Source: Xanthomarina spongicola
Lineage (GTDB): Bacteria; Bacteroidota; Bacteroidia; Flavobacteriales; Flavobacteriaceae
Length of the DNA stretch: 64,000 nucleotides
Direction: 5' to 3'
Assembly (NCBI RefSeq): GCF_003148645.1
Contig: NZ_QGGP01000007.1
Span: 1-64,000 of the forward strand
Positions 1 through 64,000 of the stretch are shown here, piece after piece. Position numbers and translations under genes: made by a program. Below the pieces are notes generated by a model. That model did not search any database and was not told the origin of the DNA. It worked only from the letters and a program-made list of their open reading frames with translations. Numbering within the stretch: position 1 is the first letter of the stretch; each line of letters begins with the position of its first letter.

Positions 1-117
1 TAGTGTTTTAAAGCCAGACACATCATTCTTTAGTTGATAATGACCTGTATTCTCATTATAAACATCAAACACAGATTTACTGATGTCAATACCATAAATT
101 TTTCTATCTTTAGTCAT
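1..117 (-). CDS. IS110-family transposase, N-terminal part (cut by window edge)
   Basis: Reading the minus strand from an ATG at 117 gives 39 codons that stay open to the window edge. The start reads MTKDRKIYGIDISKSVFDVY, which matches the N-terminus of IS110/IS1111 (DEDD) recombinases. Asp11 in GIDISK is the expected first acidic residue of the RuvC-like catalytic site. IS110 enzymes excise and insert the element guided by an element-encoded bridge RNA. Only the N-terminus is visible, so intactness and the IS110 versus IS1111 subgroup cannot be judged. The call rests on a short but characteristic motif. Confidence 0.82.
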   Translation of the reverse strand, partial: MTKDRKIYGIDISKSVFDVYNENTGHYQLKNDVSGFKTL

Positions 118-290
118 AAGAACTGAATTTTGGAAAGAACAGATGCTACTCACATTTCAACAACTTGAAAACGAGATCTAGGTCTCACAGAACTGAACGA
201 AGTTTAAGTAGTAAAAGAGAGAGGATTATCAATGTTGCCGAAGTCTAAATGCTTCACCGTGTATAGTAACCTTAATTCTCTCTTTTGTTC
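118..290 (-). ncRNA. Candidate IS110 bridge RNA / left-end non-coding region
   Basis: This is the non-coding segment immediately upstream of the transposase start, where IS110-group elements encode their bridge RNA. It has no ORF but is rich in hairpins. A long stem pairs 213-228 with 273-286 (AAAGAGAGA-type arm against TCTCTCTTT, small bulge) and encloses a loop with its own hairpin (GAAG 240-243 / CTTC 252-255). Two more hairpins lie closer to the gene: a near-palindrome at 173-186 (GAGATCTAGGTCTC) and TTTCAA-CAAC-TTGAAA at 155-170. About 170 nt fits the length reported for the IS621 bridge RNA. The identity is inferred from position and foldability; the target- and donor-binding loops were not assigned. 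Confidence 0.42.
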
Positions 291-333
291 TTTCTGATTA
301 TTACTTAAATTTAGTGAATTACAAACTTAAGAC

Positions 334-442
334 GTGTATAGTTCATTGCTTCGGATTTTCTACCGAAAATCCTCGCACTTTTGCTATCTTGGTTTCTATG
401 GCGGAAAATCCTCGCGGATTTTCACGCAACGAAACCATACAC
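334..442. repeat. MITE-like inverted repeat with internal GAAAATCC hairpins
   Basis: The outer arms GTGTATAGTTCATTGC (334-349) and GCAACGAAACCATACAC (426-442) are imperfect inverted copies of each other. Inside are two perfect 8-bp hairpins: GGATTTTC-TACC-GAAAATCC (353-372) and GAAAATCC-TCGC-GGATTTTC (404-423). The GAAAATCCTCGC core appears again at 62549. This looks like a small non-coding dispersed repeat. It lies between the IS110 end and the DinB-like gene, and no ORF is visible in 118-497. Confidence 0.5.
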
Positions 443-497
443 AAACACGTTACCACTCTTTGCAAAAAACTCAACTGAAATAAAAAGCTAACCAATT

Positions 498-1040
498 ATG
501 AAACGCATACTAATTTTGACCTTGGCAATAATATTTTCTTCGTGTACACATCAAACAAATACAGAACAAAATGATTTTATAAAAGACTATTTAGAGCGAT
601 TAGAAAACTCCAGAAAATATTTAATTCTTGTAGCAGAGAATATGCCAGAAGATAAATATGAATATAAGGCATCTCCAGAGTCAATGAGTTTTTCTGAAAA
701 TTTAATGCATATTGCTTGGGCTATGGATTGGCATAGTCAAACTTTATTAGGTGGACGTAAAGCAAGGGATTGGAACACAGATAAAGAACTTAAAGTTGAG
801 AATAAATCTAAAAAAGAGATGATTGCAACAATTAACAAAACGTTTAACGAAACTATAAAATTAATAAGCGAATTTAATACAACTCAATTTAATGATCAAT
901 TGGATTATCTAGGATTAAATAGAACGAAAAGGCAAATCTTCCTGCTACTTACAGACCACATAACCCATCATAGAGGTCAAATGCTTGTCTATATGCGACT
1001 TAATGGACTAAAACCACCTAGATATGTTTTATATCAATAA
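498..1040 (+). CDS. DinB-like metal-binding lipoprotein
   Basis: A 180-residue protein whose N-terminus (MKRILILTLAIIFSSC) is a lipoprotein signal with Cys16 as the likely lipidated residue. The rest reads as a DinB/YfiT-like four-helix bundle. His residues that could bind a metal occur in LMHIAWAMDWH and in the C-terminal DHITHHRGQMLVYMRLNG, the classic DinB HHRGQ signature. Families of this fold include thiol-dependent transferases of unknown substrate. Family assignment is good; the function is unknown. It stands alone downstream of repeat DNA. Confidence 0.75.
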   Translation: MKRILILTLAIIFSSCTHQTNTEQNDFIKDYLERLENSRKYLILVAENMPEDKYEYKASPESMSFSENLMHIAWAMDWHSQTLLGGRKARDWNTDKELKVENKSKKEMIATINKTFNETIKLISEFNTTQFNDQLDYLGLNRTKRQIFLLLTDHITHHRGQMLVYMRLNGLKPPRYVLYQ

Positions 1041-1232
1041 TTAAAGAGAATTGGAATCTATTGGAATAAAAATATGAAAGGCTTTAACACTAAAATTAAT
1101 TTCTTGGTTCTTGCCTAATTACTAAAATCCTATTTTTTCCCTCTGGTTAATTATCTTTAATTAGCTTAGTTCTCTAACAGTACAGAATAACCAAATACAA
1201 AAACGTTAAAACACTCTTGAAAAAATCAAAAA

Positions 1233-1478
1233 ATGGATCAGAAAAAAATATCAGATTTAACTAACGAGGAGTTATTTAAAGAGAAAAAGAAAATACAATA
1301 TAACAAAATAGTTAACGCATCTCTTATTGGAGTATGTCTTGGAATTGCTATTTTTAGTGCAGTTAAAAATGGATTTGGATTTTTTACTTTTTTCCCATTA
1401 CTCTTAACCTACCCATTTATAAAAAACGGTAAAAAAATCAAAGAATTAGAGAAGGAATTAAAATCTCGCAACTTATAA
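1233..1478 (+). CDS. Small membrane protein, unknown function
   Basis: An 81-residue protein with a charged N-terminal helix, two hydrophobic stretches (about residues 28-45 and 48-65) separated by a short turn, and a Lys/Glu-rich tail. This suggests a two-TM hairpin with both ends in the cytoplasm. I recognise no family. The flanks (1041-1232 and 1479-1630) show no other gene. Confidence 0.5.
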   Translation: MDQKKISDLTNEELFKEKKKIQYNKIVNASLIGVCLGIAIFSAVKNGFGFFTFFPLLLTYPFIKNGKKIKELEKELKSRNL

Positions 1479-1629
1479 TTGAGCTCTTTTCTAATTTTAG
1501 AATTTACATCTATTTTATCGATATGTCTCATACAAACGACATCTAGCCTTAATTTCTTGGCAAAAAATCGTGAATGATTTTATAAATATTAAATCAAAAA
1601 AAAATCCTTTTAAATTACTTTTTGTTTTA

Positions 1630-1673
1630 ACAATATTTTAATTCGGATAAATTTGTCCGTATTAAAATATTGT
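1630..1673. promoter_or_regulatory. 44-bp palindromic operator upstream of the Rrf2 gene
   Basis: The outer arms CAATATTTTAAT (1631-1642) and ATTAAAATATTG (1661-1672) are exact reverse complements, and one more A/T pair extends this to 1630/1673. The core CGGATAAATTTGTCCG (1644-1659) is palindromic except for one pair. Only two pairs in the 44 bp are mismatched (1643/1660 and 1648/1655). The palindrome covers the presumed -33 element and spacer of the promoter reading into the Rrf2 gene, as expected for an autorepressor site. A related core lies at 2157-2174. Confidence 0.7.
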
Positions 1674-1683
1674 CATACATTTG
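1652..1683 (+). promoter_or_regulatory. Bacteroidota-type promoter of the Rrf2-ric unit
   Basis: A -33 element TTTG (1652-1655), a 20-bp spacer and an exact -7 element TACATTTG (1676-1683, consensus TAnnTTTG) lie 21 bp upstream of the ATG at 1705. The -33 element is inside the 44-bp palindrome. Confidence 0.6.
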
Positions 1684-1704
1684 CATTGTAATTAAAACAA
1701 AAAT

Positions 1705-2139
1705 ATGTTTTCTAAGGCATGCGAATATGGTATTAAAGCGTCAATTTTTATTGCGCTAAACTCTTACGAAGGTAAGAGAGTAAGCCTTAAAGCTATTGCT
1801 AAAGAAATTAATTCACCTGAAGCATTTACAGCCAAAATTTTACAAGATTTAGCTAGACATAGCATTATTAATTCGGTTAAAGGAGCTCATGGTGGTTTCG
1901 AAATAGATAAATATGCTATTTCAAGTATCAAGTTATCTCAAATTGTAAATGCTATCGATGGAGATAGTATTTATAAAGGTTGTGGTTTAGGTCTGCATAC
2001 TTGCGATGAAGATCATCCTTGTCCTGTACATGATAAATTTAAATCTGTTAGAGAAGAGCTAAAGGATATGTTAGAAAAAACCAATTTAGAAGAATTAGCA
2101 TTAGATATTAAATCTGGTGTCGCATTTTTAAGAACATAA
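1705..2139 (+). CDS. Rrf2-family iron-sulfur transcriptional regulator (NsrR/IscR-like)
   Basis: A 144-residue Rrf2 protein. A winged helix-turn-helix fills roughly residues 1-65 (KACEYGIKASIFIALNS, then the SVKGAHGGFEI wing). Three cysteines, C93, C100 and C106, in KGCGLGLHTCDEDHPCPVHD have the spacing used by Rrf2 sensors to hold an Fe-S cluster. NsrR-type members lose their cluster to nitric oxide and release genes for NO detoxification. The gene sits 42 bp upstream of the RIC repair gene and behind a long palindrome, and a related site precedes RIC, so it probably controls itself and its neighbour. NO sensing is inferred from context; redox or Fe-S supply sensing is the alternative. Confidence 0.85.
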   Translation: MFSKACEYGIKASIFIALNSYEGKRVSLKAIAKEINSPEAFTAKILQDLARHSIINSVKGAHGGFEIDKYAISSIKLSQIVNAIDGDSIYKGCGLGLHTCDEDHPCPVHDKFKSVREELKDMLEKTNLEELALDIKSGVAFLRT

Positions 2140-2156
2140 AAAAAATTGAATAAAAA

Positions 2157-2174
2157 TAGGATAAAATTATCCGA
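2157..2174. promoter_or_regulatory. Second copy of the Rrf2-type operator, upstream of ric
   Basis: The core GGATAAAATTATCC (2159-2172) is palindromic except for the central pair. Aligned with the core of the operator at 1644-1659, it matches at 13 of 16 positions (shared GGATAAAnTTnTCCG). It ends 8 bp before the first ATG of ric, inside the 42-bp gap between the two genes. Confidence 0.55.
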
Positions 2175-2181
2175 ATAATTA

Positions 2182-2919
2182 ATGATTATGGAAACATTAA
2201 GCAAAGACGCACAAAAGCAAATAGGTCAGTTTGTTGCAGAAGATTATAGAACAGCAGCTGTATTTTCTAAATACGGAATAGATTTTTGTTGTAAAGGACA
2301 CAGAACTATAGAAGAAGTTTGTACAAAAAAAGATATTGATAGTAATGAGCTATTATTAGATTTAGACAGAGTCTTATCTGCAAATACAGATCAATCTATC
2401 GACTATAAATCTTGGCCATTAGACTTATTAGCAGAATATATTGAGAAAAAACACCACAGATATGTGGAAGAAAAAATTCCTGTTTTACGCCAGTTTTTAG
2501 ATAAACTATGTCGTGTTCATGGAGAAAGACACCCTGAGTTATTTAAAATAAATGAACATTTTACTGCGTCTGCTGGAGAATTAGCAGCACACATGAAAAA
2601 AGAGGAATTAATTTTATTTCCGTTCATTAAAAAAATGGTGAAAGCTCAATTAGATAGAGGTGCCATTTTAGCTCCACAATTTGGATCTGTTGAAAACCCA
2701 ATTGCTATGATGATGCAAGAACACGATAATGAAGGTGAGCGTTTTAGACTAATTTCTGAGTTAACAAATAATTACAATCCTCCTGCAGATGCATGCAATA
2801 CTTATAGAGTTACGTTTGCAATGCTAGATGAGTTTGAAAAAGATTTACATCTACATATCCATTTAGAAAATAACATATTATTCCCTGAAGCAGTAAAATT
2901 AGAAAAAGCTTTTTCGTAA
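2182..2919 (+). CDS. ric: Iron-sulfur cluster repair di-iron protein RIC (ScdA/YtfE family)
   Basis: A 245-residue protein with the two-part RIC layout. The N-terminal ScdA_N domain carries the paired cysteines C36-C37 (GIDFCCKGHRTIEEVC). A C-terminal hemerythrin-like bundle has di-iron ligand candidates in KKHHRYVEEKI, AHMKKEELILFPF, MQEHDNEGERF and LHIHLENNILFPEA. RIC proteins repair Fe-S clusters and di-iron centres damaged by NO and oxidative stress in the cytoplasm. Starts at 2182 and 2188 (MI|METLSK) are both possible. A strong terminator follows at 2960-2997, so the Rrf2-RIC pair is a closed unit. Confidence 0.9.
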   Translation: MIMETLSKDAQKQIGQFVAEDYRTAAVFSKYGIDFCCKGHRTIEEVCTKKDIDSNELLLDLDRVLSANTDQSIDYKSWPLDLLAEYIEKKHHRYVEEKIPVLRQFLDKLCRVHGERHPELFKINEHFTASAGELAAHMKKEELILFPFIKKMVKAQLDRGAILAPQFGSVENPIAMMMQEHDNEGERFRLISELTNNYNPPADACNTYRVTFAMLDEFEKDLHLHIHLENNILFPEAVKLEKAFS

Positions 2920-2959
2920 GAATGATTAATAGCAAAATGATATTTTCTTTATTGTAGTA

Positions 2960-2997
2960 TCTGGGAGCCTTTCCCCAAGGGCTCCTAGATTTTTTTT
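2960..2997 (+). terminator. Rho-independent terminator after ric
   Basis: TCTGGGAGCC pairs with GGCTCCTAGA (one G-T), extended inward by three more pairs around a CCCC loop to give about 13 bp. Eight T follow (2990-2997). Confidence 0.85.
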
Positions 2998-3122
2998 AAA
3001 AAATTAAAGATTTTGGTTAGTAATAGTTGTTTTTAAAACACTTCTTTTGTAAATAATTATAATATTTAAATTTTTTGAGGAGGAAATTTATATAATTAAA
3101 AATTATTGCTTCAAAAGGAGTG

Positions 3123-3154
3123 TTTTTGTTTATCTACTTTTACACTTAAATTTG
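3123..3154 (+). promoter_or_regulatory. Promoter of the membrane protein-hemerythrin pair
   Basis: TTTTTG (3123-3128), an 18-bp spacer and TAAATTTG (3147-3154) fit the Bacteroidota -33/-7 consensus. The ATG at 3164 is only 9 nt past the -7 element, so the mRNA leader would be very short or absent. Confidence 0.6.
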
Positions 3155-3163
3155 TAATATTTT

Positions 3164-4351
3164 ATGTCTAAAAAGCTCGTATTAACTTGCTTAATTAACT
3201 TTTTTGTAGCTGCCTTAATGGGTTTAGCATTACGCTATACTTATATTTCTCCAATTTCAATTAATTATAGGTTTTTAACGCATGCACATTCGCATGTTGC
3301 TATGTTAGGCTGGGTCTATTTAATGCTTTACACACTTTACTTTCATTACTTTGTTCCCAATAAAAAACCTGTTTACATCTCTTTATTTTGGATAACTCAA
3401 GTTTCCGTAATTGGCATGATGATTAGCTTTCCAATTCAAGGCTATGCAGCTATTTCTATAACGTTTTCAACACTTCATATATTTTGTAGTTATTATTTTT
3501 TTAGACTTATTTGGAAAAATCTTAAAACAGACTCTAAAGTTTCAAAGTTATTACTTAAAACTTCACTCCTATTTATGCTAACCTCAACTATAGGTGTTTG
3601 GTGTTTAGGTCCAGCAGTTGGTCTTCTTGGTCAAGCTTCAGCTTTTTATCAGATTGCCATTCAATTCTTTTTACATTTTCAATTTAATGGTTGGTTTTTA
3701 GTAGCTGTTCTAGCCATTTTATTTCATAAGTTACAAATAAAAGACTCCAAAGAATTTAGATTATTCTTTAAATTACTAATCGCTTCAATTCTATTTACTT
3801 TTGCTTTACCTGTTAATTGGTTTGCTCCACATAACTCATTATTATGGATTAATGGATTTGGGGTTTTACTACAAATTGCAGCATTATATCTTTTTATAAA
3901 ACTTATTAAATCTTCTTTGAAAAACGTACTTAAAACAAGCTCAAAAATTATCCAATTCATGCTCTATTTTGCATTGTTTAGTTTTGTGTTAAAAATAGGT
4001 CTACAAACCTTATCTTTAATTCCAGAAGTATCTAATGTTGCCTATCAACATAGAAACCTTGTTATTGGTTTTATTCATTTAACCATGTTAGGCGTAATTT
4101 CTGGATTTTTATTGGCTTATATTTTGCAAAGTAAATTAGTGACTTTCAATAAATCACTTTCAATTAGCATGTATGTTTTTGTACTTGGTTTTATTCTTAC
4201 TGAATTAATCTTATTGCTACAAGGTGGTCTATTTTACTTTGGAAATGGATTGTTACCCAATTATTACATTTTACTTTTTATAAGTAGCATCTTACTACCA
4301 GCTGGCATTATAGGTCTTACTTTTAACATTATTAAAACCAAAATAATATGA
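3164..4351 (+). CDS. Polytopic membrane protein, possibly heme-copper-oxidase-subunit-I-like
   Basis: A 395-residue, very hydrophobic protein with roughly 12 predicted TM segments. Conserved-looking His clusters sit at or within helices: residues 40-44 (THAHSHVAMLGW), FFLHFQFNGW, APHNSLLW and QHRNLVIGFIHLTMLG. His-rich helices with HxxxxxGW resemble the heme-binding helices of heme-copper oxidase subunit I or NnrS-type proteins, but I cannot place it firmly in either family. The gene overlaps the hemerythrin gene by 4 bp (ATGA), so the two are translationally coupled. It lies between RIC and a nitrite reductase operon, which points to a role in NO metabolism or protection. Function is inferred from context. 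Confidence 0.6.
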   Translation: MSKKLVLTCLINFFVAALMGLALRYTYISPISINYRFLTHAHSHVAMLGWVYLMLYTLYFHYFVPNKKPVYISLFWITQVSVIGMMISFPIQGYAAISITFSTLHIFCSYYFFRLIWKNLKTDSKVSKLLLKTSLLFMLTSTIGVWCLGPAVGLLGQASAFYQIAIQFFLHFQFNGWFLVAVLAILFHKLQIKDSKEFRLFFKLLIASILFTFALPVNWFAPHNSLLWINGFGVLLQIAALYLFIKLIKSSLKNVLKTSSKIIQFMLYFALFSFVLKIGLQTLSLIPEVSNVAYQHRNLVIGFIHLTMLGVISGFLLAYILQSKLVTFNKSLSISMYVFVLGFILTELILLLQGGLFYFGNGLLPNYYILLFISSILLPAGIIGLTFNIIKTKII

Positions 4352-4809
4352 ATCCAAAACCTCAAAAACGTCATAAAGCGTTACAACCTCTAAGTAGAGA
4401 GCATCATCATGGATTGCTTTTATCCTGGAAAATAAGGAGTGGTTTTAATAAAAATATCAATCCGAATCGGATAAAAATTTATGCTGATTGGTTTTTTGAA
4501 ACCCATTTAATTCCTCATTTTGAAATGGAAGAAGAAAATATATTTCCATTATTAGAAAGCGATAACGGATTAATAAAACGTGCTTTAGCTGAACATAGAC
4601 GATTAAAAAGATTGTTTAATGAAACTACAGATAATGCAAAAAACCTTAGCAAAATTGAAGAAGAATTAGAGCAACACATTCGTTTTGAAGAGCGAGTTCT
4701 CTTTCCTGAAATTCAAAAAATTGCTACCGAAGAACAAATGCTTATTATAGAAAAAATTCATCAACAAGAGCCTTTTAAAGACAATCTTGATGATGAATTT
4801 TGGAAATAG
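4348..4809 (+). CDS. Hemerythrin-domain protein
   Basis: A 153-residue all-helical protein with the hemerythrin HHE pattern: SREHHHGLLLSWK, ETHLIPHFEMEEENIFPLLE, AEHRRLKRL and EQHIRFEERVLFPEI supply His/Glu ligands for a di-iron site. No signal peptide, so probably cytoplasmic. The start overlaps the stop of the preceding membrane protein by 4 bp. Such proteins bind O2 or NO or handle iron; the setting favours NO or Fe-S stress. It ends 15 bp from the convergent porin gene. Confidence 0.8.
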   Translation: MNPKPQKRHKALQPLSREHHHGLLLSWKIRSGFNKNINPNRIKIYADWFFETHLIPHFEMEEENIFPLLESDNGLIKRALAEHRRLKRLFNETTDNAKNLSKIEEELEQHIRFEERVLFPEIQKIATEEQMLIIEKIHQQEPFKDNLDDEFWK

Positions 4810-4824
4810 TTTAAAATAAATTAA

Positions 4825-6099
4825 TTACTCTTTTGTGTCGTCTTTCTTAAAAGATGTTTTAAATAAGGAAGGCTTTACAGTAATCATTGCCCAAGCCCAA
4901 TTATTGGTAGCATCTTTATCTCCTCCTTTTATAACTTCCATACTTTCTGTTGCAAACATTTGAGAATAACCTACTTGAAAATTAATGTCTTTAGAGAACT
5001 TATAACCCACTGCTAAATCTATTTCTGTTCCAAGAGTGTTACTCATTTCGTCTCCCATTCCATCAACTATAGTAGCTGCCGAAGAAAAGAAATGTGGAAC
5101 TAATATAGCAGAGAATTTATTCTTCTTGTAAGCAAAAGTGGCATTTAAATCTACTAAACCTACATTATTTATATGGTTTCCAACATAGAAATAATCCATC
5201 CAACCATTGAATTTATGATTGGTTCCATACCATGGATTAAAAGATTCTAATTTATTATCTGTAGAATTCATATCTGTTCCAGATAAATATTCACCTCCTA
5301 AACCAACATTAAAACTATCTGAAATAGCATAATGTGCATTTAATGCAAAGTTGTAAGCACTTAAACTTACATCGGCAATCTTTCCTGTTTGAAAATAAAC
5401 TGATGCATCTGCTTTTAATTTACTTTTGCCATAGGTAGCATGAGTTCCAAAAGTTTGATTATAATCAACTTGTTGCTCATCATTAATATCGTCATAAGCA
5501 AATCCGTTATTAAGTATTAAGAAACTTAAACCAACATCTTTTAAATTGGTGTGATACCATAAATATTGAAACGATTTGTAGTTATTAACTGTATAATCTA
5601 CTTCAGTTAAAGTTTCACCTTCAGCACTAATGGCTAAACCTAAATCTATTCTATTGTTTTCATTTGGTTTAAAAGTTACAATAAGTGCATCATGGCTTCT
5701 AGCTTGCTGTGCCCAATCTACATTACCAAACATACGTTGGTCATCGTAAATAATTTCTTGACGTCCAAATTTAATAGAAAATTGGTTGTTTAAAATAGCT
5801 TCTGCCCAAGCTTGATGTATTGTTGTTCCGTTTCTATCAGAGGTTGCTAAAGTAGATACATCTCCCCAAACTCTTACATTTTGTACGCTAAAATAGGCGT
5901 TTAGTTTTTCGCTTTTATAACCAAAATTTAAACGTGTACGTTGAGACACAAAAGTGGCTGCATTTAATGAGTCTACAGCTAATGTTTTGTATCCATGTCT
6001 GTATTCAAACCTAGGTTTTAATTCGGCTGAAATTTCAAATTCTTGAGCATAAGTTACCATGCCAAGTCCTATACATAGGATTGCTAGTATTTTTTTCAT
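4825..6099 (-). CDS. Outer-membrane porin, alginate-export-like beta-barrel
   Basis: A 424-residue protein with a signal peptide (cleavage near VTYAQ-EF) and a barrel built of alternating aromatic/hydrophilic strands. FVSQRTRLNFGYKSEKLNAYFS, IKFGRQEIIYDDQRMFG and HDALIVTFKP resemble the alginate_exp porin domain. The family name reflects alginate secretion in Pseudomonas, but Bacteroidota members next to respiratory genes probably act as general or anion channels. It is the last gene after nirK, SUMF1-like and SCO (65 bp downstream of SCO) on the same strand, so nitrite/nitrate passage is a possibility only. Confidence 0.7.
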   Translation of the reverse strand: MKKILAILCIGLGMVTYAQEFEISAELKPRFEYRHGYKTLAVDSLNAATFVSQRTRLNFGYKSEKLNAYFSVQNVRVWGDVSTLATSDRNGTTIHQAWAEAILNNQFSIKFGRQEIIYDDQRMFGNVDWAQQARSHDALIVTFKPNENNRIDLGLAISAEGETLTEVDYTVNNYKSFQYLWYHTNLKDVGLSFLILNNGFAYDDINDEQQVDYNQTFGTHATYGKSKLKADASVYFQTGKIADVSLSAYNFALNAHYAISDSFNVGLGGEYLSGTDMNSTDNKLESFNPWYGTNHKFNGWMDYFYVGNHINNVGLVDLNATFAYKKNKFSAILVPHFFSSAATIVDGMGDEMSNTLGTEIDLAVGYKFSKDINFQVGYSQMFATESMEVIKGGDKDATNNWAWAMITVKPSLFKTSFKKDDTKE

Positions 6100-6164
6100 C
6101 TGTATTATTTTAAGGATTCTTTTGCGTTATAAAAAACGCTATCAATAAATTATTGATTTATATA

Positions 6165-6884
6165 TTATTGCGTTAGTTGTAATATGGTTTCAATAGTTTC
6201 TTTATTATCAACTCCTAAACCTTCTTGTTGATGCATTAATTCGCCTTCTGTATTAAATACGCTTATAATATTTGAATGCGAAAAATCCATTGGAGATATT
6301 TGTTTATACTTTACAGCTAGTACATTAGCAAATTCTCTAACACTTCCTTCAGTTCCTTGTAAGAATGTCCATTGCTCTCCATCCATAAAATTTTCTATGG
6401 CAAACGCTTTTAAACGTTCTGGAGTATCCGTTTCTGGGTCGATACTTACTAATACAAAACGAAGATCTTTTAAACTAGTTTCTGGTATTTTAGCCTCTAT
6501 ATTTCTCATGTCTGCTACCAATCTTGGACAAGCAGCTTTACAAGTTGTATAGATCATGACCATTACTAAAGTTTTTCCTTTTAAATCTTCAAGCTGAATT
6601 TTTTCACCTTCTTCGGTATTCCAAGTTGAAGTTAAATTGAAAATGGATTCGTCTGAAATATCATTTTCATTTAATATTTTTGAATCTTCGCTCTCAATTG
6701 GTTGTAAGTCCATTTTACAAACTGGACAACTTCCAGCTTCAGAATATGTTTTTTCTCCTTCACATTTCATTGGACATTGATATACTGCTAATTCATCTGA
6801 TGCTTTTTCAGATTTGTTTGAATTACAAGATGCCAGAGTCATCACCAGAACAAATACTGAGAATAATATTTTAAAGTATTTCAT
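6165..6884 (-). CDS. SCO-family copper chaperone with N-terminal heavy-metal-binding domain
   Basis: A 239-residue lipoprotein (signal ends LASC20). Residues about 34-62 form a Cys-rich metal-binding domain (YQCPMKCEGEKTY...SCPVCKMDL), as found on copper efflux proteins. The rest is a thioredoxin-fold SCO1/SenC domain with the copper/thiol motif CKAAC and a downstream His in FSHSNIISVF. SCO proteins deliver copper to cytochrome oxidase CuA sites and other periplasmic cuproenzymes. Placement 3 bp after the SUMF1-like gene and downstream of nirK suggests it loads copper into NirK. The domain pairing is uncommon for SCO proteins. Confidence 0.85.
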   Translation of the reverse strand: MKYFKILFSVFVLVMTLASCNSNKSEKASDELAVYQCPMKCEGEKTYSEAGSCPVCKMDLQPIESEDSKILNENDISDESIFNLTSTWNTEEGEKIQLEDLKGKTLVMVMIYTTCKAACPRLVADMRNIEAKIPETSLKDLRFVLVSIDPETDTPERLKAFAIENFMDGEQWTFLQGTEGSVREFANVLAVKYKQISPMDFSHSNIISVFNTEGELMHQQEGLGVDNKETIETILQLTQ

Positions 6885-6887
6885 TTT

Positions 6888-7658
6888 TTATTTATTAATA
6901 TCTTGTACACATCTAAAACCCAAATTTTTCATTGAATATTTGGCTTTTAAACTACCACGAATAGCATAGCGCATAAACGCTGCATAGTTCATTAAATCTG
7001 TAGCTCCAACAGCTGCACTTCCACAGAACAGACTACTATCCTTATCGACATCATTTCTAGATTCACCAGAAATTAATACCGAATTAAAATCTGATGTCCA
7101 TTCCCAAACTAAACCATGTAAATCGTAAATATTCCAATAGTTTTTGAAAGTAGAACCAATCTCATTATTAAAGGTTTTTGGTTTTTCGTACCAACCTAAA
7201 ATATATTCATTATAACTTTCTAATGTTCTTGCATCTGGCAAGGTTTCGTTAGACATAGCCACATATTCCCATTCGTCTACAGTTGGTAATCTTTTTCCTT
7301 GGCACTCACAATAATCGTTAGCTGCAAACCAAGACACATTTGTTATTGGTGCATTTAAAGCTTGAGAGTCTCCTAGAGCTATATCAGATTTCCAGTTTAT
7401 TAAGTAATTGTTATCTGCAAATATTTTTTTTACTTGAGAACGTTGCCATTTTGGATATTTTTTAACGAATTCTAAAAATTGAGCATTGGTAACTGGATAT
7501 ACATCCATTTGAAAATCTGTAATGGTAACCTGCATGGAGTCTCTTCCATAAAGAGGAATATATGTGTCACCTTTTACAGTAACCATTTTAGATTGACAAT
7601 TTGCAGTGTTAACCCAAAATATAAGTAAGCAAATTGTCAATCTTAAAACAGTTTTCAT
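6888..7658 (-). CDS. SUMF1/formylglycine-generating-enzyme-like exported protein
   Basis: A 256-residue protein with a signal peptide (ending near NTANCQ) and an FGE-sulfatase fold. Landmarks are DVYPVTNAQFLEFVKK, APITNVSWFAANDYCECQGKRLPTVDEWEY, LHGLVWEWTSDF and the C-terminal RYAIRGSLKAKYSMKNLGFRCV. True formylglycine-generating enzymes use paired Cys near the C-terminus; here I see Cys in SLFCGSA and GFRCV but cannot confirm a catalytic pair. It is 20 bp after nirK and 3 bp before the SCO gene, so a maturation or structural role in nitrite reduction is plausible but unproven. Confidence 0.75.
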   Translation of the reverse strand: MKTVLRLTICLLIFWVNTANCQSKMVTVKGDTYIPLYGRDSMQVTITDFQMDVYPVTNAQFLEFVKKYPKWQRSQVKKIFADNNYLINWKSDIALGDSQALNAPITNVSWFAANDYCECQGKRLPTVDEWEYVAMSNETLPDARTLESYNEYILGWYEKPKTFNNEIGSTFKNYWNIYDLHGLVWEWTSDFNSVLISGESRNDVDKDSSLFCGSAAVGATDLMNYAAFMRYAIRGSLKAKYSMKNLGFRCVQDINK

Positions 7659-7678
7659 TTTATAATAGTTAGTTATAA

Positions 7679-9154
7679 TTAGTGACTACTTTTAACTTCC
7701 AATACTTGGTTTTTAGTAACATTAGTTTTATTGTTACCCCAAGAATTATATACGTAAGTTAATACATCTGCAACTTCTTCGTCGCTAAGAGATTGTCTTG
7801 TCATTACACTGTTGTATTTTTCACCATTAACAGTAATTTCTCCAGTTAATCCATGAACAACAGCACTAATGGCACGTTTTACATCAGCATTTAAATAATC
7901 TGAATTAGCTAAAGGAGGGAATGCATTTGGAATTCCTTGACCTTCTCCTTGGTGACATGCAAAACAAGTTTGCATATATATTTGCTTCCCAGATTCAATT
8001 TTCTCATCTAAGCTTTTCTCTGTAGTTGAAACAACTGCTTCAGGCTTATCTCCATTAGGCATGGCTTGAATTCCACCTCCTTCTGGATGATAAATTCCTT
8101 CTTGTTTAACACCAGAATAAATTGCTTTATTTTCTTCGCCTTCAACTTTTAACATTCCTAAAGCACCTTTATTAAAAGCTCTAAAAATAGAGTGATCTAC
8201 TAGTATAAAAGTACCAGGAACATCTACCCTAAATTCTACAATGGCAGCACCACCAGCAGGAATTAAAGTTGTTTGAACATTTTCGTTAATCATATCTCCA
8301 CCTTCTACAAATACTTTATCAAAAATTTCTCCAATAACATGGAAAGAAGACACTAAATTTGGACCTCCATTACCAACATATAAACGAACTGTTTCGCCTA
8401 CTTTTGCTGTAATAGCATTGTCTCCTGTAAGTGCGTTTACACTACCATTAAATACTACATAATCTGCATCTTCATCAACAGCTTTCTGCATATCAAAAGG
8501 TTGTAATCCTGGCTCTCCATTTTCTCCTTTTGTATAAAAATCTCCTTGCATAATGTAGTACTCTTTATCTACTTTAGGCAGACCACCTTCTGGTTCAACC
8601 AAAATAAGCCCATACATTCCATTTGCAATATGCATTCCTACAGGAGCAGTAGCGCAATGGTACACATAAAGACCTGGATTGATAGTTTTAAAACTAAATG
8701 TTTTTTCGTGTCCTGGAGCCACAAAAGAAGATGATGCTCCACCTCCTGGACCAGTTACAGCATGTAAATCGATGTTGTGTGGTAATTTATTGTCTGGATG
8801 ATTAGACAGAGTAAATTCTACTTCGTCTCCTACTCTAGTTCTAATAAAACTACCTGGTACAGAACCTCCAAATGTCCAATATACATACTTAACGCCATTT
8901 GTCATTTCTCCTTCTTCTTCAAGAATTTCCATGTCTACGATAAGTTTCTTTGCTTTTCTATTGCCAACAGGAGTTGGTACAAGAGGTGGTGCAGTTAATT
9001 CTGCAATCATTTCTTGACTTACTTGGATATCTGCAGCATTTACATCTGCTTTTTTCGTGTCGTTTGAGCACGCTATAAAAAACATAGGTGCTAATAGCAA
9101 AAGAAGACCCTTTACTATTGTTAATTTACTTTTTGATTTTTGGTTTGTTTTCAT
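7679..9154 (-). CDS. nirK: Copper-containing nitrite reductase with C-terminal cytochrome c domain
   Basis: A 491-residue lipoprotein (signal ending FFIAC). The ORF is open 9 codons further up, but the ATG at 9154 gives a normal signal peptide. Two cupredoxin domains: type 1 copper ligands H126, C167, H175 and M180 (YHCA..VGMH..NGM) and type 2 ligands H131, H166 and H321, with catalytic H272. A class I cytochrome c domain follows (CFACH at 397-401, axial Met in NSVMTRQ near 451). It reduces nitrite to NO in the periplasm; the fused haem probably feeds electrons to the type 1 copper. It heads a four-gene operon. No nitric or nitrous oxide reductase gene is recognisable in the window. Confidence 0.93.
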
Positions 9155-9229
9155 GAATAAATTGTTTGTTGATTTTCTCAATATTTGTTGTTTATTTGCA
9201 TATCAGACTAATTAGTCCTTTATGCTAGG

Positions 9230-9237
9230 CAAAGATA
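9230..9237 (-). promoter_or_regulatory. -7 element of the nirK operon promoter
   Basis: TATCTTTG on the minus strand matches TAnnTTTG exactly. The expected start site near 9226 would leave a leader of about 70 nt before the nirK ATG at 9154. No convincing -33 element is present, which fits an activator-dependent promoter. Confidence 0.5.
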
Positions 9238-9259
9238 ATTGCCCAAAACTAACAAAAAC

Positions 9260-9273
9260 ATGACATTAATCAT
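9260..9273. promoter_or_regulatory. FNR/CRP-family box upstream of nirK
   Basis: ATGACATTAATCAT contains TGA-N6-TCA, the half-site pattern and spacing of CRP/FNR-family activators. Its centre is about 40 bp upstream of the nirK start site inferred from the -7 element, the classic class II activator position. It also lies between two divergent genes. Confidence 0.5.
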
Positions 9274-9326
9274 ATATTGAAGTTTTAAAATATATAATTT
9301 TGTTCAAAATAAAATTTTTAATAATT

Positions 9327-10484
9327 ATGAAAACCCCCTTCCTATTTTTATTCCTATTTTATGTAACCTTTACGTTTGCACAAAAAAACAACTCTACAAC
9401 AATTTATTATAATAATGGAGAGTCTAAACAATTAAACAAAGCGCATTTAACTTATAATTCAAAAGATTTTATAGTTGGTGTTGAAGCAAAAACAGATGCA
9501 AACAAAAAAATACAATATGACTTAGCAGGCGTAACTAAAGTAAACCATGATGCCACAACTTATATTATAAAATCTTATAAGAAAAAACTATATTTATTTG
9601 AAGAGTTAATTTCTGGTTCAATTTCTTTATATAAAAGTGGTGAACACTTTTTTATTGAAAATGAAGAACATGGATTTAGAGAAATAGAAAAAAAAGTGGT
9701 TGATGGTTTAACTTTAAAAACGTTTAGCTATGCTACGCTTTCTATCTATGTTAATAAATGTAAAGAGGCTCAAGAAAATGCTTACAATCAATACGACTCG
9801 ATAACTATTAGTAATTTAAAAGCTATTATTGAGACTTACAATAATTGTAATTTAAGCGAAGACACACAGTTTGCTACAAATGTAATAACACAAGCAAATG
9901 AACCTTCTGAATTTATAGAAATAGGAATTAATGTTGGATTTAACTTCTTAAACACAGACTTCAACGAATTATCTCAAGGTGTTTCTAACAGTTTTGGGAC
10001 TCCTGTAATAGGAGCACAAATCTATATGAATACTAATATGTTTAATAAAAGTTTAGGCTTTATTGCTATAGTTGATTACTCTCTACCAAAAGAATTTAAT
10101 TCAACGAGTAATAGTATTTTCTTAAACACAAAGACTGCGTATTTATCAACCATGATTGGTGTTCGATATACATTCAATAATATCAACAAAACTTTTAGTC
10201 CTTATTTAGGTTTTAATAGTGGTTTCTTATTTAATTCAATGTCTTACGTTACAAAACAGCAAAATACTGTAGGCGCTGCAATTATTGATTTTGATACGAC
10301 TAATGAATTAACATACAACTTTAGTGTAGGTAGTTATATTAAATTTGGAAAACAAAAGTTAGATTTCAACATCATGTATCAACCTGAAATTAGTTTCGGA
10401 TTAGAAGCTACAGATAATTTAAGCAGATTAGTAAGTTATTATTCGGTATCTGGTTTTCAACTAAAAGCATCATACATTTTTTAA
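9327..10484 (+). CDS. Exported outer-membrane beta-barrel protein, unknown function
   Basis: A 385-residue protein starting at the ATG at 9327 (MKTPFLFLFLFYVTFTFAQ signal peptide); the frame is open 9 codons upstream from a TTG. The N-terminal half is a soluble region (about residues 20-190) resembling small beta-rich segments of flavobacterial surface proteins. The C-terminal half, from about IEIGINVGFNFLNTDF, has alternating strand patterns and ends in an aromatic-rich strand (LKASYIF), typical of an outer-membrane barrel. Monocistronic, divergent from nirK, and closed by the terminator at 10510-10538. I cannot assign a function. Confidence 0.65.
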   Translation: MKTPFLFLFLFYVTFTFAQKNNSTTIYYNNGESKQLNKAHLTYNSKDFIVGVEAKTDANKKIQYDLAGVTKVNHDATTYIIKSYKKKLYLFEELISGSISLYKSGEHFFIENEEHGFREIEKKVVDGLTLKTFSYATLSIYVNKCKEAQENAYNQYDSITISNLKAIIETYNNCNLSEDTQFATNVITQANEPSEFIEIGINVGFNFLNTDFNELSQGVSNSFGTPVIGAQIYMNTNMFNKSLGFIAIVDYSLPKEFNSTSNSIFLNTKTAYLSTMIGVRYTFNNINKTFSPYLGFNSGFLFNSMSYVTKQQNTVGAAIIDFDTTNELTYNFSVGSYIKFGKQKLDFNIMYQPEISFGLEATDNLSRLVSYYSVSGFQLKASYIF

Positions 10485-10509
10485 TTATTAATTAATTAAA
10501 ACCATATTT

Positions 10510-10538
10510 AAGAGTCGCTTTAAAAAGCGACTCTTTTT
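10510..10538 (+). terminator. Rho-independent terminator
   Basis: The stem AAGAGTCGCTTT / AAAGCGACTCTT with a short A-rich loop is followed by a T-run. It separates the barrel gene from parA. Confidence 0.85.
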
Positions 10539-10606
10539 GTTAACAAGTTCCGTTTTTTATCCTCGTAAATAATTGTATTTTTACGGTTACAAAAACCAAA
10601 TCATTA

Positions 10607-11371
10607 ATGGGTAAAATCATCGCAATTGCTAACCAAAAAGGTGGCGTTGGAAAAACAACAACTTCAGTAAACTTAGCAGCATCATTAGGTGTTCTAGAAA
10701 AGAAAGTTCTTCTTATTGATGCAGATCCACAGGCAAATGCAACTTCAGGGTTAGGAATTGATGTCGAATCTGTTGAAATTGGCACATACCAATTGCTTGA
10801 ACACACAAACATTGCAAGAGAAGCCATTATAAAAACAAGTACTCCAAATCTGGATTTAATACCTTCACATATTGACTTAGTAGCTATAGAAATAGAGCTA
10901 GTTGATAAAGAAGAAAGAGAATATATGCTTAAGAAAGCATTACAGGAAATAAAAAACGATTACGATTTTATACTAATAGATTGTGCTCCATCTCTAGGTT
11001 TATTAACATTAAACGCTTTAACAGCATCAGATTCTGTTCTTATTCCAATACAATGCGAATATTTTGCTTTAGAAGGGTTAGGAAAACTATTAAACACTAT
11101 TAAAAGTGTGCAAAAAATACATAATCAAAACTTAGATATTGAAGGGTTATTACTAACCATGTATGATTCCCGTTTACGTTTATCTAATCAAGTAGTTGAA
11201 GAAGTACAAAAGCATTTTAACGACATGGTGTTTCAAACCATTATTCAAAGAAATGTTAGATTAAGCGAAGCTCCAAGTTATGGCGAAAGCATAATAAATT
11301 ATGATGCAAGTAGCAAAGGTGCAAGTAATTACTTAAGTTTGGCTAAAGAACTAATTATTAAAAACTCCTAA
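10607..11371 (+). CDS. parA: Chromosome-partitioning ATPase ParA
   Basis: A 254-residue ParA/Soj ATPase. The deviant Walker A KGGVGKTT is at residues 11-18, LIDADPQANAT follows near 36-46, and Walker B-like FILIDCAPSLG lies near 120. It is followed after 2 bp by parB. The pair drives segregation of the chromosome origin region by ATP-dependent ParA gradients. There is no N-terminal HTH extension, as usual for chromosomal Soj-type proteins. I did not spot a parS site (TGTTTCACGTGAAACA-like) in the window by eye. Confidence 0.95.
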   Translation: MGKIIAIANQKGGVGKTTTSVNLAASLGVLEKKVLLIDADPQANATSGLGIDVESVEIGTYQLLEHTNIAREAIIKTSTPNLDLIPSHIDLVAIEIELVDKEEREYMLKKALQEIKNDYDFILIDCAPSLGLLTLNALTASDSVLIPIQCEYFALEGLGKLLNTIKSVQKIHNQNLDIEGLLLTMYDSRLRLSNQVVEEVQKHFNDMVFQTIIQRNVRLSEAPSYGESIINYDASSKGASNYLSLAKELIIKNS

Positions 11372-11373
11372 AA

Positions 11374-12273
11374 ATGGCGAAGGCAACAAAAAAACAGGCT
11401 TTAGGTAGAGGATTATCGGCTCTTTTAAAAGACCCTTCAAACGACATATCATCAGTACAAGATAAAAACGCAGATAAGGTAATTGGTAATATTGTTGAAC
11501 TAGACATAGATTCAATTGAAATAAATCCATTTCAACCAAGAACCAATTTTAACGAAGAAACCTTAAGAGAACTTGCTTCTTCAATTAAAGAATTAGGTGT
11601 TATTCAACCAATAACCGTTAGAAAATTAGACTTTAATAAATTTCAATTAGTTTCTGGCGAACGCCGTTTTAGAGCTTCAAAATTAATAGGTTTAAAAACC
11701 ATTCCTTCTTACATTCGTATTGCTAACGATCAAGAATCGTTAGAAATGGCTTTAGTTGAAAACATTCAGAGACAGGATTTAGATCCTATTGAAATTGCAT
11801 TATCCTATCAAAGATTAATAGATGAAATTAATCTAACTCAAGAACAAATGAGCGAACGTGTAGGAAAAAAACGTTCTACCATAGCTAACTATTTACGATT
11901 ATTAAAACTAGATCCAATTATTCAAACTGGAATGAGAGATGGTTTTATTTCTATGGGTCATGGTCGTGCTATTATTAATATTGAAGACCAATCTATTCAA
12001 TTAGATATTTACGAAAAAATTATTTTAAATAAATTATCTGTTCGAGATACAGAGGCTTTAGTAAAAGAGTATCAAAAGGATAAAACAATAACTGTCCCAA
12101 CAAAACAAGAACTACCAAAATTTATAAAAAAGGGAGCTAAAGAATTTTCAGAATACTTTGGTCATAAAATACACGTTAAAGTTTCAAAGAATGGAAAAGG
12201 AAATATTACAATTCCATTCCATTCTGAAGAAGATTTTAATCGTATTATAAAACTTGTAAAGCGTGCCAAATAA
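11374..12273 (+). CDS. parB: Chromosome-partitioning protein ParB (parS-binding CTPase)
   Basis: A 299-residue ParB/Spo0J protein. A basic N-terminal ALGRGLSALL motif for ParA stimulation is followed by the ParB/sulfiredoxin-like domain with the CTP-binding signature GERRFRASKLIGLKTIPSYIR and ENIQRQDLDPIE. Next come the HTH LTQEQMSERVGKKRSTIANYLRLL (parS binding) and a C-terminal dimerisation region. The 3' end overlaps the next gene by 11 bp. Confidence 0.95.
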   Translation: MAKATKKQALGRGLSALLKDPSNDISSVQDKNADKVIGNIVELDIDSIEINPFQPRTNFNEETLRELASSIKELGVIQPITVRKLDFNKFQLVSGERRFRASKLIGLKTIPSYIRIANDQESLEMALVENIQRQDLDPIEIALSYQRLIDEINLTQEQMSERVGKKRSTIANYLRLLKLDPIIQTGMRDGFISMGHGRAIINIEDQSIQLDIYEKIILNKLSVRDTEALVKEYQKDKTITVPTKQELPKFIKKGAKEFSEYFGHKIHVKVSKNGKGNITIPFHSEEDFNRIIKLVKRAK

Positions 12274-12865
12274 ACTTCTAATTATATCTGTATTTTTATT
12301 TGCATTTTGTTTTTCAGCCTTTGCTCAAGAAGGTGAAAAGGAAGACAAAAAGAAAAAAAATAAAGTAACTCCTACCGAAGAGCTTGTAGTAGAAACAGGC
12401 ACTGTTATTATAGAACCTATAGATCCATTGTCTCCTGCTCGAGCAGCATTTTACTCTGCAGTATTGCCTGGTTTAGGTCATGCTTACCTTAAAAAATACT
12501 GGAAAATTCCAGTTATTTATGCTGGACTTGGTGTTGGCGTTTATTTTTACATTAATAATAATAACGAATACAACAGATATCGAGATGCTTACAAACGTCG
12601 ATTAGCAGGTTTTGAAGATGATGAGTTTTATGGAACTATTTCAGATGATGGTTTACAAGATGCACAAAAAACTTATGGAAGAAATCGAGAAATATCCCTT
12701 CTTGTAACCATTGGTGTTTATGCTCTAAATATTATTTGGGCAAATGTTGATGCGCATTTAATGCAATTTAATATAGATGATAATCTATCTCTACAACCTC
12801 ATTACAAAATAAATGAGTTTGATAAAACAGGTGATCTGGGATTAACTTTAAACTTCAAATTCTAA
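12263..12865 (+). CDS. DUF5683 membrane protein
   Basis: A 200-residue protein with a signal peptide (ending FAFCFSAFAQ), a Lys/Glu-rich linker and a DUF5683 domain: SPARAAFYSAVLPGLGHAYLKKYWKIP, then hydrophobic segments near residues 85-100 and 150-165. It overlaps parB by 11 bp and is 3 bp from dapB, so it is co-transcribed with both. The position next to parAB-dapB-lepB is familiar in Flavobacteriaceae. Function unknown; the inner envelope is the likely location. Confidence 0.8.
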   Translation: MPNKLLIISVFLFAFCFSAFAQEGEKEDKKKKNKVTPTEELVVETGTVIIEPIDPLSPARAAFYSAVLPGLGHAYLKKYWKIPVIYAGLGVGVYFYINNNNEYNRYRDAYKRRLAGFEDDEFYGTISDDGLQDAQKTYGRNREISLLVTIGVYALNIIWANVDAHLMQFNIDDNLSLQPHYKINEFDKTGDLGLTLNFKF

Positions 12866-12868
12866 ATC

Positions 12869-13570
12869 ATGAAAATTGCATTACTTGGTTATGGTAAAAT
12901 GGGAAAAGCAATTGAAGAAATTGCTTTGCTACGTGGACACCAAATAGTAATAAAAACATCAGATGAAGATGGTTACGATATTACTCAAGCAGATGTTGCT
13001 ATAGATTTTAGTGTACCTAAAGCTGCCTTTTTTAATATTGCAAAATGTCTTAAACATGGAGTACCAGTAATTTCTGGAACTACAGGTTGGCTGGATAATT
13101 ATGAAAATATTGTAAGTATTTGTAAAGAAGAAAATGGCGCTTTTATTTATGCTTCAAATTTTAGTCTTGGAGTCAATATCTTTTTTGAACTAAATAAAAA
13201 TTTAGCAAAAATAATGAGTCAACTTAAACAATATAACGTGTCTATAGAAGAAATTCATCATACTCAAAAATTAGATGCACCAAGTGGAACTGCTATTACT
13301 TTAGCCGAAGGTATTATTTCTGAACATTCAGAATATAGTAAATGGTTATTAAACGAATCTAAAGAAAAAGCAATTCCTATTAATGCAAAAAGAATAGATT
13401 CTGTTCCAGGTACACATATCATAGATTACTCAAGCATAACAGATAGTATACAATTAACACATACAGCACATAATAGACAAGGTTTTGCCCTTGGAGCAAT
13501 TATTGCTGCCGAATGGATTCTTGATAAAAAGGGAATTTTCACCATGAAAGATGTGTTAAATATTGGTTAA
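12869..13570 (+). CDS. dapB: 4-hydroxy-tetrahydrodipicolinate reductase
   Basis: A 233-residue enzyme of the lysine/diaminopimelate pathway; NAD(P)H-dependent. The nucleotide-binding motif GYGKMG is at 7-12, ISGTTGW lies mid-protein, and the catalytic/substrate motif HHTQKLDAPSGTA supplies the His and Lys. It is slightly shorter than E. coli DapB, as in other Bacteroidota. dapD, a later pathway step, is elsewhere in the window at 57226. A perfect 26-bp palindrome separates it from lepB. Confidence 0.95.
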   Translation: MKIALLGYGKMGKAIEEIALLRGHQIVIKTSDEDGYDITQADVAIDFSVPKAAFFNIAKCLKHGVPVISGTTGWLDNYENIVSICKEENGAFIYASNFSLGVNIFFELNKNLAKIMSQLKQYNVSIEEIHHTQKLDAPSGTAITLAEGIISEHSEYSKWLLNESKEKAIPINAKRIDSVPGTHIIDYSSITDSIQLTHTAHNRQGFALGAIIAAEWILDKKGIFTMKDVLNIG

Positions 13571-13590
13571 TATAAAGAAAACTAGTAACG

Positions 13591-13616
13591 TTTATTAGTG
13601 TTTAAACACTAATAAA
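13591..13616. promoter_or_regulatory. Perfect 26-bp palindrome between dapB and lepB
   Basis: TTTATTAGTGTTT is followed immediately by its exact reverse complement. On the plus strand it is followed by A-rich sequence rather than a T-run, so it is a poor forward terminator. It could be an operator or an mRNA-stabilising hairpin. It lies 17 bp upstream of the lepB ATG. Confidence 0.45.
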
Positions 13617-13632
13617 AACAAAAGATAAAATT

Positions 13633-15210
13633 ATGACATTTACGCAATTATTTATTTTCCTCCTAGCCATTCAAATTATACATGGATTAGGAACATGGAA
13701 ATTATATATTAAAGCTGGTAGACAAGCTTGGGAAGCTTTTGTTCCAGTTTACAATGCTGTTATTTTAATGAAAATAATTAATAGACCTTGGTGGTGGACT
13801 ATTTTACTTTTCTTGCCTATTGTAAACTTAATTATGTTCCCAGTAGTTTGGGTTGAAACTGCAAGAAGCTTTGGTAAAAACTCGACAACAGATACAGTTC
13901 TTGCCATTTTTTCTCTAGGTTTTTATAATTATTATCTTAATTATGCTTTAGATGTTGAACATATTAAAGATAGAAGTTTGCATCCAAAAACAGCAGCTGG
14001 AGATTGGGTAAGTTCTATTCTTTTTGCTATTGTAGCTGCAACCATAGTACACACTTATTTTATTCAACCTTATACCATTCCTACATCTTCTTTAGAAAAA
14101 TCTTTATTAGTAGGAGATTTTCTTTTTGTAAGTAAGTTTCATTATGGAGCACGTGTTCCAATGACTACAGTTTCGGCTCCAATGGTACATGATACAATTC
14201 CTGTCATCAAGAAAAAATCTTACTTATACGACGATCATTTAGAAAATAAAAACACAGCTTTTATAAACAAGTTGTCTTTACCTTATATGCGTATTCCTGG
14301 TTTTCAGAAAATAAAGCAAAATGATATTGTTGTATTTAACTGGCCTGTGGACACCATGTTAAACATGCGTTATACAGATAGAAATAGATATAAGCCTATC
14401 GATAAGAAAACCAATTATGTAAAACGTTGTGTTGGTCTTCCAGGAGATTCTTTAGAAGTACGTGATGGTTATGTTTTTATAAATGGCAAACAAAACGAAT
14501 TACCAGATAGAGCAAAACTTCAGTTTTCTTATAAAGTTGAAACTAAAAGTGGCCCTTTTAATAACGACCAATTAATAAAAAGGTATGACATAACAGATAT
14601 GCCACAATATAACCAGGATTACTCCTTAAGTTATTTTCCTGGAATTACAGACGAAACATTAAATCAGTTTAAAAATCATCCAAATGTAAAGAGTGTTGAA
14701 CCACTTAAACGTGAAAAAGGAGAACGTGAAGCAAGTGTCTTTCCTCATGACCCAAATTACAATTGGAATAACGATTTTTTTGGACCACTTTATATTCCTA
14801 AAGCTGGAGCAACCATCGATTTAAATTTAGAAGTCTTACCATTATACAAACGTGTTATTTCTGAATACGAAAACAAAACCCTTCAGGTTAAAGGAAACCA
14901 GATTTATATTGATGGACAGTTAGCTACAACTTATACGTTCGATAAAGATTATTACTGGCTCATGGGAGACAACAGACATAACTCGCAAGATGCAAGATCT
15001 TGGGGATTTGTGCCTTTCGATCACGTAGTTGGAAAACCTGTGTTTATTTGGATGAGTTGGGATAGCCATGGAAAACCACGTTGGGAACGTTTCTTTACAA
15101 CGGTTCATGCTAGTGGGAAACCAGTATCTTATTTAATTCCATTCTTAATTTTACTAGCTGCTTGGTTTGGTTTTAACAAATGGAGAAAACATAAAAAAGC
15201 GAATAGTTAG
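13633..15210 (+). CDS. lepB: Signal peptidase I, long Bacteroidota form
   Basis: A 525-residue type I signal peptidase. About 110 N-terminal residues are hydrophobic (WTILLFLPIVNLIMFPVVW and neighbours). The peptidase core begins with the TM segment before IPTSSLEKSLLVGD. Ser153 in TSSL is the likely nucleophile (usually SM), and the Lys in NYVKRCVGLPGDSLEVRDGYV completes the dyad. LMGDNRHNSQDARSWGFVP is box E. A large insert separates the core boxes, and a C-terminal TM segment plus basic tail follows (YLIPFLILLAAWFGF). It cleaves signal peptides of exported proteins at the inner membrane. Confidence 0.92.
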   Translation: MTFTQLFIFLLAIQIIHGLGTWKLYIKAGRQAWEAFVPVYNAVILMKIINRPWWWTILLFLPIVNLIMFPVVWVETARSFGKNSTTDTVLAIFSLGFYNYYLNYALDVEHIKDRSLHPKTAAGDWVSSILFAIVAATIVHTYFIQPYTIPTSSLEKSLLVGDFLFVSKFHYGARVPMTTVSAPMVHDTIPVIKKKSYLYDDHLENKNTAFINKLSLPYMRIPGFQKIKQNDIVVFNWPVDTMLNMRYTDRNRYKPIDKKTNYVKRCVGLPGDSLEVRDGYVFINGKQNELPDRAKLQFSYKVETKSGPFNNDQLIKRYDITDMPQYNQDYSLSYFPGITDETLNQFKNHPNVKSVEPLKREKGEREASVFPHDPNYNWNNDFFGPLYIPKAGATIDLNLEVLPLYKRVISEYENKTLQVKGNQIYIDGQLATTYTFDKDYYWLMGDNRHNSQDARSWGFVPFDHVVGKPVFIWMSWDSHGKPRWERFFTTVHASGKPVSYLIPFLILLAAWFGFNKWRKHKKANS

Positions 15211-15259
15211 TTGTTTAGTCGTAAAGTAATTTAGTTGAAATATTTTTACAACTTAACCA

Positions 15260-15880
15260 ATGAACATTATTATCCATCCAACATACTTTCCAAACGTTGC
15301 TCATTTTGCAGCTATAGTTCAAGCAGAAAAAGTAACGTTTGAAATGGACGATAATTACCAAAAGCAAACCTATAGAAACAGAACCTATATTTATGGCGCC
15401 AATGGCAAATTACAGTTAAGCATTCCTATTATTCATTCGCAAAAAGTAAGACAAAAATATCGCGATATTAAAATTTATAATTCTGAAAACTGGCAGGCTA
15501 TTCATTGGAAGTCTATTGAAACTGCGTATAGAACCTCACCTTTTTTTGAATTTTATGAGGATGATTTTCAACCTCTATTTTCCAAAAAAGCAGATTTTCT
15601 TTTAGAATTTAACATGACTTGTTTTAATGTTGTATTAGATTGTTTACAATTAGAAATTAGTAGTACCAAAACTGACAAATTTCAAAAAATAGTTGCAGAT
15701 AAAACAGACTTTAGACATTTAGCAAATGCTAGAAAAGAACAGTCCTGGACGTTGGATGCTTATACGCAAGTCTTCAGCAATAAACATGGGTTTTTAAATA
15801 ATTTAAGTATTCTAGATTTGCTTTTTAACGAAGGTCCTAATACTTTAAATTATTTAGAATCTCAAAATCTAAATTTTTAA
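15260..15880 (+). CDS. WbqC-family protein
   Basis: A 206-residue protein matching the WbqC-like family: the N-terminal IHPTYFPNVAHFAAI, then TYRNRTYIYGANGKLQLSIPI and WQAIHWKSIETAYRTSPFFEFYEDDF. WbqC genes occur in O-antigen clusters of Proteobacteria, but the family is widespread in Bacteroidota and its biochemical role is unknown. No signal peptide. The stop overlaps the start of the next gene by one base, indicating coupling downstream of lepB. Confidence 0.85.
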   Translation: MNIIIHPTYFPNVAHFAAIVQAEKVTFEMDDNYQKQTYRNRTYIYGANGKLQLSIPIIHSQKVRQKYRDIKIYNSENWQAIHWKSIETAYRTSPFFEFYEDDFQPLFSKKADFLLEFNMTCFNVVLDCLQLEISSTKTDKFQKIVADKTDFRHLANARKEQSWTLDAYTQVFSNKHGFLNNLSILDLLFNEGPNTLNYLESQNLNF

Positions 15881-16188
15881 TGCTCCAGCCTATAGCACAT
15901 TATGGCATCCACTTCTTAATACCTTTATTGGTTGCTTTAGTTTGGTATAAAAACAAATGGCTAACAGCATATTTAATTATGATAGCCTGTTTTTTAATAG
16001 ATTTAGATCATGTATTAGCAAATCCAATGTTCGATCCAAACAGATGTAGCATCAATTTCCATCCATTACATACTTATTATGCCATTGCTATTTATGTAGT
16101 CTTATTAATTCCGAAGAAAACCAGAATTTTAGGTCTAGGTCTTGTTATTCATATCCTTGCAGATAGTGCAGACTGTGCATTAATGTAG
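15880..16188 (+). CDS. DUF6122 small membrane protein
   Basis: A 102-residue protein with three to four hydrophobic helices. His and Asp residues are placed near membrane borders: HYGIHFLIPLL, FLIDLDHVLANPMFDPNRC, FHPLHTY and IHILADSADC. The pattern recalls metal-dependent membrane hydrolases of the YdjM/LexA-regulated type, but that is speculation. It begins one base inside the WbqC stop and overlaps the convergent gene by 9 bp. Confidence 0.75.
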   Translation: MLQPIAHYGIHFLIPLLVALVWYKNKWLTAYLIMIACFLIDLDHVLANPMFDPNRCSINFHPLHTYYAIAIYVVLLIPKKTRILGLGLVIHILADSADCALM

Positions 16189-17202
16189 TTTGAATGTAGC
16201 AAAAATTGGATAATGGTCAGAATACCTGTTATCGAACGTTTTAAAATCTGTGATTTCAAATTCTTTATTAGCGAAAATAAAATCTATTCTAACAGGAAAA
16301 AATTTAAAGTCGTAAGTTCTACCAAACCCATTTCCAGCAACCTTAAAAGCATCTTTTAAATTTCCTTTTATCTCTTTATAAACATAAGAGAATGCTGTGT
16401 TATTAAAATCGCCGCAAATAATCATTTTATAAGGAGATGCTTTTTTGTGCTTAATAAATAATTCTGCCTGAAACTGTTGCATCTTAAAAGTCTGCTCTAC
16501 ACGTTGTAAAAGTCTATCTGAATCTTCATGCTTTAGTTTTTCGACATTTGCATCAATACGAAGCGATTGCAAGTGTACATTATAAACTCTAAGAGTGTCC
16601 TGATCTTTTACTATATCCACAAAAATAGCATTATTAGAGGTCTCAGGAAATTCAACCGAACCAGAATTAATTATAGGATATTGTGAAAAAATAGCTTGTC
16701 CATACTTTACTTTTTTCCCTGAAAGCTTTTCAAATTTATATTTAAAAAAAGATAAGTCAATATTCTTATGTGGATGATATTCTTGTAAGCTTAATACATC
16801 TGGAGATTTTGCTTTTATAAAATCTATCATTTTAGTTTCTACATCTTTCTCTGGAATCCATTCGTATAAATTAAACAAACGTACATTGTAATTCATTATA
16901 GAAAGATCTGTTGCTCCTGGCTCCACATCTGAAGAAGAAAATTTATACAGTGAACCTAAAGTAAAATAACCAATAATTAAAACTATTAACGAAAGGATAA
17001 GTTGCTTTTTAACTTTAATTAACCAATATATAAAGAAGATGACATTGGTTAAAATTAAAAAAGGCACACCTAGACTTAAAACCGATAGGATTGCAAATGT
17101 TTTTGGTGGAAAAAAAGGCAAGAAATAAGAAAGTAAAAGCATGGTTGCTACTAAAGCATTAACAACATAAATTATTTTATCGATAAGCTTTAGATTCTTC
17201 AT
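16180..17202 (-). CDS. Membrane-anchored endonuclease/exonuclease/phosphatase-family protein
   Basis: A 340-residue protein. The first ~105 residues hold three hydrophobic segments; the remainder is an EEP (DNase I-like) domain. Catalytic landmarks are the metal-binding Glu in LSLQEYHPH, GDFNNTAF, RIDFIFANKEF and the terminal RYSDHYPIFATF. The substrate could be a nucleic acid, phospholipid or sugar phosphate and cannot be told. The domain probably faces the periplasm. It is the last gene of the minus-strand run starting at ~22.6 kb, 12 bp after a rhomboid gene. Confidence 0.82.
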   Translation of the reverse strand: MKNLKLIDKIIYVVNALVATMLLLSYFLPFFPPKTFAILSVLSLGVPFLILTNVIFFIYWLIKVKKQLILSLIVLIIGYFTLGSLYKFSSSDVEPGATDLSIMNYNVRLFNLYEWIPEKDVETKMIDFIKAKSPDVLSLQEYHPHKNIDLSFFKYKFEKLSGKKVKYGQAIFSQYPIINSGSVEFPETSNNAIFVDIVKDQDTLRVYNVHLQSLRIDANVEKLKHEDSDRLLQRVEQTFKMQQFQAELFIKHKKASPYKMIICGDFNNTAFSYVYKEIKGNLKDAFKVAGNGFGRTYDFKFFPVRIDFIFANKEFEITDFKTFDNRYSDHYPIFATFKLH

Positions 17203-17214
17203 AAATACAAGCTA

Positions 17215-18096
17215 TTATTTACCAGCTTTAAATAAAAATTCTTTTTCTTCTTTAGTTAGACTATCGTAACCACTTTTACTGATTTTATCTAAGATAACAT
17301 CTATTTTTTTCTGTTTATTAAACTCTTCAAATTCTTTTTTAGCATAACCAGCTACCTTACCAGATTTCTTTTTGTGAACAGTTTTTAATGGTGATTTTTT
17401 CGATTTTTTAAACAAGCTTGCAAACCAATCCATAACGCCTTCAAACCCTTTACCTATATCGTTACCTTTACGTAATTGTACTGCATAAACATAGCCTAAA
17501 GCTGCTCCTCCTAAATGAGCCAGATTTCCTCCAGCGTTTAATCCGAAAAGTCCTAAACCATCTATAACTACAATGGCTACACCAAGATACCACAGTTTCA
17601 AATTAAAAGTAAAGAAACGCACTTCCATGTTTGGCATATAGGCACATAAAAAAATCAATAAAGCACGAACAGCTGCCGAAGCTCCAACTAATCTACTACT
17701 AGAATCAAAAAAAGATGGCACGACATTATATCCAAAAAGAAATAACAAGCCTCCAAATATGGCTCCTAAAAAATAGATGTTTAATCCTAATTTTACAGGG
17801 AACATATTTGCAAACATGCGACCAATAAAATAAAGCCAAAGCATATTAAACAATATATGCCAAAAATCGTAATGCGTAAAAGCATAGGTAAAAATGCTCC
17901 AAGGTTTCATAATAAATTCTGAAAAGTCACTTGGTAATTCTAACCAACCTAAACTTCCATTTATATTAAAGGATACCTTAATTATTAATCCAATAAAAAA
18001 TATAAGTAAATTAACTACAATTATTTTTTCAAACACGTTTAAATGCTGAAGCTTATCTTGTATGTCTTTATTAAGAGAAGTCATATTTAGTCCCAA
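17215..18096 (-). CDS. Rhomboid-family intramembrane protease (variant active-site motif)
   Basis: A 293-residue six-TM rhomboid with a cytoplasmic C-terminal basic/coiled tail (KKSKKSPLKTVHKKKSGK). TM landmarks are HYDFWHILFNMLWLYFIGRMF, VGASAAVRALLIF and the His-bearing AHLGGAALGYVYA. The nucleophile motif reads GASA instead of the usual GxSG; the Ser and the His are both present, so activity is possible. It overlaps the second rhomboid gene upstream by 10 bp. Substrates unknown. Confidence 0.88.
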   Translation of the reverse strand: MGLNMTSLNKDIQDKLQHLNVFEKIIVVNLLIFFIGLIIKVSFNINGSLGWLELPSDFSEFIMKPWSIFTYAFTHYDFWHILFNMLWLYFIGRMFANMFPVKLGLNIYFLGAIFGGLLFLFGYNVVPSFFDSSSRLVGASAAVRALLIFLCAYMPNMEVRFFTFNLKLWYLGVAIVVIDGLGLFGLNAGGNLAHLGGAALGYVYAVQLRKGNDIGKGFEGVMDWFASLFKKSKKSPLKTVHKKKSGKVAGYAKKEFEEFNKQKKIDVILDKISKSGYDSLTKEEKEFLFKAGK

Positions 18097-18848
18097 CGAT
18101 TTTTATTGAATTGTGTTTTTTTCCAATACCACATAATTAAAAAACCTGTTAATGCACCTCCAATATGAGCTACATAAGCCGTATTACTAGGACTGAAAAA
18201 TGATTGACCAGTAATTGCTGAAATCAAATCTAATGCAATAATTCCAGGAATAAAATACTTGGCTTTAATTGGAACTGGTAAAAATATAAGCATCAATTTA
18301 GATTCTGGATACAACATACCAAAAGCTACTAACACTCCCATAATGGCACCTGAAGCTCCAACCATTGTACTGTTAAAAACTCCTACAAAATTTTGAAGTT
18401 GTTCTTGAGTTAAAAATTGATTCCAACGTGTATCGTAAACACTATAACCAGACTTCAAGGTTTCAATTGTTTGTGCTTGGTCGAAACCAGCTCCATTAAG
18501 TATATCCATTCCAGAAACAAATCTGAAATAATAATAACCTATCATACATATAGCTGCTCCCAAACCAGAAGAGATATAAAAGAATAAGAATTTTTTAGCA
18601 CCAAAACGTTCTTCGACAGCAGTACCAAACATCCAAAGAGCAAACATATTAAAGAAAATATGCATAAAACCTCCATGCATAAACATGTGTGTGATTATTT
18701 GCCAAGGCTGAAAAGCTTCATTCTTTGGAAAATGTAATGCAAACCAATCGTAAAACAAAGTACCTCCACCAATGGCTAAGGTTCCAATAAACATAATGAC
18801 GTTTATAATTATTAAATGTTTTACAGTATCTGTAATTTTATTCATCAT
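18087..18848 (-). CDS. Rhomboid-family intramembrane serine protease
   Basis: A 253-residue six-TM rhomboid with intact hallmarks: HMFMHGGFMHIFFNMFALWMFG in the L1/TM2 region, the catalytic Ser in GASGAIMGVLVA and the catalytic His in AHIGGALTGFLIMWYW. It cleaves TM segments of membrane proteins within the bilayer. Its 3' end overlaps the second rhomboid gene by 10 bp, and it lies 12 bp after mutL. A tandem rhomboid pair behind mutL is a familiar flavobacterial arrangement. Confidence 0.92.
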   Translation of the reverse strand: MMNKITDTVKHLIIINVIMFIGTLAIGGGTLFYDWFALHFPKNEAFQPWQIITHMFMHGGFMHIFFNMFALWMFGTAVEERFGAKKFLFFYISSGLGAAICMIGYYYFRFVSGMDILNGAGFDQAQTIETLKSGYSVYDTRWNQFLTQEQLQNFVGVFNSTMVGASGAIMGVLVAFGMLYPESKLMLIFLPVPIKAKYFIPGIIALDLISAITGQSFFSPSNTAYVAHIGGALTGFLIMWYWKKTQFNKNRWD

Positions 18849-18860
18849 AATACATGGTAC

Positions 18861-20714
18861 TTAAATAAATTTTTTCTCTAATTCATCTACACTTAACGTA
18901 ATGAATGTTGTTTTATTTGTTGGAGACATGTTTGGTTCTTTACAACCAAACAAACTATTTACCAAATGTTCTTGCTCCATTACTGATAACGATTGTCCCG
19001 TTTTTACTGCCAAACTCTTAGCCATAGACTTTGCTAACAAATCTGTAGAACTAAAATTACTGTCTGGCACATCGTTTTGGATATCGTTTATTAATTGTTC
19101 TAAGATTACTGAAACTTCGCTCTCTGGAACACTTACTGGAACTCCAGATATTTCGATAGAATCTTTAGACATATTAGAAAACTGAAAACCTGTATGCTCT
19201 AGATCTTGTTTTACCTGTTTAATTATCTCTACTTCTTGAGTTGAAAAATGAAGCTGAACAGGAAATAATAATTGCTGACTCATACTTTCTTTTACAGTAA
19301 TATGTTGTAAAAAATCTTCGTACAGCACACGTTGGTGTGCTCTGTGTTGGTCAATAACCAACATTCCAGATTTAATGGTACTTACTACATATTTATTTTG
19401 AAGTTGAAACGTTGTTTGTTTGGTTTCAACTTGAGAGTCTCCTTTAAAAATAGAATCTGTTTGTTCTTCGCTTTCAAATTGAATACTACTAAAACCTTTT
19501 TGTGTTTGTGTTCCTTTAGATTCTAAACCAACATACAAACTATCCCAATTCATTGGTGTTTGCCTTTTAAAGGCCGTAGTTTGTTTACCAGAAATTTGTT
19601 TTTCCTCAAATGGGTTAAAGGCTCTATCTACTTCAATTTTTGGTGTGTTTGGGTTATTTACATCTTTATAACTGTAAGGTGTATCTAAATTTGCATCTCT
19701 TTCAAAATCTAATACTGGAGCAATATTAAATTGTCCTAAACTATGTTTTACAGATGCACGTAAAATAGCATAAAGTGTGTGTTCATCATCAAACTTAATT
19801 TCTGTTTTAGTTGGATGAATATTAATATCTATCGTTTGTGGATTTACATTAAGATTTAAAAAATAACTTGCATGTGTACCATCTTTTAAAAGGCCATCGA
19901 ATGCCGAACTTATGGCATGATTTAAATAGGCACTTTTAATAAACCTGTTATTAACAAAAAAGTATTGCTCGCCTCTTGTTTTCTTAGCGTATTCAGGCTT
20001 TCCTACAAATCCAGAAATTTTAACCACTTCGGTTTCTTCATTAACTGGAACTAATTTTTCGTTAGTTTTACTTCCAAAAATATTTACAATACGTTGTCTG
20101 TAATTACTTTCAGGCAAATTAAAAACTTCACCTCCATTATGATACATCACAAAATGAATGTTTGGATGCGCTAAAGCTACTCTGTGAAATTCGTCAATTA
20201 TATGACGTGTTTCTACCTGATTAGATTTCAAGAAATTACGTCTGGCAGGAATATTAAAAAACAGATTTTTAACTGCTATGGAAGTTCCACTAGGTGTAAC
20301 TACTATATCTTGAGATACAACGTCGCTACCTTCAATTACTATTTGTGTTCCTACTTCATCTTTTTCTTGCTTGGTTTTCAATTCAACATGAGCAATAGCT
20401 GCAATACTAGCTAAAGCTTCACCACGAAATCCTTTAGTGTGTAATTGAAATAGATCTTCAGCAGAACGAATTTTTGAAGTAGCATGACGCTCAAAACTTA
20501 AACGCGCATCAGTAACACTCATTCCAGAACCATTATCAATTACTTGAACTAAGGTTTTACCAGCATCTTTAATTAGAAGTTTTATAGTAGTAGCATTAGC
20601 ATCTATAGCATTCTCCATAAGCTCTTTAACCACAGAAGCTGGACGCTGTACAACTTCTCCAGCTGCAATCTGGTTTGCTACATGATCTGGTAATAACTGA
20701 ATAATATCTGACAT
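18861..20714 (-). CDS. mutL: DNA mismatch repair protein MutL
   Basis: A 617-residue MutL. The GHKL ATPase domain (about 1-330) has ENAIDA, DNGSGM and TKGFRGEALASIAAIA. A variable linker and the C-terminal dimerisation domain follow. The endonuclease-type motif DQHA(x)2E(x)4E appears as DQHRAHQRVLYE near residue 450, with Ala to Arg and the first Glu to Gln. The C-terminal Cys motif also differs (FGCKEPNMSPTNKTTF). Nicking activity is therefore uncertain. The start overlaps the stop of the preceding small gene by one base. Confidence 0.95.
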   Translation of the reverse strand: MSDIIQLLPDHVANQIAAGEVVQRPASVVKELMENAIDANATTIKLLIKDAGKTLVQVIDNGSGMSVTDARLSFERHATSKIRSAEDLFQLHTKGFRGEALASIAAIAHVELKTKQEKDEVGTQIVIEGSDVVSQDIVVTPSGTSIAVKNLFFNIPARRNFLKSNQVETRHIIDEFHRVALAHPNIHFVMYHNGGEVFNLPESNYRQRIVNIFGSKTNEKLVPVNEETEVVKISGFVGKPEYAKKTRGEQYFFVNNRFIKSAYLNHAISSAFDGLLKDGTHASYFLNLNVNPQTIDINIHPTKTEIKFDDEHTLYAILRASVKHSLGQFNIAPVLDFERDANLDTPYSYKDVNNPNTPKIEVDRAFNPFEEKQISGKQTTAFKRQTPMNWDSLYVGLESKGTQTQKGFSSIQFESEEQTDSIFKGDSQVETKQTTFQLQNKYVVSTIKSGMLVIDQHRAHQRVLYEDFLQHITVKESMSQQLLFPVQLHFSTQEVEIIKQVKQDLEHTGFQFSNMSKDSIEISGVPVSVPESEVSVILEQLINDIQNDVPDSNFSSTDLLAKSMAKSLAVKTGQSLSVMEQEHLVNSLFGCKEPNMSPTNKTTFITLSVDELEKKFI

Positions 20715-20998
20715 TAGCTGTTAGAAAAGAAAATGGATAAATCGAATTCAATAATAAAAAGGAAGATTAAAATCAGAATAGCTATTATAATTAAAACCCT
20801 TTTATTTGCTGTATTGTTTGAGTTGTTTTTATAATCGTCGAGTGCAGTAATAAGCTTGTTTTTTAACCCTTTATTACTTCCAACAGTTGTTCTAAAATCA
20901 TCAAACTTATGTTTTATTTCATAAGGATTCCCTTCACCTTTATAATGTCTTGGTGAATAACTATACGTTTTATTTTTTCGTGTTTTAAAAATCCCCAT
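20714..20998 (-). CDS. Small single-TM protein, unknown function
   Basis: A 94-residue protein with a basic, Tyr-rich N-terminus (KTRKNKTYSYSPRHYKGEG) and one C-terminal TM helix (VLIIIAILILIFLFIIEF). Homologues in Flavobacteriaceae databases are, to my knowledge, sometimes labelled riboflavin synthase subunit beta, a name probably copied from the nearby ribH; nothing in the sequence supports that. It is coupled to mutL by a one-base overlap. Confidence 0.7.
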   Translation of the reverse strand: MGIFKTRKNKTYSYSPRHYKGEGNPYEIKHKFDDFRTTVGSNKGLKNKLITALDDYKNNSNNTANKRVLIIIAILILIFLFIIEFDLSIFFSNS

Positions 20999-21003
20999 AC
21001 TAT

Positions 21004-21243
21004 CTACTTTTCATATCCACTTAAAATATATAATAATACTAAAATAGCTATCAAAACTAATACCATATATAATGGAGAAGTTAAAAAACTACTTTTTCGC
21101 TTTCTTGTTCGTTTTAATTCTTGCCATTTCGACTGAATATCTTTTTCAAGATTATCGTCATTATCTTTTTGATACTTTGGTTTGATATTAAATTGTCTAT
21201 TCTTTTTGAATAATGCCACGACTAATCCTTTGATATACTTCAA
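21004..21243 (-). CDS. Small single-TM protein, unknown function
   Basis: A 79-residue protein: basic N-terminal half (QFNIKPKYQKDNDDNLEKD, KRTRKRKSS) and one TM helix near the C-terminus (PLYMVLVLIAILVLLYIL). It sits 5 bp before the next small membrane protein and resembles it in layout. No family recognised. Confidence 0.6.
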   Translation of the reverse strand: MKYIKGLVVALFKKNRQFNIKPKYQKDNDDNLEKDIQSKWQELKRTRKRKSSFLTSPLYMVLVLIAILVLLYILSGYEK

Positions 21244-21348
21244 ATGTACTTAAAATACAAAGAAATAAGGGTTTTGAAATGCCAAAAATTGTTAACAAAA
21301 AGCTTCAAATGAACTGAAATTAAAAGTAAAGTACTAATTGTAAGAAAT

Positions 21349-21834
21349 CTAAGCCTTTCTATTTAAGTCTGCCATTTTTATAGCAGCAATAGCAGCTTCT
21401 GTACCTTTGTTTCCATGTATTCCTCCAGATCGATCAATGGCTTGTTGCATATTATTATCTGTAAGTACACAAAAAATTACTGGAACATGATGAAGAATAT
21501 TTAAATCTTTAATCCCTTGAGAAACAGCCTCGCAAACAAAATCGAAATGTTTGGTTTCACCTTGAATAACACTTCCAATAGCAATTACTGCATCGACATG
21601 TTGTTCCTGCATTTTTTTACTACCAAAAATAAGCTCGTAACTACCTGGAACATTCCATCTAATAATATTTTCAGAAGACACTTCGTTTTCAATTAAAGCA
21701 TTGAGAGCGCCTTGAAACAACCCTTCTGTAATGGTGTCATTCCATTCTGAAACAACAATCCCAAACCGAAAGTCTTTCGCGTTTGGGATTGAAGCTTTAT
21801 CGTATTCTGATAAATTTTTATTTTCTGTTGCCAT
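21349..21834 (-). CDS. ribH: 6,7-dimethyl-8-ribityllumazine synthase
   Basis: A 161-residue lumazine synthase, the penultimate enzyme of riboflavin biosynthesis. It condenses 5-amino-6-ribitylaminouracil with 3,4-dihydroxybutanone 4-phosphate. Recognisable elements are VVSEWNDTITEGLFQGAL, WNVPGSYELIFGSK, IAIGSVIQGETKHFDFV and GNKGTEAAIAAIKMADL. Length is normal. It lies 25 bp after the TPR membrane protein gene. Confidence 0.96.
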   Translation of the reverse strand: MATENKNLSEYDKASIPNAKDFRFGIVVSEWNDTITEGLFQGALNALIENEVSSENIIRWNVPGSYELIFGSKKMQEQHVDAVIAIGSVIQGETKHFDFVCEAVSQGIKDLNILHHVPVIFCVLTDNNMQQAIDRSGGIHGNKGTEAAIAAIKMADLNRKA

Positions 21835-21859
21835 GTTTACTTTCCGAATAATCGGAGAA

Positions 21860-22630
21860 TTATTTACCTGCTAGCGCTTGTGCTTTACCAATAAACACAT
21901 CTATATTAGCTGCTTCTGTTGAAGACGCATAATTCTCTTTAATAGTATTAAAGTTAGTTAAAGCTTTATCGGCTTTTCCTAATTCTAAAGCAATTACACC
22001 TGCTTTATATAAATATAAAGGTGTTGTAAATTCGTTGGTTCTTAATTTTGCAGCTTGTTCGTAATAACCTAAAGCATCTTCTGGCTGGTTTAATTGTACA
22101 AAAGCATCTCCAATGCTTCCTTTAGCCATAGGAGCTAAAACTTCATCATCGCTAGAAAAATCACTTAAATACGTAACAGCATTTTTATAATCTTTAAGAT
22201 TTAAATAAGCCATTCCAGCATAGTAGTTAGCTATATTACCTGCTTGTGTTCCACTGTATTCTGAAGCTATGTCTAGCATGCCTAATTTTCCTTCTCCACC
22301 ATTAAGTGATAATGTGTAAAGTGAATCTTTAGCTGAACCTGTTACTGCTTCATTAAAATATTTCTTTGCTTGGAACATTTCGTTCATTGCTTCGTTTTGT
22401 TTAGGTTTTGCTATAAATTCATTAAAACCTAAATATCCTAAAACAATTGCAGCTACAATTCCTATAATAATAAAAATGTATTTTTGATTTGCTATAACCC
22501 AATCTTCTGTTTTAGAAGCAGATTCGTCTAGTGTATTAAAAACCTCAGCAGTTGTAGAGTGATCAACAATATCATTCTCTTTTTCCTCTTTCGTTGCTGG
22601 TTTATATCCTCTTTTCTTATAAGTTGCCAT
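21860..22630 (-). CDS. TPR-containing single-TM protein (YfgM/BamD-like layout)
   Basis: A 256-residue protein when started at the ATG at 22630 (MATYKKRGYKP). The frame is open to 22654, but that upstream start falls inside a promoter-like -7 element. A cytoplasmic basic N-terminus is followed by one TM helix (YIFIIIGIVAAIVLGYLGF) and about four TPR-like helical repeats (NYYAGMAYLNLKDYKNAVTYL, DAFVQLNQPEDALGYYEQAA, AGVIALELGKADKALTNF). The layout recalls YfgM/PpkA-type envelope scaffold proteins. First gene of the ribH-mutL operon, divergent from recF. Confidence 0.8.
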   Translation of the reverse strand: MATYKKRGYKPATKEEKENDIVDHSTTAEVFNTLDESASKTEDWVIANQKYIFIIIGIVAAIVLGYLGFNEFIAKPKQNEAMNEMFQAKKYFNEAVTGSAKDSLYTLSLNGGEGKLGMLDIASEYSGTQAGNIANYYAGMAYLNLKDYKNAVTYLSDFSSDDEVLAPMAKGSIGDAFVQLNQPEDALGYYEQAAKLRTNEFTTPLYLYKAGVIALELGKADKALTNFNTIKENYASSTEAANIDVFIGKAQALAGK

Positions 22631-22651
22631 ATATTCTAAATTAATGCGTGG

Positions 22652-22659
22652 CAAAAATA
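22652..22659 (-). promoter_or_regulatory. -7 promoter element of the TPR-ribH-mutL operon
   Basis: TATTTTTG on the minus strand matches TAnnTTTG and lies 21 bp upstream of the ATG at 22630. No clear -33 element. Confidence 0.45.
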
Positions 22660-22762
22660 TGATTTTTCTTCATATATAAAAGCCTATTTATTTGTTATTT
22701 TTCAATAATTTGCACAACCTTTTTTATTTAAAAATTCAAAAACAGAATTAAGTTGCTTTTTT

Positions 22763-23842
22763 ATGATTTTAAAATCACTTTCATTACTAAACTATAAAAA
22801 TTTTGAAAGTCAGTCTTTTGCTTTTAATAACAAAATAAATTGTTTTGTTGGAAACAATGGTGTGGGCAAAACAAATGTACTCGATGCTATTTATCATTTA
22901 TCCTTTGGTAAAAGCTATTTTAACCCAATTGCTTCGCAAAATATTAAACATGACGAAGCCTTTTTTGTAATTAATGGCGATTATGAAAAAGAGGATAAAA
23001 CCGAAAAAATTGTTATAAGTCTAAAAAAAGGTCAGAAAAAAATTATAAAAAGAAATAGCAAAGCCTACGAAAGATTTAGCGACCATATTGGTTTTTTACC
23101 TCTAGTAATTATCTCTCCTGCAGACAGAGATTTAATTACTGAAGGAAGTACGACCAGACGGAAATTTATGGATAGTGTTATTTCGCAAAGCGATAAACAG
23201 TATCTAGATAATTTAATTAATTATAATAAAATTTTAGTTCAACGAAATTCTTTATTAAAGTATTTTGCTCTGAATAATACATTTAATGCAGACACTCTAG
23301 AGGTATACAACAAACAACTTGACACATATGGAAGTATTATTTTTGAAAAGCGTCAAACTTTTTTAGAATCTTTTATTCCAATTTTTAAAGAGCGATATAA
23401 AATAATAAGTAAAGGAAACGAACTTGTTAATCTAAGTTATAGTAGTCACTTATTAGAAGACAAATTAGAAACACTTTTAAAGAAATCTATTAATAAAGAC
23501 AAAGCATTACAATACACAAGTGTTGGTATCCATAAAGACGATTTAATTTTTGAAATTGAAGAACATCCTATTAAAAAATTTGGTAGTCAAGGACAGCAAA
23601 AATCTTATTTAATTGCTTTAAAACTGGCTCAATTCGATTTTATTAAAGCTCAAAGTGGTGTGAATCCTATTCTATTACTTGATGATATTTTTGATAAATT
23701 AGACGAAGAACGTGTGTCGCAAATTATTAAATTAGTAGACGACGAAAATTTCGGTCAGTTATTTATTAGTGATACACATGCTGAAAGAACAGAAAACGCC
23801 GTAAAACAGGTTCATCAATCTTATGAAATTTTTAAATTATGA
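22763..23842 (+). CDS. recF: DNA replication and repair protein RecF
   Basis: A 359-residue SMC-like ATPase: Walker [10 protein letters not shown] near residues 30-38, [24 protein letters not shown] mid-protein, [17 protein letters not shown] as the signature motif, and Walker [16 protein letters not shown]. It loads RecA at single-strand gaps. The stop overlaps the following lipoprotein gene by 4 bp (ATGA). Confidence 0.95.
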
Positions 23843-24258
23843 AACGATTATTAATTATATCTATTATAAGTTTTTGCTTAATTAGTTGCTCAAAAAATCC
23901 TGAAACGTTTGTTGAACATCTTGAAGGTTATTGGGAAATTGAAGAAGTTATCTTAGTAGATGGCTCCAAGAAAAGCTACACCTTTAATGATACTGTAGAT
24001 TATATTGAAGTTTCAGACAGTTTAGCTGGTTTTAGAATAAAATTAAAGCCTCATTTCGATGGTACTTTTAAAACCTCTAAAGATTCGGAACAATTCACTA
24101 TCAAAATAGAAAATGATAGTTTAAATCTATATTACAAAACCCCTTTTGATACTTGGAAAGAAACTATTTTGTTAGCAACAGAAGAGCAACTAAAGGTTAT
24201 AAATAAAAATAAAGCTGTATTTTTATACAAGAAATTTACTCCCATAAACTTAGATTAA
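23839..24258 (+). CDS. Small lipocalin-like lipoprotein
   Basis: A 139-residue lipoprotein with signal [17 protein letters not shown] and lipid-site Cys17. The mature part is beta-rich: [40 protein letters not shown] and [15 protein letters not shown] resemble the lipocalin-like/DUF4488 type of short barrel. Coupled at both ends: it overlaps recF by 4 bp and shares one base with the next start. Function unknown. Confidence 0.7.
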
Positions 24259-24554
24259 TGGCTAAACGAAATAACGACCATATTAGCATAGCAGATGCCT
24301 TAAAAGAATTTGTTGAAACCAACAAACTAGAATATGGTCTTGATGTTGTTAACGTTCAAGACACATGGAAAGAGATGATGGGAAATGGCGTAAATAACTA
24401 TACAACAGACATACAATTAAAGAATAACACACTTTATGTGCAATTAAGTTCCAGCGTATTAAGAGAAGAGCTTAGCTATGGTAAAGAAAAAATAATAGCT
24501 ATGTTAAATGAATCTCTTGGTAAAGAAGTTATTAAAAAACTTGTGTTGCGATAA
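24258..24554 (+). CDS. DUF721/DciA-like protein
   Basis: A 98-residue protein matching the DUF721 (DciA) family: LKEFVETNKLEYGLDVVNVQDTWKEMMG and the C-terminal LYVQLSSSVLREELSYGKEKIIAMLNE. DciA is the ancestral loader of the replicative helicase DnaB in bacteria lacking DnaC. Placement after recF fits the replication role. It shares a base with the preceding lipoprotein stop, and the unit ends in a bidirectional terminator. Confidence 0.85.
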   Translation: MAKRNNDHISIADALKEFVETNKLEYGLDVVNVQDTWKEMMGNGVNNYTTDIQLKNNTLYVQLSSSVLREELSYGKEKIIAMLNESLGKEVIKKLVLR

Positions 24555-24570
24555 AACGAGTAAACAATAA

Positions 24571-24606
24571 AAAAGCCTTGTAACAATTTGTTTACAAGGC
24601 TTTTTC
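24571..24606. terminator. Bidirectional rho-independent terminator
   Basis: A 14-bp stem AAAAAGCCTTGTAA / TTACAAGGCTTTTT has A and T tracts at its ends, so it works in both directions. It lies between the convergent DciA-like and M4 protease genes. Confidence 0.88.
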
Positions 24607-24625
24607 TATATTAAAACTCTAGTAC

Positions 24626-27169
24626 TTATTGCTTAATCAGCTTAATTACTTGAGTAGCATTTTTAGCATGAACATTCATGAAATAAATTCCAGAAGTTAC
24701 TTGTGTGATATCTATAGTCTGTAGACTTTGTCCACTAGAAAGATCGATTGTTTTAATCAACCTTCCGTTAATATCAAATATTTCAGCTTTAACCAATTCG
24801 ATATTATTTAGATTTTTAAGTGTAAACTCTCCATGAGATGGATTAGGAAACACTCTAATATCGTTTTGCAAACCTTCAAAATCTGTAACAGAAAGAATCA
24901 TATCGCAATTATAAACTGAAATATCATCTACATACCAGCCCTCTCTACCATTACATCCATCTGTACCAACTTCAAATCTAAATTGAATGGTTGAATTTGC
25001 TGTAACTCCTAATCCAGATAAATTGATATAGCTTCTTCCCCAACTTCCAGAAGTTGAGCCTCCATCAGAACCAGTAAAAGCCTCTTCGCCAGCCATCGGG
25101 TTATCGTTTCCACCTGCATTAATTACACCATTATAAGCATTTTCTGTAAACGCACTACCAGGTAAAAGTGTCCACAATCCACCATCAAGACTATACTTTA
25201 TGTTTGCTCCATCCCAACTATCTTCAGTAGAAATATAGTGCATAAAAGTCATTTCGAAAGTTCCAGTAGGTTGATCTGGAATATTTATAACTGGACTTTC
25301 CAATCTTAAAATTCCATTTTGTAATGAAGTTGTACAGTTACCATTTATAGGATCTACTCCAAAAATAGCTTGTCCAGTTCTACCATCTGGCAAATTAGAT
25401 TCTAAAACCCAATCTCTTGATTCCCAAGTACCAGGATTTGATGCAATTTGAGACACAGTCCAACCACTCATACCAGATTCCCAGTCTTCTAAAAAGATTG
25501 GTGCTAATGATGCTGAGTTACAAGGATCTGCAGTAGCTGCTAATATTGGAATATATCCACAATTATCATCCATACGTAATTCGACAGCTAATAACACTTT
25601 AACCAACTCATCATAATCTGATGTAGTAATTATTTCACCTGAAGGTCCAACTGCAGCAGCTGTACTTAAACCTTCTAAATTAATTCCTAGTAAATCTGTA
25701 CAAGAAGCTTCTAAAGCATCTGCTAACGAATAAAAATCACTTGTAGCAGTTAAGTATTCACTTTGAGCTCTCCAAAAAATATGAGCAGCTTTTGTAAAAC
25801 CAATACCATTTATAGTTTGCCCATTATAAGTACCTCCATCTACTAAAAGAGCATAGGTATGATTTGGAATACCTGAATTGGAATGAACTCCTCCTCCATC
25901 TCCAGTACCACAGTAAAAATTTCCATCGGTTAACTTTCCTGGATCTCCATTACAAGGTGGATTCCACATATCTCTAATAGCACCTCCAAATGCTGTAGCA
26001 TCTTCTCCCATTCTCCATCTGTCTGAACTATTACAAGCTGTTCTTAACGAATTATCATCGTCTGCATCTTCGTAATTATTCAACAAGTCAATTGTTTCTC
26101 CCCAAATATCTGAGTAAGCTTCATTCATAGCTCCAGATTGGTAAGCATAAATTAATCCACTTGTATATTCTGTATAAGCATGTCCCCATTCATGAGCAAT
26201 AACATCATCTGAAGCTGTTCCATTACAATAATTTGCAGTAACTCCATTCCAGTTTGCGTTAGGACAAGAAATATTTGGATTATTATTAATAGTTCGCATT
26301 TGCGCATCTGCTCCATCATAAGACATGTAGCCAAAAGCATTATTAAAAAAATTATACATGTGAGCAGAAGCTTCAACTTCATTTTGCTGCCAAATACTTA
26401 ACGTTCCTGGAAAAGCATCTCCTTCTTGCCATACAATATTAGACGTGTTGTTTTCATAAACAATTCTGTCTAAAGCATGAGCCATTCCTGTAAATTGTTC
26501 AGTGATTATTCCAGTATGCGCATTTACATAAACATACTCTCTTACATCTGCATCATTCCTAACTTCAACTTCATAAACTAAATAAGTAGCTCCAAAAGAA
26601 TTATCAATTAACCCTTTTTGAAAAAGATATAAGTTAGTATCAAAAGCAAACAAAGAAACACCTGAATGATTAATTTCCTGCTTGTTTACCGTTTCAATAG
26701 CAATATTATTTGCTTGTGAAGAACTTATAGAAGGAATTGTATGGTTTTTTATGTTTGATACATAATTCCCATTTATTGCAGTTAGTTTATTTTCTGCATT
26801 AAAATGAAAACGTAGTTGTCCATCAAATACTGGAACATTATTTTTATGTTGTGTTAATACTAATTGTTTAAAACCATAATTGTCAATAACAACAGAACCA
26901 AAAGAAAAAGCAGATTCAATAGTTTGAAAAGGGAATATTTCTTTATTGGATTCTAAAAAGGAAACAACCTTCTCTTGAAGTGTTATACCTTCTAATTGCA
27001 ACGGACTTGAAGCTGGAAACTTAATAAATTCTGCAACTCCATTTAAGTTTACAGTAATCTTAGCGTTGCTTTGAGTTTCCAATTTTTTAATTGCTTCTTG
27101 CATATTTTGTGCAGAAGCTATAGAGCTAATTAACACAAAACCAAGCAATAATATAATAGACTTTATCAT
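24626..27169 (-). CDS. Secreted M4-family (thermolysin-like) metalloprotease with T9SS tail
   Basis: An 847-residue preproprotein. Signal peptide MIKSIILLLGFVLISSIASAQ; an FTP/PepSY-type propeptide over about residues 40-200; the peptidase M4 domain with the zinc motif DVIAHEWGHAYTEYT and downstream NEAYSDIWGE; an accessory region with a MAM/jelly-roll-like WESGMSGWTV...WYVDDISVYNC; and a C-terminal type A sorting domain (RVFPNPSHGEFTLKNL). It should be exported by Sec, then moved over the outer membrane by the type IX system, and degrade extracellular protein. Flanked by terminators on both sides. Confidence 0.93.
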   Translation of the reverse strand: MIKSIILLLGFVLISSIASAQNMQEAIKKLETQSNAKITVNLNGVAEFIKFPASSPLQLEGITLQEKVVSFLESNKEIFPFQTIESAFSFGSVVIDNYGFKQLVLTQHKNNVPVFDGQLRFHFNAENKLTAINGNYVSNIKNHTIPSISSSQANNIAIETVNKQEINHSGVSLFAFDTNLYLFQKGLIDNSFGATYLVYEVEVRNDADVREYVYVNAHTGIITEQFTGMAHALDRIVYENNTSNIVWQEGDAFPGTLSIWQQNEVEASAHMYNFFNNAFGYMSYDGADAQMRTINNNPNISCPNANWNGVTANYCNGTASDDVIAHEWGHAYTEYTSGLIYAYQSGAMNEAYSDIWGETIDLLNNYEDADDDNSLRTACNSSDRWRMGEDATAFGGAIRDMWNPPCNGDPGKLTDGNFYCGTGDGGGVHSNSGIPNHTYALLVDGGTYNGQTINGIGFTKAAHIFWRAQSEYLTATSDFYSLADALEASCTDLLGINLEGLSTAAAVGPSGEIITTSDYDELVKVLLAVELRMDDNCGYIPILAATADPCNSASLAPIFLEDWESGMSGWTVSQIASNPGTWESRDWVLESNLPDGRTGQAIFGVDPINGNCTTSLQNGILRLESPVINIPDQPTGTFEMTFMHYISTEDSWDGANIKYSLDGGLWTLLPGSAFTENAYNGVINAGGNDNPMAGEEAFTGSDGGSTSGSWGRSYINLSGLGVTANSTIQFRFEVGTDGCNGREGWYVDDISVYNCDMILSVTDFEGLQNDIRVFPNPSHGEFTLKNLNNIELVKAEIFDINGRLIKTIDLSSGQSLQTIDITQVTSGIYFMNVHAKNATQVIKLIKQ

Positions 27170-27214
27170 AAGTAAATTTTTAGGTTGGGCGAATTTATAA
27201 TAAAAATCACAAAA

Positions 27215-27242
27215 AAGCCTGAAAAAATAAATTTTCAGGCTT
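27215..27242. terminator. Terminator downstream of ndk
   Basis: An AAGCCTGAAAA / TTTTCAGGCTT stem with flanking A/T tracts. It lies between ndk and the M4 protease gene, both on the minus strand, so it closes the ndk transcript. Confidence 0.8.
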
Positions 27243-27267
27243 CTTATAATGTATTAAGATTGTTTTA

Positions 27268-27687
27268 TTAAAACATCTCTCTTCCAGAAAAATGAAAAGC
27301 ACCTTCTATAGCAGCATTTTCATCGCTATCACTTCCATGAACAGCATTTTCTCCAATAGAAGCAGCATATAATTTTCTTATAGTGCCTTCTGCTGCATCA
27401 GCAGGATTTGTAGCACCAATTAAAGTTCTAAAATCTTCTACAGCATTTTCTTTTTCTAAAATAGCAGCTACAATAGGACCACGAGTCATATATTCTACTA
27501 ATTCTCCAAAGAAAGGTCTTTCGTTATGAACTGCATAAAATGCCTGAGCATCTGCTTTTGTCATTTGTGTTAATTTCATTGCTACGATTCTAAAACCTGA
27601 AGCATTAATTTTTTCTAAAATTGCGCCAATGTGTCCTTTTTCAACTGAATCAGGCTTAAGCATTGTAAATGTTCTGTTAGTTGCCAT
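27268..27687 (-). CDS. ndk: Nucleoside-diphosphate kinase
   Basis: A 139-residue [19 protein letters not shown] opens the fold, [21 protein letters not shown] follows, and phospho-accepting His117 is in [13 protein letters not shown]. It balances NTP pools by gamma-phosphate transfer. A single gene with its own promoter and terminator. Confidence 0.97.
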
Positions 27688-27709
27688 TTATATTTTTTTT
27701 AATTTCGTG

Positions 27710-27717
27710 CAAAAGTA
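27710..27717 (-). promoter_or_regulatory. -7 promoter element of ndk
   Basis: TACTTTTG on the minus strand matches TAnnTTTG, 22 bp upstream of the ndk ATG. No clear -33 element at the expected spacing. Confidence 0.45.
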
Positions 27718-27776
27718 AGGTATTTCATTATAATAACCTTAAAAACCAATATTAAAAAATTGTATCTTCGTTGCCT

Positions 27777-28796
27777 ATGACAAAAGACGATATTAAAAAA
27801 ATAAAACAACTGTTAAAAACACCTAAACAGATTGTTATTGTACCTCATAAAAACCCTGATGGAGATGCTATTGGTTCTACACTTGGATTATATCATTACC
27901 TTTTAAAACACAATCATAAAGCATCTGTAATTGCTCCTAACGATTATCCAGATTTTTTGAAATGGATGCCAGAAGAATCTAAAATTTTAAAATACGATTC
28001 ACAGAAAGAGCAAAGTGATAACCTAATTAATACTGCTGATATAGTTTTTACTCTAGATTTTAATGCATTGAATAGAACTGGCGACATGGAAGATGCTTTA
28101 TCAAAAAGTGAAGCTATAAAAATAATGATAGACCATCATCAGCAACCTGATGCTTATGCAACTTATATGTACTCAGATGTTAATATGAGTTCCACTTGCG
28201 AAATGGTCTATAATTTTATCGATATGTTAGGAGATAAAGACCTAATAGATTCTGATATTTCTAGTTGTTTATATGCTGGAATTATGACAGACACAGGTTC
28301 TTTCAGATTCCCTTCAACAACAAGTAATACACATAGAATTGCAGGAGATTTAATAGATAGAGGTGCTAATCATTCTGAAATACATAATCAAATTTTTGAT
28401 ACCAATAGTTATGAGAGAATGCAATTATTGGGTTGTGCATTAACCAATTTAAAAGTTCTACCAGAATATAGAACAGCATACATTACTTTGTCTCAAGAAG
28501 AACTTAATCAATTCAATTTCAGAAAAGGAGACACCGAAGGTTTTGTTAATTATGCCTTGTCATTAAACAATATAATTTTTGCAGCTATCTTTATTGAAGA
28601 TTCGCAAAATAACATCATAAAAATATCGTTACGTTCTAAAGGACATTTCTCTGTAAACGAGTTTTCCAGAGCACATTTTGGAGGTGGAGGACACACAAAT
28701 GCTGCTGGTGGAAAGAGCGATTTAAATCTAAAATCAACAATTGAAAATTTTATTAGTATATTACCAAGCTATAAAATTGCCCTAAACAATGAGTAG
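27777..28796 (+). CDS. nrnA: DHH-family phosphoesterase NrnA-like (oligoribonuclease / pAp phosphatase)
   Basis: A 339-residue protein from the ATG at 27777 (the frame is also open from a TTG two codons earlier). DHH domain motifs are HKNPDGDAIGS, FTLDFNAL and IDHHQQPDAYA; the DHHA1 C-terminus ends with GGGGHTNAAGG. NrnA degrades short RNA oligomers (nanoRNA) and dephosphorylates 3'-phosphoadenosine 5'-phosphate; Mn-dependent, cytoplasmic. The 3' end overlaps gldI by 8 bp. Confidence 0.92.
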   Translation: MTKDDIKKIKQLLKTPKQIVIVPHKNPDGDAIGSTLGLYHYLLKHNHKASVIAPNDYPDFLKWMPEESKILKYDSQKEQSDNLINTADIVFTLDFNALNRTGDMEDALSKSEAIKIMIDHHQQPDAYATYMYSDVNMSSTCEMVYNFIDMLGDKDLIDSDISSCLYAGIMTDTGSFRFPSTTSNTHRIAGDLIDRGANHSEIHNQIFDTNSYERMQLLGCALTNLKVLPEYRTAYITLSQEELNQFNFRKGDTEGFVNYALSLNNIIFAAIFIEDSQNNIIKISLRSKGHFSVNEFSRAHFGGGGHTNAAGGKSDLNLKSTIENFISILPSYKIALNNE

Positions 28797-29340
28797 AATT
28801 ATAACTTTAATAGTATGTGCTTTGCTTCTGGCTGCTTGTAAATCGCCCGAAGCCAGACGACCTATTTCTTCAAAATCCGGTTCATTTATTGATGCTTCTG
28901 TAGCTAGAAACATTAAATTAAATGAAAAAGAACAGTCTTATATTAAAAAAATTATGAAAGAAAATCCTGATGAAAACTATATAGCTTCAGAAAATGGATT
29001 TTGGTATTACTATAATATAAAACAACAAGCAGATAGCCTTATATCTCCAGATTTTGGTGATATTGTTAACTTTAATTATGATATTAAAACATTAAATGGG
29101 CAAGTTATTTATACTAAAGACGACATAAAAACTCAAAATTATGTCATGGATAAACAAGAACTTTTTTCTGGATTAAGAGAAGGGTTAAAACTAATGAAAG
29201 CTGGAGAAACGGTTACTTTCATGTTTCCATCGCAAAAAGCTTATGGATATTATGGAGATGAAAATAGAATTGGAACAAACGTGCCATTAATCTGCGAAGT
29301 TTCTGTAAACTCCATTATAGATAATCAACAAGAACAATAA
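28789..29340 (+). CDS. gldI: Gliding-motility-associated peptidyl-prolyl isomerase GldI
   Basis: A 183-residue lipoprotein (signal ends LLLAAC17) with an FKBP-type domain in its second half: DFGDIVNFNYDIKTLNGQVIY, LFSGLREGLKLMKAGETVTFMFPSQKAYGYYGD and NVPLICEVSVNSI. The length and N-terminal spacer match GldI, an envelope PPIase needed for gliding in Flavobacterium, where gliding and type IX secretion are linked. It overlaps nrnA by 8 bp and precedes another PPIase. The FKBP call is firm; GldI is supported by architecture and taxon. Confidence 0.87.
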   Translation: MSRIITLIVCALLLAACKSPEARRPISSKSGSFIDASVARNIKLNEKEQSYIKKIMKENPDENYIASENGFWYYYNIKQQADSLISPDFGDIVNFNYDIKTLNGQVIYTKDDIKTQNYVMDKQELFSGLREGLKLMKAGETVTFMFPSQKAYGYYGDENRIGTNVPLICEVSVNSIIDNQQEQ

Positions 29341-29393
29341 ATCACTAATTTTACACCAAACATTAATTACAAATGAACATTTTAAAGCATACT

Positions 29394-30530
29394 ATGAAAA
29401 TTTTATTCCTAACTATTTTATTAAGTTTCACATCTTGTGAACAGCAAAAATATCCTGATTTACAAGATGGTCTTTATGCTGAATTTGTAACCAATCAAGG
29501 CATTATGGTTGCTAAACTTAACTATAAAGAAGTACCTGTAACTGTAGCTAATTTTGTTGGTTTAGCAGAAGGCACGCAACCAAACCTTCCTGATTCTTTA
29601 AAAGGAAAGAGATATTACGATGGTACTACTTTTCACAGAGTTATCGACAAATTCATGATTCAAGGTGGAGATCCAACTGGTAGTGGTTCTGGAAACCCAG
29701 GATATTCGTTTTTAGATGAGTTCCATCCAGATTTAAAACACAACAAGCCTGGTATTTTATCAATGGCAAACTCTGGTCCTGCTACAAATGGAAGCCAGTT
29801 TTTTATTACTGAAGTACCAACTCCTAATTTAGATAACAGACACGCTGTTTTTGGCGAATTGGTTATTGGATTAGAAGTACAAGACACCATTTCTAATGTT
29901 GCAGTAAGTCAAGGCAACAATAAGCCTGTTGAACCTGTTGTTATAGAAACCATTAATATTATTAGAGTAGGAACAGATGCTGAAGCTTTTGATGCTGCTA
30001 AAGTGTTTGCAGAAGACTTACCTAAAATAGAAGAAAGACAAAAACAATTAAAGGAAGAAGAACAAGCAAAAATGAAAGAATCTGCTAAGCAAGCTGGTGA
30101 AGAGTTTTTAAAGAAAAATGAAGCTTTTGCAGGTACTATTAAAGAATTGCCTACTGGCTTAATAATGATTGTTACTGAAGCTGAAAATGGTGTAAAACCA
30201 AATTCGTCTCAAAAAGTCCTTGTTAATTATGCTGGATACTTTGAAGATGGACGTTTGTTTGATACCTCTTGGGCTGAAATTGCAAAAGAAAATAATCAAT
30301 ATAACGAACAACGCGACACACAAGGAGGTTACAAACCATTCCCTATGATTTATAACGAAACAGCTCAATTAGTACCTGGCTTTAGAGAAGCGATGCTAAA
30401 TATGAATGTAGGCGATAAAGCTCGTGTATTTATTCCTAGTTATTTAGGTTATGGAGCAAATGGCATGGGACCAATTCCACCAAACACAAATTTAGTTTTC
30501 GATTTAGAGATTTCTGGATTAGCTGAATAA
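29394..30530 (+). CDS. Bifunctional cyclophilin-FKBP peptidyl-prolyl isomerase lipoprotein
   Basis: A 378-residue lipoprotein from the ATG at 29394 ([15 protein letters not shown]); another ATG seven codons upstream is possible. Cyclophilin domain about 20-190: [44 protein letters not shown] charged coiled segment ([17 protein letters not shown]) leads to an FKBP domain about 250-375: [48 protein letters not shown]. Two unrelated proline isomerase folds on one lipid anchor, 53 bp after gldI, suggest a periplasmic folding helper. A bidirectional terminator follows. Confidence 0.92.
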
Positions 30531-30553
30531 TTAACATACAGCATATAAAATAA

Positions 30554-30580
30554 AAAAAGCAGCTCGATGAGCTGCTTTTT
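30554..30580. terminator. Bidirectional rho-independent terminator
   Basis: The perfect 12-bp stem AAAAAGCAGCTC / GAGCTGCTTTTT closes a GAT loop between two convergent genes. Confidence 0.9.
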
Positions 30581-30583
30581 TGT

Positions 30584-31138
30584 TTAAATAGATTCATCAA
30601 TCGGTTTCGTTTCATTTCCGATTTTATATTTTATTCTACTTCCAGAAAAGCTTGTAACATATCCATAAATCACTTCTTGTCTGATTTCTCCATCAACATT
30701 GTATTCAATCATCAAGCTATTATCATTTGTTATTCCAACCCATTTTGTTTTCACTTCACCAATTTCAAGTTTAAGAATTTGAGTTGGTTCTCCTCCAATA
30801 ATTTTAATTTGTGAAATTTCTCTTCCAGTTTCATTTATTAATGTAACAATCATTGTATTCATTAAAAATATAACAAAGTATGTATAGCAAATAACAATAG
30901 GAATATTTAAAAGCATTATCAAAGCCGTTCTTAAATACTCTTTCTTATTCTCTCTTTTAGTATTATAGTCAAAGACTATTTTTACAAGAATTACTAAATT
31001 AATAATTCCTACAATAATTATAAAAATTAATCCATAATAAGCTATTATAGATGAGTAAGTGAAATAAAATATAACTAATAATAAAGTCCCAATTAGAAAT
31101 GATACTAATGCAGTGTAAACTCCAATCTTATTAATCAT
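30584..31138 (-). CDS. Membrane protein, unknown function
   Basis: A 184-residue protein with about four TM helices in the first 110 residues (VYTALVSFLIGTLLLVIFYF, YYGLIFIIIVGIINLVILV, TALIMLLNIPIVICYTYFVIF and a short fourth). A soluble beta-rich C-terminus follows (TGREISQIKIIGGEPTQILKLEIGEVKTKWVGI). It follows pepD on the minus strand with a 36-bp gap. No family recognised. Confidence 0.65.
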   Translation of the reverse strand: MINKIGVYTALVSFLIGTLLLVIFYFTYSSIIAYYGLIFIIIVGIINLVILVKIVFDYNTKRENKKEYLRTALIMLLNIPIVICYTYFVIFLMNTMIVTLINETGREISQIKIIGGEPTQILKLEIGEVKTKWVGITNDNSLMIEYNVDGEIRQEVIYGYVTSFSGSRIKYKIGNETKPIDESI

Positions 31139-31174
31139 AAATTATTAAATATAAAATTAGCAATAACAAAAAAA

Positions 31175-32635
31175 TTACTTCTTAGGAATCTGTTTCAAAA
31201 TCTCTAAAACAAACTTCCAGTATTTTTGAGCTGAAGATATTTGCGCTCTTTCGTCTGGCGAGTGTGCTCCTTTAATATTTGGACCAAAACTAATCATGTC
31301 CATGTCTGGATAATTCTGTCCAAGTATACCACATTCTAATCCAGCATGACAAGCAGCCACATGCGCTTTTTGTCCATTCATTTTCTCGTATAAATTATCC
31401 AACACTTTTAAAATGGCAGAATCCATATTAGGTTTCCAACCAGGATAATCTCCAGAAAATTCAACTTCGCAACCTGTTAATTCAAACGTGGCACGTAGCA
31501 TATTGGCTAAATCCCATTTTGAACTTTCTACAGAAGAACGTGTTAAACATCCTATCTTAATAGCACCATCCTTAACTATTACTCTTGCAATGTTATTTGA
31601 TGTTTCTACCAAATCTGGAATATCTGCACTCATTCTATACACACCATTTAAAGCTGCATACAAAGCTCTGGTCAAACCTTCCTGAACACCTAAATCCATG
31701 ATGTTTTTAGGAGTTTCAGTTTTAGAAACCACAATCTCTAAATCTGGTTCCTTGGTTTTTAATTCTGTTTTTATCTCGTTAGCATAGTCAGCCATTTCAG
31801 CTTTAAAAGCTTCTTCGTGAATAGCGTCTATAGCTACAATAGCTTTGCTTTCTCTAGGAATAGCGTTTCTTAAACTTCCTCCATCGATTTCAGAAATACG
31901 TAATCCAAAATTTTCAAAACCATCAAATAACAAACGATTCAATATTTTATTGGCATTTCCTAAACCTTCATGAATTTGCATTCCAGAATGTCCACCTTGT
32001 AGTCCTTTTACTGCAATTGTATATCCTGTTTTAAATTCAGGTGTTTCTTCTTCATTATAGGTTCTTGTAGCAGTTACATCGACTCCTCCAGCGCAACCAA
32101 CACCAATCTCATCATCTTCCTCAGTATCTAAATTCAAAAGAATACTTCCTTCAAGCAAACCACCTTTTAAACCCATGGCTCCTGTCATTCCTGTTTCTTC
32201 ATCAATAGTAAACAAAGCTTCAATAGCAGGATGAGGAATATCTGTACTTTCCAAAATAGCCATAATAGTTGCTACACCTAAACCGTTGTCTGCACCAAGA
32301 GTTGTGCCTTTAGCACGAACCCAATCGCCATCTACATACATGTCAATACCTTGAGTTGCAAAATCGAAATTGGTATCTGCATTTTTTTGGTGAACCATAT
32401 CTAAATGCGATTGCATAACAATTGTTACACGATCTTCCATTCCTGAAGTTGCTGGTTTTTTAATAATCACATTACCAACTTCGTCTTCTATAGTTTCAAG
32501 ATTTAACTTTTTACCAAAATCTTTCATAAAAGCAATTACTTGTTCTTCTTTTTTTGAAGCTCTTGGCACAGCATTTAAATCGGCAAATTTATTCCAAAGT
32601 TGTTTTGGTTCTAGGTTTCTTATTTCTGAATTCAT
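31175..32635 (-). CDS. pepD: Aminoacyl-histidine dipeptidase (peptidase D, M20 family)
   Basis: A 486-residue metallopeptidase. M20 metal-site motifs are VMQSHLDMVHQ, TLGADNGLGVA, FTIDEETGMTGA and the C-terminal AACHAGLECGILG, ISFGPNIKGAHSPDE. A dimerisation domain is inserted mid-protein (GLQGGHSGMQIHEGLGNANK). It hydrolyses Xaa-His and other dipeptides in the cytoplasm. Length is as for E. coli PepD. The promoter is probably in the gap to the divergent DUF3810 gene. Confidence 0.95.
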   Translation of the reverse strand: MNSEIRNLEPKQLWNKFADLNAVPRASKKEEQVIAFMKDFGKKLNLETIEDEVGNVIIKKPATSGMEDRVTIVMQSHLDMVHQKNADTNFDFATQGIDMYVDGDWVRAKGTTLGADNGLGVATIMAILESTDIPHPAIEALFTIDEETGMTGAMGLKGGLLEGSILLNLDTEEDDEIGVGCAGGVDVTATRTYNEEETPEFKTGYTIAVKGLQGGHSGMQIHEGLGNANKILNRLLFDGFENFGLRISEIDGGSLRNAIPRESKAIVAIDAIHEEAFKAEMADYANEIKTELKTKEPDLEIVVSKTETPKNIMDLGVQEGLTRALYAALNGVYRMSADIPDLVETSNNIARVIVKDGAIKIGCLTRSSVESSKWDLANMLRATFELTGCEVEFSGDYPGWKPNMDSAILKVLDNLYEKMNGQKAHVAACHAGLECGILGQNYPDMDMISFGPNIKGAHSPDERAQISSAQKYWKFVLEILKQIPKK

Positions 32636-32708
32636 ATCTGTTTTTTAAAAGTTTTACAAAGGTACTTATATCTTATAGAGTATTAAAACATTTGACTATT
32701 TTTGAAAG

Positions 32709-33764
32709 ATGCTGAAAAACCCAAAACCATATATAGCCTTTTCTATAGTTCCATTATTCTTGATAGTGAAGCTCCTCAAGCAATTTCCTGAAACTGTTGA
32801 AACCTATTATAGTCTTGGTATTTATCCTGTAATTTCGAGTTTGTTTCGATATAGTTTGGGCTGGATTCCCTTTTCATTTGGAGATTTATTTTATGGCTTT
32901 GCCATTATCTACATAACAAGATGGTTTATAATAAACAGAAAACGCATTTTAAAAGACACGAAACATTGGTTGATAGATGTCTTTGCTGCCTTTTCAATTA
33001 TATATTTTGCGTTTCATTTATTTTGGGCCATGAATTATTACAGATTGCCTTTACATAAAAGTTTAAATCTAAATTCAGATTACACAACCGAACAACTAAT
33101 TTCTGTGACTGAAAAACTGATAGAAAAATCGAATACTCTTCATTTAGAATTGGCTGAAAACGATTCGACTAAAATCGATATACCTTATAGTAAAAATGAG
33201 ATTTTAAGTATGGTCCCTGAAGGTTACGACGCATTGCAAAAAGAATTTCTTCATTTAGAATATCATCCAAAAAGTATAAAAAAATCGTTATTTAGTTTGC
33301 CCTTAACGTTTATGGGCTTTAGTGGCTATTTAAATCCGTTAACCAACGAAGCACAAATTAATAGTTTGATTGTTCCATACAGATATTCTGTGGTTGCTTC
33401 TCATGAAGTGGCGCATCAATTAGGATATGCTAAAGAAAATGAAGCCAATTTTATTGGAGGTTTGGCTGCAATTAATCACCAAGATATTTATTTTAATTAT
33501 AGTGGCTACACGTTTTTATTGAAACATTGTTTGATAGAATTATATAAGCGAGACCACGATTTATATTTAGAAATTTCAAAAACAGTAAACAAAGGGATTT
33601 TAAAAAATTATCAAGAAGTGCAATTGTTTTGGGACAGTTACCAAAATCCAGCAGAACCATTTTTTAAAATATTTTACAGTCGTTTTTTAAAAGCCAACAA
33701 TCAAGAAAAAGGTATGGAAAGCTATAGTTATGTGGTGGCACTAATTGTTAATTATTTGAAATAA
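32709..33764 (+). CDS. DUF3810 membrane protein with HExxH motif
   Basis: A 351-residue protein. Three TM helices in the first ~115 residues precede a soluble domain holding SHEVAHQLGYAKENEANF, an HExxH zinc-protease-like motif with a downstream Glu. SLPLTFMGFSGYLNPLTNEAQINSL is the other conserved stretch. The family is largely Bacteroidota/Firmicutes and uncharacterised; a membrane-anchored metallopeptidase acting outside the inner membrane is a reasonable inference. Confidence 0.85.
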   Translation: MLKNPKPYIAFSIVPLFLIVKLLKQFPETVETYYSLGIYPVISSLFRYSLGWIPFSFGDLFYGFAIIYITRWFIINRKRILKDTKHWLIDVFAAFSIIYFAFHLFWAMNYYRLPLHKSLNLNSDYTTEQLISVTEKLIEKSNTLHLELAENDSTKIDIPYSKNEILSMVPEGYDALQKEFLHLEYHPKSIKKSLFSLPLTFMGFSGYLNPLTNEAQINSLIVPYRYSVVASHEVAHQLGYAKENEANFIGGLAAINHQDIYFNYSGYTFLLKHCLIELYKRDHDLYLEISKTVNKGILKNYQEVQLFWDSYQNPAEPFFKIFYSRFLKANNQEKGMESYSYVVALIVNYLK

Positions 33765-33797
33765 AAAAGGGCTTCAGAATATTTCTGAAGCCCTTTT
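33765..33797. terminator. Bidirectional rho-independent terminator
   Basis: A 15-bp stem AAAAGGGCTTCAGAA / TTCTGAAGCCCTTTT lies between the convergent DUF3810 and T9SS protein genes. Confidence 0.9.
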
Positions 33798-33813
33798 ATT
33801 TTTTTTCAATATT

Positions 33814-36800
33814 TTATTCAACAATAAGCTTTTCAACAATTTTAAAATTACTTCCAACCAATTCGACAAAATACATGCCTTTTGATAGGTTAGAGACATT
33901 AAATTGAATGGAATTCAAATTAGAAACAGTATTCGTTTTCATTACTGATTTTCCTTGTAAATCAAAAATATTCACTTTTATGTTGCTGTTAACATTTGTA
34001 TTAAATTGAACATTCACTAGCTGAGTTGCTGGATTTGGATACATACTAAATTGGGTTGAATTAAAACCTTCAACTGAAAGATTAGCAACAAACTCTGTTT
34101 CGAATGTATTAGTTGTAACTGCTGGATTAAAATCGAAATAGATGTCTGCATAATTTGGAATTATATCTCCTTCTGCATATCCTGCTAATGGTTTAATTTT
34201 AAAATAAATATAACCATGACTGTTTGGTTCATCCATACTTTCGCTTGGCAGATTAATATCTTCAAATTCCCAAGTTAAATTACCATCTACTCTAGTTAAT
34301 ACATAATCATGACTTGCATTTAGCATTTTAAAAGTAGTAACATCTAATTGAGAATCTAATACATCTTCCACTCTTATATTTATAGCTTCAGCTGTTCCTA
34401 AGTTTTGGAAATTTATAATATAAAACAAGTAATCTTCACTTGTAAAATCATTCAACTTAATTTCTGGACCATGAGATTCAACCTTATTATTTGGATCGTA
34501 AGAATTGACTACAACTTCGGTTAATATAGACTCATTATTTTCTAAATTAATATCACTTACATTATAAACAACAGAATTAGTAATTATATCTCCAGCAACT
34601 AAACTAGGTGGAACATTTAGTCTTACTGTAACAACTTCCTCATTATTTGGCTGTAAATTATTAAAGTTTAAAATAAACCCAGTAGCAGTATTAGTTACTG
34701 TATTTCCTGGTTCTACATATAGAACATCTAAGAGAGATAATAAAGGGTCATGTGTAAACTCTACTGAACCAGACACTGGAATGCTACCCAAATTTTCAAT
34801 AATCAAATTATTATAATCAATTATCCCAGGACGAGGTGGTACATAAGACAATAGATAAACACCAATATCACTACAATCTGTTATTGGATTTACTGGAAAA
34901 TTAACCTCAACGGTCTCTCCAATGACAGCTGTAACATCTTCTACTAATGTGAAAGGCTGACTTAAACAACTATTATAACCTTCAAACATAACAAAACTAA
35001 TATCATAAGTATCACCTTCTTCTGTAATAGGAATTAAAAAACTACCTGTAGATGAATTCACATAGTTTATTACACCATCATTATTAACTTCATACGTAAA
35101 GACACCTTCGCTAAAATTTAATTCAGAAGCATCTAATACGCCATTAGAATTTTGATCGATAAATGCATTTACTTCAATAAGACCTATAGCATCAATACAG
35201 AATATATTAAAATCTATTGGTGTGTAATTATTTGTTTGACAACTAATAGAACCATCTGATTCTACTTTTATTGTAATTGTATCTCCTGAAGATGTGAATG
35301 TTAATCCAGTAACATCTCCAGAATTTCCATAAGGCGTGTCTTCATTTAAATTGGTAACACCATCAGAATCTAAAACAATTAACTCATCCCAATCTACTTC
35401 TACTTGTCCTGAATTAAAAAAGACTGTTAATGGCGCACCATTATCACTTGTAAAAGAATATTCGGTTGTTTCGTCGTTTACATAACAAAAAGTTACATTT
35501 TCTTCGCAAGCTATTGGGCAATCTGTATCTACAATTAAGTCTAACGATGTAGTATCAAAACATCCAGCAAACTGATTTTCAACTCGAACATATATTGTTT
35601 GTAGATTAGCCACTACATTCAAATATCCAGAGGAGTTTAAAGCATTCAAACCAGAATCTGCATCTGCTTGAGTTTCATAATAGCTAACCACATAATTATT
35701 AGCATTTAATCCTTCAAGAATTTCAGCATCCTTTGTGCTTAAATTAAATGTTGAGAAGCCGTCATTAGTGCCATCAAAATCACAAATCGTATATGGTGAA
35801 GGCATGATAATATTTGGTGATTCTTCAACAAAAAGTTCAACAATACCAAAGCCAATACATTCTTCAACTGTACTTTCACCTCTAGTAAAAATGGCTTGAG
35901 GATTTGAATTATTTGTATAAACTTCTGGAGAAGCTATAGGATTGTTATTATTTTGAGCATCAACTTCAGTTTCAAAAAACGTAACAGTAATATCTGTTTG
36001 ACCATTAGTTATTTCTGGTATAGTATCAGCTAAATTAAATTCTGCTATACCATCGTTAGATTCATCATCGCATTGAAACAAAGTAACAGTTTGTAGTTGC
36101 ACGCTATCTATAACATTCAAATAGCATTCAATTAAGCTATAACAATCAGAATTTTGGTCATCTACTCGAGCAATAATTGTCTGAACAAAAATTTCCTCAT
36201 TGACATAAGGACTTAATAATTCATTATTTTCATTATCAGCATCAGCAAACGTTCTATAATATCTTACTTGATAATCAGGATTTCCTCCAGTTACTGAAAC
36301 ATCCATAGATGCTAAATCAAATTCAGCAAATCCTTGCTCAAAACTGCAAGCTAGAATTTCAGATGCAAATATTGTTGGTGAAAGACTAACTATTAAATCA
36401 AACTGAGTCGTTTCGTAATTACTTGTATTGATATCATCAACACGTACATATATAGTCTGAGGATTTGTTATATTCGTATAAGTGCTAGGGTTTGTAATAA
36501 TATTCGTATCATTCTCTGCATCTACTAAGCTTTCATAATAATTTATAATACTACATGTGGTTCCTCCATTTATAATATTTGTTTGAACCGTTAAATCGAA
36601 TATAGAAAACTCCGTATCGCTACATATTTCTAAATCATCAGGGTCTTCTCCAACTAAATTTGGAGTTAAAGTTATAGTTTCTGAGATTGTAGTTGGGTTT
36701 CCTGTATTAGGATCTATATATGTAACCACTAACGTAAAAGTTTCCACTGTAGTTGGACATACATTAATTGACATATCTGTACTAATCAAAGTATTAGTCT

Positions 36801-37575
36801 GGTTGTACCACTCATAGGTATTATTTGTTGTACTACCAAATGGATTAAATCGCCATGCTTCGTTAATGGCTTCCCATTGCCCAGTATTTCGTCCAGTCGG
36901 AACAACTGCTTGAGTTCCTTCTGGGTTTTGGATTCCCACTACAGAACTTCCATTATTCCAAGTCTCGCAAAGTGGTTTGTTTAATAAGTAAACTTCAATG
37001 ACATTTGTAGTTTCATATAACACCATCATTTGCGTAGTAAATAAATCATCACATAAATAATTTGGTGCTAAACTAGTACTATAGACAAATGCTCTAAATG
37101 GAGCATCGCCAATTATTTCCCAACCATGTTGGTGTATATCCATATCATGCATGGCTCCAAAAATATTGGCGCCAATAAAGGCTGTATTTGTATTATTTGG
37201 CAATTCTTCAGTAAATGCCCATTGATGAAAACCATCAGCTAAACTTGTATCGAAAGAAATGGCACCATTCCCACTTGTTAATAATGCAGAATACGCATTC
37301 CCATAAAAATAAAAATTAAATGGCAATCCAATAGCATTACTCCATCTATCGTCTAATCCTATTAACACATTTTCTAAACCATCAAAAGTAGTTGGAGGAT
37401 TAAAAGAAATACTCTCAACTGTATAATCTATGGTATTTTCAATATTCGGAAAAGTAGCTGTAAGAGTTGAACAACCTGTCGTACAATCTAAATTTTGATC
37501 TATAATTGAGAATTGTGAAAAAGCTGAGGTTGAAAAAATGAGGGCTACTGAAAAAAAAAGTAATTTTTGCTTCAT
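33814..37575 (-). CDS. Large T9SS-exported surface protein with tandem Ig-like/DUF11-type repeats
   Basis: A 1253-residue protein with signal peptide MKQKLLFFSVALIFSTSAFSQ. About residues 30-300 form a globular domain (LDDRWSNAIGLPFNFYFYG). From about 310 to 680 come four to five degenerate ~90-residue repeats, each with an early Cys-Asp or similar, a FDL/FNL strand, a DA(E/D)N stretch and YTN..NPQTI(Y/F)VRV. Later parts carry an SdrD/DUF11-like region (FPVNPITDCSDIGVYLLSY, EEVVTVRLNVPPSL) and the type A sorting tail (FSMYPNPATQLVNVQFN). Likely surface-bound or secreted; adhesion or matrix role inferred only. Confidence 0.85.
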   Translation of the reverse strand: MKQKLLFFSVALIFSTSAFSQFSIIDQNLDCTTGCSTLTATFPNIENTIDYTVESISFNPPTTFDGLENVLIGLDDRWSNAIGLPFNFYFYGNAYSALLTSGNGAISFDTSLADGFHQWAFTEELPNNTNTAFIGANIFGAMHDMDIHQHGWEIIGDAPFRAFVYSTSLAPNYLCDDLFTTQMMVLYETTNVIEVYLLNKPLCETWNNGSSVVGIQNPEGTQAVVPTGRNTGQWEAINEAWRFNPFGSTTNNTYEWYNQTNTLISTDMSINVCPTTVETFTLVVTYIDPNTGNPTTISETITLTPNLVGEDPDDLEICSDTEFSIFDLTVQTNIINGGTTCSIINYYESLVDAENDTNIITNPSTYTNITNPQTIYVRVDDINTSNYETTQFDLIVSLSPTIFASEILACSFEQGFAEFDLASMDVSVTGGNPDYQVRYYRTFADADNENNELLSPYVNEEIFVQTIIARVDDQNSDCYSLIECYLNVIDSVQLQTVTLFQCDDESNDGIAEFNLADTIPEITNGQTDITVTFFETEVDAQNNNNPIASPEVYTNNSNPQAIFTRGESTVEECIGFGIVELFVEESPNIIMPSPYTICDFDGTNDGFSTFNLSTKDAEILEGLNANNYVVSYYETQADADSGLNALNSSGYLNVVANLQTIYVRVENQFAGCFDTTSLDLIVDTDCPIACEENVTFCYVNDETTEYSFTSDNGAPLTVFFNSGQVEVDWDELIVLDSDGVTNLNEDTPYGNSGDVTGLTFTSSGDTITIKVESDGSISCQTNNYTPIDFNIFCIDAIGLIEVNAFIDQNSNGVLDASELNFSEGVFTYEVNNDGVINYVNSSTGSFLIPITEEGDTYDISFVMFEGYNSCLSQPFTLVEDVTAVIGETVEVNFPVNPITDCSDIGVYLLSYVPPRPGIIDYNNLIIENLGSIPVSGSVEFTHDPLLSLLDVLYVEPGNTVTNTATGFILNFNNLQPNNEEVVTVRLNVPPSLVAGDIITNSVVYNVSDINLENNESILTEVVVNSYDPNNKVESHGPEIKLNDFTSEDYLFYIINFQNLGTAEAINIRVEDVLDSQLDVTTFKMLNASHDYVLTRVDGNLTWEFEDINLPSESMDEPNSHGYIYFKIKPLAGYAEGDIIPNYADIYFDFNPAVTTNTFETEFVANLSVEGFNSTQFSMYPNPATQLVNVQFNTNVNSNIKVNIFDLQGKSVMKTNTVSNLNSIQFNVSNLSKGMYFVELVGSNFKIVEKLIVE

Positions 37576-37582
37576 AATAATG

Positions 37583-37590
37583 TAACTTTG
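37583..37590 (+). promoter_or_regulatory. -7 promoter element of the RNA methyltransferase gene
   Basis: TAACTTTG matches TAnnTTTG and lies 23 bp before the ATG at 37614. It overlaps the GTG at 37590 that would start a longer reading frame, which favours the ATG. Confidence 0.5.
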
Positions 37591-37613
37591 TGAGTCTAAA
37601 TATAGGTAATTTA

Positions 37614-38414
37614 ATGGCTTTCAAACAAATAACAAGTGCTAAAAATTCTTACATTAAAGAACTTGTACTTCTTAAAGAAAAATCCAGAGCACGAAAAAAA
37701 TCTGGTTTATTTTTAATTGAAGGTGTACGTGAAATTGGGCTTGCAATTAAAGGAGGATATACAATTGACACCCTTTTATTCTATCCAGAATTATTTTCTG
37801 AAGAGCAATTAAACGCTCTAACTACATCACAACATAATACGATTGAAATATCTAAAGAAGTTTACCAAAAACTAGCTCATAGAGAAACTACAGAAGGCGT
37901 TATTGCTGTTGCAAAAGCTAATGAGTTTTCTCTAATAAATTTAAGTTTCAAAAATAAAAATCCTCTAATATTAATTGCAGAAGCTCCTGAAAAACCAGGA
38001 AATATTGGAGCTCTTTTACGTACAGCTGACGCAGCAAATATAGATGCTGTAATTATTGCAAATCCAAAAACCGATTTATACAATCCTAATATTATACGTT
38101 CTAGTGTAGGTTGCATTTTCACGAATCAGATAGCAACTGGAACGACTTCTGAAATTATTCAGTTTTTAAAAGAAAACAACATTAATATTTATTGTGCTGC
38201 TTTACAAGCAAGCAAAAATTATCATACACAAGACTACACAAAACCAACAGCTTTAGTTGTTGGAACAGAAGCTACTGGACTTAGTGAAGAATGGCTAGAA
38301 AGTTCTTCTCAAAATATTATTATTCCTATGCAAGGTGAAATAGATTCTATGAATGTGTCTGTTGCAGCAGGCATCCTTATTTTTGAAGCCAAAAGACAGC
38401 GAAATTTTCTGTGA
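37614..38414 (+). CDS. SpoU/TrmH-family RNA 2'-O-methyltransferase
   Basis: A 266-residue protein from the ATG at 37614. An N-terminal substrate-binding domain (ITSAKNSYIKELVLLKEKSRARKKSGLFLIEGVREI) is followed by the knotted SPOUT domain: motif 1 APEKPGNIGALLRTADA, motif 2 LVVGTEATGLSEEW, motif 3 PMQGEIDSMNVSVAAGIL. It methylates 2'-OH in rRNA or tRNA using SAM; the exact nucleotide cannot be told. Confidence 0.92.
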   Translation: MAFKQITSAKNSYIKELVLLKEKSRARKKSGLFLIEGVREIGLAIKGGYTIDTLLFYPELFSEEQLNALTTSQHNTIEISKEVYQKLAHRETTEGVIAVAKANEFSLINLSFKNKNPLILIAEAPEKPGNIGALLRTADAANIDAVIIANPKTDLYNPNIIRSSVGCIFTNQIATGTTSEIIQFLKENNINIYCAALQASKNYHTQDYTKPTALVVGTEATGLSEEWLESSSQNIIIPMQGEIDSMNVSVAAGILIFEAKRQRNFL

Positions 38415-38453
38415 TAATTTCGAGAAAAGCACAAAAGTACTAAAATAATAAAC

Positions 38454-38593
38454 ACTTCGACTGCGCTCAGTGTGACACTGAAGATTCCTTTTAAATATTC
38501 ATAATATTATCATAACTCTTTTTGACAATAAAATAGATTTAAGTTATCTTCAATAAATTATAGTTCAAATGTCAGCTTGAGCGCAGTCGAAGG
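38454..38593. repeat. Inverted pair of CTTCGACTGCGCTCA repeats
   Basis: Left arm CTTCGACTGCGCTCAGTGTGACA (from 38455, 23 bp; core 15 bp identical) and right arm TGTCAGCTTGAGCGCAGTCGAAG (38570-38592) are inverted copies about 90 bp apart. Their core resembles the dispersed TCATTCTGAGC...GAAGAATCTC repeats found in flavobacterial intergenic DNA; a relative lies at 44334. No ORF between the arms. Confidence 0.6.
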
Positions 38594-38600
38594 CCTTTAA

Positions 38601-38927
38601 CTCCTAAAAGATATATTTATCTATTATGTTTATATTCTTAAATGTTCAGACGAATCATATTACACTGGAATTACTAATAATTTGGACAGACGTCTCAAAG
38701 AGCATATTTATGGAAAATATAAAGATTGTTACACTTATAGAAGACGACCATTAGAAATACAATTCCAAGAAACATTCATTGATGTATTACAAGCAATTTA
38801 TTTTGAAAAGAAAATTAAAAAATGGACTAAAGCTAAGAAAAAAGCTTTAATTAATGGTGATTTTGACATGCTCCAAATTCTTTCAGAATGCAGAAATGCT
38901 ACGCATTACAAGTATTACGGAGAGTAA
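38601..38927 (+). CDS. GIY-YIG nuclease-superfamily protein with no canonical start codon
   Basis: The reading frame after the stop at 38598-38600 is open for 108 codons. It encodes a normal UPF0213/GIY-YIG domain: YYVYILKC, SYYTGITNNLDRRLKEH and EKKIKKWTKAKKKALI. No in-frame ATG, GTG or TTG precedes the catalytic YYVYIL motif; the first TTG (38682) would delete it. Initiation must use a rare codon (for example ATA 38613, ATC 38619 or ATT 38634), or the start was lost when the inverted repeat ending 7 bp upstream was inserted. Coordinates are the open frame, not a proven start. Family clear, expression doubtful. Confidence 0.6.
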   Translation, partial: LLKDIFIYYVYILKCSDESYYTGITNNLDRRLKEHIYGKYKDCYTYRRRPLEIQFQETFIDVLQAIYFEKKIKKWTKAKKKALINGDFDMLQILSECRNATHYKYYGE

Positions 38928-39042
38928 CATCTTATATTAAATACGTCATATAAAAACATTAAAATGCGACAATTAGTTTCTATTTTTGTATTTGAAATAA
39001 ATTCTAAAAATTCGGAATTTAAAATATTGGAATTTTAATTTT

Positions 39043-40275
39043 ATGACAGCTACTTCCCTATTCTATATTATTATAGCCATTCTAATTATTAATTTTATTA
39101 TTGATAAAATTCTTGATGCTCTTAATGCAAAACATTTTAACGATCCTATTCCTCAAGAACTTCAAGATGTTTATGATGAATCGGAATACAAAAAATCTCA
39201 ATCCTATAAAAAAACAAATTATAAATTTGGACTTCTAACTTCTACATTTTCAATTCTTTTAACTCTTGCCTTTCTATTTTTTGATGGTTTTGAGTTTGTA
39301 GACAACATTGCTAGAAATTATTCCGAAAATCCCATTTTAATAGCACTTATTTTCTTCGGAATTATTATGATTGGAAGCGATATTCTTTCCACACCATTTT
39401 CATATTACAAAACCTTTGTAATAGAAGAACAGTTTGGATTTAACAAAACCACAAAAAAAACTTTTGTTCTGGATAAAATTAAAGGCTGGCTTATGTTAGC
39501 TATTTTGGGTGGAGGAATTCTAGCGCTTATTATTTGGTTTTATCAGTTTTCTGGTAAATATTTCTGGTTATATGCTTGGGCTTTGGTGACAGTGTTTACA
39601 GTTTTTATGAATATGTTTTATGCTAGATTAATTGTTCCTATATTCAATAAACAAAGTCCTTTAGAAGAAGGTGAATTAAGACATAAAATTTCAGCATATG
39701 CAGAAACAGTTGGTTTTAAATTAAACAAAATTTTTGTTATAGATGGGTCTAAACGAAGTACCAAAGCCAATGCCTATTTCTCTGGATTTGGGAGCGAAAA
39801 ACGTGTCACGCTTTACGATACTTTAATTAACGATTTAGATGATGATGAAATTGTTGCTGTTCTTGCCCACGAAGTAGGTCATTACAAGAAAAAACATATC
39901 ATTTTCAATTTAGTCGCTTCAGTTTTACTAACAGGATTGACACTTTATATCTTATCTATTTTTATTTCAAACCCCTTGCTTTCAAATGCTTTAGGTGTCC
40001 AAATTCCTAGTTTTCATATTGGATTAATTGCTTTTGGATTACTTTATGCACCAATTTCAGAAGTTACTAGTTTAATAATGAATTGGTTTTCCAGAACCTT
40101 TGAATATCAAGCAGATAATTATGCAAAAAATACGTATAAAGCCGAACCATTAATTTCTTCACTTAAAAAATTATCAAAAAACAGTTTGAGTAATTTAACA
40201 CCTCACAAAGCTTATGTTTTTATGCATTTTTCACATCCAACACTTTTAGAAAGAGTGAAAAATTTAAAATTATAA
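39043..40275 (+). CDS. M48-family (Ste24/CAAX prenyl protease-like) membrane metallopeptidase
   Basis: A 410-residue protein with about six TM helices. The zinc site is VAVLAHEVGHYKKKH with a downstream Glu in WFSRTFEYQADNYA. SSKRSTKANAYFSGFG-type residues (DGSKRSTKANAYFSGFGSEKR) are the family landmark before the HExxH. The full-length Ste24-like layout, rather than the shorter HtpX, is indicated by the large N-terminal TM region. Likely degrades misfolded inner-membrane proteins; bacterial substrates unknown. Confidence 0.92.
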   Translation: MTATSLFYIIIAILIINFIIDKILDALNAKHFNDPIPQELQDVYDESEYKKSQSYKKTNYKFGLLTSTFSILLTLAFLFFDGFEFVDNIARNYSENPILIALIFFGIIMIGSDILSTPFSYYKTFVIEEQFGFNKTTKKTFVLDKIKGWLMLAILGGGILALIIWFYQFSGKYFWLYAWALVTVFTVFMNMFYARLIVPIFNKQSPLEEGELRHKISAYAETVGFKLNKIFVIDGSKRSTKANAYFSGFGSEKRVTLYDTLINDLDDDEIVAVLAHEVGHYKKKHIIFNLVASVLLTGLTLYILSIFISNPLLSNALGVQIPSFHIGLIAFGLLYAPISEVTSLIMNWFSRTFEYQADNYAKNTYKAEPLISSLKKLSKNSLSNLTPHKAYVFMHFSHPTLLERVKNLKL

Positions 40276-40349
40276 CATATCAAAAAAACTAAATAATTTT
40301 AAATACAAAAGGGTTGTAAAATCATTTCATTTATACTATTTTTAAGTCT

Positions 40350-42563
40350 ATGACAGAACTAGAGCTAGAAAAAGAAAATGTTGCTATTGCTAAGGCTTAT
40401 AAAGAGTTACTTCGTGTAAGCTATAGAACCCTTACAAACGATGATAAAAAGCTTATTAGAAAAGCCTTTGATGTAGCTGTAGATGCACATAAAGACCAAC
40501 GAAGAAAATCTGGTGAAGCTTATATTTTTCACCCAATTGCTGTTGCTAAAATTGTTGCTCAAGGAATTGGCATGGACGCTACCTCTATTGCTGCAGCACT
40601 TCTCCATGATGTAGTTGAAGATAATGAAGACTACACCATTGCAGATATAGAACAATTATTTGGTGAAACAGTTGCAAAAATTGTAGATGGTCTAACTAAA
40701 ATTTCTTCATTAGACACTGAAATGGATGTGTCTTTACAAGCTGAAAATTTTAGACGTATGTTACTAACATTAAATGATGATGTTAGGGTTATTATCATAA
40801 AAATAGCAGACAGATTACATAACATGCAGACCATGGAATCCATGAGGTCTGATAAACAAGTTAAAATTGCTTCTGAAACCTTATATATATATGCGCCTTT
40901 GGCCCATAGAATTGGCCTTTATAATATTAAAACAGAACTTGAAGACTTAGGTTTAAAATATACCGAACCTGAAGTTTACAAAGACATTCTCACCAAAATT
41001 AAAGAGAGTAAAGAAGAACAAGACGCTTATATAAATGAGTTTAATAACGTTATTAAAACATCTTTAGATAAAGAGCACTTAGATTATGATATAAAAGGAC
41101 GTCCAAAATCCATTTTTTCTATTCGCAGAAAGATGCAAAACCAAGGGGTTTCTTTCGATGAAGTTTACGATAAATTTGCTGTAAGAATTATTTATAAAAG
41201 TGAGCCAGAAAACGAAAAATTTCTAGCTTGGAAAATTTACTCGATAGTAACAGATCATTTTAGACCAAATCCTACCAGACTTCGAGATTGGATTTCTTCA
41301 CCAAAATCAACTGGCTATGAAGCTTTACATATAACCGTTGTTGGACCAAAAGGTCGTTGGGTAGAAGTTCAAATTAGAAGTGAACGCATGAACGAAATAG
41401 CCGAAAAAGGCTTTGCAGCTCATTATAAATATAAAGAAGGAAGTGAAAAAGAAGATAATTTAGACACTTGGGTTGCTAAACTTCAGGAAGCACTTGAAAA
41501 CCATGAAACCAATGCAGTAGATTTTGTTGAGCAATTTAAACTCAATTTATACTCAAAAGAAATTTTTGTTTTTACTCCTAAAGGCGAATTAAAGTCATTA
41601 CCAAAAGGTGCAACTCCATTAGATTTTGCTTTTAGTATTCATACAGAAGTAGGAATGAAAACTCGTGGCGCTAAAGTAAATGGAAAATTAGTTCCATTAA
41701 GTCACGAATTAAAAAGTGGCGATCGTGTAGATATCCTTACTTCTGAAACAGCTAAGCCAAATTCTAACTGGTTAGATTATGCAACAACTGCCAGAGCTAG
41801 AGGAAAAATTAAATCTTCTCTAAAAGAAGATAAAAAGCTAATAGCCGAAGATGGTAAAGAAATTCTAAGAAGAAAATTAAAACAGTTAAAAATTGTTTTA
41901 AATGAAAAATCTGTAAACGAGTTAGTTAGCTATTTTAAACTTAAAACCAGTTTAGATTTATTTTATAGAATTGGCGTTGGTACAATTGATAATAAAATGC
42001 TTAAAGAATTTGCTTCATCTAGAAGTAATGTTTTTATGAGCTATATTAAAAATAAAATTTCAAGAAAACCAACGCTTACTAAAGAAGAATTAGATAAAGA
42101 CGAAATAACTTCTAAATACGATTTATTAGTATTTGGTAAAGAAGAAGAGAAATTAGATTATAAATTTGCTAATTGTTGCAACCCAATACCTGGAGATCCT
42201 GTATTTGGATTTTTAACCATAAATGATGGTTTAAAAGTGCATAAAAAAAATTGTCCAAATGCTGTAAGTCTTCAATCTAACTATGCCTACAGAATAATGA
42301 TCGCTAAATGGATTGACTCTTCACAGCAAGAATTTGCAGCTAAAATTATATTATCTGGAATTGACAATCTAGGACTTGTAAACGAAATCACTAAAGTTAT
42401 TTCTTCCAATATGCATGTAAATATGAAAAGTATCAGTTTTCAGAGTGATGATGGTATTTTTTCAGGAAAAATTAATGTAATTGTTAAAAACAACACCTTG
42501 CTTAAAAAACTTATGGACAACTTAAAAAAAATTAATGGTATCGATAAAGTATCTAGAGTTTAA
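40350..42563 (+). CDS. Bifunctional (p)ppGpp synthetase/hydrolase RelA/SpoT
   Basis: A 737-residue long RSH protein. HD hydrolase domain about 45-200 with HPIAVAKIVAQG, AALLHDVVEDNEDYT and KIADRLHNMQTM (HDxxED intact); synthetase domain about 230-380 with RPKSIFSIRRKM and STGYEALHITVVGPKGRWVEVQIRS; TGS domain near 410 (IFVFTPKGELKSLPKGATPLDFAF); and a C-terminal ACT domain. It makes and degrades the stringent-response alarmone. Because the hydrolase motif is intact it is SpoT/Rel-type rather than a RelA with a dead HD domain. Confidence 0.95.
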   Translation: MTELELEKENVAIAKAYKELLRVSYRTLTNDDKKLIRKAFDVAVDAHKDQRRKSGEAYIFHPIAVAKIVAQGIGMDATSIAAALLHDVVEDNEDYTIADIEQLFGETVAKIVDGLTKISSLDTEMDVSLQAENFRRMLLTLNDDVRVIIIKIADRLHNMQTMESMRSDKQVKIASETLYIYAPLAHRIGLYNIKTELEDLGLKYTEPEVYKDILTKIKESKEEQDAYINEFNNVIKTSLDKEHLDYDIKGRPKSIFSIRRKMQNQGVSFDEVYDKFAVRIIYKSEPENEKFLAWKIYSIVTDHFRPNPTRLRDWISSPKSTGYEALHITVVGPKGRWVEVQIRSERMNEIAEKGFAAHYKYKEGSEKEDNLDTWVAKLQEALENHETNAVDFVEQFKLNLYSKEIFVFTPKGELKSLPKGATPLDFAFSIHTEVGMKTRGAKVNGKLVPLSHELKSGDRVDILTSETAKPNSNWLDYATTARARGKIKSSLKEDKKLIAEDGKEILRRKLKQLKIVLNEKSVNELVSYFKLKTSLDLFYRIGVGTIDNKMLKEFASSRSNVFMSYIKNKISRKPTLTKEELDKDEITSKYDLLVFGKEEEKLDYKFANCCNPIPGDPVFGFLTINDGLKVHKKNCPNAVSLQSNYAYRIMIAKWIDSSQQEFAAKIILSGIDNLGLVNEITKVISSNMHVNMKSISFQSDDGIFSGKINVIVKNNTLLKKLMDNLKKINGIDKVSRV

Positions 42564-42572
42564 AAATTAATG

Positions 42573-42580
42573 TAAATTTG
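42573..42580 (+). promoter_or_regulatory. -7 promoter element upstream of the fur-like gene
   Basis: TAAATTTG matches TAnnTTTG, 10 nt before the ATG at 42591, in the 27-bp gap after spoT. The predicted leader is very short. Confidence 0.4.
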
Positions 42581-42590
42581 CGGTGGAATT

Positions 42591-43043
42591 ATGAGTTTAA
42601 AAACAGATACAAAAAATCAGGAAATTGTAAAAAACGTCTTTACAGCTTTTTTAGAACAAAAAAGTCATCGTAAAACTCCTGAACGTTTCGCTATATTACA
42701 AGAAATATATAATAGCGAAGAGCATTTCGATATTGAATCTTTATACTTAAGTATGAAAAACAAAAAATATCGTGTGTCTCGTGCAACTCTTTATAATACT
42801 ATAGAATTACTATTGGAATGTGGCTTGGTTAGAAAGCACCAATTTGGACAAAATCAAGCACATTACGAAAAATCTTATTTCGATAAACAACACGACCATG
42901 TTATTTTAACCGATACAGGTGAAGTTATCGAATTTTGCGATCCAAGAATTCAAAGCATAAAAAAAACAATCGAAGAAGTTTTTGATATCGAAATCAAAAA
43001 CCATTCACTCTACTTTTACGGCAACAGAAAAACAACTAAATAA
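42591..43043 (+). CDS. Fur-family transcriptional regulator
   Basis: A 150-residue Fur/PerR/Zur-type repressor: HTH in [29 protein letters not shown] and [20 protein letters not shown]; metal site in [22 protein letters not shown]. The paired CxxC motifs that hold structural zinc in many Fur proteins are absent; only isolated Cys are seen. The regulated metal or peroxide cannot be told. Situated between spoT and purA and probably co-transcribed with purA (11-bp gap). Confidence 0.9.
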
Positions 43044-43054
43044 CTTATTTTACA

Positions 43055-44326
43055 ATGGCAGTAGACTTACTACTAGGATTACAATGGGGAGACGAAGGCA
43101 AAGGAAAAATTGTTGATGTTCTTACCTCCAACTACAATATTATTGCTCGTTTTCAAGGTGGACCAAATGCTGGGCACACCTTAGAATTTGATGGTATAAA
43201 ACATGTTTTAAGAACCATTCCTTCTGGAATTTTTCATAAAGAATCAATAAACGTTATTGGTAATGGTGTGGTTATCGATCCTGTTGTGTTTGCCAAAGAA
43301 TTAGAAGGTTTAGATCAGTTTAATCTAGATTATAAAACAAAGCTTATTATTTCCAGAAAAGCTCACGTTATTTTACCAACTCATAGACTATTAGATGCAG
43401 CTAGTGAAGCTTCCAAAGGAAAAGCTAAAATTGGTTCTACCTTAAAAGGTATTGGACCAACATATATGGATAAAACTGGTAGAAATGGTATTCGTGTTGG
43501 CGATTTAGAACTGTCTGATTGGAAAGAAAAATATCGTGCTTTAGCAAATAAACACGAAGCCATGATTAAATTCTATAATGTAGATGTTCAGTACGATTTA
43601 GAAGAAATGGAAGTGGAGTTTTTTGAAGCTGTTAAAGTTTTAAAATCCTTACAATTTATAGATTCAGAAGAGTATTTGTACCAAGCACAAAAAGCTGGTA
43701 AATCTATCTTAGCTGAAGGTGCTCAAGGATCTTTATTAGATATCGATTTTGGTACTTATCCTTTTGTTACTTCAAGTAATACAACAGCTGCAGGAGCCTG
43801 TACAGGCTTAGGTGTTGCGCCAAACCAGATTGGTGAAGTATATGGTATTTTTAAAGCTTACACAACTCGTGTTGGCTCTGGACCTTTCCCAACTGAATTA
43901 TTTGATGAAGTTGGAGCCAAAATGGCTAAAATAGGTAATGAATTTGGCGCAGTTACTGGACGTGCAAGACGTTGTGGCTGGTTAGATTTAGTCGCTTTAA
44001 AATATGCTTGTCAGGTAAATGGTGTTACCAAATTAATGATGATGAAAGGCGATGTGCTTTCAGGATTTAAATCCTTAAAAGTTTGTACAGCCTATAACTA
44101 TAAAGGCGAAACGATTACACATTTACCTTATAATATTGAACCAGAAAACCTAAAACCTATTTATACAGACTTTAAAGGTTGGAAAGAAGATTTAACTAAA
44201 ATGACTAAAACGTCGCAATTTCCAAAAGAATTAAACGACTATATAGACTTCTTAGAAAAAGAATTAGAAATTCCTATTCATGTGGTTTCTGTTGGACCAG
44301 ACAGAAAGCAGACTATTTTTAGGTAA
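43055..44326 (+). CDS. purA: Adenylosuccinate synthetase
   Basis: A 423-residue enzyme that converts IMP and Asp to adenylosuccinate with GTP. The N-terminal P-loop reads GLQWGDEGKGKIVD, followed by FQGGPNAGHTLEF, GTTLKGIGPTY-type (IGSTLKGIGPTYMDK), ILAEGAQGSLLDIDFGTYPFVTSS and VTGRARRCGWLD. Full length for the family. A terminator hairpin follows. Confidence 0.97.
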   Translation: MAVDLLLGLQWGDEGKGKIVDVLTSNYNIIARFQGGPNAGHTLEFDGIKHVLRTIPSGIFHKESINVIGNGVVIDPVVFAKELEGLDQFNLDYKTKLIISRKAHVILPTHRLLDAASEASKGKAKIGSTLKGIGPTYMDKTGRNGIRVGDLELSDWKEKYRALANKHEAMIKFYNVDVQYDLEEMEVEFFEAVKVLKSLQFIDSEEYLYQAQKAGKSILAEGAQGSLLDIDFGTYPFVTSSNTTAAGACTGLGVAPNQIGEVYGIFKAYTTRVGSGPFPTELFDEVGAKMAKIGNEFGAVTGRARRCGWLDLVALKYACQVNGVTKLMMMKGDVLSGFKSLKVCTAYNYKGETITHLPYNIEPENLKPIYTDFKGWKEDLTKMTKTSQFPKELNDYIDFLEKELEIPIHVVSVGPDRKQTIFR

Positions 44327-44330
44327 ACCT

Positions 44331-44360
44331 GTTGTCATTCTGAGCAAAGCGAAGAATCTC
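44331..44360. repeat. Dispersed TCATTCTGAGC...GAAGAATCTC repeat
   Basis: TGTCATTCTGAGCAAAGCGAAGAATCTC is a short intergenic repeat form common in Flavobacteriia. It is related to the inverted arms at 38455 and 38570 by the TGTCA..TGAGC..AG.CGAAG pattern. It lies between purA and its terminator. Confidence 0.5.
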
Positions 44361-44371
44361 TTATAAAAAGT

Positions 44372-44404
44372 AAAACCTGTCAAGGTACCTCCTTGACAGG
44401 TTTT
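44372..44404 (+). terminator. Rho-independent terminator after purA
   Basis: A perfect 14-bp stem AAAACCTGTCAAGG / CCTTGACAGGTTTT with a 5-nt loop and terminal T-run. Confidence 0.88.
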
Positions 44405-44470
44405 CTATTAAAAATATCTTAATGCAACGCAATGGAAGATATTAATCATTATTTTTGGACAAAATTTAAG

Positions 44471-46312
44471 ATGTTGCAACAACCAAGTCAGAAACTATTA
44501 AGCTTTTTCTTTTGTCTTTTATTCTTCGGGCTTTCCTTTGCTCAAGAACAAAAGCGTATAGAGATTAAATACTCTGGTTTTTTGGAGTTTAAAGAGGAAG
44601 AAGCTCCAGGACTTAAAGTCATGACTCGAGACGATACACAACAAATTCATGTAATTCATGAAGGTGTTAATATGTATTGCGACCAAGCTTTACTTTATAG
44701 CGAAGACAACTTTATTGAAGCATATGGAAATGTAAAGATGATTCAAGGAGACACCATTAATATGACTGCAAAATATGTAGAATATAGTGGTAAAACTAAA
44801 CTAGCTTTTGCAAGTGGCAAAGTTGTACTTACCGAACCTAATTCAACATTAACAACAGACACCTTATATTTTGATCGTGTTAAGCAACAATCTTATTATA
44901 AAAGTGGTGGAAAGGTTGTAAGAGATTCTTCAGGCACTATTACCAGTAGAATTGGTCGTTATTATATGAATGAAGAAAAATATCAGTTTGTTAAAAATGT
45001 GGTATTAACGCATCCAGATTATAAAATTAAAACCAGACATTTAGATTTTTATTCAGAGAGTGGACATGCCTATTTATATGGTCCTTCTACAATTGTTACA
45101 GATGAAAGCAAAACCTATTGCGAAAAAGGTTTTTACGATACCGAAAACAAAACAGGTTATGGTGTTAAAAAAACTAAAATAGAATACGATAATCGGGTTT
45201 TTGAAGGAGACAGTATGTATTTTGACAATAATAGAAGTTTCGCTTCAGCAACAAATAACATAACTGTAACAGATACAATTAATAAAAGTATTATTAAAGG
45301 CCATTATGCTGAAGTTTATAAAGACAAAGATTCTGTTTTTATAACTAAAAGAGCTTTAGCCATATCAGTTCAAGAAAACGATTCTATTTATATTCATGCA
45401 GATACGCTCATGGTAACTGGAAAGCCTGATAAAAGAATTACCAGAGCTTTTAGAAATACAAAGATGTATAAATCTGATATGAGTGGAAAGGCAGATTCTA
45501 TACATGTTAATCACCAAACAGGTTTAACTCAACTTATAAATCTTTCTAGATTATCTTCAAAAGATGCGTTTGCAGTAAAACGAAGACCTGTTATTTGGAA
45601 TTTAGAAAATCAAATTTCAGGAGATACTATTCACATTAAATCGAATCCAGAAACCGAAAAATTAGATTCTTTAATCGTTTTTTACGATGCCTTTTTAATT
45701 AGTAAAGACACTATTAGTGAAGATAGTTTTAATCAAATTTCAGGAAAAAGGCTCATTGGTTTATTTGACGATAAAAACAATTTAAGGCAAGTGGATATTA
45801 TTAAAAATGCCGAATCTATATTCTTTGCAAGAAACGATAAACAAGAACTCTTTGGTATAGACAAAGCCAAATCAGGAAGTATTTCCATCTTTTTTGCAGA
45901 TGGTCAGATTGAACAATACAATAGGTATAATCAAGTAGATGCTAAAACATATCCAGAAGCAGATTTCCCTAAGAATTCAAGAAAATTAAGGGGTTTCGAT
46001 TGGCGTGAAGAAGAAAGGCCAAAAAGTGTAGAAGACTTATTTAGTGAAGATCCTCCACTAAAATTACCTAAAATAAAAGGGTTAGACGATTATGTTCCTC
46101 AAAAAGAATTTTTCGATGAAAGTATGATAGGTAGAATTGATAAAGCCGAAAAAGCCGAAAAGCCGAAAAAGAACGTTTCGAATAAAGATAAAATTAAAAA
46201 CAATAAAAAGAAGCGCTCTAAAGCTGCTAGACAAGTCCCACAACATATAATAGATAGCGTGAATCTTAAAAAAGAAAACAAAAAACCCATGATAAAAGAA
46301 AATAGCAATTAA
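44471..46312 (+). CDS. OstA/LptA-like organic solvent tolerance protein
   Basis: A 613-residue protein from the ATG at 44471, chosen because it gives a clean signal peptide (MLQQPSQKLLSFFFCLLFFGLSFAQ); an ATG at 44432 would add 13 residues. Most of the chain is repeated beta-strand units of the LPS-transport OstA fold (ALLYSEDNFIEAYGNVKMIQGDTINMTAKYVEYSG). It ends in a Lys-rich tail. OstA/LptA-like proteins form the periplasmic bridge that carries LPS to the outer membrane. It is one base before the aminotransferase ATG. Confidence 0.88.
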   Translation: MLQQPSQKLLSFFFCLLFFGLSFAQEQKRIEIKYSGFLEFKEEEAPGLKVMTRDDTQQIHVIHEGVNMYCDQALLYSEDNFIEAYGNVKMIQGDTINMTAKYVEYSGKTKLAFASGKVVLTEPNSTLTTDTLYFDRVKQQSYYKSGGKVVRDSSGTITSRIGRYYMNEEKYQFVKNVVLTHPDYKIKTRHLDFYSESGHAYLYGPSTIVTDESKTYCEKGFYDTENKTGYGVKKTKIEYDNRVFEGDSMYFDNNRSFASATNNITVTDTINKSIIKGHYAEVYKDKDSVFITKRALAISVQENDSIYIHADTLMVTGKPDKRITRAFRNTKMYKSDMSGKADSIHVNHQTGLTQLINLSRLSSKDAFAVKRRPVIWNLENQISGDTIHIKSNPETEKLDSLIVFYDAFLISKDTISEDSFNQISGKRLIGLFDDKNNLRQVDIIKNAESIFFARNDKQELFGIDKAKSGSISIFFADGQIEQYNRYNQVDAKTYPEADFPKNSRKLRGFDWREEERPKSVEDLFSEDPPLKLPKIKGLDDYVPQKEFFDESMIGRIDKAEKAEKPKKNVSNKDKIKNNKKKRSKAARQVPQHIIDSVNLKKENKKPMIKENSN

Positions 46313-46313
46313 T

Positions 46314-47516
46314 ATGGCTATAGATTTCTTTAAATATCAAGCACAAACGTCGCCTCATCCTTTGGCAATGAAAGTCTCTCACGCCAAAGGGTCTTACATT
46401 TACGATACAGACAACAAGGCCTACTTAGATTTTGTAGCTGGTGTTTCAGCTTGTACTCTTGGTCATTGTCATCCAAAAATTGTTACAGCCATTAAAGAAC
46501 AATTAGATCAATATTTGCATGTTATGGTTTATGGAGAATATATTCAAGAACCTGCTGTAGAGCTTGCCAAATTAATGGCAAAAAATTTACCAAATTCATT
46601 AGAAAAAACTTATTTAACAAATTCTGGAACAGAAGCTATTGAAGGTGCATTAAAATTGGCAAAACGAGCTACTGGACGAAGTCAGATTATTTCTGCCAAA
46701 AATGCATATCATGGAAATACTATGGGTTCTATGAGTGTTATGGGTTACGAAGAACGCAAAAGGGCTTTTAGACCTTTAATTCCAGATGTAGAATTTATTG
46801 AATTTAATAACGAAGACAACTTAAATAAAATTACAAAGAAAACGGCTTGTGTTATTTTAGAAACCATACAAGGTGGAGCAGGATTTATAGAACCAAAAAA
46901 TCATTATTTAGAAAAAGTTAGAGAAAAATGCGATAAAGTTGGAGCTCTCTTAATTTTAGATGAAATTCAACCTGGTATGGGAAGAACCGGAAAGCTATTT
47001 GGTTTTGAACATTATAATTGTGTACCAGATATATTGGTTACTGGAAAAGGATTAGGTGGAGGCATGCCAATAGGCGCTTTTACAGCATCGTCTAAATTAA
47101 TGGACTTATTACAAGACCATCCAAAATTAGGACACATAACAACCTTTGGTGGACATCCTGTTATAGCTGCTGCTGCTTTAGCAACCTTAAAAGAAGTTAC
47201 CAAAAGCGACTTAATGGCTCGTACTTTAGTGAAAGAACAACTTATTAGAGAACATTTAGTGCACCCACTTATTTTACAAATACGAGGAAAAGGCTTAATG
47301 TTAGCTGCAATAACACCTTCTGCAGAAATAGCTAATCAACTTATTTTAGGTTGTCAAGAAGAAGGACTAATACTTTTTTGGCTTCTTTTTGAACCGAAAG
47401 CTATTAGAATAACACCACCTTTAACCATCTCGAATGAAGAAATCTTAAAAGGGTGTCAAATTATTTTAGCCGTTTTAGATAAAATTCAAAACAACCACAC
47501 ACAAACAACCTCCTGA
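46314..47516 (+). CDS. Class III PLP-dependent aminotransferase
   Basis: A 400-residue aspartate-aminotransferase-fold type I enzyme of the acetylornithine/ornithine group: SGTEAIEGALKLAKRATGR, YHGNTMGSMSVMGYEERKR, LILDEIQPGMGRTGKLFGFEH and the PLP lysine in DILVTGKGLGGGMPIGAF. Substrate not determined: no arginine or GABA pathway neighbours are present. Directly follows the OstA-like gene and is probably co-transcribed. Confidence 0.92.
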   Translation: MAIDFFKYQAQTSPHPLAMKVSHAKGSYIYDTDNKAYLDFVAGVSACTLGHCHPKIVTAIKEQLDQYLHVMVYGEYIQEPAVELAKLMAKNLPNSLEKTYLTNSGTEAIEGALKLAKRATGRSQIISAKNAYHGNTMGSMSVMGYEERKRAFRPLIPDVEFIEFNNEDNLNKITKKTACVILETIQGGAGFIEPKNHYLEKVREKCDKVGALLILDEIQPGMGRTGKLFGFEHYNCVPDILVTGKGLGGGMPIGAFTASSKLMDLLQDHPKLGHITTFGGHPVIAAAALATLKEVTKSDLMARTLVKEQLIREHLVHPLILQIRGKGLMLAAITPSAEIANQLILGCQEEGLILFWLLFEPKAIRITPPLTISNEEILKGCQIILAVLDKIQNNHTQTTS

Positions 47517-47641
47517 TAATCAATAACAAGAGTGCTTTTTCCTTAATATGTTGATTACTTTGTTAAAAACATTTAAGCTATTTCCTAATAAAAATCAATT
47601 AGTACGTTACATTTAGTACTGTAAACCATACAAATGTGCTT

Positions 47642-49030
47642 ATGGAGTTTAGTCCCAACGACAACAACAATTTACCTCTTACGAAATTTGAATCGATGTT
47701 AAAAACTAACCATGTGTTGTTTTTCGATTCTGAAGAATTTGAAAATATTATTCATCATTACCTAACTCAAGGTAAGGTCTCCTTAGGGAAAAAAGCTGTT
47801 AAATTAGGATTAGAACAACATCCTACTTCAACCAATTTAAAACTTTTTAAAATAGAAATCTTCGTTTTCGAAGATAAACTAGACGAAGCAGATTTACTCT
47901 TAAATGAACTTCATGAATTAGAGCCTATGAATGAAGAAATTTACATTCAGAAAGCTAATATTTTTTCAAAAAAAGACAAACACAAAAAAGCCATTCATGT
48001 TTTAAAACAAGCATTAGAATTAACTAAGGATACTCAAGATATTTACTCTTTAATTGGGATGGAATATTTGTTTTTAGACAAGTTCGAAGAAGCTAAATAT
48101 TATTTCATGAAATGCATGGAAGAAAATTCTGAAGACTATTCAGCTTTATACAATATGGTCTATTGTTTCGAATTTCTTGACCAACACACAGAAGCCATAG
48201 ATTATTTAAACACCTTTTTAAATAAAAATCCTTATTGTGAAGTTGCTTGGCATCAATTAGGAAAGCAGTATTACACATTAAAAGAATATGAGAAAGCTTT
48301 GGCAGCATTCGATTTTGCTATAATTTCTGAAGATTCATTTATTGGAGCTTATCTTGAAAAAGGCAAAGTTTTAGAGAAACTAAAACGTTATGAAGATGCC
48401 TTAGAAGCTTATTCATTAACTTTAAAATTAGATGATGCAACATCTTTTGCATTATTAAGAATAGGACAGTGTTACGAAAAATTAAAGCAAGACGATCTAG
48501 CAATTCAATACTATTCTAAAACTGTTAAAGAAGACCCTTTATTAGACAAAGGCTGGATTGCAATAACAAAGTTTTATAATAAAAAAAGAAACTATAAAAA
48601 ATCGCTTTACTATATAAACAAAGCTATAAATATAGATTCTGAAAATGTTATTTACTGGAAATTATATGCCCAATTAAATCAGCGTTTAAATTTTCTTGAA
48701 GAAGCTGAACGTGGCTATAAAAAAACATTAGAACTTGGCAATTACGAATTAAACACTTGGTTAATTAGAGGTGATATTTTATTGAAACTTGGCGAACCAG
48801 AAGCAGCAATCTATAATTTCCTTCAAGCTTCAGAGTTCTACCCAGAAAATGCTGAGATAGAATATCGATTAGCTGGATTATATTTTACTATAAACGAAAC
48901 TGAGAAAGGAGAATATCATTTAAAAAATGGTTTGTGTTTCAATACTGAATATGCCTTTATTCTTGAAGAATTATTCCCATTAGTTTATAATAAAAAACAA
49001 ATTAAGAACTTTCTAAAATCCAAACAATAG
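47642..49030 (+). CDS. Tetratricopeptide-repeat protein
   Basis: A 462-residue cytoplasmic protein built of about 11 TPR units (ALYNMVYCFEFLDQHTEAIDYL, AWHQLGKQYYTLKEYEKALAAF, AYLEKGKVLEKLKRYEDALEAY and others). Start set at the ATG at 47642; a GTG two codons earlier is also in frame. No signal peptide or enzymatic domain, so it is a scaffold. Followed by the tandem DUF368 genes. Near-consensus promoter sequence TACATTTA precedes it. Confidence 0.85.
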   Translation: MEFSPNDNNNLPLTKFESMLKTNHVLFFDSEEFENIIHHYLTQGKVSLGKKAVKLGLEQHPTSTNLKLFKIEIFVFEDKLDEADLLLNELHELEPMNEEIYIQKANIFSKKDKHKKAIHVLKQALELTKDTQDIYSLIGMEYLFLDKFEEAKYYFMKCMEENSEDYSALYNMVYCFEFLDQHTEAIDYLNTFLNKNPYCEVAWHQLGKQYYTLKEYEKALAAFDFAIISEDSFIGAYLEKGKVLEKLKRYEDALEAYSLTLKLDDATSFALLRIGQCYEKLKQDDLAIQYYSKTVKEDPLLDKGWIAITKFYNKKRNYKKSLYYINKAINIDSENVIYWKLYAQLNQRLNFLEEAERGYKKTLELGNYELNTWLIRGDILLKLGEPEAAIYNFLQASEFYPENAEIEYRLAGLYFTINETEKGEYHLKNGLCFNTEYAFILEELFPLVYNKKQIKNFLKSKQ

Positions 49031-49082
49031 CAGTATTGGCTAACTTAATTTATATACCTTTGGTTTTTATCTAAAACAAAGC

Positions 49083-50093
49083 ATGCAAAGACGTATTAAA
49101 AATTATTTTACTATAACCCTAAAAGGTATAGCCATGGGAGCTGCAGATGCAGTACCTGGTGTTTCTGGAGGAACTATAGCATTAATATCAGGTATTTACG
49201 AAGAGTTAATTTCCACAATTAGCAATGTTAATTTATCGCTTGTAAAAACACTTCGAAAAGAAGGTTTTCTTGCATTCTGGAAACAACTAAATGGCAGTTT
49301 TCTATTAGCCCTTCTTATTGGTATTCTAACAAGTTTTGTTTCTTTTATGAGACTTGCTAAATACCTAATTGAACAGCATCCAGTTTTAATCTGGTCTTTC
49401 TTTTTTGGACTTATTATTGCAAGTATCTTTTTTGTTGGAAAACAAATAACCAAATGGAATCTGGCTACAATTGTATCATTAATCATTGGAACTTTTATAG
49501 CCTATTATATAACAACACTTCCGTCTTTAGCAAGCAATAGCAACCCATTATTTTTGTTTATTGCTGGAGCCATAGCCATTTGTGCTATGATTTTACCTGG
49601 AATTTCTGGTTCGTTTATTTTAGTCATTCTAGGTGCTTACAAAACTCTAAGCGATGCCATACATGATTGGGATTTTAAACGAATTGCCGTTTTTGGTATT
49701 GGAGCTATTGTTGGCCTTTTAAGTTTTAGTCGTGTTTTAAAATGGCTATTTAAACACTATCATAACATAACAATGGCCATTTTAACAGGTTTTATTATTG
49801 GTTCTTTAAATAAAATTTGGCCTTGGAAAAAAACAATTACCGTTTTAAATGAAGCGAATGGCGAAACTGTAGCTTTTTCAGATATTTCTAATTTAGGATC
49901 ACTATCAGTTTATCAACAACAAATAAATAATTTCGAATCTATTAAAATCATTACCGAAGAGAGTGTCTCTCCATTTGTTTATTCGGCTATTAACAATAAC
50001 ATTAGTTCTCAATTAAATATAGCAATAGCTCTTATTATTGCAGGTTTTTTAACTATTTTTATTCTTGAAAAATTAGGAAATAAAAAACAGTAA
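49083..50093 (+). CDS. DUF368 polytopic membrane protein (copy 1)
   Basis: A 336-residue membrane protein with about 8-10 TM helices. Hallmarks are GAADAVPGVSGGTIALISGIYEELI near the N-terminus and ILPGISGSFILVILGAYKTL mid-protein, typical of DUF368. Members have been linked to polyprenyl-phosphate (undecaprenyl phosphate) recycling across the membrane. The stop codon shares one base with the start of copy 2. Confidence 0.9.
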   Translation: MQRRIKNYFTITLKGIAMGAADAVPGVSGGTIALISGIYEELISTISNVNLSLVKTLRKEGFLAFWKQLNGSFLLALLIGILTSFVSFMRLAKYLIEQHPVLIWSFFFGLIIASIFFVGKQITKWNLATIVSLIIGTFIAYYITTLPSLASNSNPLFLFIAGAIAICAMILPGISGSFILVILGAYKTLSDAIHDWDFKRIAVFGIGAIVGLLSFSRVLKWLFKHYHNITMAILTGFIIGSLNKIWPWKKTITVLNEANGETVAFSDISNLGSLSVYQQQINNFESIKIITEESVSPFVYSAINNNISSQLNIAIALIIAGFLTIFILEKLGNKKQ

Positions 50094-51103
50094 TGCAACG
50101 TACCAGAACTTTTACAGACAAACTATTTCTAATTTTAAAAGGATTAGGAATGGGAGCTGCTAATAAAGTTCCAGGAATTTCTGGTGGTGTTGTTGCATTT
50201 GTTGCTGGCTTTTATGAAGAGTTTATTTATTCACTTCAAAAGGTTAATGGTAAAGCTTTTAAGCTTTTAATAAATGGTCGTTATAAAAGCTTTTACCAAT
50301 ATATAAATGGTAGATTTTTAAGCCTTCTCTTCTTAGGAATGGTTATTAGCTACTTTAGTGTTTCTAAAATTTTAGATTATTTAATAGTCCATTTCGAATT
50401 ATATGTTTGGAGTGTATTTTTTGGAATGATAATTGGCTCCATCTATTACATTAGTAACGATTTTAAAGACTGGAATTACAGAACATATCTAGCATTAATT
50501 ATTGGAATTATTTTAGGTGTTGGTATTAGTTTTTTAGATCCAGCTACAGAAAACGACAATCTGCTATTTGTTTTCTTTTGTGGTGTTATTAGTGTCTCTG
50601 GAATGACATTGCCAGGTTTTTCAGGTTCGTTTATATTAATTCTCCTAGGGAATTATGTCCTCTTATTAGTAGATTCTGTAAATGCTTTATTTGACACATT
50701 TGCAGAAATTATTACTGGAGATTTTGGCTTTATAAATAATTTAGAACGCATTAGAATGCTAAAAGTTTTAGCAGTTTTCACTATTGGTTCTGTAGTTGGA
50801 TTAGTAACTTTTTCTCATATTTTAAGCTATATCTTAAAACATTATAAAAGTATTACAATCTCCACGATTATTGGTTTTATTGTTGGCTCGTTAGGTGTTG
50901 TTTGGCCTTGGAAAAAGACCATTTTTAAAACCAATTTAGAAGGTGCTTATATATTAGATACTTCTGGAGGAAAAGTTGTAGAGAATTATACACGTTACAT
51001 GCCTGAATTTAATACTGAAACTTACTATGCAATAGGATATATTATTCTAGGCATATTAATTGTCTTAGCGCTTGAATTATTTGGTAAAAAAACCAGAAGA
51101 TAA
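50093..51103 (+). CDS. DUF368 polytopic membrane protein (copy 2)
   Basis: A 336-residue paralogue of the preceding gene with the same landmarks in altered form: GAANKVPGISGGVVAFVAGFYEEFI and TLPGFSGSFILILLGNYVLL. Identical length and one-base coupling point to a tandem duplication that has diverged. DUF368 proteins are candidates for undecaprenyl-phosphate translocases; two copies may serve separate glycan pathways or form a heterodimer (inference). Confidence 0.9.
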   Translation: MQRTRTFTDKLFLILKGLGMGAANKVPGISGGVVAFVAGFYEEFIYSLQKVNGKAFKLLINGRYKSFYQYINGRFLSLLFLGMVISYFSVSKILDYLIVHFELYVWSVFFGMIIGSIYYISNDFKDWNYRTYLALIIGIILGVGISFLDPATENDNLLFVFFCGVISVSGMTLPGFSGSFILILLGNYVLLLVDSVNALFDTFAEIITGDFGFINNLERIRMLKVLAVFTIGSVVGLVTFSHILSYILKHYKSITISTIIGFIVGSLGVVWPWKKTIFKTNLEGAYILDTSGGKVVENYTRYMPEFNTETYYAIGYIILGILIVLALELFGKKTRR

Positions 51104-51104
51104 C

Positions 51105-51842
51105 ATGAATAAATATGGCTTAATTGGTAAAAACATTTCTTATTCTTTCTCTAAAGATTATTTTAACAAGAAATTTAAAAGTGAACTAATACATAATTCA
51201 TCCTACGAAAATTTTGATATTCAAAGCATTATAGAATTTCCCGAAATACTAAATGAAGACTCAAATATAAAAGGTTTAAATGTCACTATTCCTTATAAAG
51301 AATTGGTGATTCCATATTTAGATAAATTAGATAAAAAAGCAAAAAGAATTGGTGCTGTAAACACGATAAAAATTTCAAAAAAAGGAAAGCTAAAAGGCTA
51401 TAACACTGATTATTATGGATTTAAAAAATCAATTGAGCCCTATCTAAATTCTCAACATAAAAAAGCATTAATCCTAGGAACTGGAGGAGCAAGCAAAGCC
51501 ATAGCTTATGCCCTAAGAAAATTGAAAATTGAATATGCTTTTGTTTCAAGAAAATCTTCAGAAAAAATTACATTTACATATAATGAATTAACTGAAAATG
51601 ATATAAAAAATCATCAAATTATAATTAATTGCACGCCTTTAGGAACCTATCCAAATATTGAAGAATCTCCAAATATTCCTTATCAAGCAATAACAGATCA
51701 TCATATTTTATTCGATTTAATTTACAACCCATTAGAGACTAAATTTTTAGCACTAGGAAAAGCTAAAAAAGCGATTACAATTAATGGATTAACCATGCTA
51801 AAACTTCAAGCCGATAAAGCATGGAAAATATGGAATTCTTAG
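51105..51842 (+). CDS. aroE: Shikimate dehydrogenase
   Basis: A 245-residue NADP-dependent enzyme converting 3-dehydroshikimate to shikimate. Started at the ATG at 51105, one base after the upstream stop; an ORF from 51072 would overlap the DUF368 gene. Motifs: SYSFSKDYF substrate serines, GLNVTIPYKE with the catalytic Lys, GAVNTI, NTDYYGF, and the nucleotide motif LGTGGASKAIAYAL. Somewhat shorter than E. coli AroE, as in other Bacteroidota. Confidence 0.94.
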   Translation: MNKYGLIGKNISYSFSKDYFNKKFKSELIHNSSYENFDIQSIIEFPEILNEDSNIKGLNVTIPYKELVIPYLDKLDKKAKRIGAVNTIKISKKGKLKGYNTDYYGFKKSIEPYLNSQHKKALILGTGGASKAIAYALRKLKIEYAFVSRKSSEKITFTYNELTENDIKNHQIIINCTPLGTYPNIEESPNIPYQAITDHHILFDLIYNPLETKFLALGKAKKAITINGLTMLKLQADKAWKIWNS

Positions 51843-51941
51843 TTCCAATACGTATAAAAACAGTCTAAGCCTTTGTAAATATTGAAGTTGTTATTATCTT
51901 TAACGCTAGAGTACATTTACGAACCATAACATTTTACAAAA

Positions 51942-53951
51942 ATGTCAGAGCAAGATAACCTGCAAAAAGCAGACGGAAAAGAAGAATTATTAGTTTCAAC
52001 AAATCAAATTGAAGACAAAAAAGATACTATTGAAGAAAAATCTGAAGAAGTAGAAAGTCAAAAAGGTGATGCTGATGTTGTTTCAGAAGTAGAAGAACCT
52101 CAAACTGAAAGCAACATTCAAAACAAACCAGAAGAAACTGATAATCAAGAAAATGATGATAAAGTAATTTCAGAAATTGAAGAGTCTAACGCTGAAGATG
52201 CCGAAGATGAAGGCAGTATGGATAGACATGTAATAGTTAAAAAAGACTATGAAAAAATGTCAATGGAAGAACTTGCAGACGAACTAGAGAATCTTGTTAG
52301 TAAAGAGAAAGCACAAGCCATAAAAACACATGTTGAAGAAATAAGAAGTGAATTTAAATCTAAATTTAGCACACTTCTAGACGAGAAGAAAGAAGAGTTT
52401 TTAAATGATGGAGGAAATGAAATTGATTTTTATTACTCTAGCCCATTACAGAAAAGAGTTAAAGACATTATTAAGGAATACAGAGCAAAAATTACTTCGC
52501 ATTATAAAAATATTGAAAATAATTTAAAAGATAATTTAACTGAAAGATTAGAAATTATTGAAGAAATTAAAGGTTTAATTAATGTTGAAGAAAATATAAA
52601 TACCACATATAAGCACTTTAAAGAATTACAAGAAAGATGGCGTAATGCTGGTCCTATACCAAGAGATAAATACAATAATGCATGGAATAGTTACCATCAT
52701 CATGTTGAAATTTTTTACGATTTTCTTCACTTAAATCGCGACTTAAGAGATTTAGATTTTAAACATAATTTAGAGCAAAAATTAAAAATTATAGAACGTG
52801 CTGAAGAATTAGCACAAGACGATGATTTAAACCGTTCGTTTAGAGAGTTACAAGTTTTACACAAAATGTGGAAAGAAGAACTTGGACCTGTAGATAAAGA
52901 ACATAGAGAAGACATTTGGAAACGTTTTAAAGCTGCAACCAAAACCATTCATGACAAACGTCAAGTTTATTTTAATGAATTAGATAAGGTTTACGAAAAA
53001 AACCTTGAGATTAAACATGAGATAATTGAAAAAATAATAAAACTTAGTGAAGGCGAAACAAAATCTCATGGCGAATGGCAAAAGAAAATTAAAGAGCTAG
53101 AGGCTTTAAGAAACGAGTTTTTTAGCGCTGGAAAAGTACCAATAAAAGTAAATGAAGCTACTTGGTCTACTTTTAAAACAGCTGTTAGAAACTTTAATAG
53201 AAAGAAAAATGCTTTTTATAAAGAATTAAAAAAAGATCAATATGATAACCTTCAGAAAAAATTAGATCTAATAAAAATTGCTGAAGACAATAAAGACAGT
53301 GATGACTTTGAGGTTACAACTGCTTTAATGAAAAAAATACAAAGCGATTGGAAGAAAATTGGTCATGTACCTAGAAAAAATAGTGACAAAATATGGAATC
53401 AGTTTAAAACTGCATGCAACTACTATTTCGATAAATTACATGAAGCTAAAAACGAAGCAGATAAAGAAGGTATTGAAGCTTATAACGACAAAGTAAAGTT
53501 GCTTGAAGAAATTAAAACTCTTGAACTTTCTGGTAAAAAGGAAACAGACTTAAAAACTATTAAAACGTACATAGATAAGTGGAAAAACATTGGAAATGTA
53601 CCAAGCAATAAGAGATATATTGAAGGAAAATTAAATAAAACCTTAGATAATTATTTTAAAAGTTTAAAATTAAATAAAACTGAAGCAGAGTTAATCAAGT
53701 TCGAAAACAAATTAGAGGTTTTAAATAATTCTGACGACTCGAGACATCTAGATAACGAACGCTCCTTTATAAGTAAAAAAATTAAAGAAGCTAAAAGTGA
53801 AATTAATCAATTGGAAAATAATTTACAATTTTTTACAAATGTAGACGAAACAAACCCTCTTGTTAAAGAAGTAATAGATAACATTCAAAAACACAAAGAC
53901 AATCTCGCTCTTTGGAAAACTAAGCTCAATAAAATTAAAAAGTTTTATTAA
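51942..53951 (+). CDS. DUF349-repeat coiled protein
   Basis: A 669-residue, strongly acidic/basic, mostly helical protein. The first ~90 residues are an acidic low-complexity tail rich in Glu/Asp. Then follow repeated DUF349 units, each with a conserved W: LQERWRNAGPIPRDKYNNAWNSYHHH, LHKMWKEELGPVDKEHREDIWKRFKAA, IKSDWKKIGHVPRKNSDKIWNQFKTA (as QSDWKKIGHVP) and DKWKNIGNVPSNK. No enzymatic motif. Function unknown; domain proteins are conserved across Bacteroidota. Confidence 0.85.
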   Translation: MSEQDNLQKADGKEELLVSTNQIEDKKDTIEEKSEEVESQKGDADVVSEVEEPQTESNIQNKPEETDNQENDDKVISEIEESNAEDAEDEGSMDRHVIVKKDYEKMSMEELADELENLVSKEKAQAIKTHVEEIRSEFKSKFSTLLDEKKEEFLNDGGNEIDFYYSSPLQKRVKDIIKEYRAKITSHYKNIENNLKDNLTERLEIIEEIKGLINVEENINTTYKHFKELQERWRNAGPIPRDKYNNAWNSYHHHVEIFYDFLHLNRDLRDLDFKHNLEQKLKIIERAEELAQDDDLNRSFRELQVLHKMWKEELGPVDKEHREDIWKRFKAATKTIHDKRQVYFNELDKVYEKNLEIKHEIIEKIIKLSEGETKSHGEWQKKIKELEALRNEFFSAGKVPIKVNEATWSTFKTAVRNFNRKKNAFYKELKKDQYDNLQKKLDLIKIAEDNKDSDDFEVTTALMKKIQSDWKKIGHVPRKNSDKIWNQFKTACNYYFDKLHEAKNEADKEGIEAYNDKVKLLEEIKTLELSGKKETDLKTIKTYIDKWKNIGNVPSNKRYIEGKLNKTLDNYFKSLKLNKTEAELIKFENKLEVLNNSDDSRHLDNERSFISKKIKEAKSEINQLENNLQFFTNVDETNPLVKEVIDNIQKHKDNLALWKTKLNKIKKFY

Positions 53952-53977
53952 TCAAGTAACCAATGTTACTAAAAATA

Positions 53978-54028
53978 AAAATCCTATTTGAAGTTTCAGC
54001 AAATGCTTAAGCTCACAAATAGGATTTT
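53978..54028 (+). terminator. Terminator after the DUF349 gene
   Basis: A 13-bp stem AAAATCCTATTTG / CAAATAGGATTTT with a 25-nt loop containing a small AGC-AAAT-GCT hairpin. The remaining ~170 bp before mazG contains nothing I recognise. Confidence 0.75.
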
Positions 54029-54200
54029 AATCTAACTAAACTAACTAAACGTTATTTTTTCCCAACCAAAAATAACTTCATATGTTATGACATTTTATAA
54101 AAGGTAAGAATTGATTATGCTATTAATCTACTTATGATAAATGCCATTTAGTTATATATACGTATAGAAGTTAAAAATGGATTATATAAAATTGAAAAAA

Positions 54201-54974
54201 TTACATTTTTTTGGCTTCTTCCCAAAATATATCCATCTCTTTAAGCGACATATCTTTTAAATTCTTATTCAAAGATTTTGCTTTAGATTCAAGATATTGA
54301 AATCGCTTAGAGAATTTTTTATTTGTTCTTTCAAGGGCATTTTCAGGATTGATGTTTAAAAATCTAGCATAATTAACCATAGAAAACAAGACATCTCCAA
54401 ACTCGCTTTCCATACCATCTTTATTATTATTTGCAACTTCCTGTTTAAACTCGTTTAACTCCTCCTCTACTTTTTCCCAAACTTGATTAGATTCTTCCCA
54501 ATCAAAACCTACACCTGCAACTTTATCTTGTATTCTATTTGCTTTAACTAGAGCTGGCAAACTTTTTGGTACACCTTCTAACACGCTAGATTTTCCTTCT
54601 TTTAGTTTTAGTTTTTCCCAATTTCGTTTTACATCCTCTTCATTTTCAACAACCACATTGCTATAAATATGTGGATGTCTGTCTACCAACTTATCGCAAA
54701 TACTGTTACAAACATCTGCAATATCAAAATGATTGGTTTCACTACCAATTTTCGAATAAAACACAATATGTAACAACACATCTCCTAATTCTTTTTTTAC
54801 CTCATTTAAATCGTTATCTAAAATAGCATCACCTAATTCATACGTTTCTTCAATGGTTAAATGTCTTAAACTTTCCATGGTTTGTTTTTTATCCCAAGGA
54901 CATTGCTCACGTAATTCATCCATTATGGTTAATAATCGGTCGAAAGCTTTAAGTTGATTTTCTCTAGAATTCAT
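54201..54974 (-). CDS. mazG: Nucleoside triphosphate pyrophosphohydrolase MazG
   Basis: A 257-residue two-domain MazG. The N-terminal CPWDKKQTMESLRHLTIEETYEL and ELGDVLLHIVFYSKI carry the EExxE/ExxD metal motifs; the second repeat is VEEELNEFKQEV...ESEFGDVLFSMVNYARFL. It hydrolyses NTPs to NMP and pyrophosphate, cleaning aberrant nucleotides or lowering ppGpp-related pools. It is not linked here to a toxin-antitoxin pair. Confidence 0.94.
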   Translation of the reverse strand: MNSRENQLKAFDRLLTIMDELREQCPWDKKQTMESLRHLTIEETYELGDAILDNDLNEVKKELGDVLLHIVFYSKIGSETNHFDIADVCNSICDKLVDRHPHIYSNVVVENEEDVKRNWEKLKLKEGKSSVLEGVPKSLPALVKANRIQDKVAGVGFDWEESNQVWEKVEEELNEFKQEVANNNKDGMESEFGDVLFSMVNYARFLNINPENALERTNKKFSKRFQYLESKAKSLNKNLKDMSLKEMDIFWEEAKKM

Positions 54975-55032
54975 TTGTGTGGTTTTGATAAAATTACAAT
55001 TTTATATATGATTTAAACTTCCATTTGAAACA

Positions 55033-55063
55033 AAAAAATCTAGCATTATTTGCTAGATTTTTT
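55033..55063. terminator. Terminator downstream of the DUF5606 gene
   Basis: Stem AAAAAATCTAGCA / TGCTAGATTTTTT with a 5-nt loop; A- and T-tracts on both sides. It closes the minus-strand def-DUF5606 transcript ahead of mazG. Confidence 0.82.
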
Positions 55064-55088
55064 ATTAATATATCTTTTAATAATATTT

Positions 55089-55511
55089 TTATTCTTCTTC
55101 ATCTGAAGCAGTAGTTTCTGCTACATCAAAATCTAACATATCGTGTTTTTGTAGTAAGTTATACCATTGTACAACCTTTTTAATATCGCTTGCATAAACG
55201 CGATCTTCATCATAATCTGGTAAGATTTCAAAAAAGTATTCCTCTAAAACATCTTTGCTATCTTTATGGCTAATAGGAGTTTCTTTACCATTCTCTTTCT
55301 CTTTAATCTTAGAAAGCACATTACGTAAAGGCACTTCTTCAGTTAAGGTATAAATAGCTATTTCACTTAATACGCTTACATTTTGATGGATGCTAACAGA
55401 CAATCTTTTTTTATCTAATAAAGACTCTGCAATAAAACCACCACGTGTTTGGGTTACTAATTTGTATAATCCTGGTTTTCCAGAAATGGCTAATACTTTT
55501 TCTAAACTCAT
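55089..55511 (-). CDS. DUF5606 protein
   Basis: A 140-residue protein matching the Bacteroidota DUF5606 family: ISGKPGLYKLVTQTRGGFIAESLLDKKRLSVS at the N-terminus, an acidic tail at the C-terminus. Length and position behind the def gene (53-bp gap) are the usual flavobacterial arrangement. Function unknown. No signal peptide. Confidence 0.85.
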   Translation of the reverse strand: MSLEKVLAISGKPGLYKLVTQTRGGFIAESLLDKKRLSVSIHQNVSVLSEIAIYTLTEEVPLRNVLSKIKEKENGKETPISHKDSKDVLEEYFFEILPDYDEDRVYASDIKKVVQWYNLLQKHDMLDFDVAETTASDEEE

Positions 55512-55564
55512 AATTAATTTTTAAGGAGCGCAAATATGCTACGTTTGTTATTTTAAAACAAATA

Positions 55565-56155
55565 TTATCGTTTCTTTTTTTGATTTGGAAAACGCATTCT
55601 GTAATCCACACTAATTTTCCCTTTAGAAATGTTTGTTAACTTTCCTTTTATCAAACGCTTTTTTAATACAGAAAGTTTATCTGTAAACAATATACCTTCA
55701 ATATGGTCGTATTCATGCTGAATGACTCTTGCAATCAAACCATCGAAAGTCTCTACTTGTTTTTCAAAATTTTCATCTAAATATTCTATTGTAATAATAG
55801 GTTGTCTAAACACATCTTCCCTAACATCTGGGATACTCAAACAACCTTCATTAAAAGCCCATTCGTCACCTTCTTCTTTGGTTATTTTTGCATTAATAAA
55901 GGTGCGTTTAAATTCTTTTAATTCCTTTTGTTCTTCTGGAGTCCATACATCATCTTCGGCAAAAGGAGAGGTATCTACAATAAACAATCTTATTGGAAGT
56001 CCTATTTGAGGAGCAGCTAAACCAACTCCAAAAGCACCATCCATAGTCTCATACATGTTTTCAATAAGCTCATTTAAGTTTGGGTACTCTTTAGTTATGT
56101 CTTTTCCCATTTTCTTTAAAACTGGGTCTCCATAAGCTACAATAGGTAAAATCAT
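55565..56155 (-). CDS. def: Peptide deformylase
   Basis: A 196-residue enzyme that removes the N-formyl group from new proteins. Started at the ATG at 56155 (MILPIVAYGDPVLKK); a frame from 56182 is longer than the family. Motif 1 GVGLAAPQIG, motif 2 EGCLSIPDVR with the metal Cys, motif 3 QHEYDHIEGILF with the HExxH. The C-terminal basic tail RFPNQKKKR is common in Bacteroidota. Confidence 0.95.
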   Translation of the reverse strand: MILPIVAYGDPVLKKMGKDITKEYPNLNELIENMYETMDGAFGVGLAAPQIGLPIRLFIVDTSPFAEDDVWTPEEQKELKEFKRTFINAKITKEEGDEWAFNEGCLSIPDVREDVFRQPIITIEYLDENFEKQVETFDGLIARVIQHEYDHIEGILFTDKLSVLKKRLIKGKLTNISKGKISVDYRMRFPNQKKKR

Positions 56156-56212
56156 TATTTGTGTTTTGTAAATTCTTTGCAAAAATACAATCTTTAATTA
56201 AGATATATAAAA

Positions 56213-56240
56213 AAACTCCTTTTATATAAAAGGAGTTTTA
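56213..56240. terminator. Perfect palindromic terminator
   Basis: AAAACTCCTTTTAT joined to its exact reverse complement gives a 28-bp perfect palindrome with terminal A/T tracts, between the small exported protein gene and def (both minus). Confidence 0.78.
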
Positions 56241-56266
56241 AAAACATTATATTATTTATAAGCTAA

Positions 56267-56515
56267 TTAGCAAATTTCGCTTTTATCTGCAACAAAGAAT
56301 AAATCTACTTCGCCTTTTAATTTAGAATCAATTTTAGCGTTTAATATATCTTTCTTTTTAGCTGTAATTTCTTTATTTGAATCTAATTTAATTTGCTCAA
56401 CATTATTATTTAATGCAACTTCAATTGTAGGATTTAAAACCTCTACATTAGATTGAGCATTTACTTGAAAAGTAGTTAATAAAACAATAGCAATTAATAT
56501 TAAAAATGATTTCAT
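56267..56515 (-). CDS. Small exported protein, unknown function
   Basis: An 82-residue precursor from the ATG at 56515: signal MKSFLILIAIVLLTTFQVNAQ, then a mature ~60-residue charged peptide (VEQIKLDSNKEITAKKKDILNAKIDSKLKGEVDLFFVADKSEIC is the region, rich in Lys/Asp) ending in Cys. No family recognised. Its upstream region holds repeated TGTATTTCAnCGATA motifs and it has its own terminator, so it is a separately controlled gene. Confidence 0.6.
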   Translation of the reverse strand: MKSFLILIAIVLLTTFQVNAQSNVEVLNPTIEVALNNNVEQIKLDSNKEITAKKKDILNAKIDSKLKGEVDLFFVADKSEIC

Positions 56516-56594
56516 GTCGTACATTTATTTATGATAACAGGACAAATATATATCCGACGAACGGTAAAAAAAGAATAAATTTGTTGAAAGACTA

Positions 56595-56679
56595 TGTAAA
56601 ATCGATAATATGACAAAAACATGTATTTCACCGATAAACGTACTACCTATAAACCTTTACAAGGTGTATTTCATCGATA
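56595..56679. repeat. Direct TGTATTTCAnCGATA repeats upstream of the small exported gene
   Basis: TGTATTTCACCGATA (56622-56636) and TGTATTTCATCGATA (56665-56679) match at 14 of 15 positions; a weaker third copy, TGTAAAATCGATA, begins at 56595. They lie 80-165 bp upstream of the minus-strand gene start at 56515 and just past the ruvX stop. They could be binding sites for a transcription factor. Confidence 0.4.
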
Positions 56680-56692
56680 TATTGATTTGAAG

Positions 56693-57103
56693 CTATCTGG
56701 AATACAAGTAACTTTGTAATATAAGTGTGGCACTAATTTCATCTACTAAAGCTTTATTTTTACGCTTTTTTTTAGATAAACCACTATCAATCATGGTTTG
56801 TACTGCCATTTTAGAAGTAAATCTTTCATCCACTCGTTCTATAGGAATTTTTGGAATGGCTTTTTTTAGTTTCTCTAAAAAAGGAATAATTAGTGCTTCA
56901 CTTTCAGAAGGGTTATTATCCATTTGTTTTGGTTCTCCAACTACAAAAAGTTCCACATTTTCTGATGTAGTATAATTTTTTAAAAATTCAATTAATTCCT
57001 TAGTGGCAACTGTCTCAAGCCCAGAGGCAATTATTTGCAACTCGTCTGTAACAGCTATTCCAGTTCTCACTTTTCCAAAATCTATGGCTAATATTCTTCC
57101 CAT
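56693..57103 (-). CDS. ruvX: Putative Holliday-junction resolvase YqgF/RuvX
   Basis: A 136-residue RNase H-fold protein: AIDFGKVRTGIAVTD with the first catalytic Asp, VVGEPKQMD and VDERFTSKMA with the later acidic residue. The family is essential in many bacteria and is linked to pre-16S rRNA processing as well as to Holliday-junction resolution. A -7 promoter element (57108-57115) lies only 4 bp upstream of the start codon. Confidence 0.93.
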   Translation of the reverse strand: MGRILAIDFGKVRTGIAVTDELQIIASGLETVATKELIEFLKNYTTSENVELFVVGEPKQMDNNPSESEALIIPFLEKLKKAIPKIPIERVDERFTSKMAVQTMIDSGLSKKKRKNKALVDEISATLILQSYLYSR

Positions 57104-57107
57104 TTGG

Positions 57108-57115
57108 CAAAGTTA
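57108..57115 (-). promoter_or_regulatory. -7 promoter element of ruvX, very close to the start codon
   Basis: TAACTTTG on the minus strand; only CCAA separates it from the ruvX ATG at 57103. If used, the transcript would be leaderless or nearly so. Confidence 0.45.
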
Positions 57116-57197
57116 CCATTTATATAGAAAAGATACATGAACTCACTCATATTTCATGTTTATAAAGATTAGACTTTATAGATTTCAATTATAGAGT

Positions 57198-57205
57198 TAT
57201 CTTTG
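57198..57205 (+). promoter_or_regulatory. -7 promoter element of dapD
   Basis: TATCTTTG matches TAnnTTTG exactly, 20 bp upstream of the ATG at 57226. Confidence 0.5.
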
Positions 57206-57225
57206 CCAAAACACATTCAAAAAAC

Positions 57226-58041
57226 ATGAAACAATTACAGCAAATTATAGAAAACGCTTGGGATAACAGAGAGTTATTATCAGACAAACAAACTATAGAT
57301 AGTATTCGAAAAGTTATATCCTTACTTGACGAAGGGACTTTAAGAGTCGCTGAACCAACTACAAATGGCTGGCAAGTAAACGAATGGGTAAAAAAAGCTG
57401 TGGTATTGTATTTTCCAATTCAAAAAATGGAAACTTTTGAAGTCGGTATTTTTGAATATCACGATAAAATTCCTTTAAAAACTGGTTATGCTGAAAAAGG
57501 AATTCGTGTTGTGCCTCATGCAGTTGCAAGACATGGAGCATACATTTCTAAAGGCGTAATTATGATGCCTAGTTATGTTAATATTGGTGCTTATGTAGAC
57601 GAAGGCACTATGGTAGATACTTGGGCTACTGTTGGTAGTTGTGCTCAAATTGGTAAAAACGTCCATCTTTCTGGTGGTGTAGGTATTGGTGGTGTTTTAG
57701 AACCCTTACAAGCTGCTCCTGTTATTATTGAAGACAATGCTTTTATTGGTTCTCGTTGCATTGTTGTTGAAGGTGTAAAAGTTGAAAAAGAAGCTGTTCT
57801 TGGAGCCAATGTGGTTTTAACAGCTTCAACAAAAATTATTGATGTTACAGGAGACAAACCTGTTGAAATGAAAGGTATTGTTCCTGCTCGTTCTGTAGTT
57901 ATTCCTGGAAGTTATACTAAAGAGTTTCCTGCTGGAACTTATAATGTACCATGTGCTTTAATTATTGGTAAGCGTAAAGAAAGTACCAATAAAAAAACAT
58001 CGCTTAACGATGCCTTACGTGAGTATGATGTTGCAGTTTAA
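57226..58041 (+). CDS. dapD: 2,3,4,5-tetrahydropyridine-2,6-dicarboxylate N-succinyltransferase
   Basis: A 271-residue left-handed beta-helix acyltransferase of the succinylase branch of lysine/DAP synthesis. N-terminal helical domain, then hexapeptide repeats (GAYISKGVIMMPSYVNIGAYVDEGTMVDTWATVGSCAQIG, in full repeats) and LSGGVGIGGVLEPLQA, EDNAFIGSRCIVVEGV. Same pathway as dapB at 12869. It overlaps the convergent kinase-like gene by 4 bp at the 3' end. Confidence 0.96.
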   Translation: MKQLQQIIENAWDNRELLSDKQTIDSIRKVISLLDEGTLRVAEPTTNGWQVNEWVKKAVVLYFPIQKMETFEVGIFEYHDKIPLKTGYAEKGIRVVPHAVARHGAYISKGVIMMPSYVNIGAYVDEGTMVDTWATVGSCAQIGKNVHLSGGVGIGGVLEPLQAAPVIIEDNAFIGSRCIVVEGVKVEKEAVLGANVVLTASTKIIDVTGDKPVEMKGIVPARSVVIPGSYTKEFPAGTYNVPCALIIGKRKESTNKKTSLNDALREYDVAV

Positions 58042-58829
58042 TTTTTAGAAAATCTCATCTTTCGTCCAGATTTACGTAATTTTTTAGAATTTACTTTTTT
58101 CTGAAACGCTCTACTATGCTTCAACATTAAACTATAAGTTTCTTTGTAAGATGTCTTATATAATTCCGAATATGTTTCAGACATGATTTTCACCATGGTT
58201 TTAGACAACCATAAACGTCTAAAATTGTGCATGCGTTTATTAAAATCCATAGTTTCGAAACGCATTCGGTTTAAATCTATTAAATAGAAATCGTATTGTT
58301 TCTCTAGCTTTTCAACAATTAAAGTGTTTCCAGGAGAATGATCTAAAAAGTTAATATTGTTTTCATGCAACTTAAACGTAAAGGCTGTAAACTGCTGTAA
58401 AATCTCCTTTCGGTTTGGAAATAACGGTTTATGGATTAAATCTCTAAAATCGAAATCGTAGTCAACATGTGTACTTATATAATAACTGGTTGTTAGACCA
58501 AAAGCATTAGTGTTTTCAATGTATGCTATTGGAAAAGGTGTTGAAATATCACAATCAATCAATTTTTTAGCATATTCAAAAGAACGTTTGGCTTTAGATT
58601 TCCTAATGTATTTATACACGAAACTGTTAAATGCATTTGGTATTTTAAACGACTTAATATTTATAGCTTCTCCATTAACTTCAAATTGTTTTATTACATT
58701 TCGTTGACCAATAGTTACATCCTTACCAGATGCTTCAAAATCTAAAATAATAGATTCTAGAGTTTCCTTTAAATGTTGGTATTTAGAATGTAAGTGTATA
58801 ATAGTAATAACAATTTTGAAATTTCTCAA
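58038..58829 (-). CDS. Kdo/lipopolysaccharide kinase-like protein
   Basis: A 263-residue protein kinase-fold enzyme of the Kdo/InaA group: a NIKSFKIPNAFNSFVYKYIRKSKAKRSF region, HENNINFLDHSPGNTLI as the catalytic loop and LIDLNRMRF as the metal-binding Asp motif. These kinases phosphorylate sugar residues of the LPS inner core. The coordinates use a TTG start at 58829; no in-frame ATG lies upstream of the conserved SKYQHL region, and a promoter-like TATCTTTG overlaps that TTG, so the true start is uncertain and may be a rare codon further in. Confidence 0.75.
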   Translation of the reverse strand: MRNFKIVITIIHLHSKYQHLKETLESIILDFEASGKDVTIGQRNVIKQFEVNGEAINIKSFKIPNAFNSFVYKYIRKSKAKRSFEYAKKLIDCDISTPFPIAYIENTNAFGLTTSYYISTHVDYDFDFRDLIHKPLFPNRKEILQQFTAFTFKLHENNINFLDHSPGNTLIVEKLEKQYDFYLIDLNRMRFETMDFNKRMHNFRRLWLSKTMVKIMSETYSELYKTSYKETYSLMLKHSRAFQKKVNSKKLRKSGRKMRFSKN

Positions 58830-58927
58830 AGATATGTTAATTGATATTTTAATAAAAGTAGAAAATATAATACTTTGCAGTTGATTAAGTTTACCGTAAA
58901 AGATTCCTGATTATTTGGGAAATGACT

Positions 58928-60004
58928 ATGAAAAAAATACTTGTCATACAAAACAAACGTATTGGAGATGTTTTAATAGCTTCAGTTATTGCACAAAACA
59001 TGAAAAAAATCTATCCAGAGAGTCAGATTGATTTTTTGGTGTACGATTATACTGTTGGAGTTATTGAAAACAATCCTTCTATAGACAGCATTATTTCAGT
59101 TAATGATAAAGAACTAAAAAAACTTGGCAATTTAAAACAGCTCATTCAAACAGTTAAAAAAAGAGAATACGACATAATCTTCGATCCATATTCCAAACTC
59201 CAAAGCCGTCTTATTTGTTATTTCTCGAAAGCTCCAATTAGAATTGGTTTTCAAAAAAGAGGTAAAAATCCACTTTTAAAATTCTATACGCATAATATTC
59301 CTTTTTTAGAGGACAAAACAAATATCTGTGGAAAAGCCATTGAAGATAGGATTAATATGGTAACCTCGGTTTTTTCTTTACCAGAAAACAACATAGATTT
59401 CGAACCAAAAATTGTTTTAACTGAAAAAGAAAAACAATACAACAAAATAGATAGTTACAACAAGCCCTTTATTATGCTTGGTATTTTAGGTAGTACACCT
59501 CAAAAATCCATGCCTTATAATTACATAGTAGAACTTATAGATTATATTACAGACAACTACCAAGTGAATGTGCTTTTCAACTATGCACCAAACCAAAAAG
59601 AAGATGCATTAAGCATATATAAAGATTGCAAAAACAAAGACAATATTATTATAGATATATATGAAGATAGCATTCGTGGTTTTATAAAACTCATGAATAA
59701 ATGCGAACTTTTAGTTGGTAACGAAGGTGGTATTGTCCATATCTCTAAAGCTTTAAACAAACCTACATTTACTATTTTTTCGCCTTATGTTATGAAAGAT
59801 CATTGGGCTAGTTTTGAAGATGGCAAAAAACATGCATCCATTCATTTACTGGAAGAAAAACCAGAATTGTATAATGAAAATAGTGTTGAAAACAGACGAA
59901 AAATTGAAGCAGATCCAAGCTTTATGTACAAGCAATTAACGCCAGAATTAATATTTCCTAAGCTGGAACAATTCTTAATGTTACATTTAAAAAACAATAC
60001 ATGA
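58928..60004 (+). CDS. Glycosyltransferase family 9 (heptosyltransferase-like)
   Basis: A 358-residue GT-B enzyme of the ADP-heptose:LPS heptosyltransferase family: MKKILVIQNKRIGDVLIASVIAQNMKKIYP at the N-terminus, DIIFDPYSKLQSRL, and the C-terminal LLVGNEGGIVHISKALNKPTFTIFSPY that binds the nucleotide sugar. An ATG two codons earlier (58922) is also possible. It adds sugars to the LPS core or a related glycan. Overlaps the methyltransferase gene by 4 bp (ATGA). Confidence 0.9.
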   Translation: MKKILVIQNKRIGDVLIASVIAQNMKKIYPESQIDFLVYDYTVGVIENNPSIDSIISVNDKELKKLGNLKQLIQTVKKREYDIIFDPYSKLQSRLICYFSKAPIRIGFQKRGKNPLLKFYTHNIPFLEDKTNICGKAIEDRINMVTSVFSLPENNIDFEPKIVLTEKEKQYNKIDSYNKPFIMLGILGSTPQKSMPYNYIVELIDYITDNYQVNVLFNYAPNQKEDALSIYKDCKNKDNIIIDIYEDSIRGFIKLMNKCELLVGNEGGIVHISKALNKPTFTIFSPYVMKDHWASFEDGKKHASIHLLEEKPELYNENSVENRRKIEADPSFMYKQLTPELIFPKLEQFLMLHLKNNT

Positions 60005-60570
60005 ATATTATAGACAAGTTTCATAATTGGCGAAGAAAACAACGTTGGAATAAACAATACAAAAAAGGACGTTGGAATAATTTAAAGAACCCAATTGAAG
60101 CGTCTAGATATAATACTATTAAAAATTTTATTATTGCTTATGGAAAAAGTAAACCAAGTATTTTAGACTTAGGCTCTGGTGAAGGCGTTCTTAACGAATA
60201 TTTAGATTCAAATTCTTATGCTTATTTTTTAGGAATAGATTTCTCTAAAGTCTCAATAGAATATGCTAAATCGAAGCAATTTCCTAATTCAGAATTTATC
60301 TCAGCAGACATCCATAATTATACACCAGAAAGAAAATTTGATGTTATTATTTTTAATGAAGCTTTTTATTATGTGCATGATTCTGAAAAAGAAAACGTTT
60401 TTCAACGTGTAATTTCTTGTTTAGAAGACAATGGTATACTTATCGTTTCTATATACAGAGAAGGATTGGGTTGCTGGGAATATTTTAATAATCTGGAACA
60501 ACTAAATTTTAAAGTTGTAACGACAACTCAAGAAAAAACTTACTGGAAAATAGGTGTTTATAAAAAATAA
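60001..60570 (+). CDS. Class I SAM-dependent methyltransferase
   Basis: A 189-residue Rossmann methyltransferase. SAM motif I ILDLGSGEGVLNEYL, then YFLGIDFSKVSIEYAKSKQF, FISADIHNYTP and FDVIIFNEAFYYVHD. A basic N-terminus (NWRRKQRWNKQYKKGRWNNL) precedes it. Coupled to the GT9 gene by a 4-bp overlap, so the substrate is probably a sugar or lipid of the same glycan (inference). Confidence 0.88.
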   Translation: MNIIDKFHNWRRKQRWNKQYKKGRWNNLKNPIEASRYNTIKNFIIAYGKSKPSILDLGSGEGVLNEYLDSNSYAYFLGIDFSKVSIEYAKSKQFPNSEFISADIHNYTPERKFDVIIFNEAFYYVHDSEKENVFQRVISCLEDNGILIVSIYREGLGCWEYFNNLEQLNFKVVTTTQEKTYWKIGVYKK

Positions 60571-60575
60571 CTGTT

Positions 60576-61397
60576 TTATTTCTTAACAATTCCAAAATCG
60601 GTCCACGTTTTTTGTTCCGTTTTAGTTGTCTTTCTAATGGCTAGATTTTTATTAATGGATTCTTGATTTTTATAACCTCTTGGATGGTCTAAATGAATAC
60701 AAACAGCACTATACCTTATTTGCTTTCCTTTTACACCAAGATTCATTAAGCGCTCGCCTAATTCTCTGTCTTGACCTCCATATTGCATGCGCTCATCAAA
60801 ACCATTAATAGCCACAATATCCTTTTTCCAGCCAGACGCATTGTGTCCATTCCAACTAGCATTGGTTGGAGTAATAGTATTTAAAAACCAAGATTTAAAA
60901 CCTTTAGCTGTTAATTTATTGTTTTTAAAAGAGGTATTCAATCCTTGAGATTTCAACCATCTTAAATTAAAACATTTACCACTTAAAATTGATTCCTTAG
61001 TAATAGCTTTAGATATAGACATTGGTAACATAAAATAGCCACCAGACAAAAAATAACCTATTTCCCTTTCTCTAAAATGCACCTCAACAAAATCTTCTCT
61101 TGGAATACAATCGCCATCAGACATTAAAATGTAATCTGCCTGACATTCTACAATGGCTTTATTTAAAATTTGTGATTTTTGAAACCCATTGTCTTCATGC
61201 CAAACATGAGTAATTGGATAAAACACCTCTTTTTTAAAAGCCTCAATAAGATCTATGGTTTCCTGTTTAGAGCCATCGTCTGCAATAACAACCTCGAAGT
61301 TTTGATACGTTTGATTGTTATATCCATGTAATACTTTTGCCAGCCATTCTGGGGAATTATAAGTGCTTATTATTACAGAAATAGAAATCTCGCTCAT
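60576..61397 (-). CDS. Glycosyltransferase family 2
   Basis: A 273-residue GT-A enzyme from the ATG at 61397 (an upstream ATG at 61421 would add 8 residues). N-terminal ISVIISTYNSPEWLAKVLHGYNNQTYQNFEVVIADDGS, DxD-type DGDCIPREDF, and a C-terminal galactosyltransferase-like NGFDERMQYGGQDRELGERL. It transfers a sugar from a nucleotide donor; the acceptor is unknown. Ends 5 bp from the convergent methyltransferase gene, and the arrangement with the Kdo-kinase-like gene suggests LPS or capsule decoration. Confidence 0.9.
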   Translation of the reverse strand: MSEISISVIISTYNSPEWLAKVLHGYNNQTYQNFEVVIADDGSKQETIDLIEAFKKEVFYPITHVWHEDNGFQKSQILNKAIVECQADYILMSDGDCIPREDFVEVHFREREIGYFLSGGYFMLPMSISKAITKESILSGKCFNLRWLKSQGLNTSFKNNKLTAKGFKSWFLNTITPTNASWNGHNASGWKKDIVAINGFDERMQYGGQDRELGERLMNLGVKGKQIRYSAVCIHLDHPRGYKNQESINKNLAIRKTTKTEQKTWTDFGIVKK

Positions 61398-61559
61398 CAA
61401 CTTGTTGTTTTTGCATGGCAAAGATAAACATATTTCAGGTATTTATTTTATGAGTTTAAAAGAGACCGTTTACAATTAAAAACTTTTATATTTGGGAATA
61501 TATATAAAAAGAATAAACACTCTAGTGTTTATATTCCATTGTTGGCAAACATTTGAAAA

Positions 61560-62498
61560 GTGAAATTTAGAACATTTATATTATTCCTATTTTTAATCCA
61601 AATTTCCTATTCCCAGAAAATAGATTCGATACAGAGTTATTCAATGGAAATTAAAGGTTGGGAATCCTATTTTAAAGGAAATAAAGAAGATGCTAAACTT
61701 CAATTCAAAAAAGCTATTGAATTAGACTCAACTAATTTTATGGCAAAAATTGGACTTTTTAATTCAAAAACGGAGAATGAACTAACCGAAAACGATTATG
61801 AATTAACAAAAAACCTTCCAAATAAAGGAGATTTTAAAAATCTAATGTTCAACTTAATGATGTCCAGTCAAGTTGACAAACAACTTCCGGATTCCATTAA
61901 AGTAATGTGAAATAAATATGATGAAAATTATATTCAATTTAAAGCACGTCTGACTGATTCAGAATTTAAAGTTTATGATGAGGATGGTGAAGTTAGACAG
62001 ACTGGAGCTTTTAAAAACAGGAAACCCATTGGAACTTGGAAAAAGTATGGCTATGAGAACAAACTTCACCATTCTTTTACCTTTTCCCAAGAAAATGATA
62101 CCGTAATAATTAAATATTACACACCCAATGGATATGTTGCAAGAAAAGAATTAACAACTGGAATGCCCTTCACAAATGAAAGTAAAAAGTTTAAAGAAAT
62201 TGTTTATTGGCAAGAAACACCAGGAAAAGACATTGATTATTTATTTGTCACTAAAAATGGATTCACGGTTTTTGACAAAGAAAACCCTGTTGTGTTTGAC
62301 GAAACGACACCTGACAACATAATACAAATGAAATTTAATCCTGAAACTTATAGTCAAGAAGCCTTCATCTGGAAAAACGGAAAGACAATACCTTTTGAAT
62401 TTTGTCCTTATGATGGAACAAAAGTGACCTATTTAGAAAATGGAGTGAAAAAATCCTATCGTTGGGAAGATTGTAAAAAAGTACCAATTAATAAATAA
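61560..62498 (+). pseudogene. Exported protein of unknown function, split by an in-frame TGA
   Basis: One reading frame runs from GTG 61560 to the stop at 62498 with a single interruption, TGA at 61908-61910 (reads SIKVM*NKYDENYIQF). Translation resumes in the same frame, without any shift, up to the end, and the downstream part has clean coding content. The N-terminus is a signal peptide (MKFRTFILFLFLIQISYSQ) with a TPR-like helix pair near SMEIKGWESYFKGNKEDA. A TGG to TGA change would explain it. About 312 codons in total; no family recognised, though repeated GxW-type segments (GEVRQTGAFKNRKPIGTWKKYG) recall MORN-like repeats. Confidence 0.72.
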
Positions 62499-62548
62499 AA
62501 ACGTTTGCCAATCCGTTTATAATTCATTACTAGTACTCGCCCACTTCT

Positions 62549-62590
62549 GAAAATCCTCGCAGATTTTTTACCTGCCTACCAGCAGGCAGG
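62549..62590. repeat. GAAAATCCTCGC hairpin and CCTGCC palindrome
   Basis: GAAAATCCTCGCAGATTTTT (62549-62568) is a further copy of the core seen at 365-376 and 404-423, with a T-run that may act as a weak terminator for the preceding gene. CCTGCCTACCAGCAGGCAGG (62571-62590) forms a 7-bp stem with a 6-nt loop. No other content in 62499-62706. Confidence 0.5.
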
Positions 62591-62706
62591 TTCGGTTTGT
62601 ATTTGCTAAATTTAGGGTTTAAATAAATAACGTAATCATACAAAAAAGTGTTGTACACAATTAAACCATAAATAATAATCAAAATGAATCTAAAAAATTC
62701 AAGTTT

Positions 62707-63558
62707 ATGAAAACTAAAGTAACCTTATTTTTACTCTTTATGAGTATCGGAATTTCTACAATAGCACAAAACTTCGACATCATTCTAAAAACGAATGGCG
62801 AAGAAATGGAAGGAACTGTAAAAGGTATTGAAGAGGAAACTATATCCTTTATTTATAAAAACGAAACAATTGTTTATAAAGTGAAACAAAGTGATATTGT
62901 AAAAATCACCTTCGCTTCTGGGAGAGTACAATTTTTTAATAAATTTGATCAACCAGGAAATTCTAATGATGTAAGCCTGGAAGACCATCATAATAAAGTA
63001 GCCGTTTTGCCCTTTGCTTATATTAAAGACCAACAGGCAGGAGATCAGGTGATGAGTAATAAAATACAGACTGAAACTTTCGCGCTTTTAAATAAACATC
63101 GTGGAGGTTTAACCTACTTAAGTGTTAACGACACGAATGCGTTATTAATTAAAGCAGGAGTTACTAATAATAATATTCAAGGGTATACTATGGGAGAAAT
63201 CTGTACGATTTTAGGAGTTGAATATGTAATTCAAGGAATGGTTTCAGTTGAAAAAACAACCCAACAAAATATCAATACTTATTCTGAAACCACAAAAAAC
63301 AAAGGAAATAATAAGGCTTATGTTGATAGTAATGGACATTTAATTGGAGATCCCTTAAATAATGGCAAAAGTCAATCTTATGGCTCTTCTATATCAACCA
63401 AAACTCAGAATTATGCAACTTCTATGACGATGAATATATTCAACGATAAAGGAGATAATATTTTTAGTCAAGACCATACGTCCTTTTGGAATACTCAAGA
63501 TGCCTATAAAATTACTTTAAAGTACTTGGCAAAAAGAATGCCTTTATTCAAGAAATAA
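62707..63558 (+). CDS. Exported protein with a CsgG-like domain, unknown function
   Basis: A 283-residue protein: signal peptide MKTKVTLFLLFMSIGISTIAQ, then a small beta domain (IILKTNGEEMEGTVKGIEEETISFIYKNE) that recalls short exported Sm-like/ DUF-type folds, and a region HNKVAVLPFAYIKDQQAGDQVMSNKIQTE followed by GYTMGEICTILGVEYVIQGMVSVEK. The VAVLPF...GADYVIxG order is typical of CsgG and related periplasmic lipoprotein-like domains, but there is no lipobox Cys. A role in envelope secretion or stress is speculative. Confidence 0.6.
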   Translation: MKTKVTLFLLFMSIGISTIAQNFDIILKTNGEEMEGTVKGIEEETISFIYKNETIVYKVKQSDIVKITFASGRVQFFNKFDQPGNSNDVSLEDHHNKVAVLPFAYIKDQQAGDQVMSNKIQTETFALLNKHRGGLTYLSVNDTNALLIKAGVTNNNIQGYTMGEICTILGVEYVIQGMVSVEKTTQQNINTYSETTKNKGNNKAYVDSNGHLIGDPLNNGKSQSYGSSISTKTQNYATSMTMNIFNDKGDNIFSQDHTSFWNTQDAYKITLKYLAKRMPLFKK

Positions 63559-63688
63559 ATAATGGAATATAGAAAACTTTATATAACAAAAAGCTGAGTA
63601 ATAAAACATACTATTTTAGTGCTTAACCAATTTAAAAGTGCGTGTTTGTTTACACACACAAAACCCTTTACACAAAAAAACAAACAAT

Positions 63689-64000
63689 ATGCATAAAAAA
63701 ATATTTATAGTTTCGTTGCTAATTTTATTAACAAGTATTGGATATGCTCAATCTGATAAAATAAAAATTAAATCAGAAAATCTTAATGAATCAAATTATC
63801 TAAAAGTGGATGATTTTTATTTAACCCATTATTTGTATATCGACTTATTTTTAAGAGAGAATTTATTTCCAGAAGCAAATCCAGAAGATGTTTCCTCTAT
63901 ACTAAATGCATTAAAAAAGTATGTTTCATTAGAAAACAAGTTAGATATTGAAATTGAAAAACCTGGGAAAAAAAATTATTTAATTCGATTTGCACTATTA
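63689..64000 (+). CDS. Exported protein, 5' part (cut by window edge)
   Basis: An ATG at 63689 opens 104 codons that run off the window. Signal peptide MHKKIFIVSLLILLTSIGYAQ, then a mature region with LKVDDFYLTHYLYIDLFLRENLFPEANPEDVSS. No family recognised from the visible part. Same strand as the CsgG-like gene, 130 bp downstream. Confidence 0.55.
   Translation, partial: MHKKIFIVSLLILLTSIGYAQSDKIKIKSENLNESNYLKVDDFYLTHYLYIDLFLRENLFPEANPEDVSSILNALKKYVSLENKLDIEIEKPGKKNYLIRFALL

Follow-up and report, generated by a model that had tools for sequence, protein, structure and literature searches.

Among the described insertion sequences that work with a guide RNA, IS621, ISEc21 and the IS1111-attC group are the closest to the element analyzed here. 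In the structures published for IS621, top-strand exchange is placed behind position 9 (PMC11208158). The IS1111-attC group, with for example ISKpn4 and ISPst6, is made of IS1111-family elements targeting attC sites (PMC11187229). Concerning integrons, IntI is defined by its IntI-specific domain, which IntegronFinder uses (PMC9668308). Some integrons have been recorded in Bacteroidota or in the Bacteroidetes/Chlorobi group (PMC9668308, PMC2426708, PMC9024848), and a complete integron is named in Salinibacter ruber in the report on IntegronFinder 2.0 (PMC9024848).

The window analyzed here is the first 64 kb (64,000 nucleotides) of contig C7 in the 29-contig draft genome of Xanthomarina spongicola, and at its positions 1-331 (minus strand) an IS110-type element is represented by its left end, the contig end having cut off the rest. 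A minus-strand open frame with an ATG at 117 runs off the left edge; these first 39 codons of an IS110-type (DEDD) transposase (1-117, minus) share 77% identity, over 39 residues, with the N-terminal part of L044, a full-length IS110 transposase, in agreement with the start of an IS110-type recombinase recognized in an earlier note on this DNA. Taken alone, the 39-codon fragment matched no Pfam family, and in NCBIfam we observed just two unrelated models, far under their cut-offs. The DEDD/RuvC domain and the Transposase_20 domain of the IS110 family were found on full-length relatives, the window itself holding 39 codons: one such relative (L009) matches PF01548 and PF02371, passes the curated IS110 model NF033542 and, among solved structures, retrieves by sequence the ISCro4 and IS621 transposases only (E 0.01 or better). 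The IS621 transposase (8wt6) was recovered as a relative with an E-value of 3.3e-31. Six residues (D11, E52, D94, D97, S237 and S240) are invariant in 11 relatives and, by analogy with IS621, may have catalytic roles.

The non-coding left end of the element (LE) occupies positions 118-331 (minus), as delimited with a second left-end copy on contig C6, and the insertion junction lies between 331 and 332, the element starting at 331 and the flank at 332. The element end noted earlier at the contig edge is real, but its boundary had been put near 300, 31 bases short of this start. Besides this second left end on C6, the genome contains two right ends, one on C10 and one on C14, and thus at least two copies of the element, broken by the assembly; the window copy is one that the assembly truncates. 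The pieces on C10 and C14 encode the last 98 residues of such a transposase, with 96% identity to L044 over 97 residues for the C10 piece. No match to PF01548 was found in this genome, the assembly presumably containing no more of the gene than its two edges. Likewise, a DNA search of plasmids with window positions 1-300 gave no match. Elsewhere, L012 (G001:C3:180454-180535) is probably a decayed left-end copy, with a short transposase-like fragment close by.

To describe the ends and the insertion sites, we collected 68 relatives from genome records. Sixteen loci were left out (14 without a transposase start, L055 with 55 bases upstream and, needlessly, L076 with a match from residue 2). In the remaining 52, we located the left end in all but L052 (51 elements) and the right end in 40. 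The consensus ends, with slight variation, are CTTAAGTT on the left and ...CAGTTCTT on the right, and 37 of the 40 elements having both ends measure 1,201-1,323 bases. The left flank ends in TAYACNN in 46/51 elements, and the right one begins with TGTTR in 35/40. Empty sites of the own genome read NN|TGTTR, and the insertions retain NN at the left junction and TT at the right one; a target duplication is not needed to explain these junctions.

A palindrome of about 125 bp is repeated along small contigs of the own genome, and one of its arms forms the left flank; this identity of the target had not been seen in the earlier note. In the window, the rest of the interrupted attC-like site lies at 332-451 (plus), with the R'' remainder at 332-349 and R' at 436-451. 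It is followed by a probable cassette gene of the DinB family (PF05163) at 498-1040 (plus) and, by eye, by a second, degenerate attC-like site at 1080-1207 (plus); because this degenerate site comes after the DinB-family gene, the contig start resembles the tail of a cassette array. The palindrome could instead be a plain REP-like extragenic palindrome with no role in cassette recombination: REP elements are the target of IS621 itself, and in some genomes the sites are also single and far apart. However, the starts of 20 cassettes of the own genome matched their own R'' arm at 117 of 140 bases, compared to 56 after permutation (0/20,000 permutations reached the observed value), and such a match is what the integration of circular cassettes leaves behind. 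Using a looser site finder, we observed the same effect in the own genome with 14 pairs (0/2,000), in G024 with 12 pairs (0/2,000) and in G050 with six pairs (6/2,000), so that in these three genomes both arms of an attC-like site come from the same cassette, as in integrons. The test was not significant in G088 (177/2,000) and G107 (255/2,000), four pairs each, which speaks for the REP-like reading. Patterns made from the own genome yielded 3, 2 and 2 pairs in G024, G088 and G050, respectively, with no signal, and a strict pattern in G107 found four sites and no usable pair. When three sites were folded as bottom strands, 7, 4 and 2 of 200 shuffles were as good, and a hairpin joined both arms in two of the three; the site remnant of the window was well folded on both strands (0/200 shuffles). 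On C14, the only contig considered in this respect, the larger frames all run in one direction. Of 120 genomes of the family, 77 contained a pattern of the R'' arm made from the sites of the own genome (at most 2 mismatches), and 0 contained the reversed control.

A tyrosine recombinase of 402 residues adjoins the array on contig C12 (L134, G000:C12, 1036-2244 minus). Its best model is XerA-like, with 206.7 of the 220 bits required, just below the cut-off, and it reaches 187 of 265 with the integron-integrase model, well below the cut-off. This second match is broken between position 178 and about 240, where the IntI-specific domain is expected, and the array-adjacent recombinase is thus not an IntI with this additional domain. 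No recombinase of the own genome passed the integron-integrase cut-off, which is a further point in favor of a REP-like palindrome. Relatives of the recombinase at E 1e-80 or better are present in 38/120 genomes. Searching up to 1.5 kb of flank at 30 recombinase loci, the own one included, we found an R'' site with at most 6 mismatches in 13, compared to 3/30 for a control pattern, and in 13/13 the site lay 3' of the recombinase and had the same orientation; this constant arrangement, like the cassette matches, argues against the REP-like reading, which we consider unlikely. Arrays beside a XerA-like recombinase were also seen at loci L127-L131. Concerning the cassette sites, we lean, with some reserve, towards a parasite of a widespread and apparently undescribed integron-like system of Flavobacteriaceae, composed of arrays of cassettes bearing attC-like sites of about 125 bp and an upstream XerA-like recombinase in the same orientation, devoid of the IntI-specific domain. 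Among the matches listed in a literature search, drawn mostly from outside the subscription journals, no title or start of an abstract mentioned such arrays in Flavobacteriaceae. A search requiring the IntI-specific domain would miss the array recombinase as an integron integrase.

Between the transposase start and the end of the element, positions 118-331 hold no gene-like frame, a GTG at 153 adding just 12 codons, which agrees with the absence of an open reading frame noted before; a long non-coding region upstream of the transposase is characteristic of IS110-type elements. Such a region might serve the transposase as an untranslated leader or an attenuator, its resemblance to the target being accidental, and the thermodynamic folding, no better than that of shuffles, is compatible with it. 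The shape of the upstream fold was much as described in the earlier note, but its energy did not differ from that of dinucleotide shuffles (z -0.95, and z 0.09 for 140-288). Covariation was examined with the left ends of 44 elements (the window and 43 relatives) aligned. RNAalifold proposed 24 pairs, 11 of them showing compensatory change. A fuller structure, obtained by adding to this fold the foot of the donor loop and a helix that closes the entire RNA, has 36 pairs in seven helices, 95.7% paired over the 44 left ends, and its weakest helix is the added donor-loop foot (86.4% paired). Changes on both sides affected 16 of the 36 pairs, compared to 6.4 in shuffles (0/500 shuffles reached this value), and pairing fell to 46-55% when the partners were slid by one to three columns. 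The case for a bridge RNA is thus built on covariation in 44 sequences, fold energy giving no support; in Rfam, no family reached its gathering score on the window. Measured by its closing helix (287-294/133-140), the RNA would be 163 nt long (133-295, minus; ends predicted). Covariation and the coordinates of the helices define a target-binding loop at 213-286 (minus), with a stem (278-286/213-221) and an apical hairpin (240-255), and a donor-binding loop at 146-211 (minus) with an apical hairpin at 173-186.

Along its 5' side, the target loop carries nine bases resembling the nine to the left of the insertion. In the window, this left target guide (257-265, minus) is TATACACGG and its own left flank is TATACACGT, with 8/9 matches. 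The guide test was run on 51 rows, namely the window and 50 loci, L065 having been dropped for a gap. At least 7 of the 9 positions, wobble included, agreed in 49/51 elements, and all nine in 10. Summed over the elements, the guides fitted their own sites at 376/459 positions, compared to 342 +/- 5 when permuted, and 0/20,000 permutations reached this total, again 0/20,000 without the divergent L046 and L049. Eight rows duplicate another left end from their own genome; after these were removed (43 rows, all left ends distinct), the fit was 316/387 compared to 285, with 0/20,000 permutations. On its 3' side, the target loop is the reverse complement of the right flank: the right target guide (233-239, minus) is GGCAACA, reverse complement TGTTGCC, and the right flanks on C10 and C14 read TGTTGTGC. 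At least 4 of 7 bases matched in 38/40 elements. Alone, this guide hardly discriminates among elements (1,236/20,000 permutations reach the observed fit), since there is almost no variation in the right flank. Poor fits were observed for L049, with 5/9 on the left flank and 2/7 on the right, and for L059, with 1/7 on the right. Overall, the target loop carries two guides matching the target on either side of the junction. Covariation in the 44 left ends and a fit of the guides to their own flanks better than to those of others (0/20,000) argue strongly against a leader or attenuator, as does a distant relative in which guide and target have both changed (see below), and we regard that reading as highly improbable.

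Preferring a bridge RNA, we turn to its donor loop. The left donor guide (188-196, minus) reads TCAGTTCTG, the right end terminating in TCAGTTCTT. Compared to the nine bases that close the right end, at least 8/9 positions matched in 45/47 elements, seven of the 47 rows having been chosen with a typed motif. Guide and right end co-vary: position 1 is T in both in 38 elements and A in both in 9, and position 8 is T in both in 43 and A in both in 3, with a mismatch in 1. The donor loop thus matches the element's ends through its left guide. By eye, from the layout of IS621, the right donor guide is probably TTTTCAAG (164-171, minus), which could pair with the LE start CTTAAG. Taken together, the covariation and the guide matches to flanks and right end bear out what the earlier note had proposed, a bridge RNA upstream of the transposase with one loop for the target and one for the donor, and the complementarity on which it had made this reading depend was found for both loops.

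We then considered the exchange point. The core dinucleotide is mostly GT, GG or AT in the target and TT in the donor, so a core common to both, as in IS621, was not found. An IS621-like CT core was tried by hand and rejected, no placement fitting both the junctions and the empty sites. The NN/TT junctions fit top-strand exchange behind position 9 as in IS621, although here the cores differ. When the right and left ends are joined, TTG and TAAGTT are separated by exactly 20 nt in 40/40 elements, which are related elements with conserved ends and not 40 independent cases. We take this arrangement to resemble the -33/-7 promoter consensus of Bacteroidetes. From this spacing, TAAGTTTG (322-329, minus) is a candidate -7 element, and joined ends (window 322-331 and the right end) would form a Bacteroidetes-like promoter, completed on joining; the predicted circle junction is ...CTCAGTTCTT-CTTAAGTTTG...

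Guides and targets also changed together among relatives. When 295 genomes of the class were searched with a profile, 37 of them, including the own genome, contained a match at E 1e-30 or better. In one of them (G165), 7/7 copies of a distant IS110 relative (L215-L221) lie at GTCAT|TGCGA of a repeated sequence, preceded by C in six of the seven. The two sides of the guide are CGTCAT and CGCAATG, and a core AT is common to donor and target. Judged from these sequences, this relative is naturally reprogrammed, all seven copies lying where the guide points. Similarly, both guide and flank are changed in L046. In L180, by eye, the left flank is unlike the guide. In L184 (G319:C1:1336199-1337158), the guide ends in AACCGC and the left flank is AAACCGC; five more copies lie close together at 111-139 kb of G319:C1, perhaps in one array.

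An IS1111-type element with its RNA at the other end, a reading with which the earlier note would have been abandoned and to which the attC targets of IS1111-family elements lend some weight (PMC11187229), can be set aside with near certainty, since the RNA lies upstream of the transposase with the bottom-strand guide (257-265) preceding the top-strand guide (233-239) in the RNA, as in IS110-type elements, the stop codon is close to the right end in many copies, and in place of subterminal inverted repeats and a downstream RNA we observed inverted matches of the ends that barely exceed shuffles (mostly 5-7 bases; 13 in 1/40).

Overall, we are highly confident that the locus is an IS110-type insertion sequence with a bridge RNA in its left end, whose target loop pairs with the R'' arm of attC-like sites, whose donor loop would pair with the circle's joined ends, and whose recombinase would insert that circle. 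In the proposed mechanism, the element would transcribe the bridge RNA from its own left end; one loop would pair with the R'' arm of the cassette sites (TATACACGK|TGTTR) and the other with the joined ends of a circular form, and the DEDD/serine recombinase would insert the circle at the R'' arm in a single orientation, and cassettes would probably no longer be mobile at the site so interrupted. The RNA structure, the matches of target and left donor guides, the junctions and the natural reprogramming of relatives were obtained computationally, and this family of bridge-RNA recombinases in Bacteroidota is one whose guide, donor, target and reprogramming can be read from sequence. Targets with a core unlike that of the donor bear on the rules for programming such recombinases. 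Finally, serving as a fingerprint for a conserved recombination site, the guide also led to cassette arrays in many Flavobacteriaceae.

Compared to known systems, the element presumably differs from IS621 by the long helix closing the whole RNA and by a promoter that we assume to be of the Bacteroidetes type. To our knowledge, an attC-like target is otherwise known only from the IS1111-attC group, whose hosts carry canonical integrons and are mostly Proteobacteria. As IS621 is described in PMC11208160 and PMC11208158, the element shares with it a recombinase with PF01548 and PF02371, a left-end RNA containing one loop for the target and another for the donor, a nine-base left target guide ahead of a shorter right guide and, as predicted here, a circle junction that builds a promoter. 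In contrast, IS621 targets REP elements, where this element targets attC-like sites, and prefers a CT core in both target and donor, where the cores differ here (PMC11208160, PMC11208158). With the seekRNA of ISEc21, as reported in PMC11187229, it has in common the non-coding region upstream of the transposase, the bottom-strand match before the top-strand match, the lack of target duplication, natural redirection among relatives and a circle that would form a promoter, whereas the target of ISEc21 lies in IS3-family transposase genes. Like the IS1111-attC group it shows RNA-guided insertion at one end of attC sites, but that group belongs to the IS1111 family, with the RNA downstream of the transposase (PMC11187229). 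The kind of element is thus known, from IS621 and ISEc21 and, for the target, from the IS1111-attC group, and the more novel lead is the cassette system that hosts the insertions.
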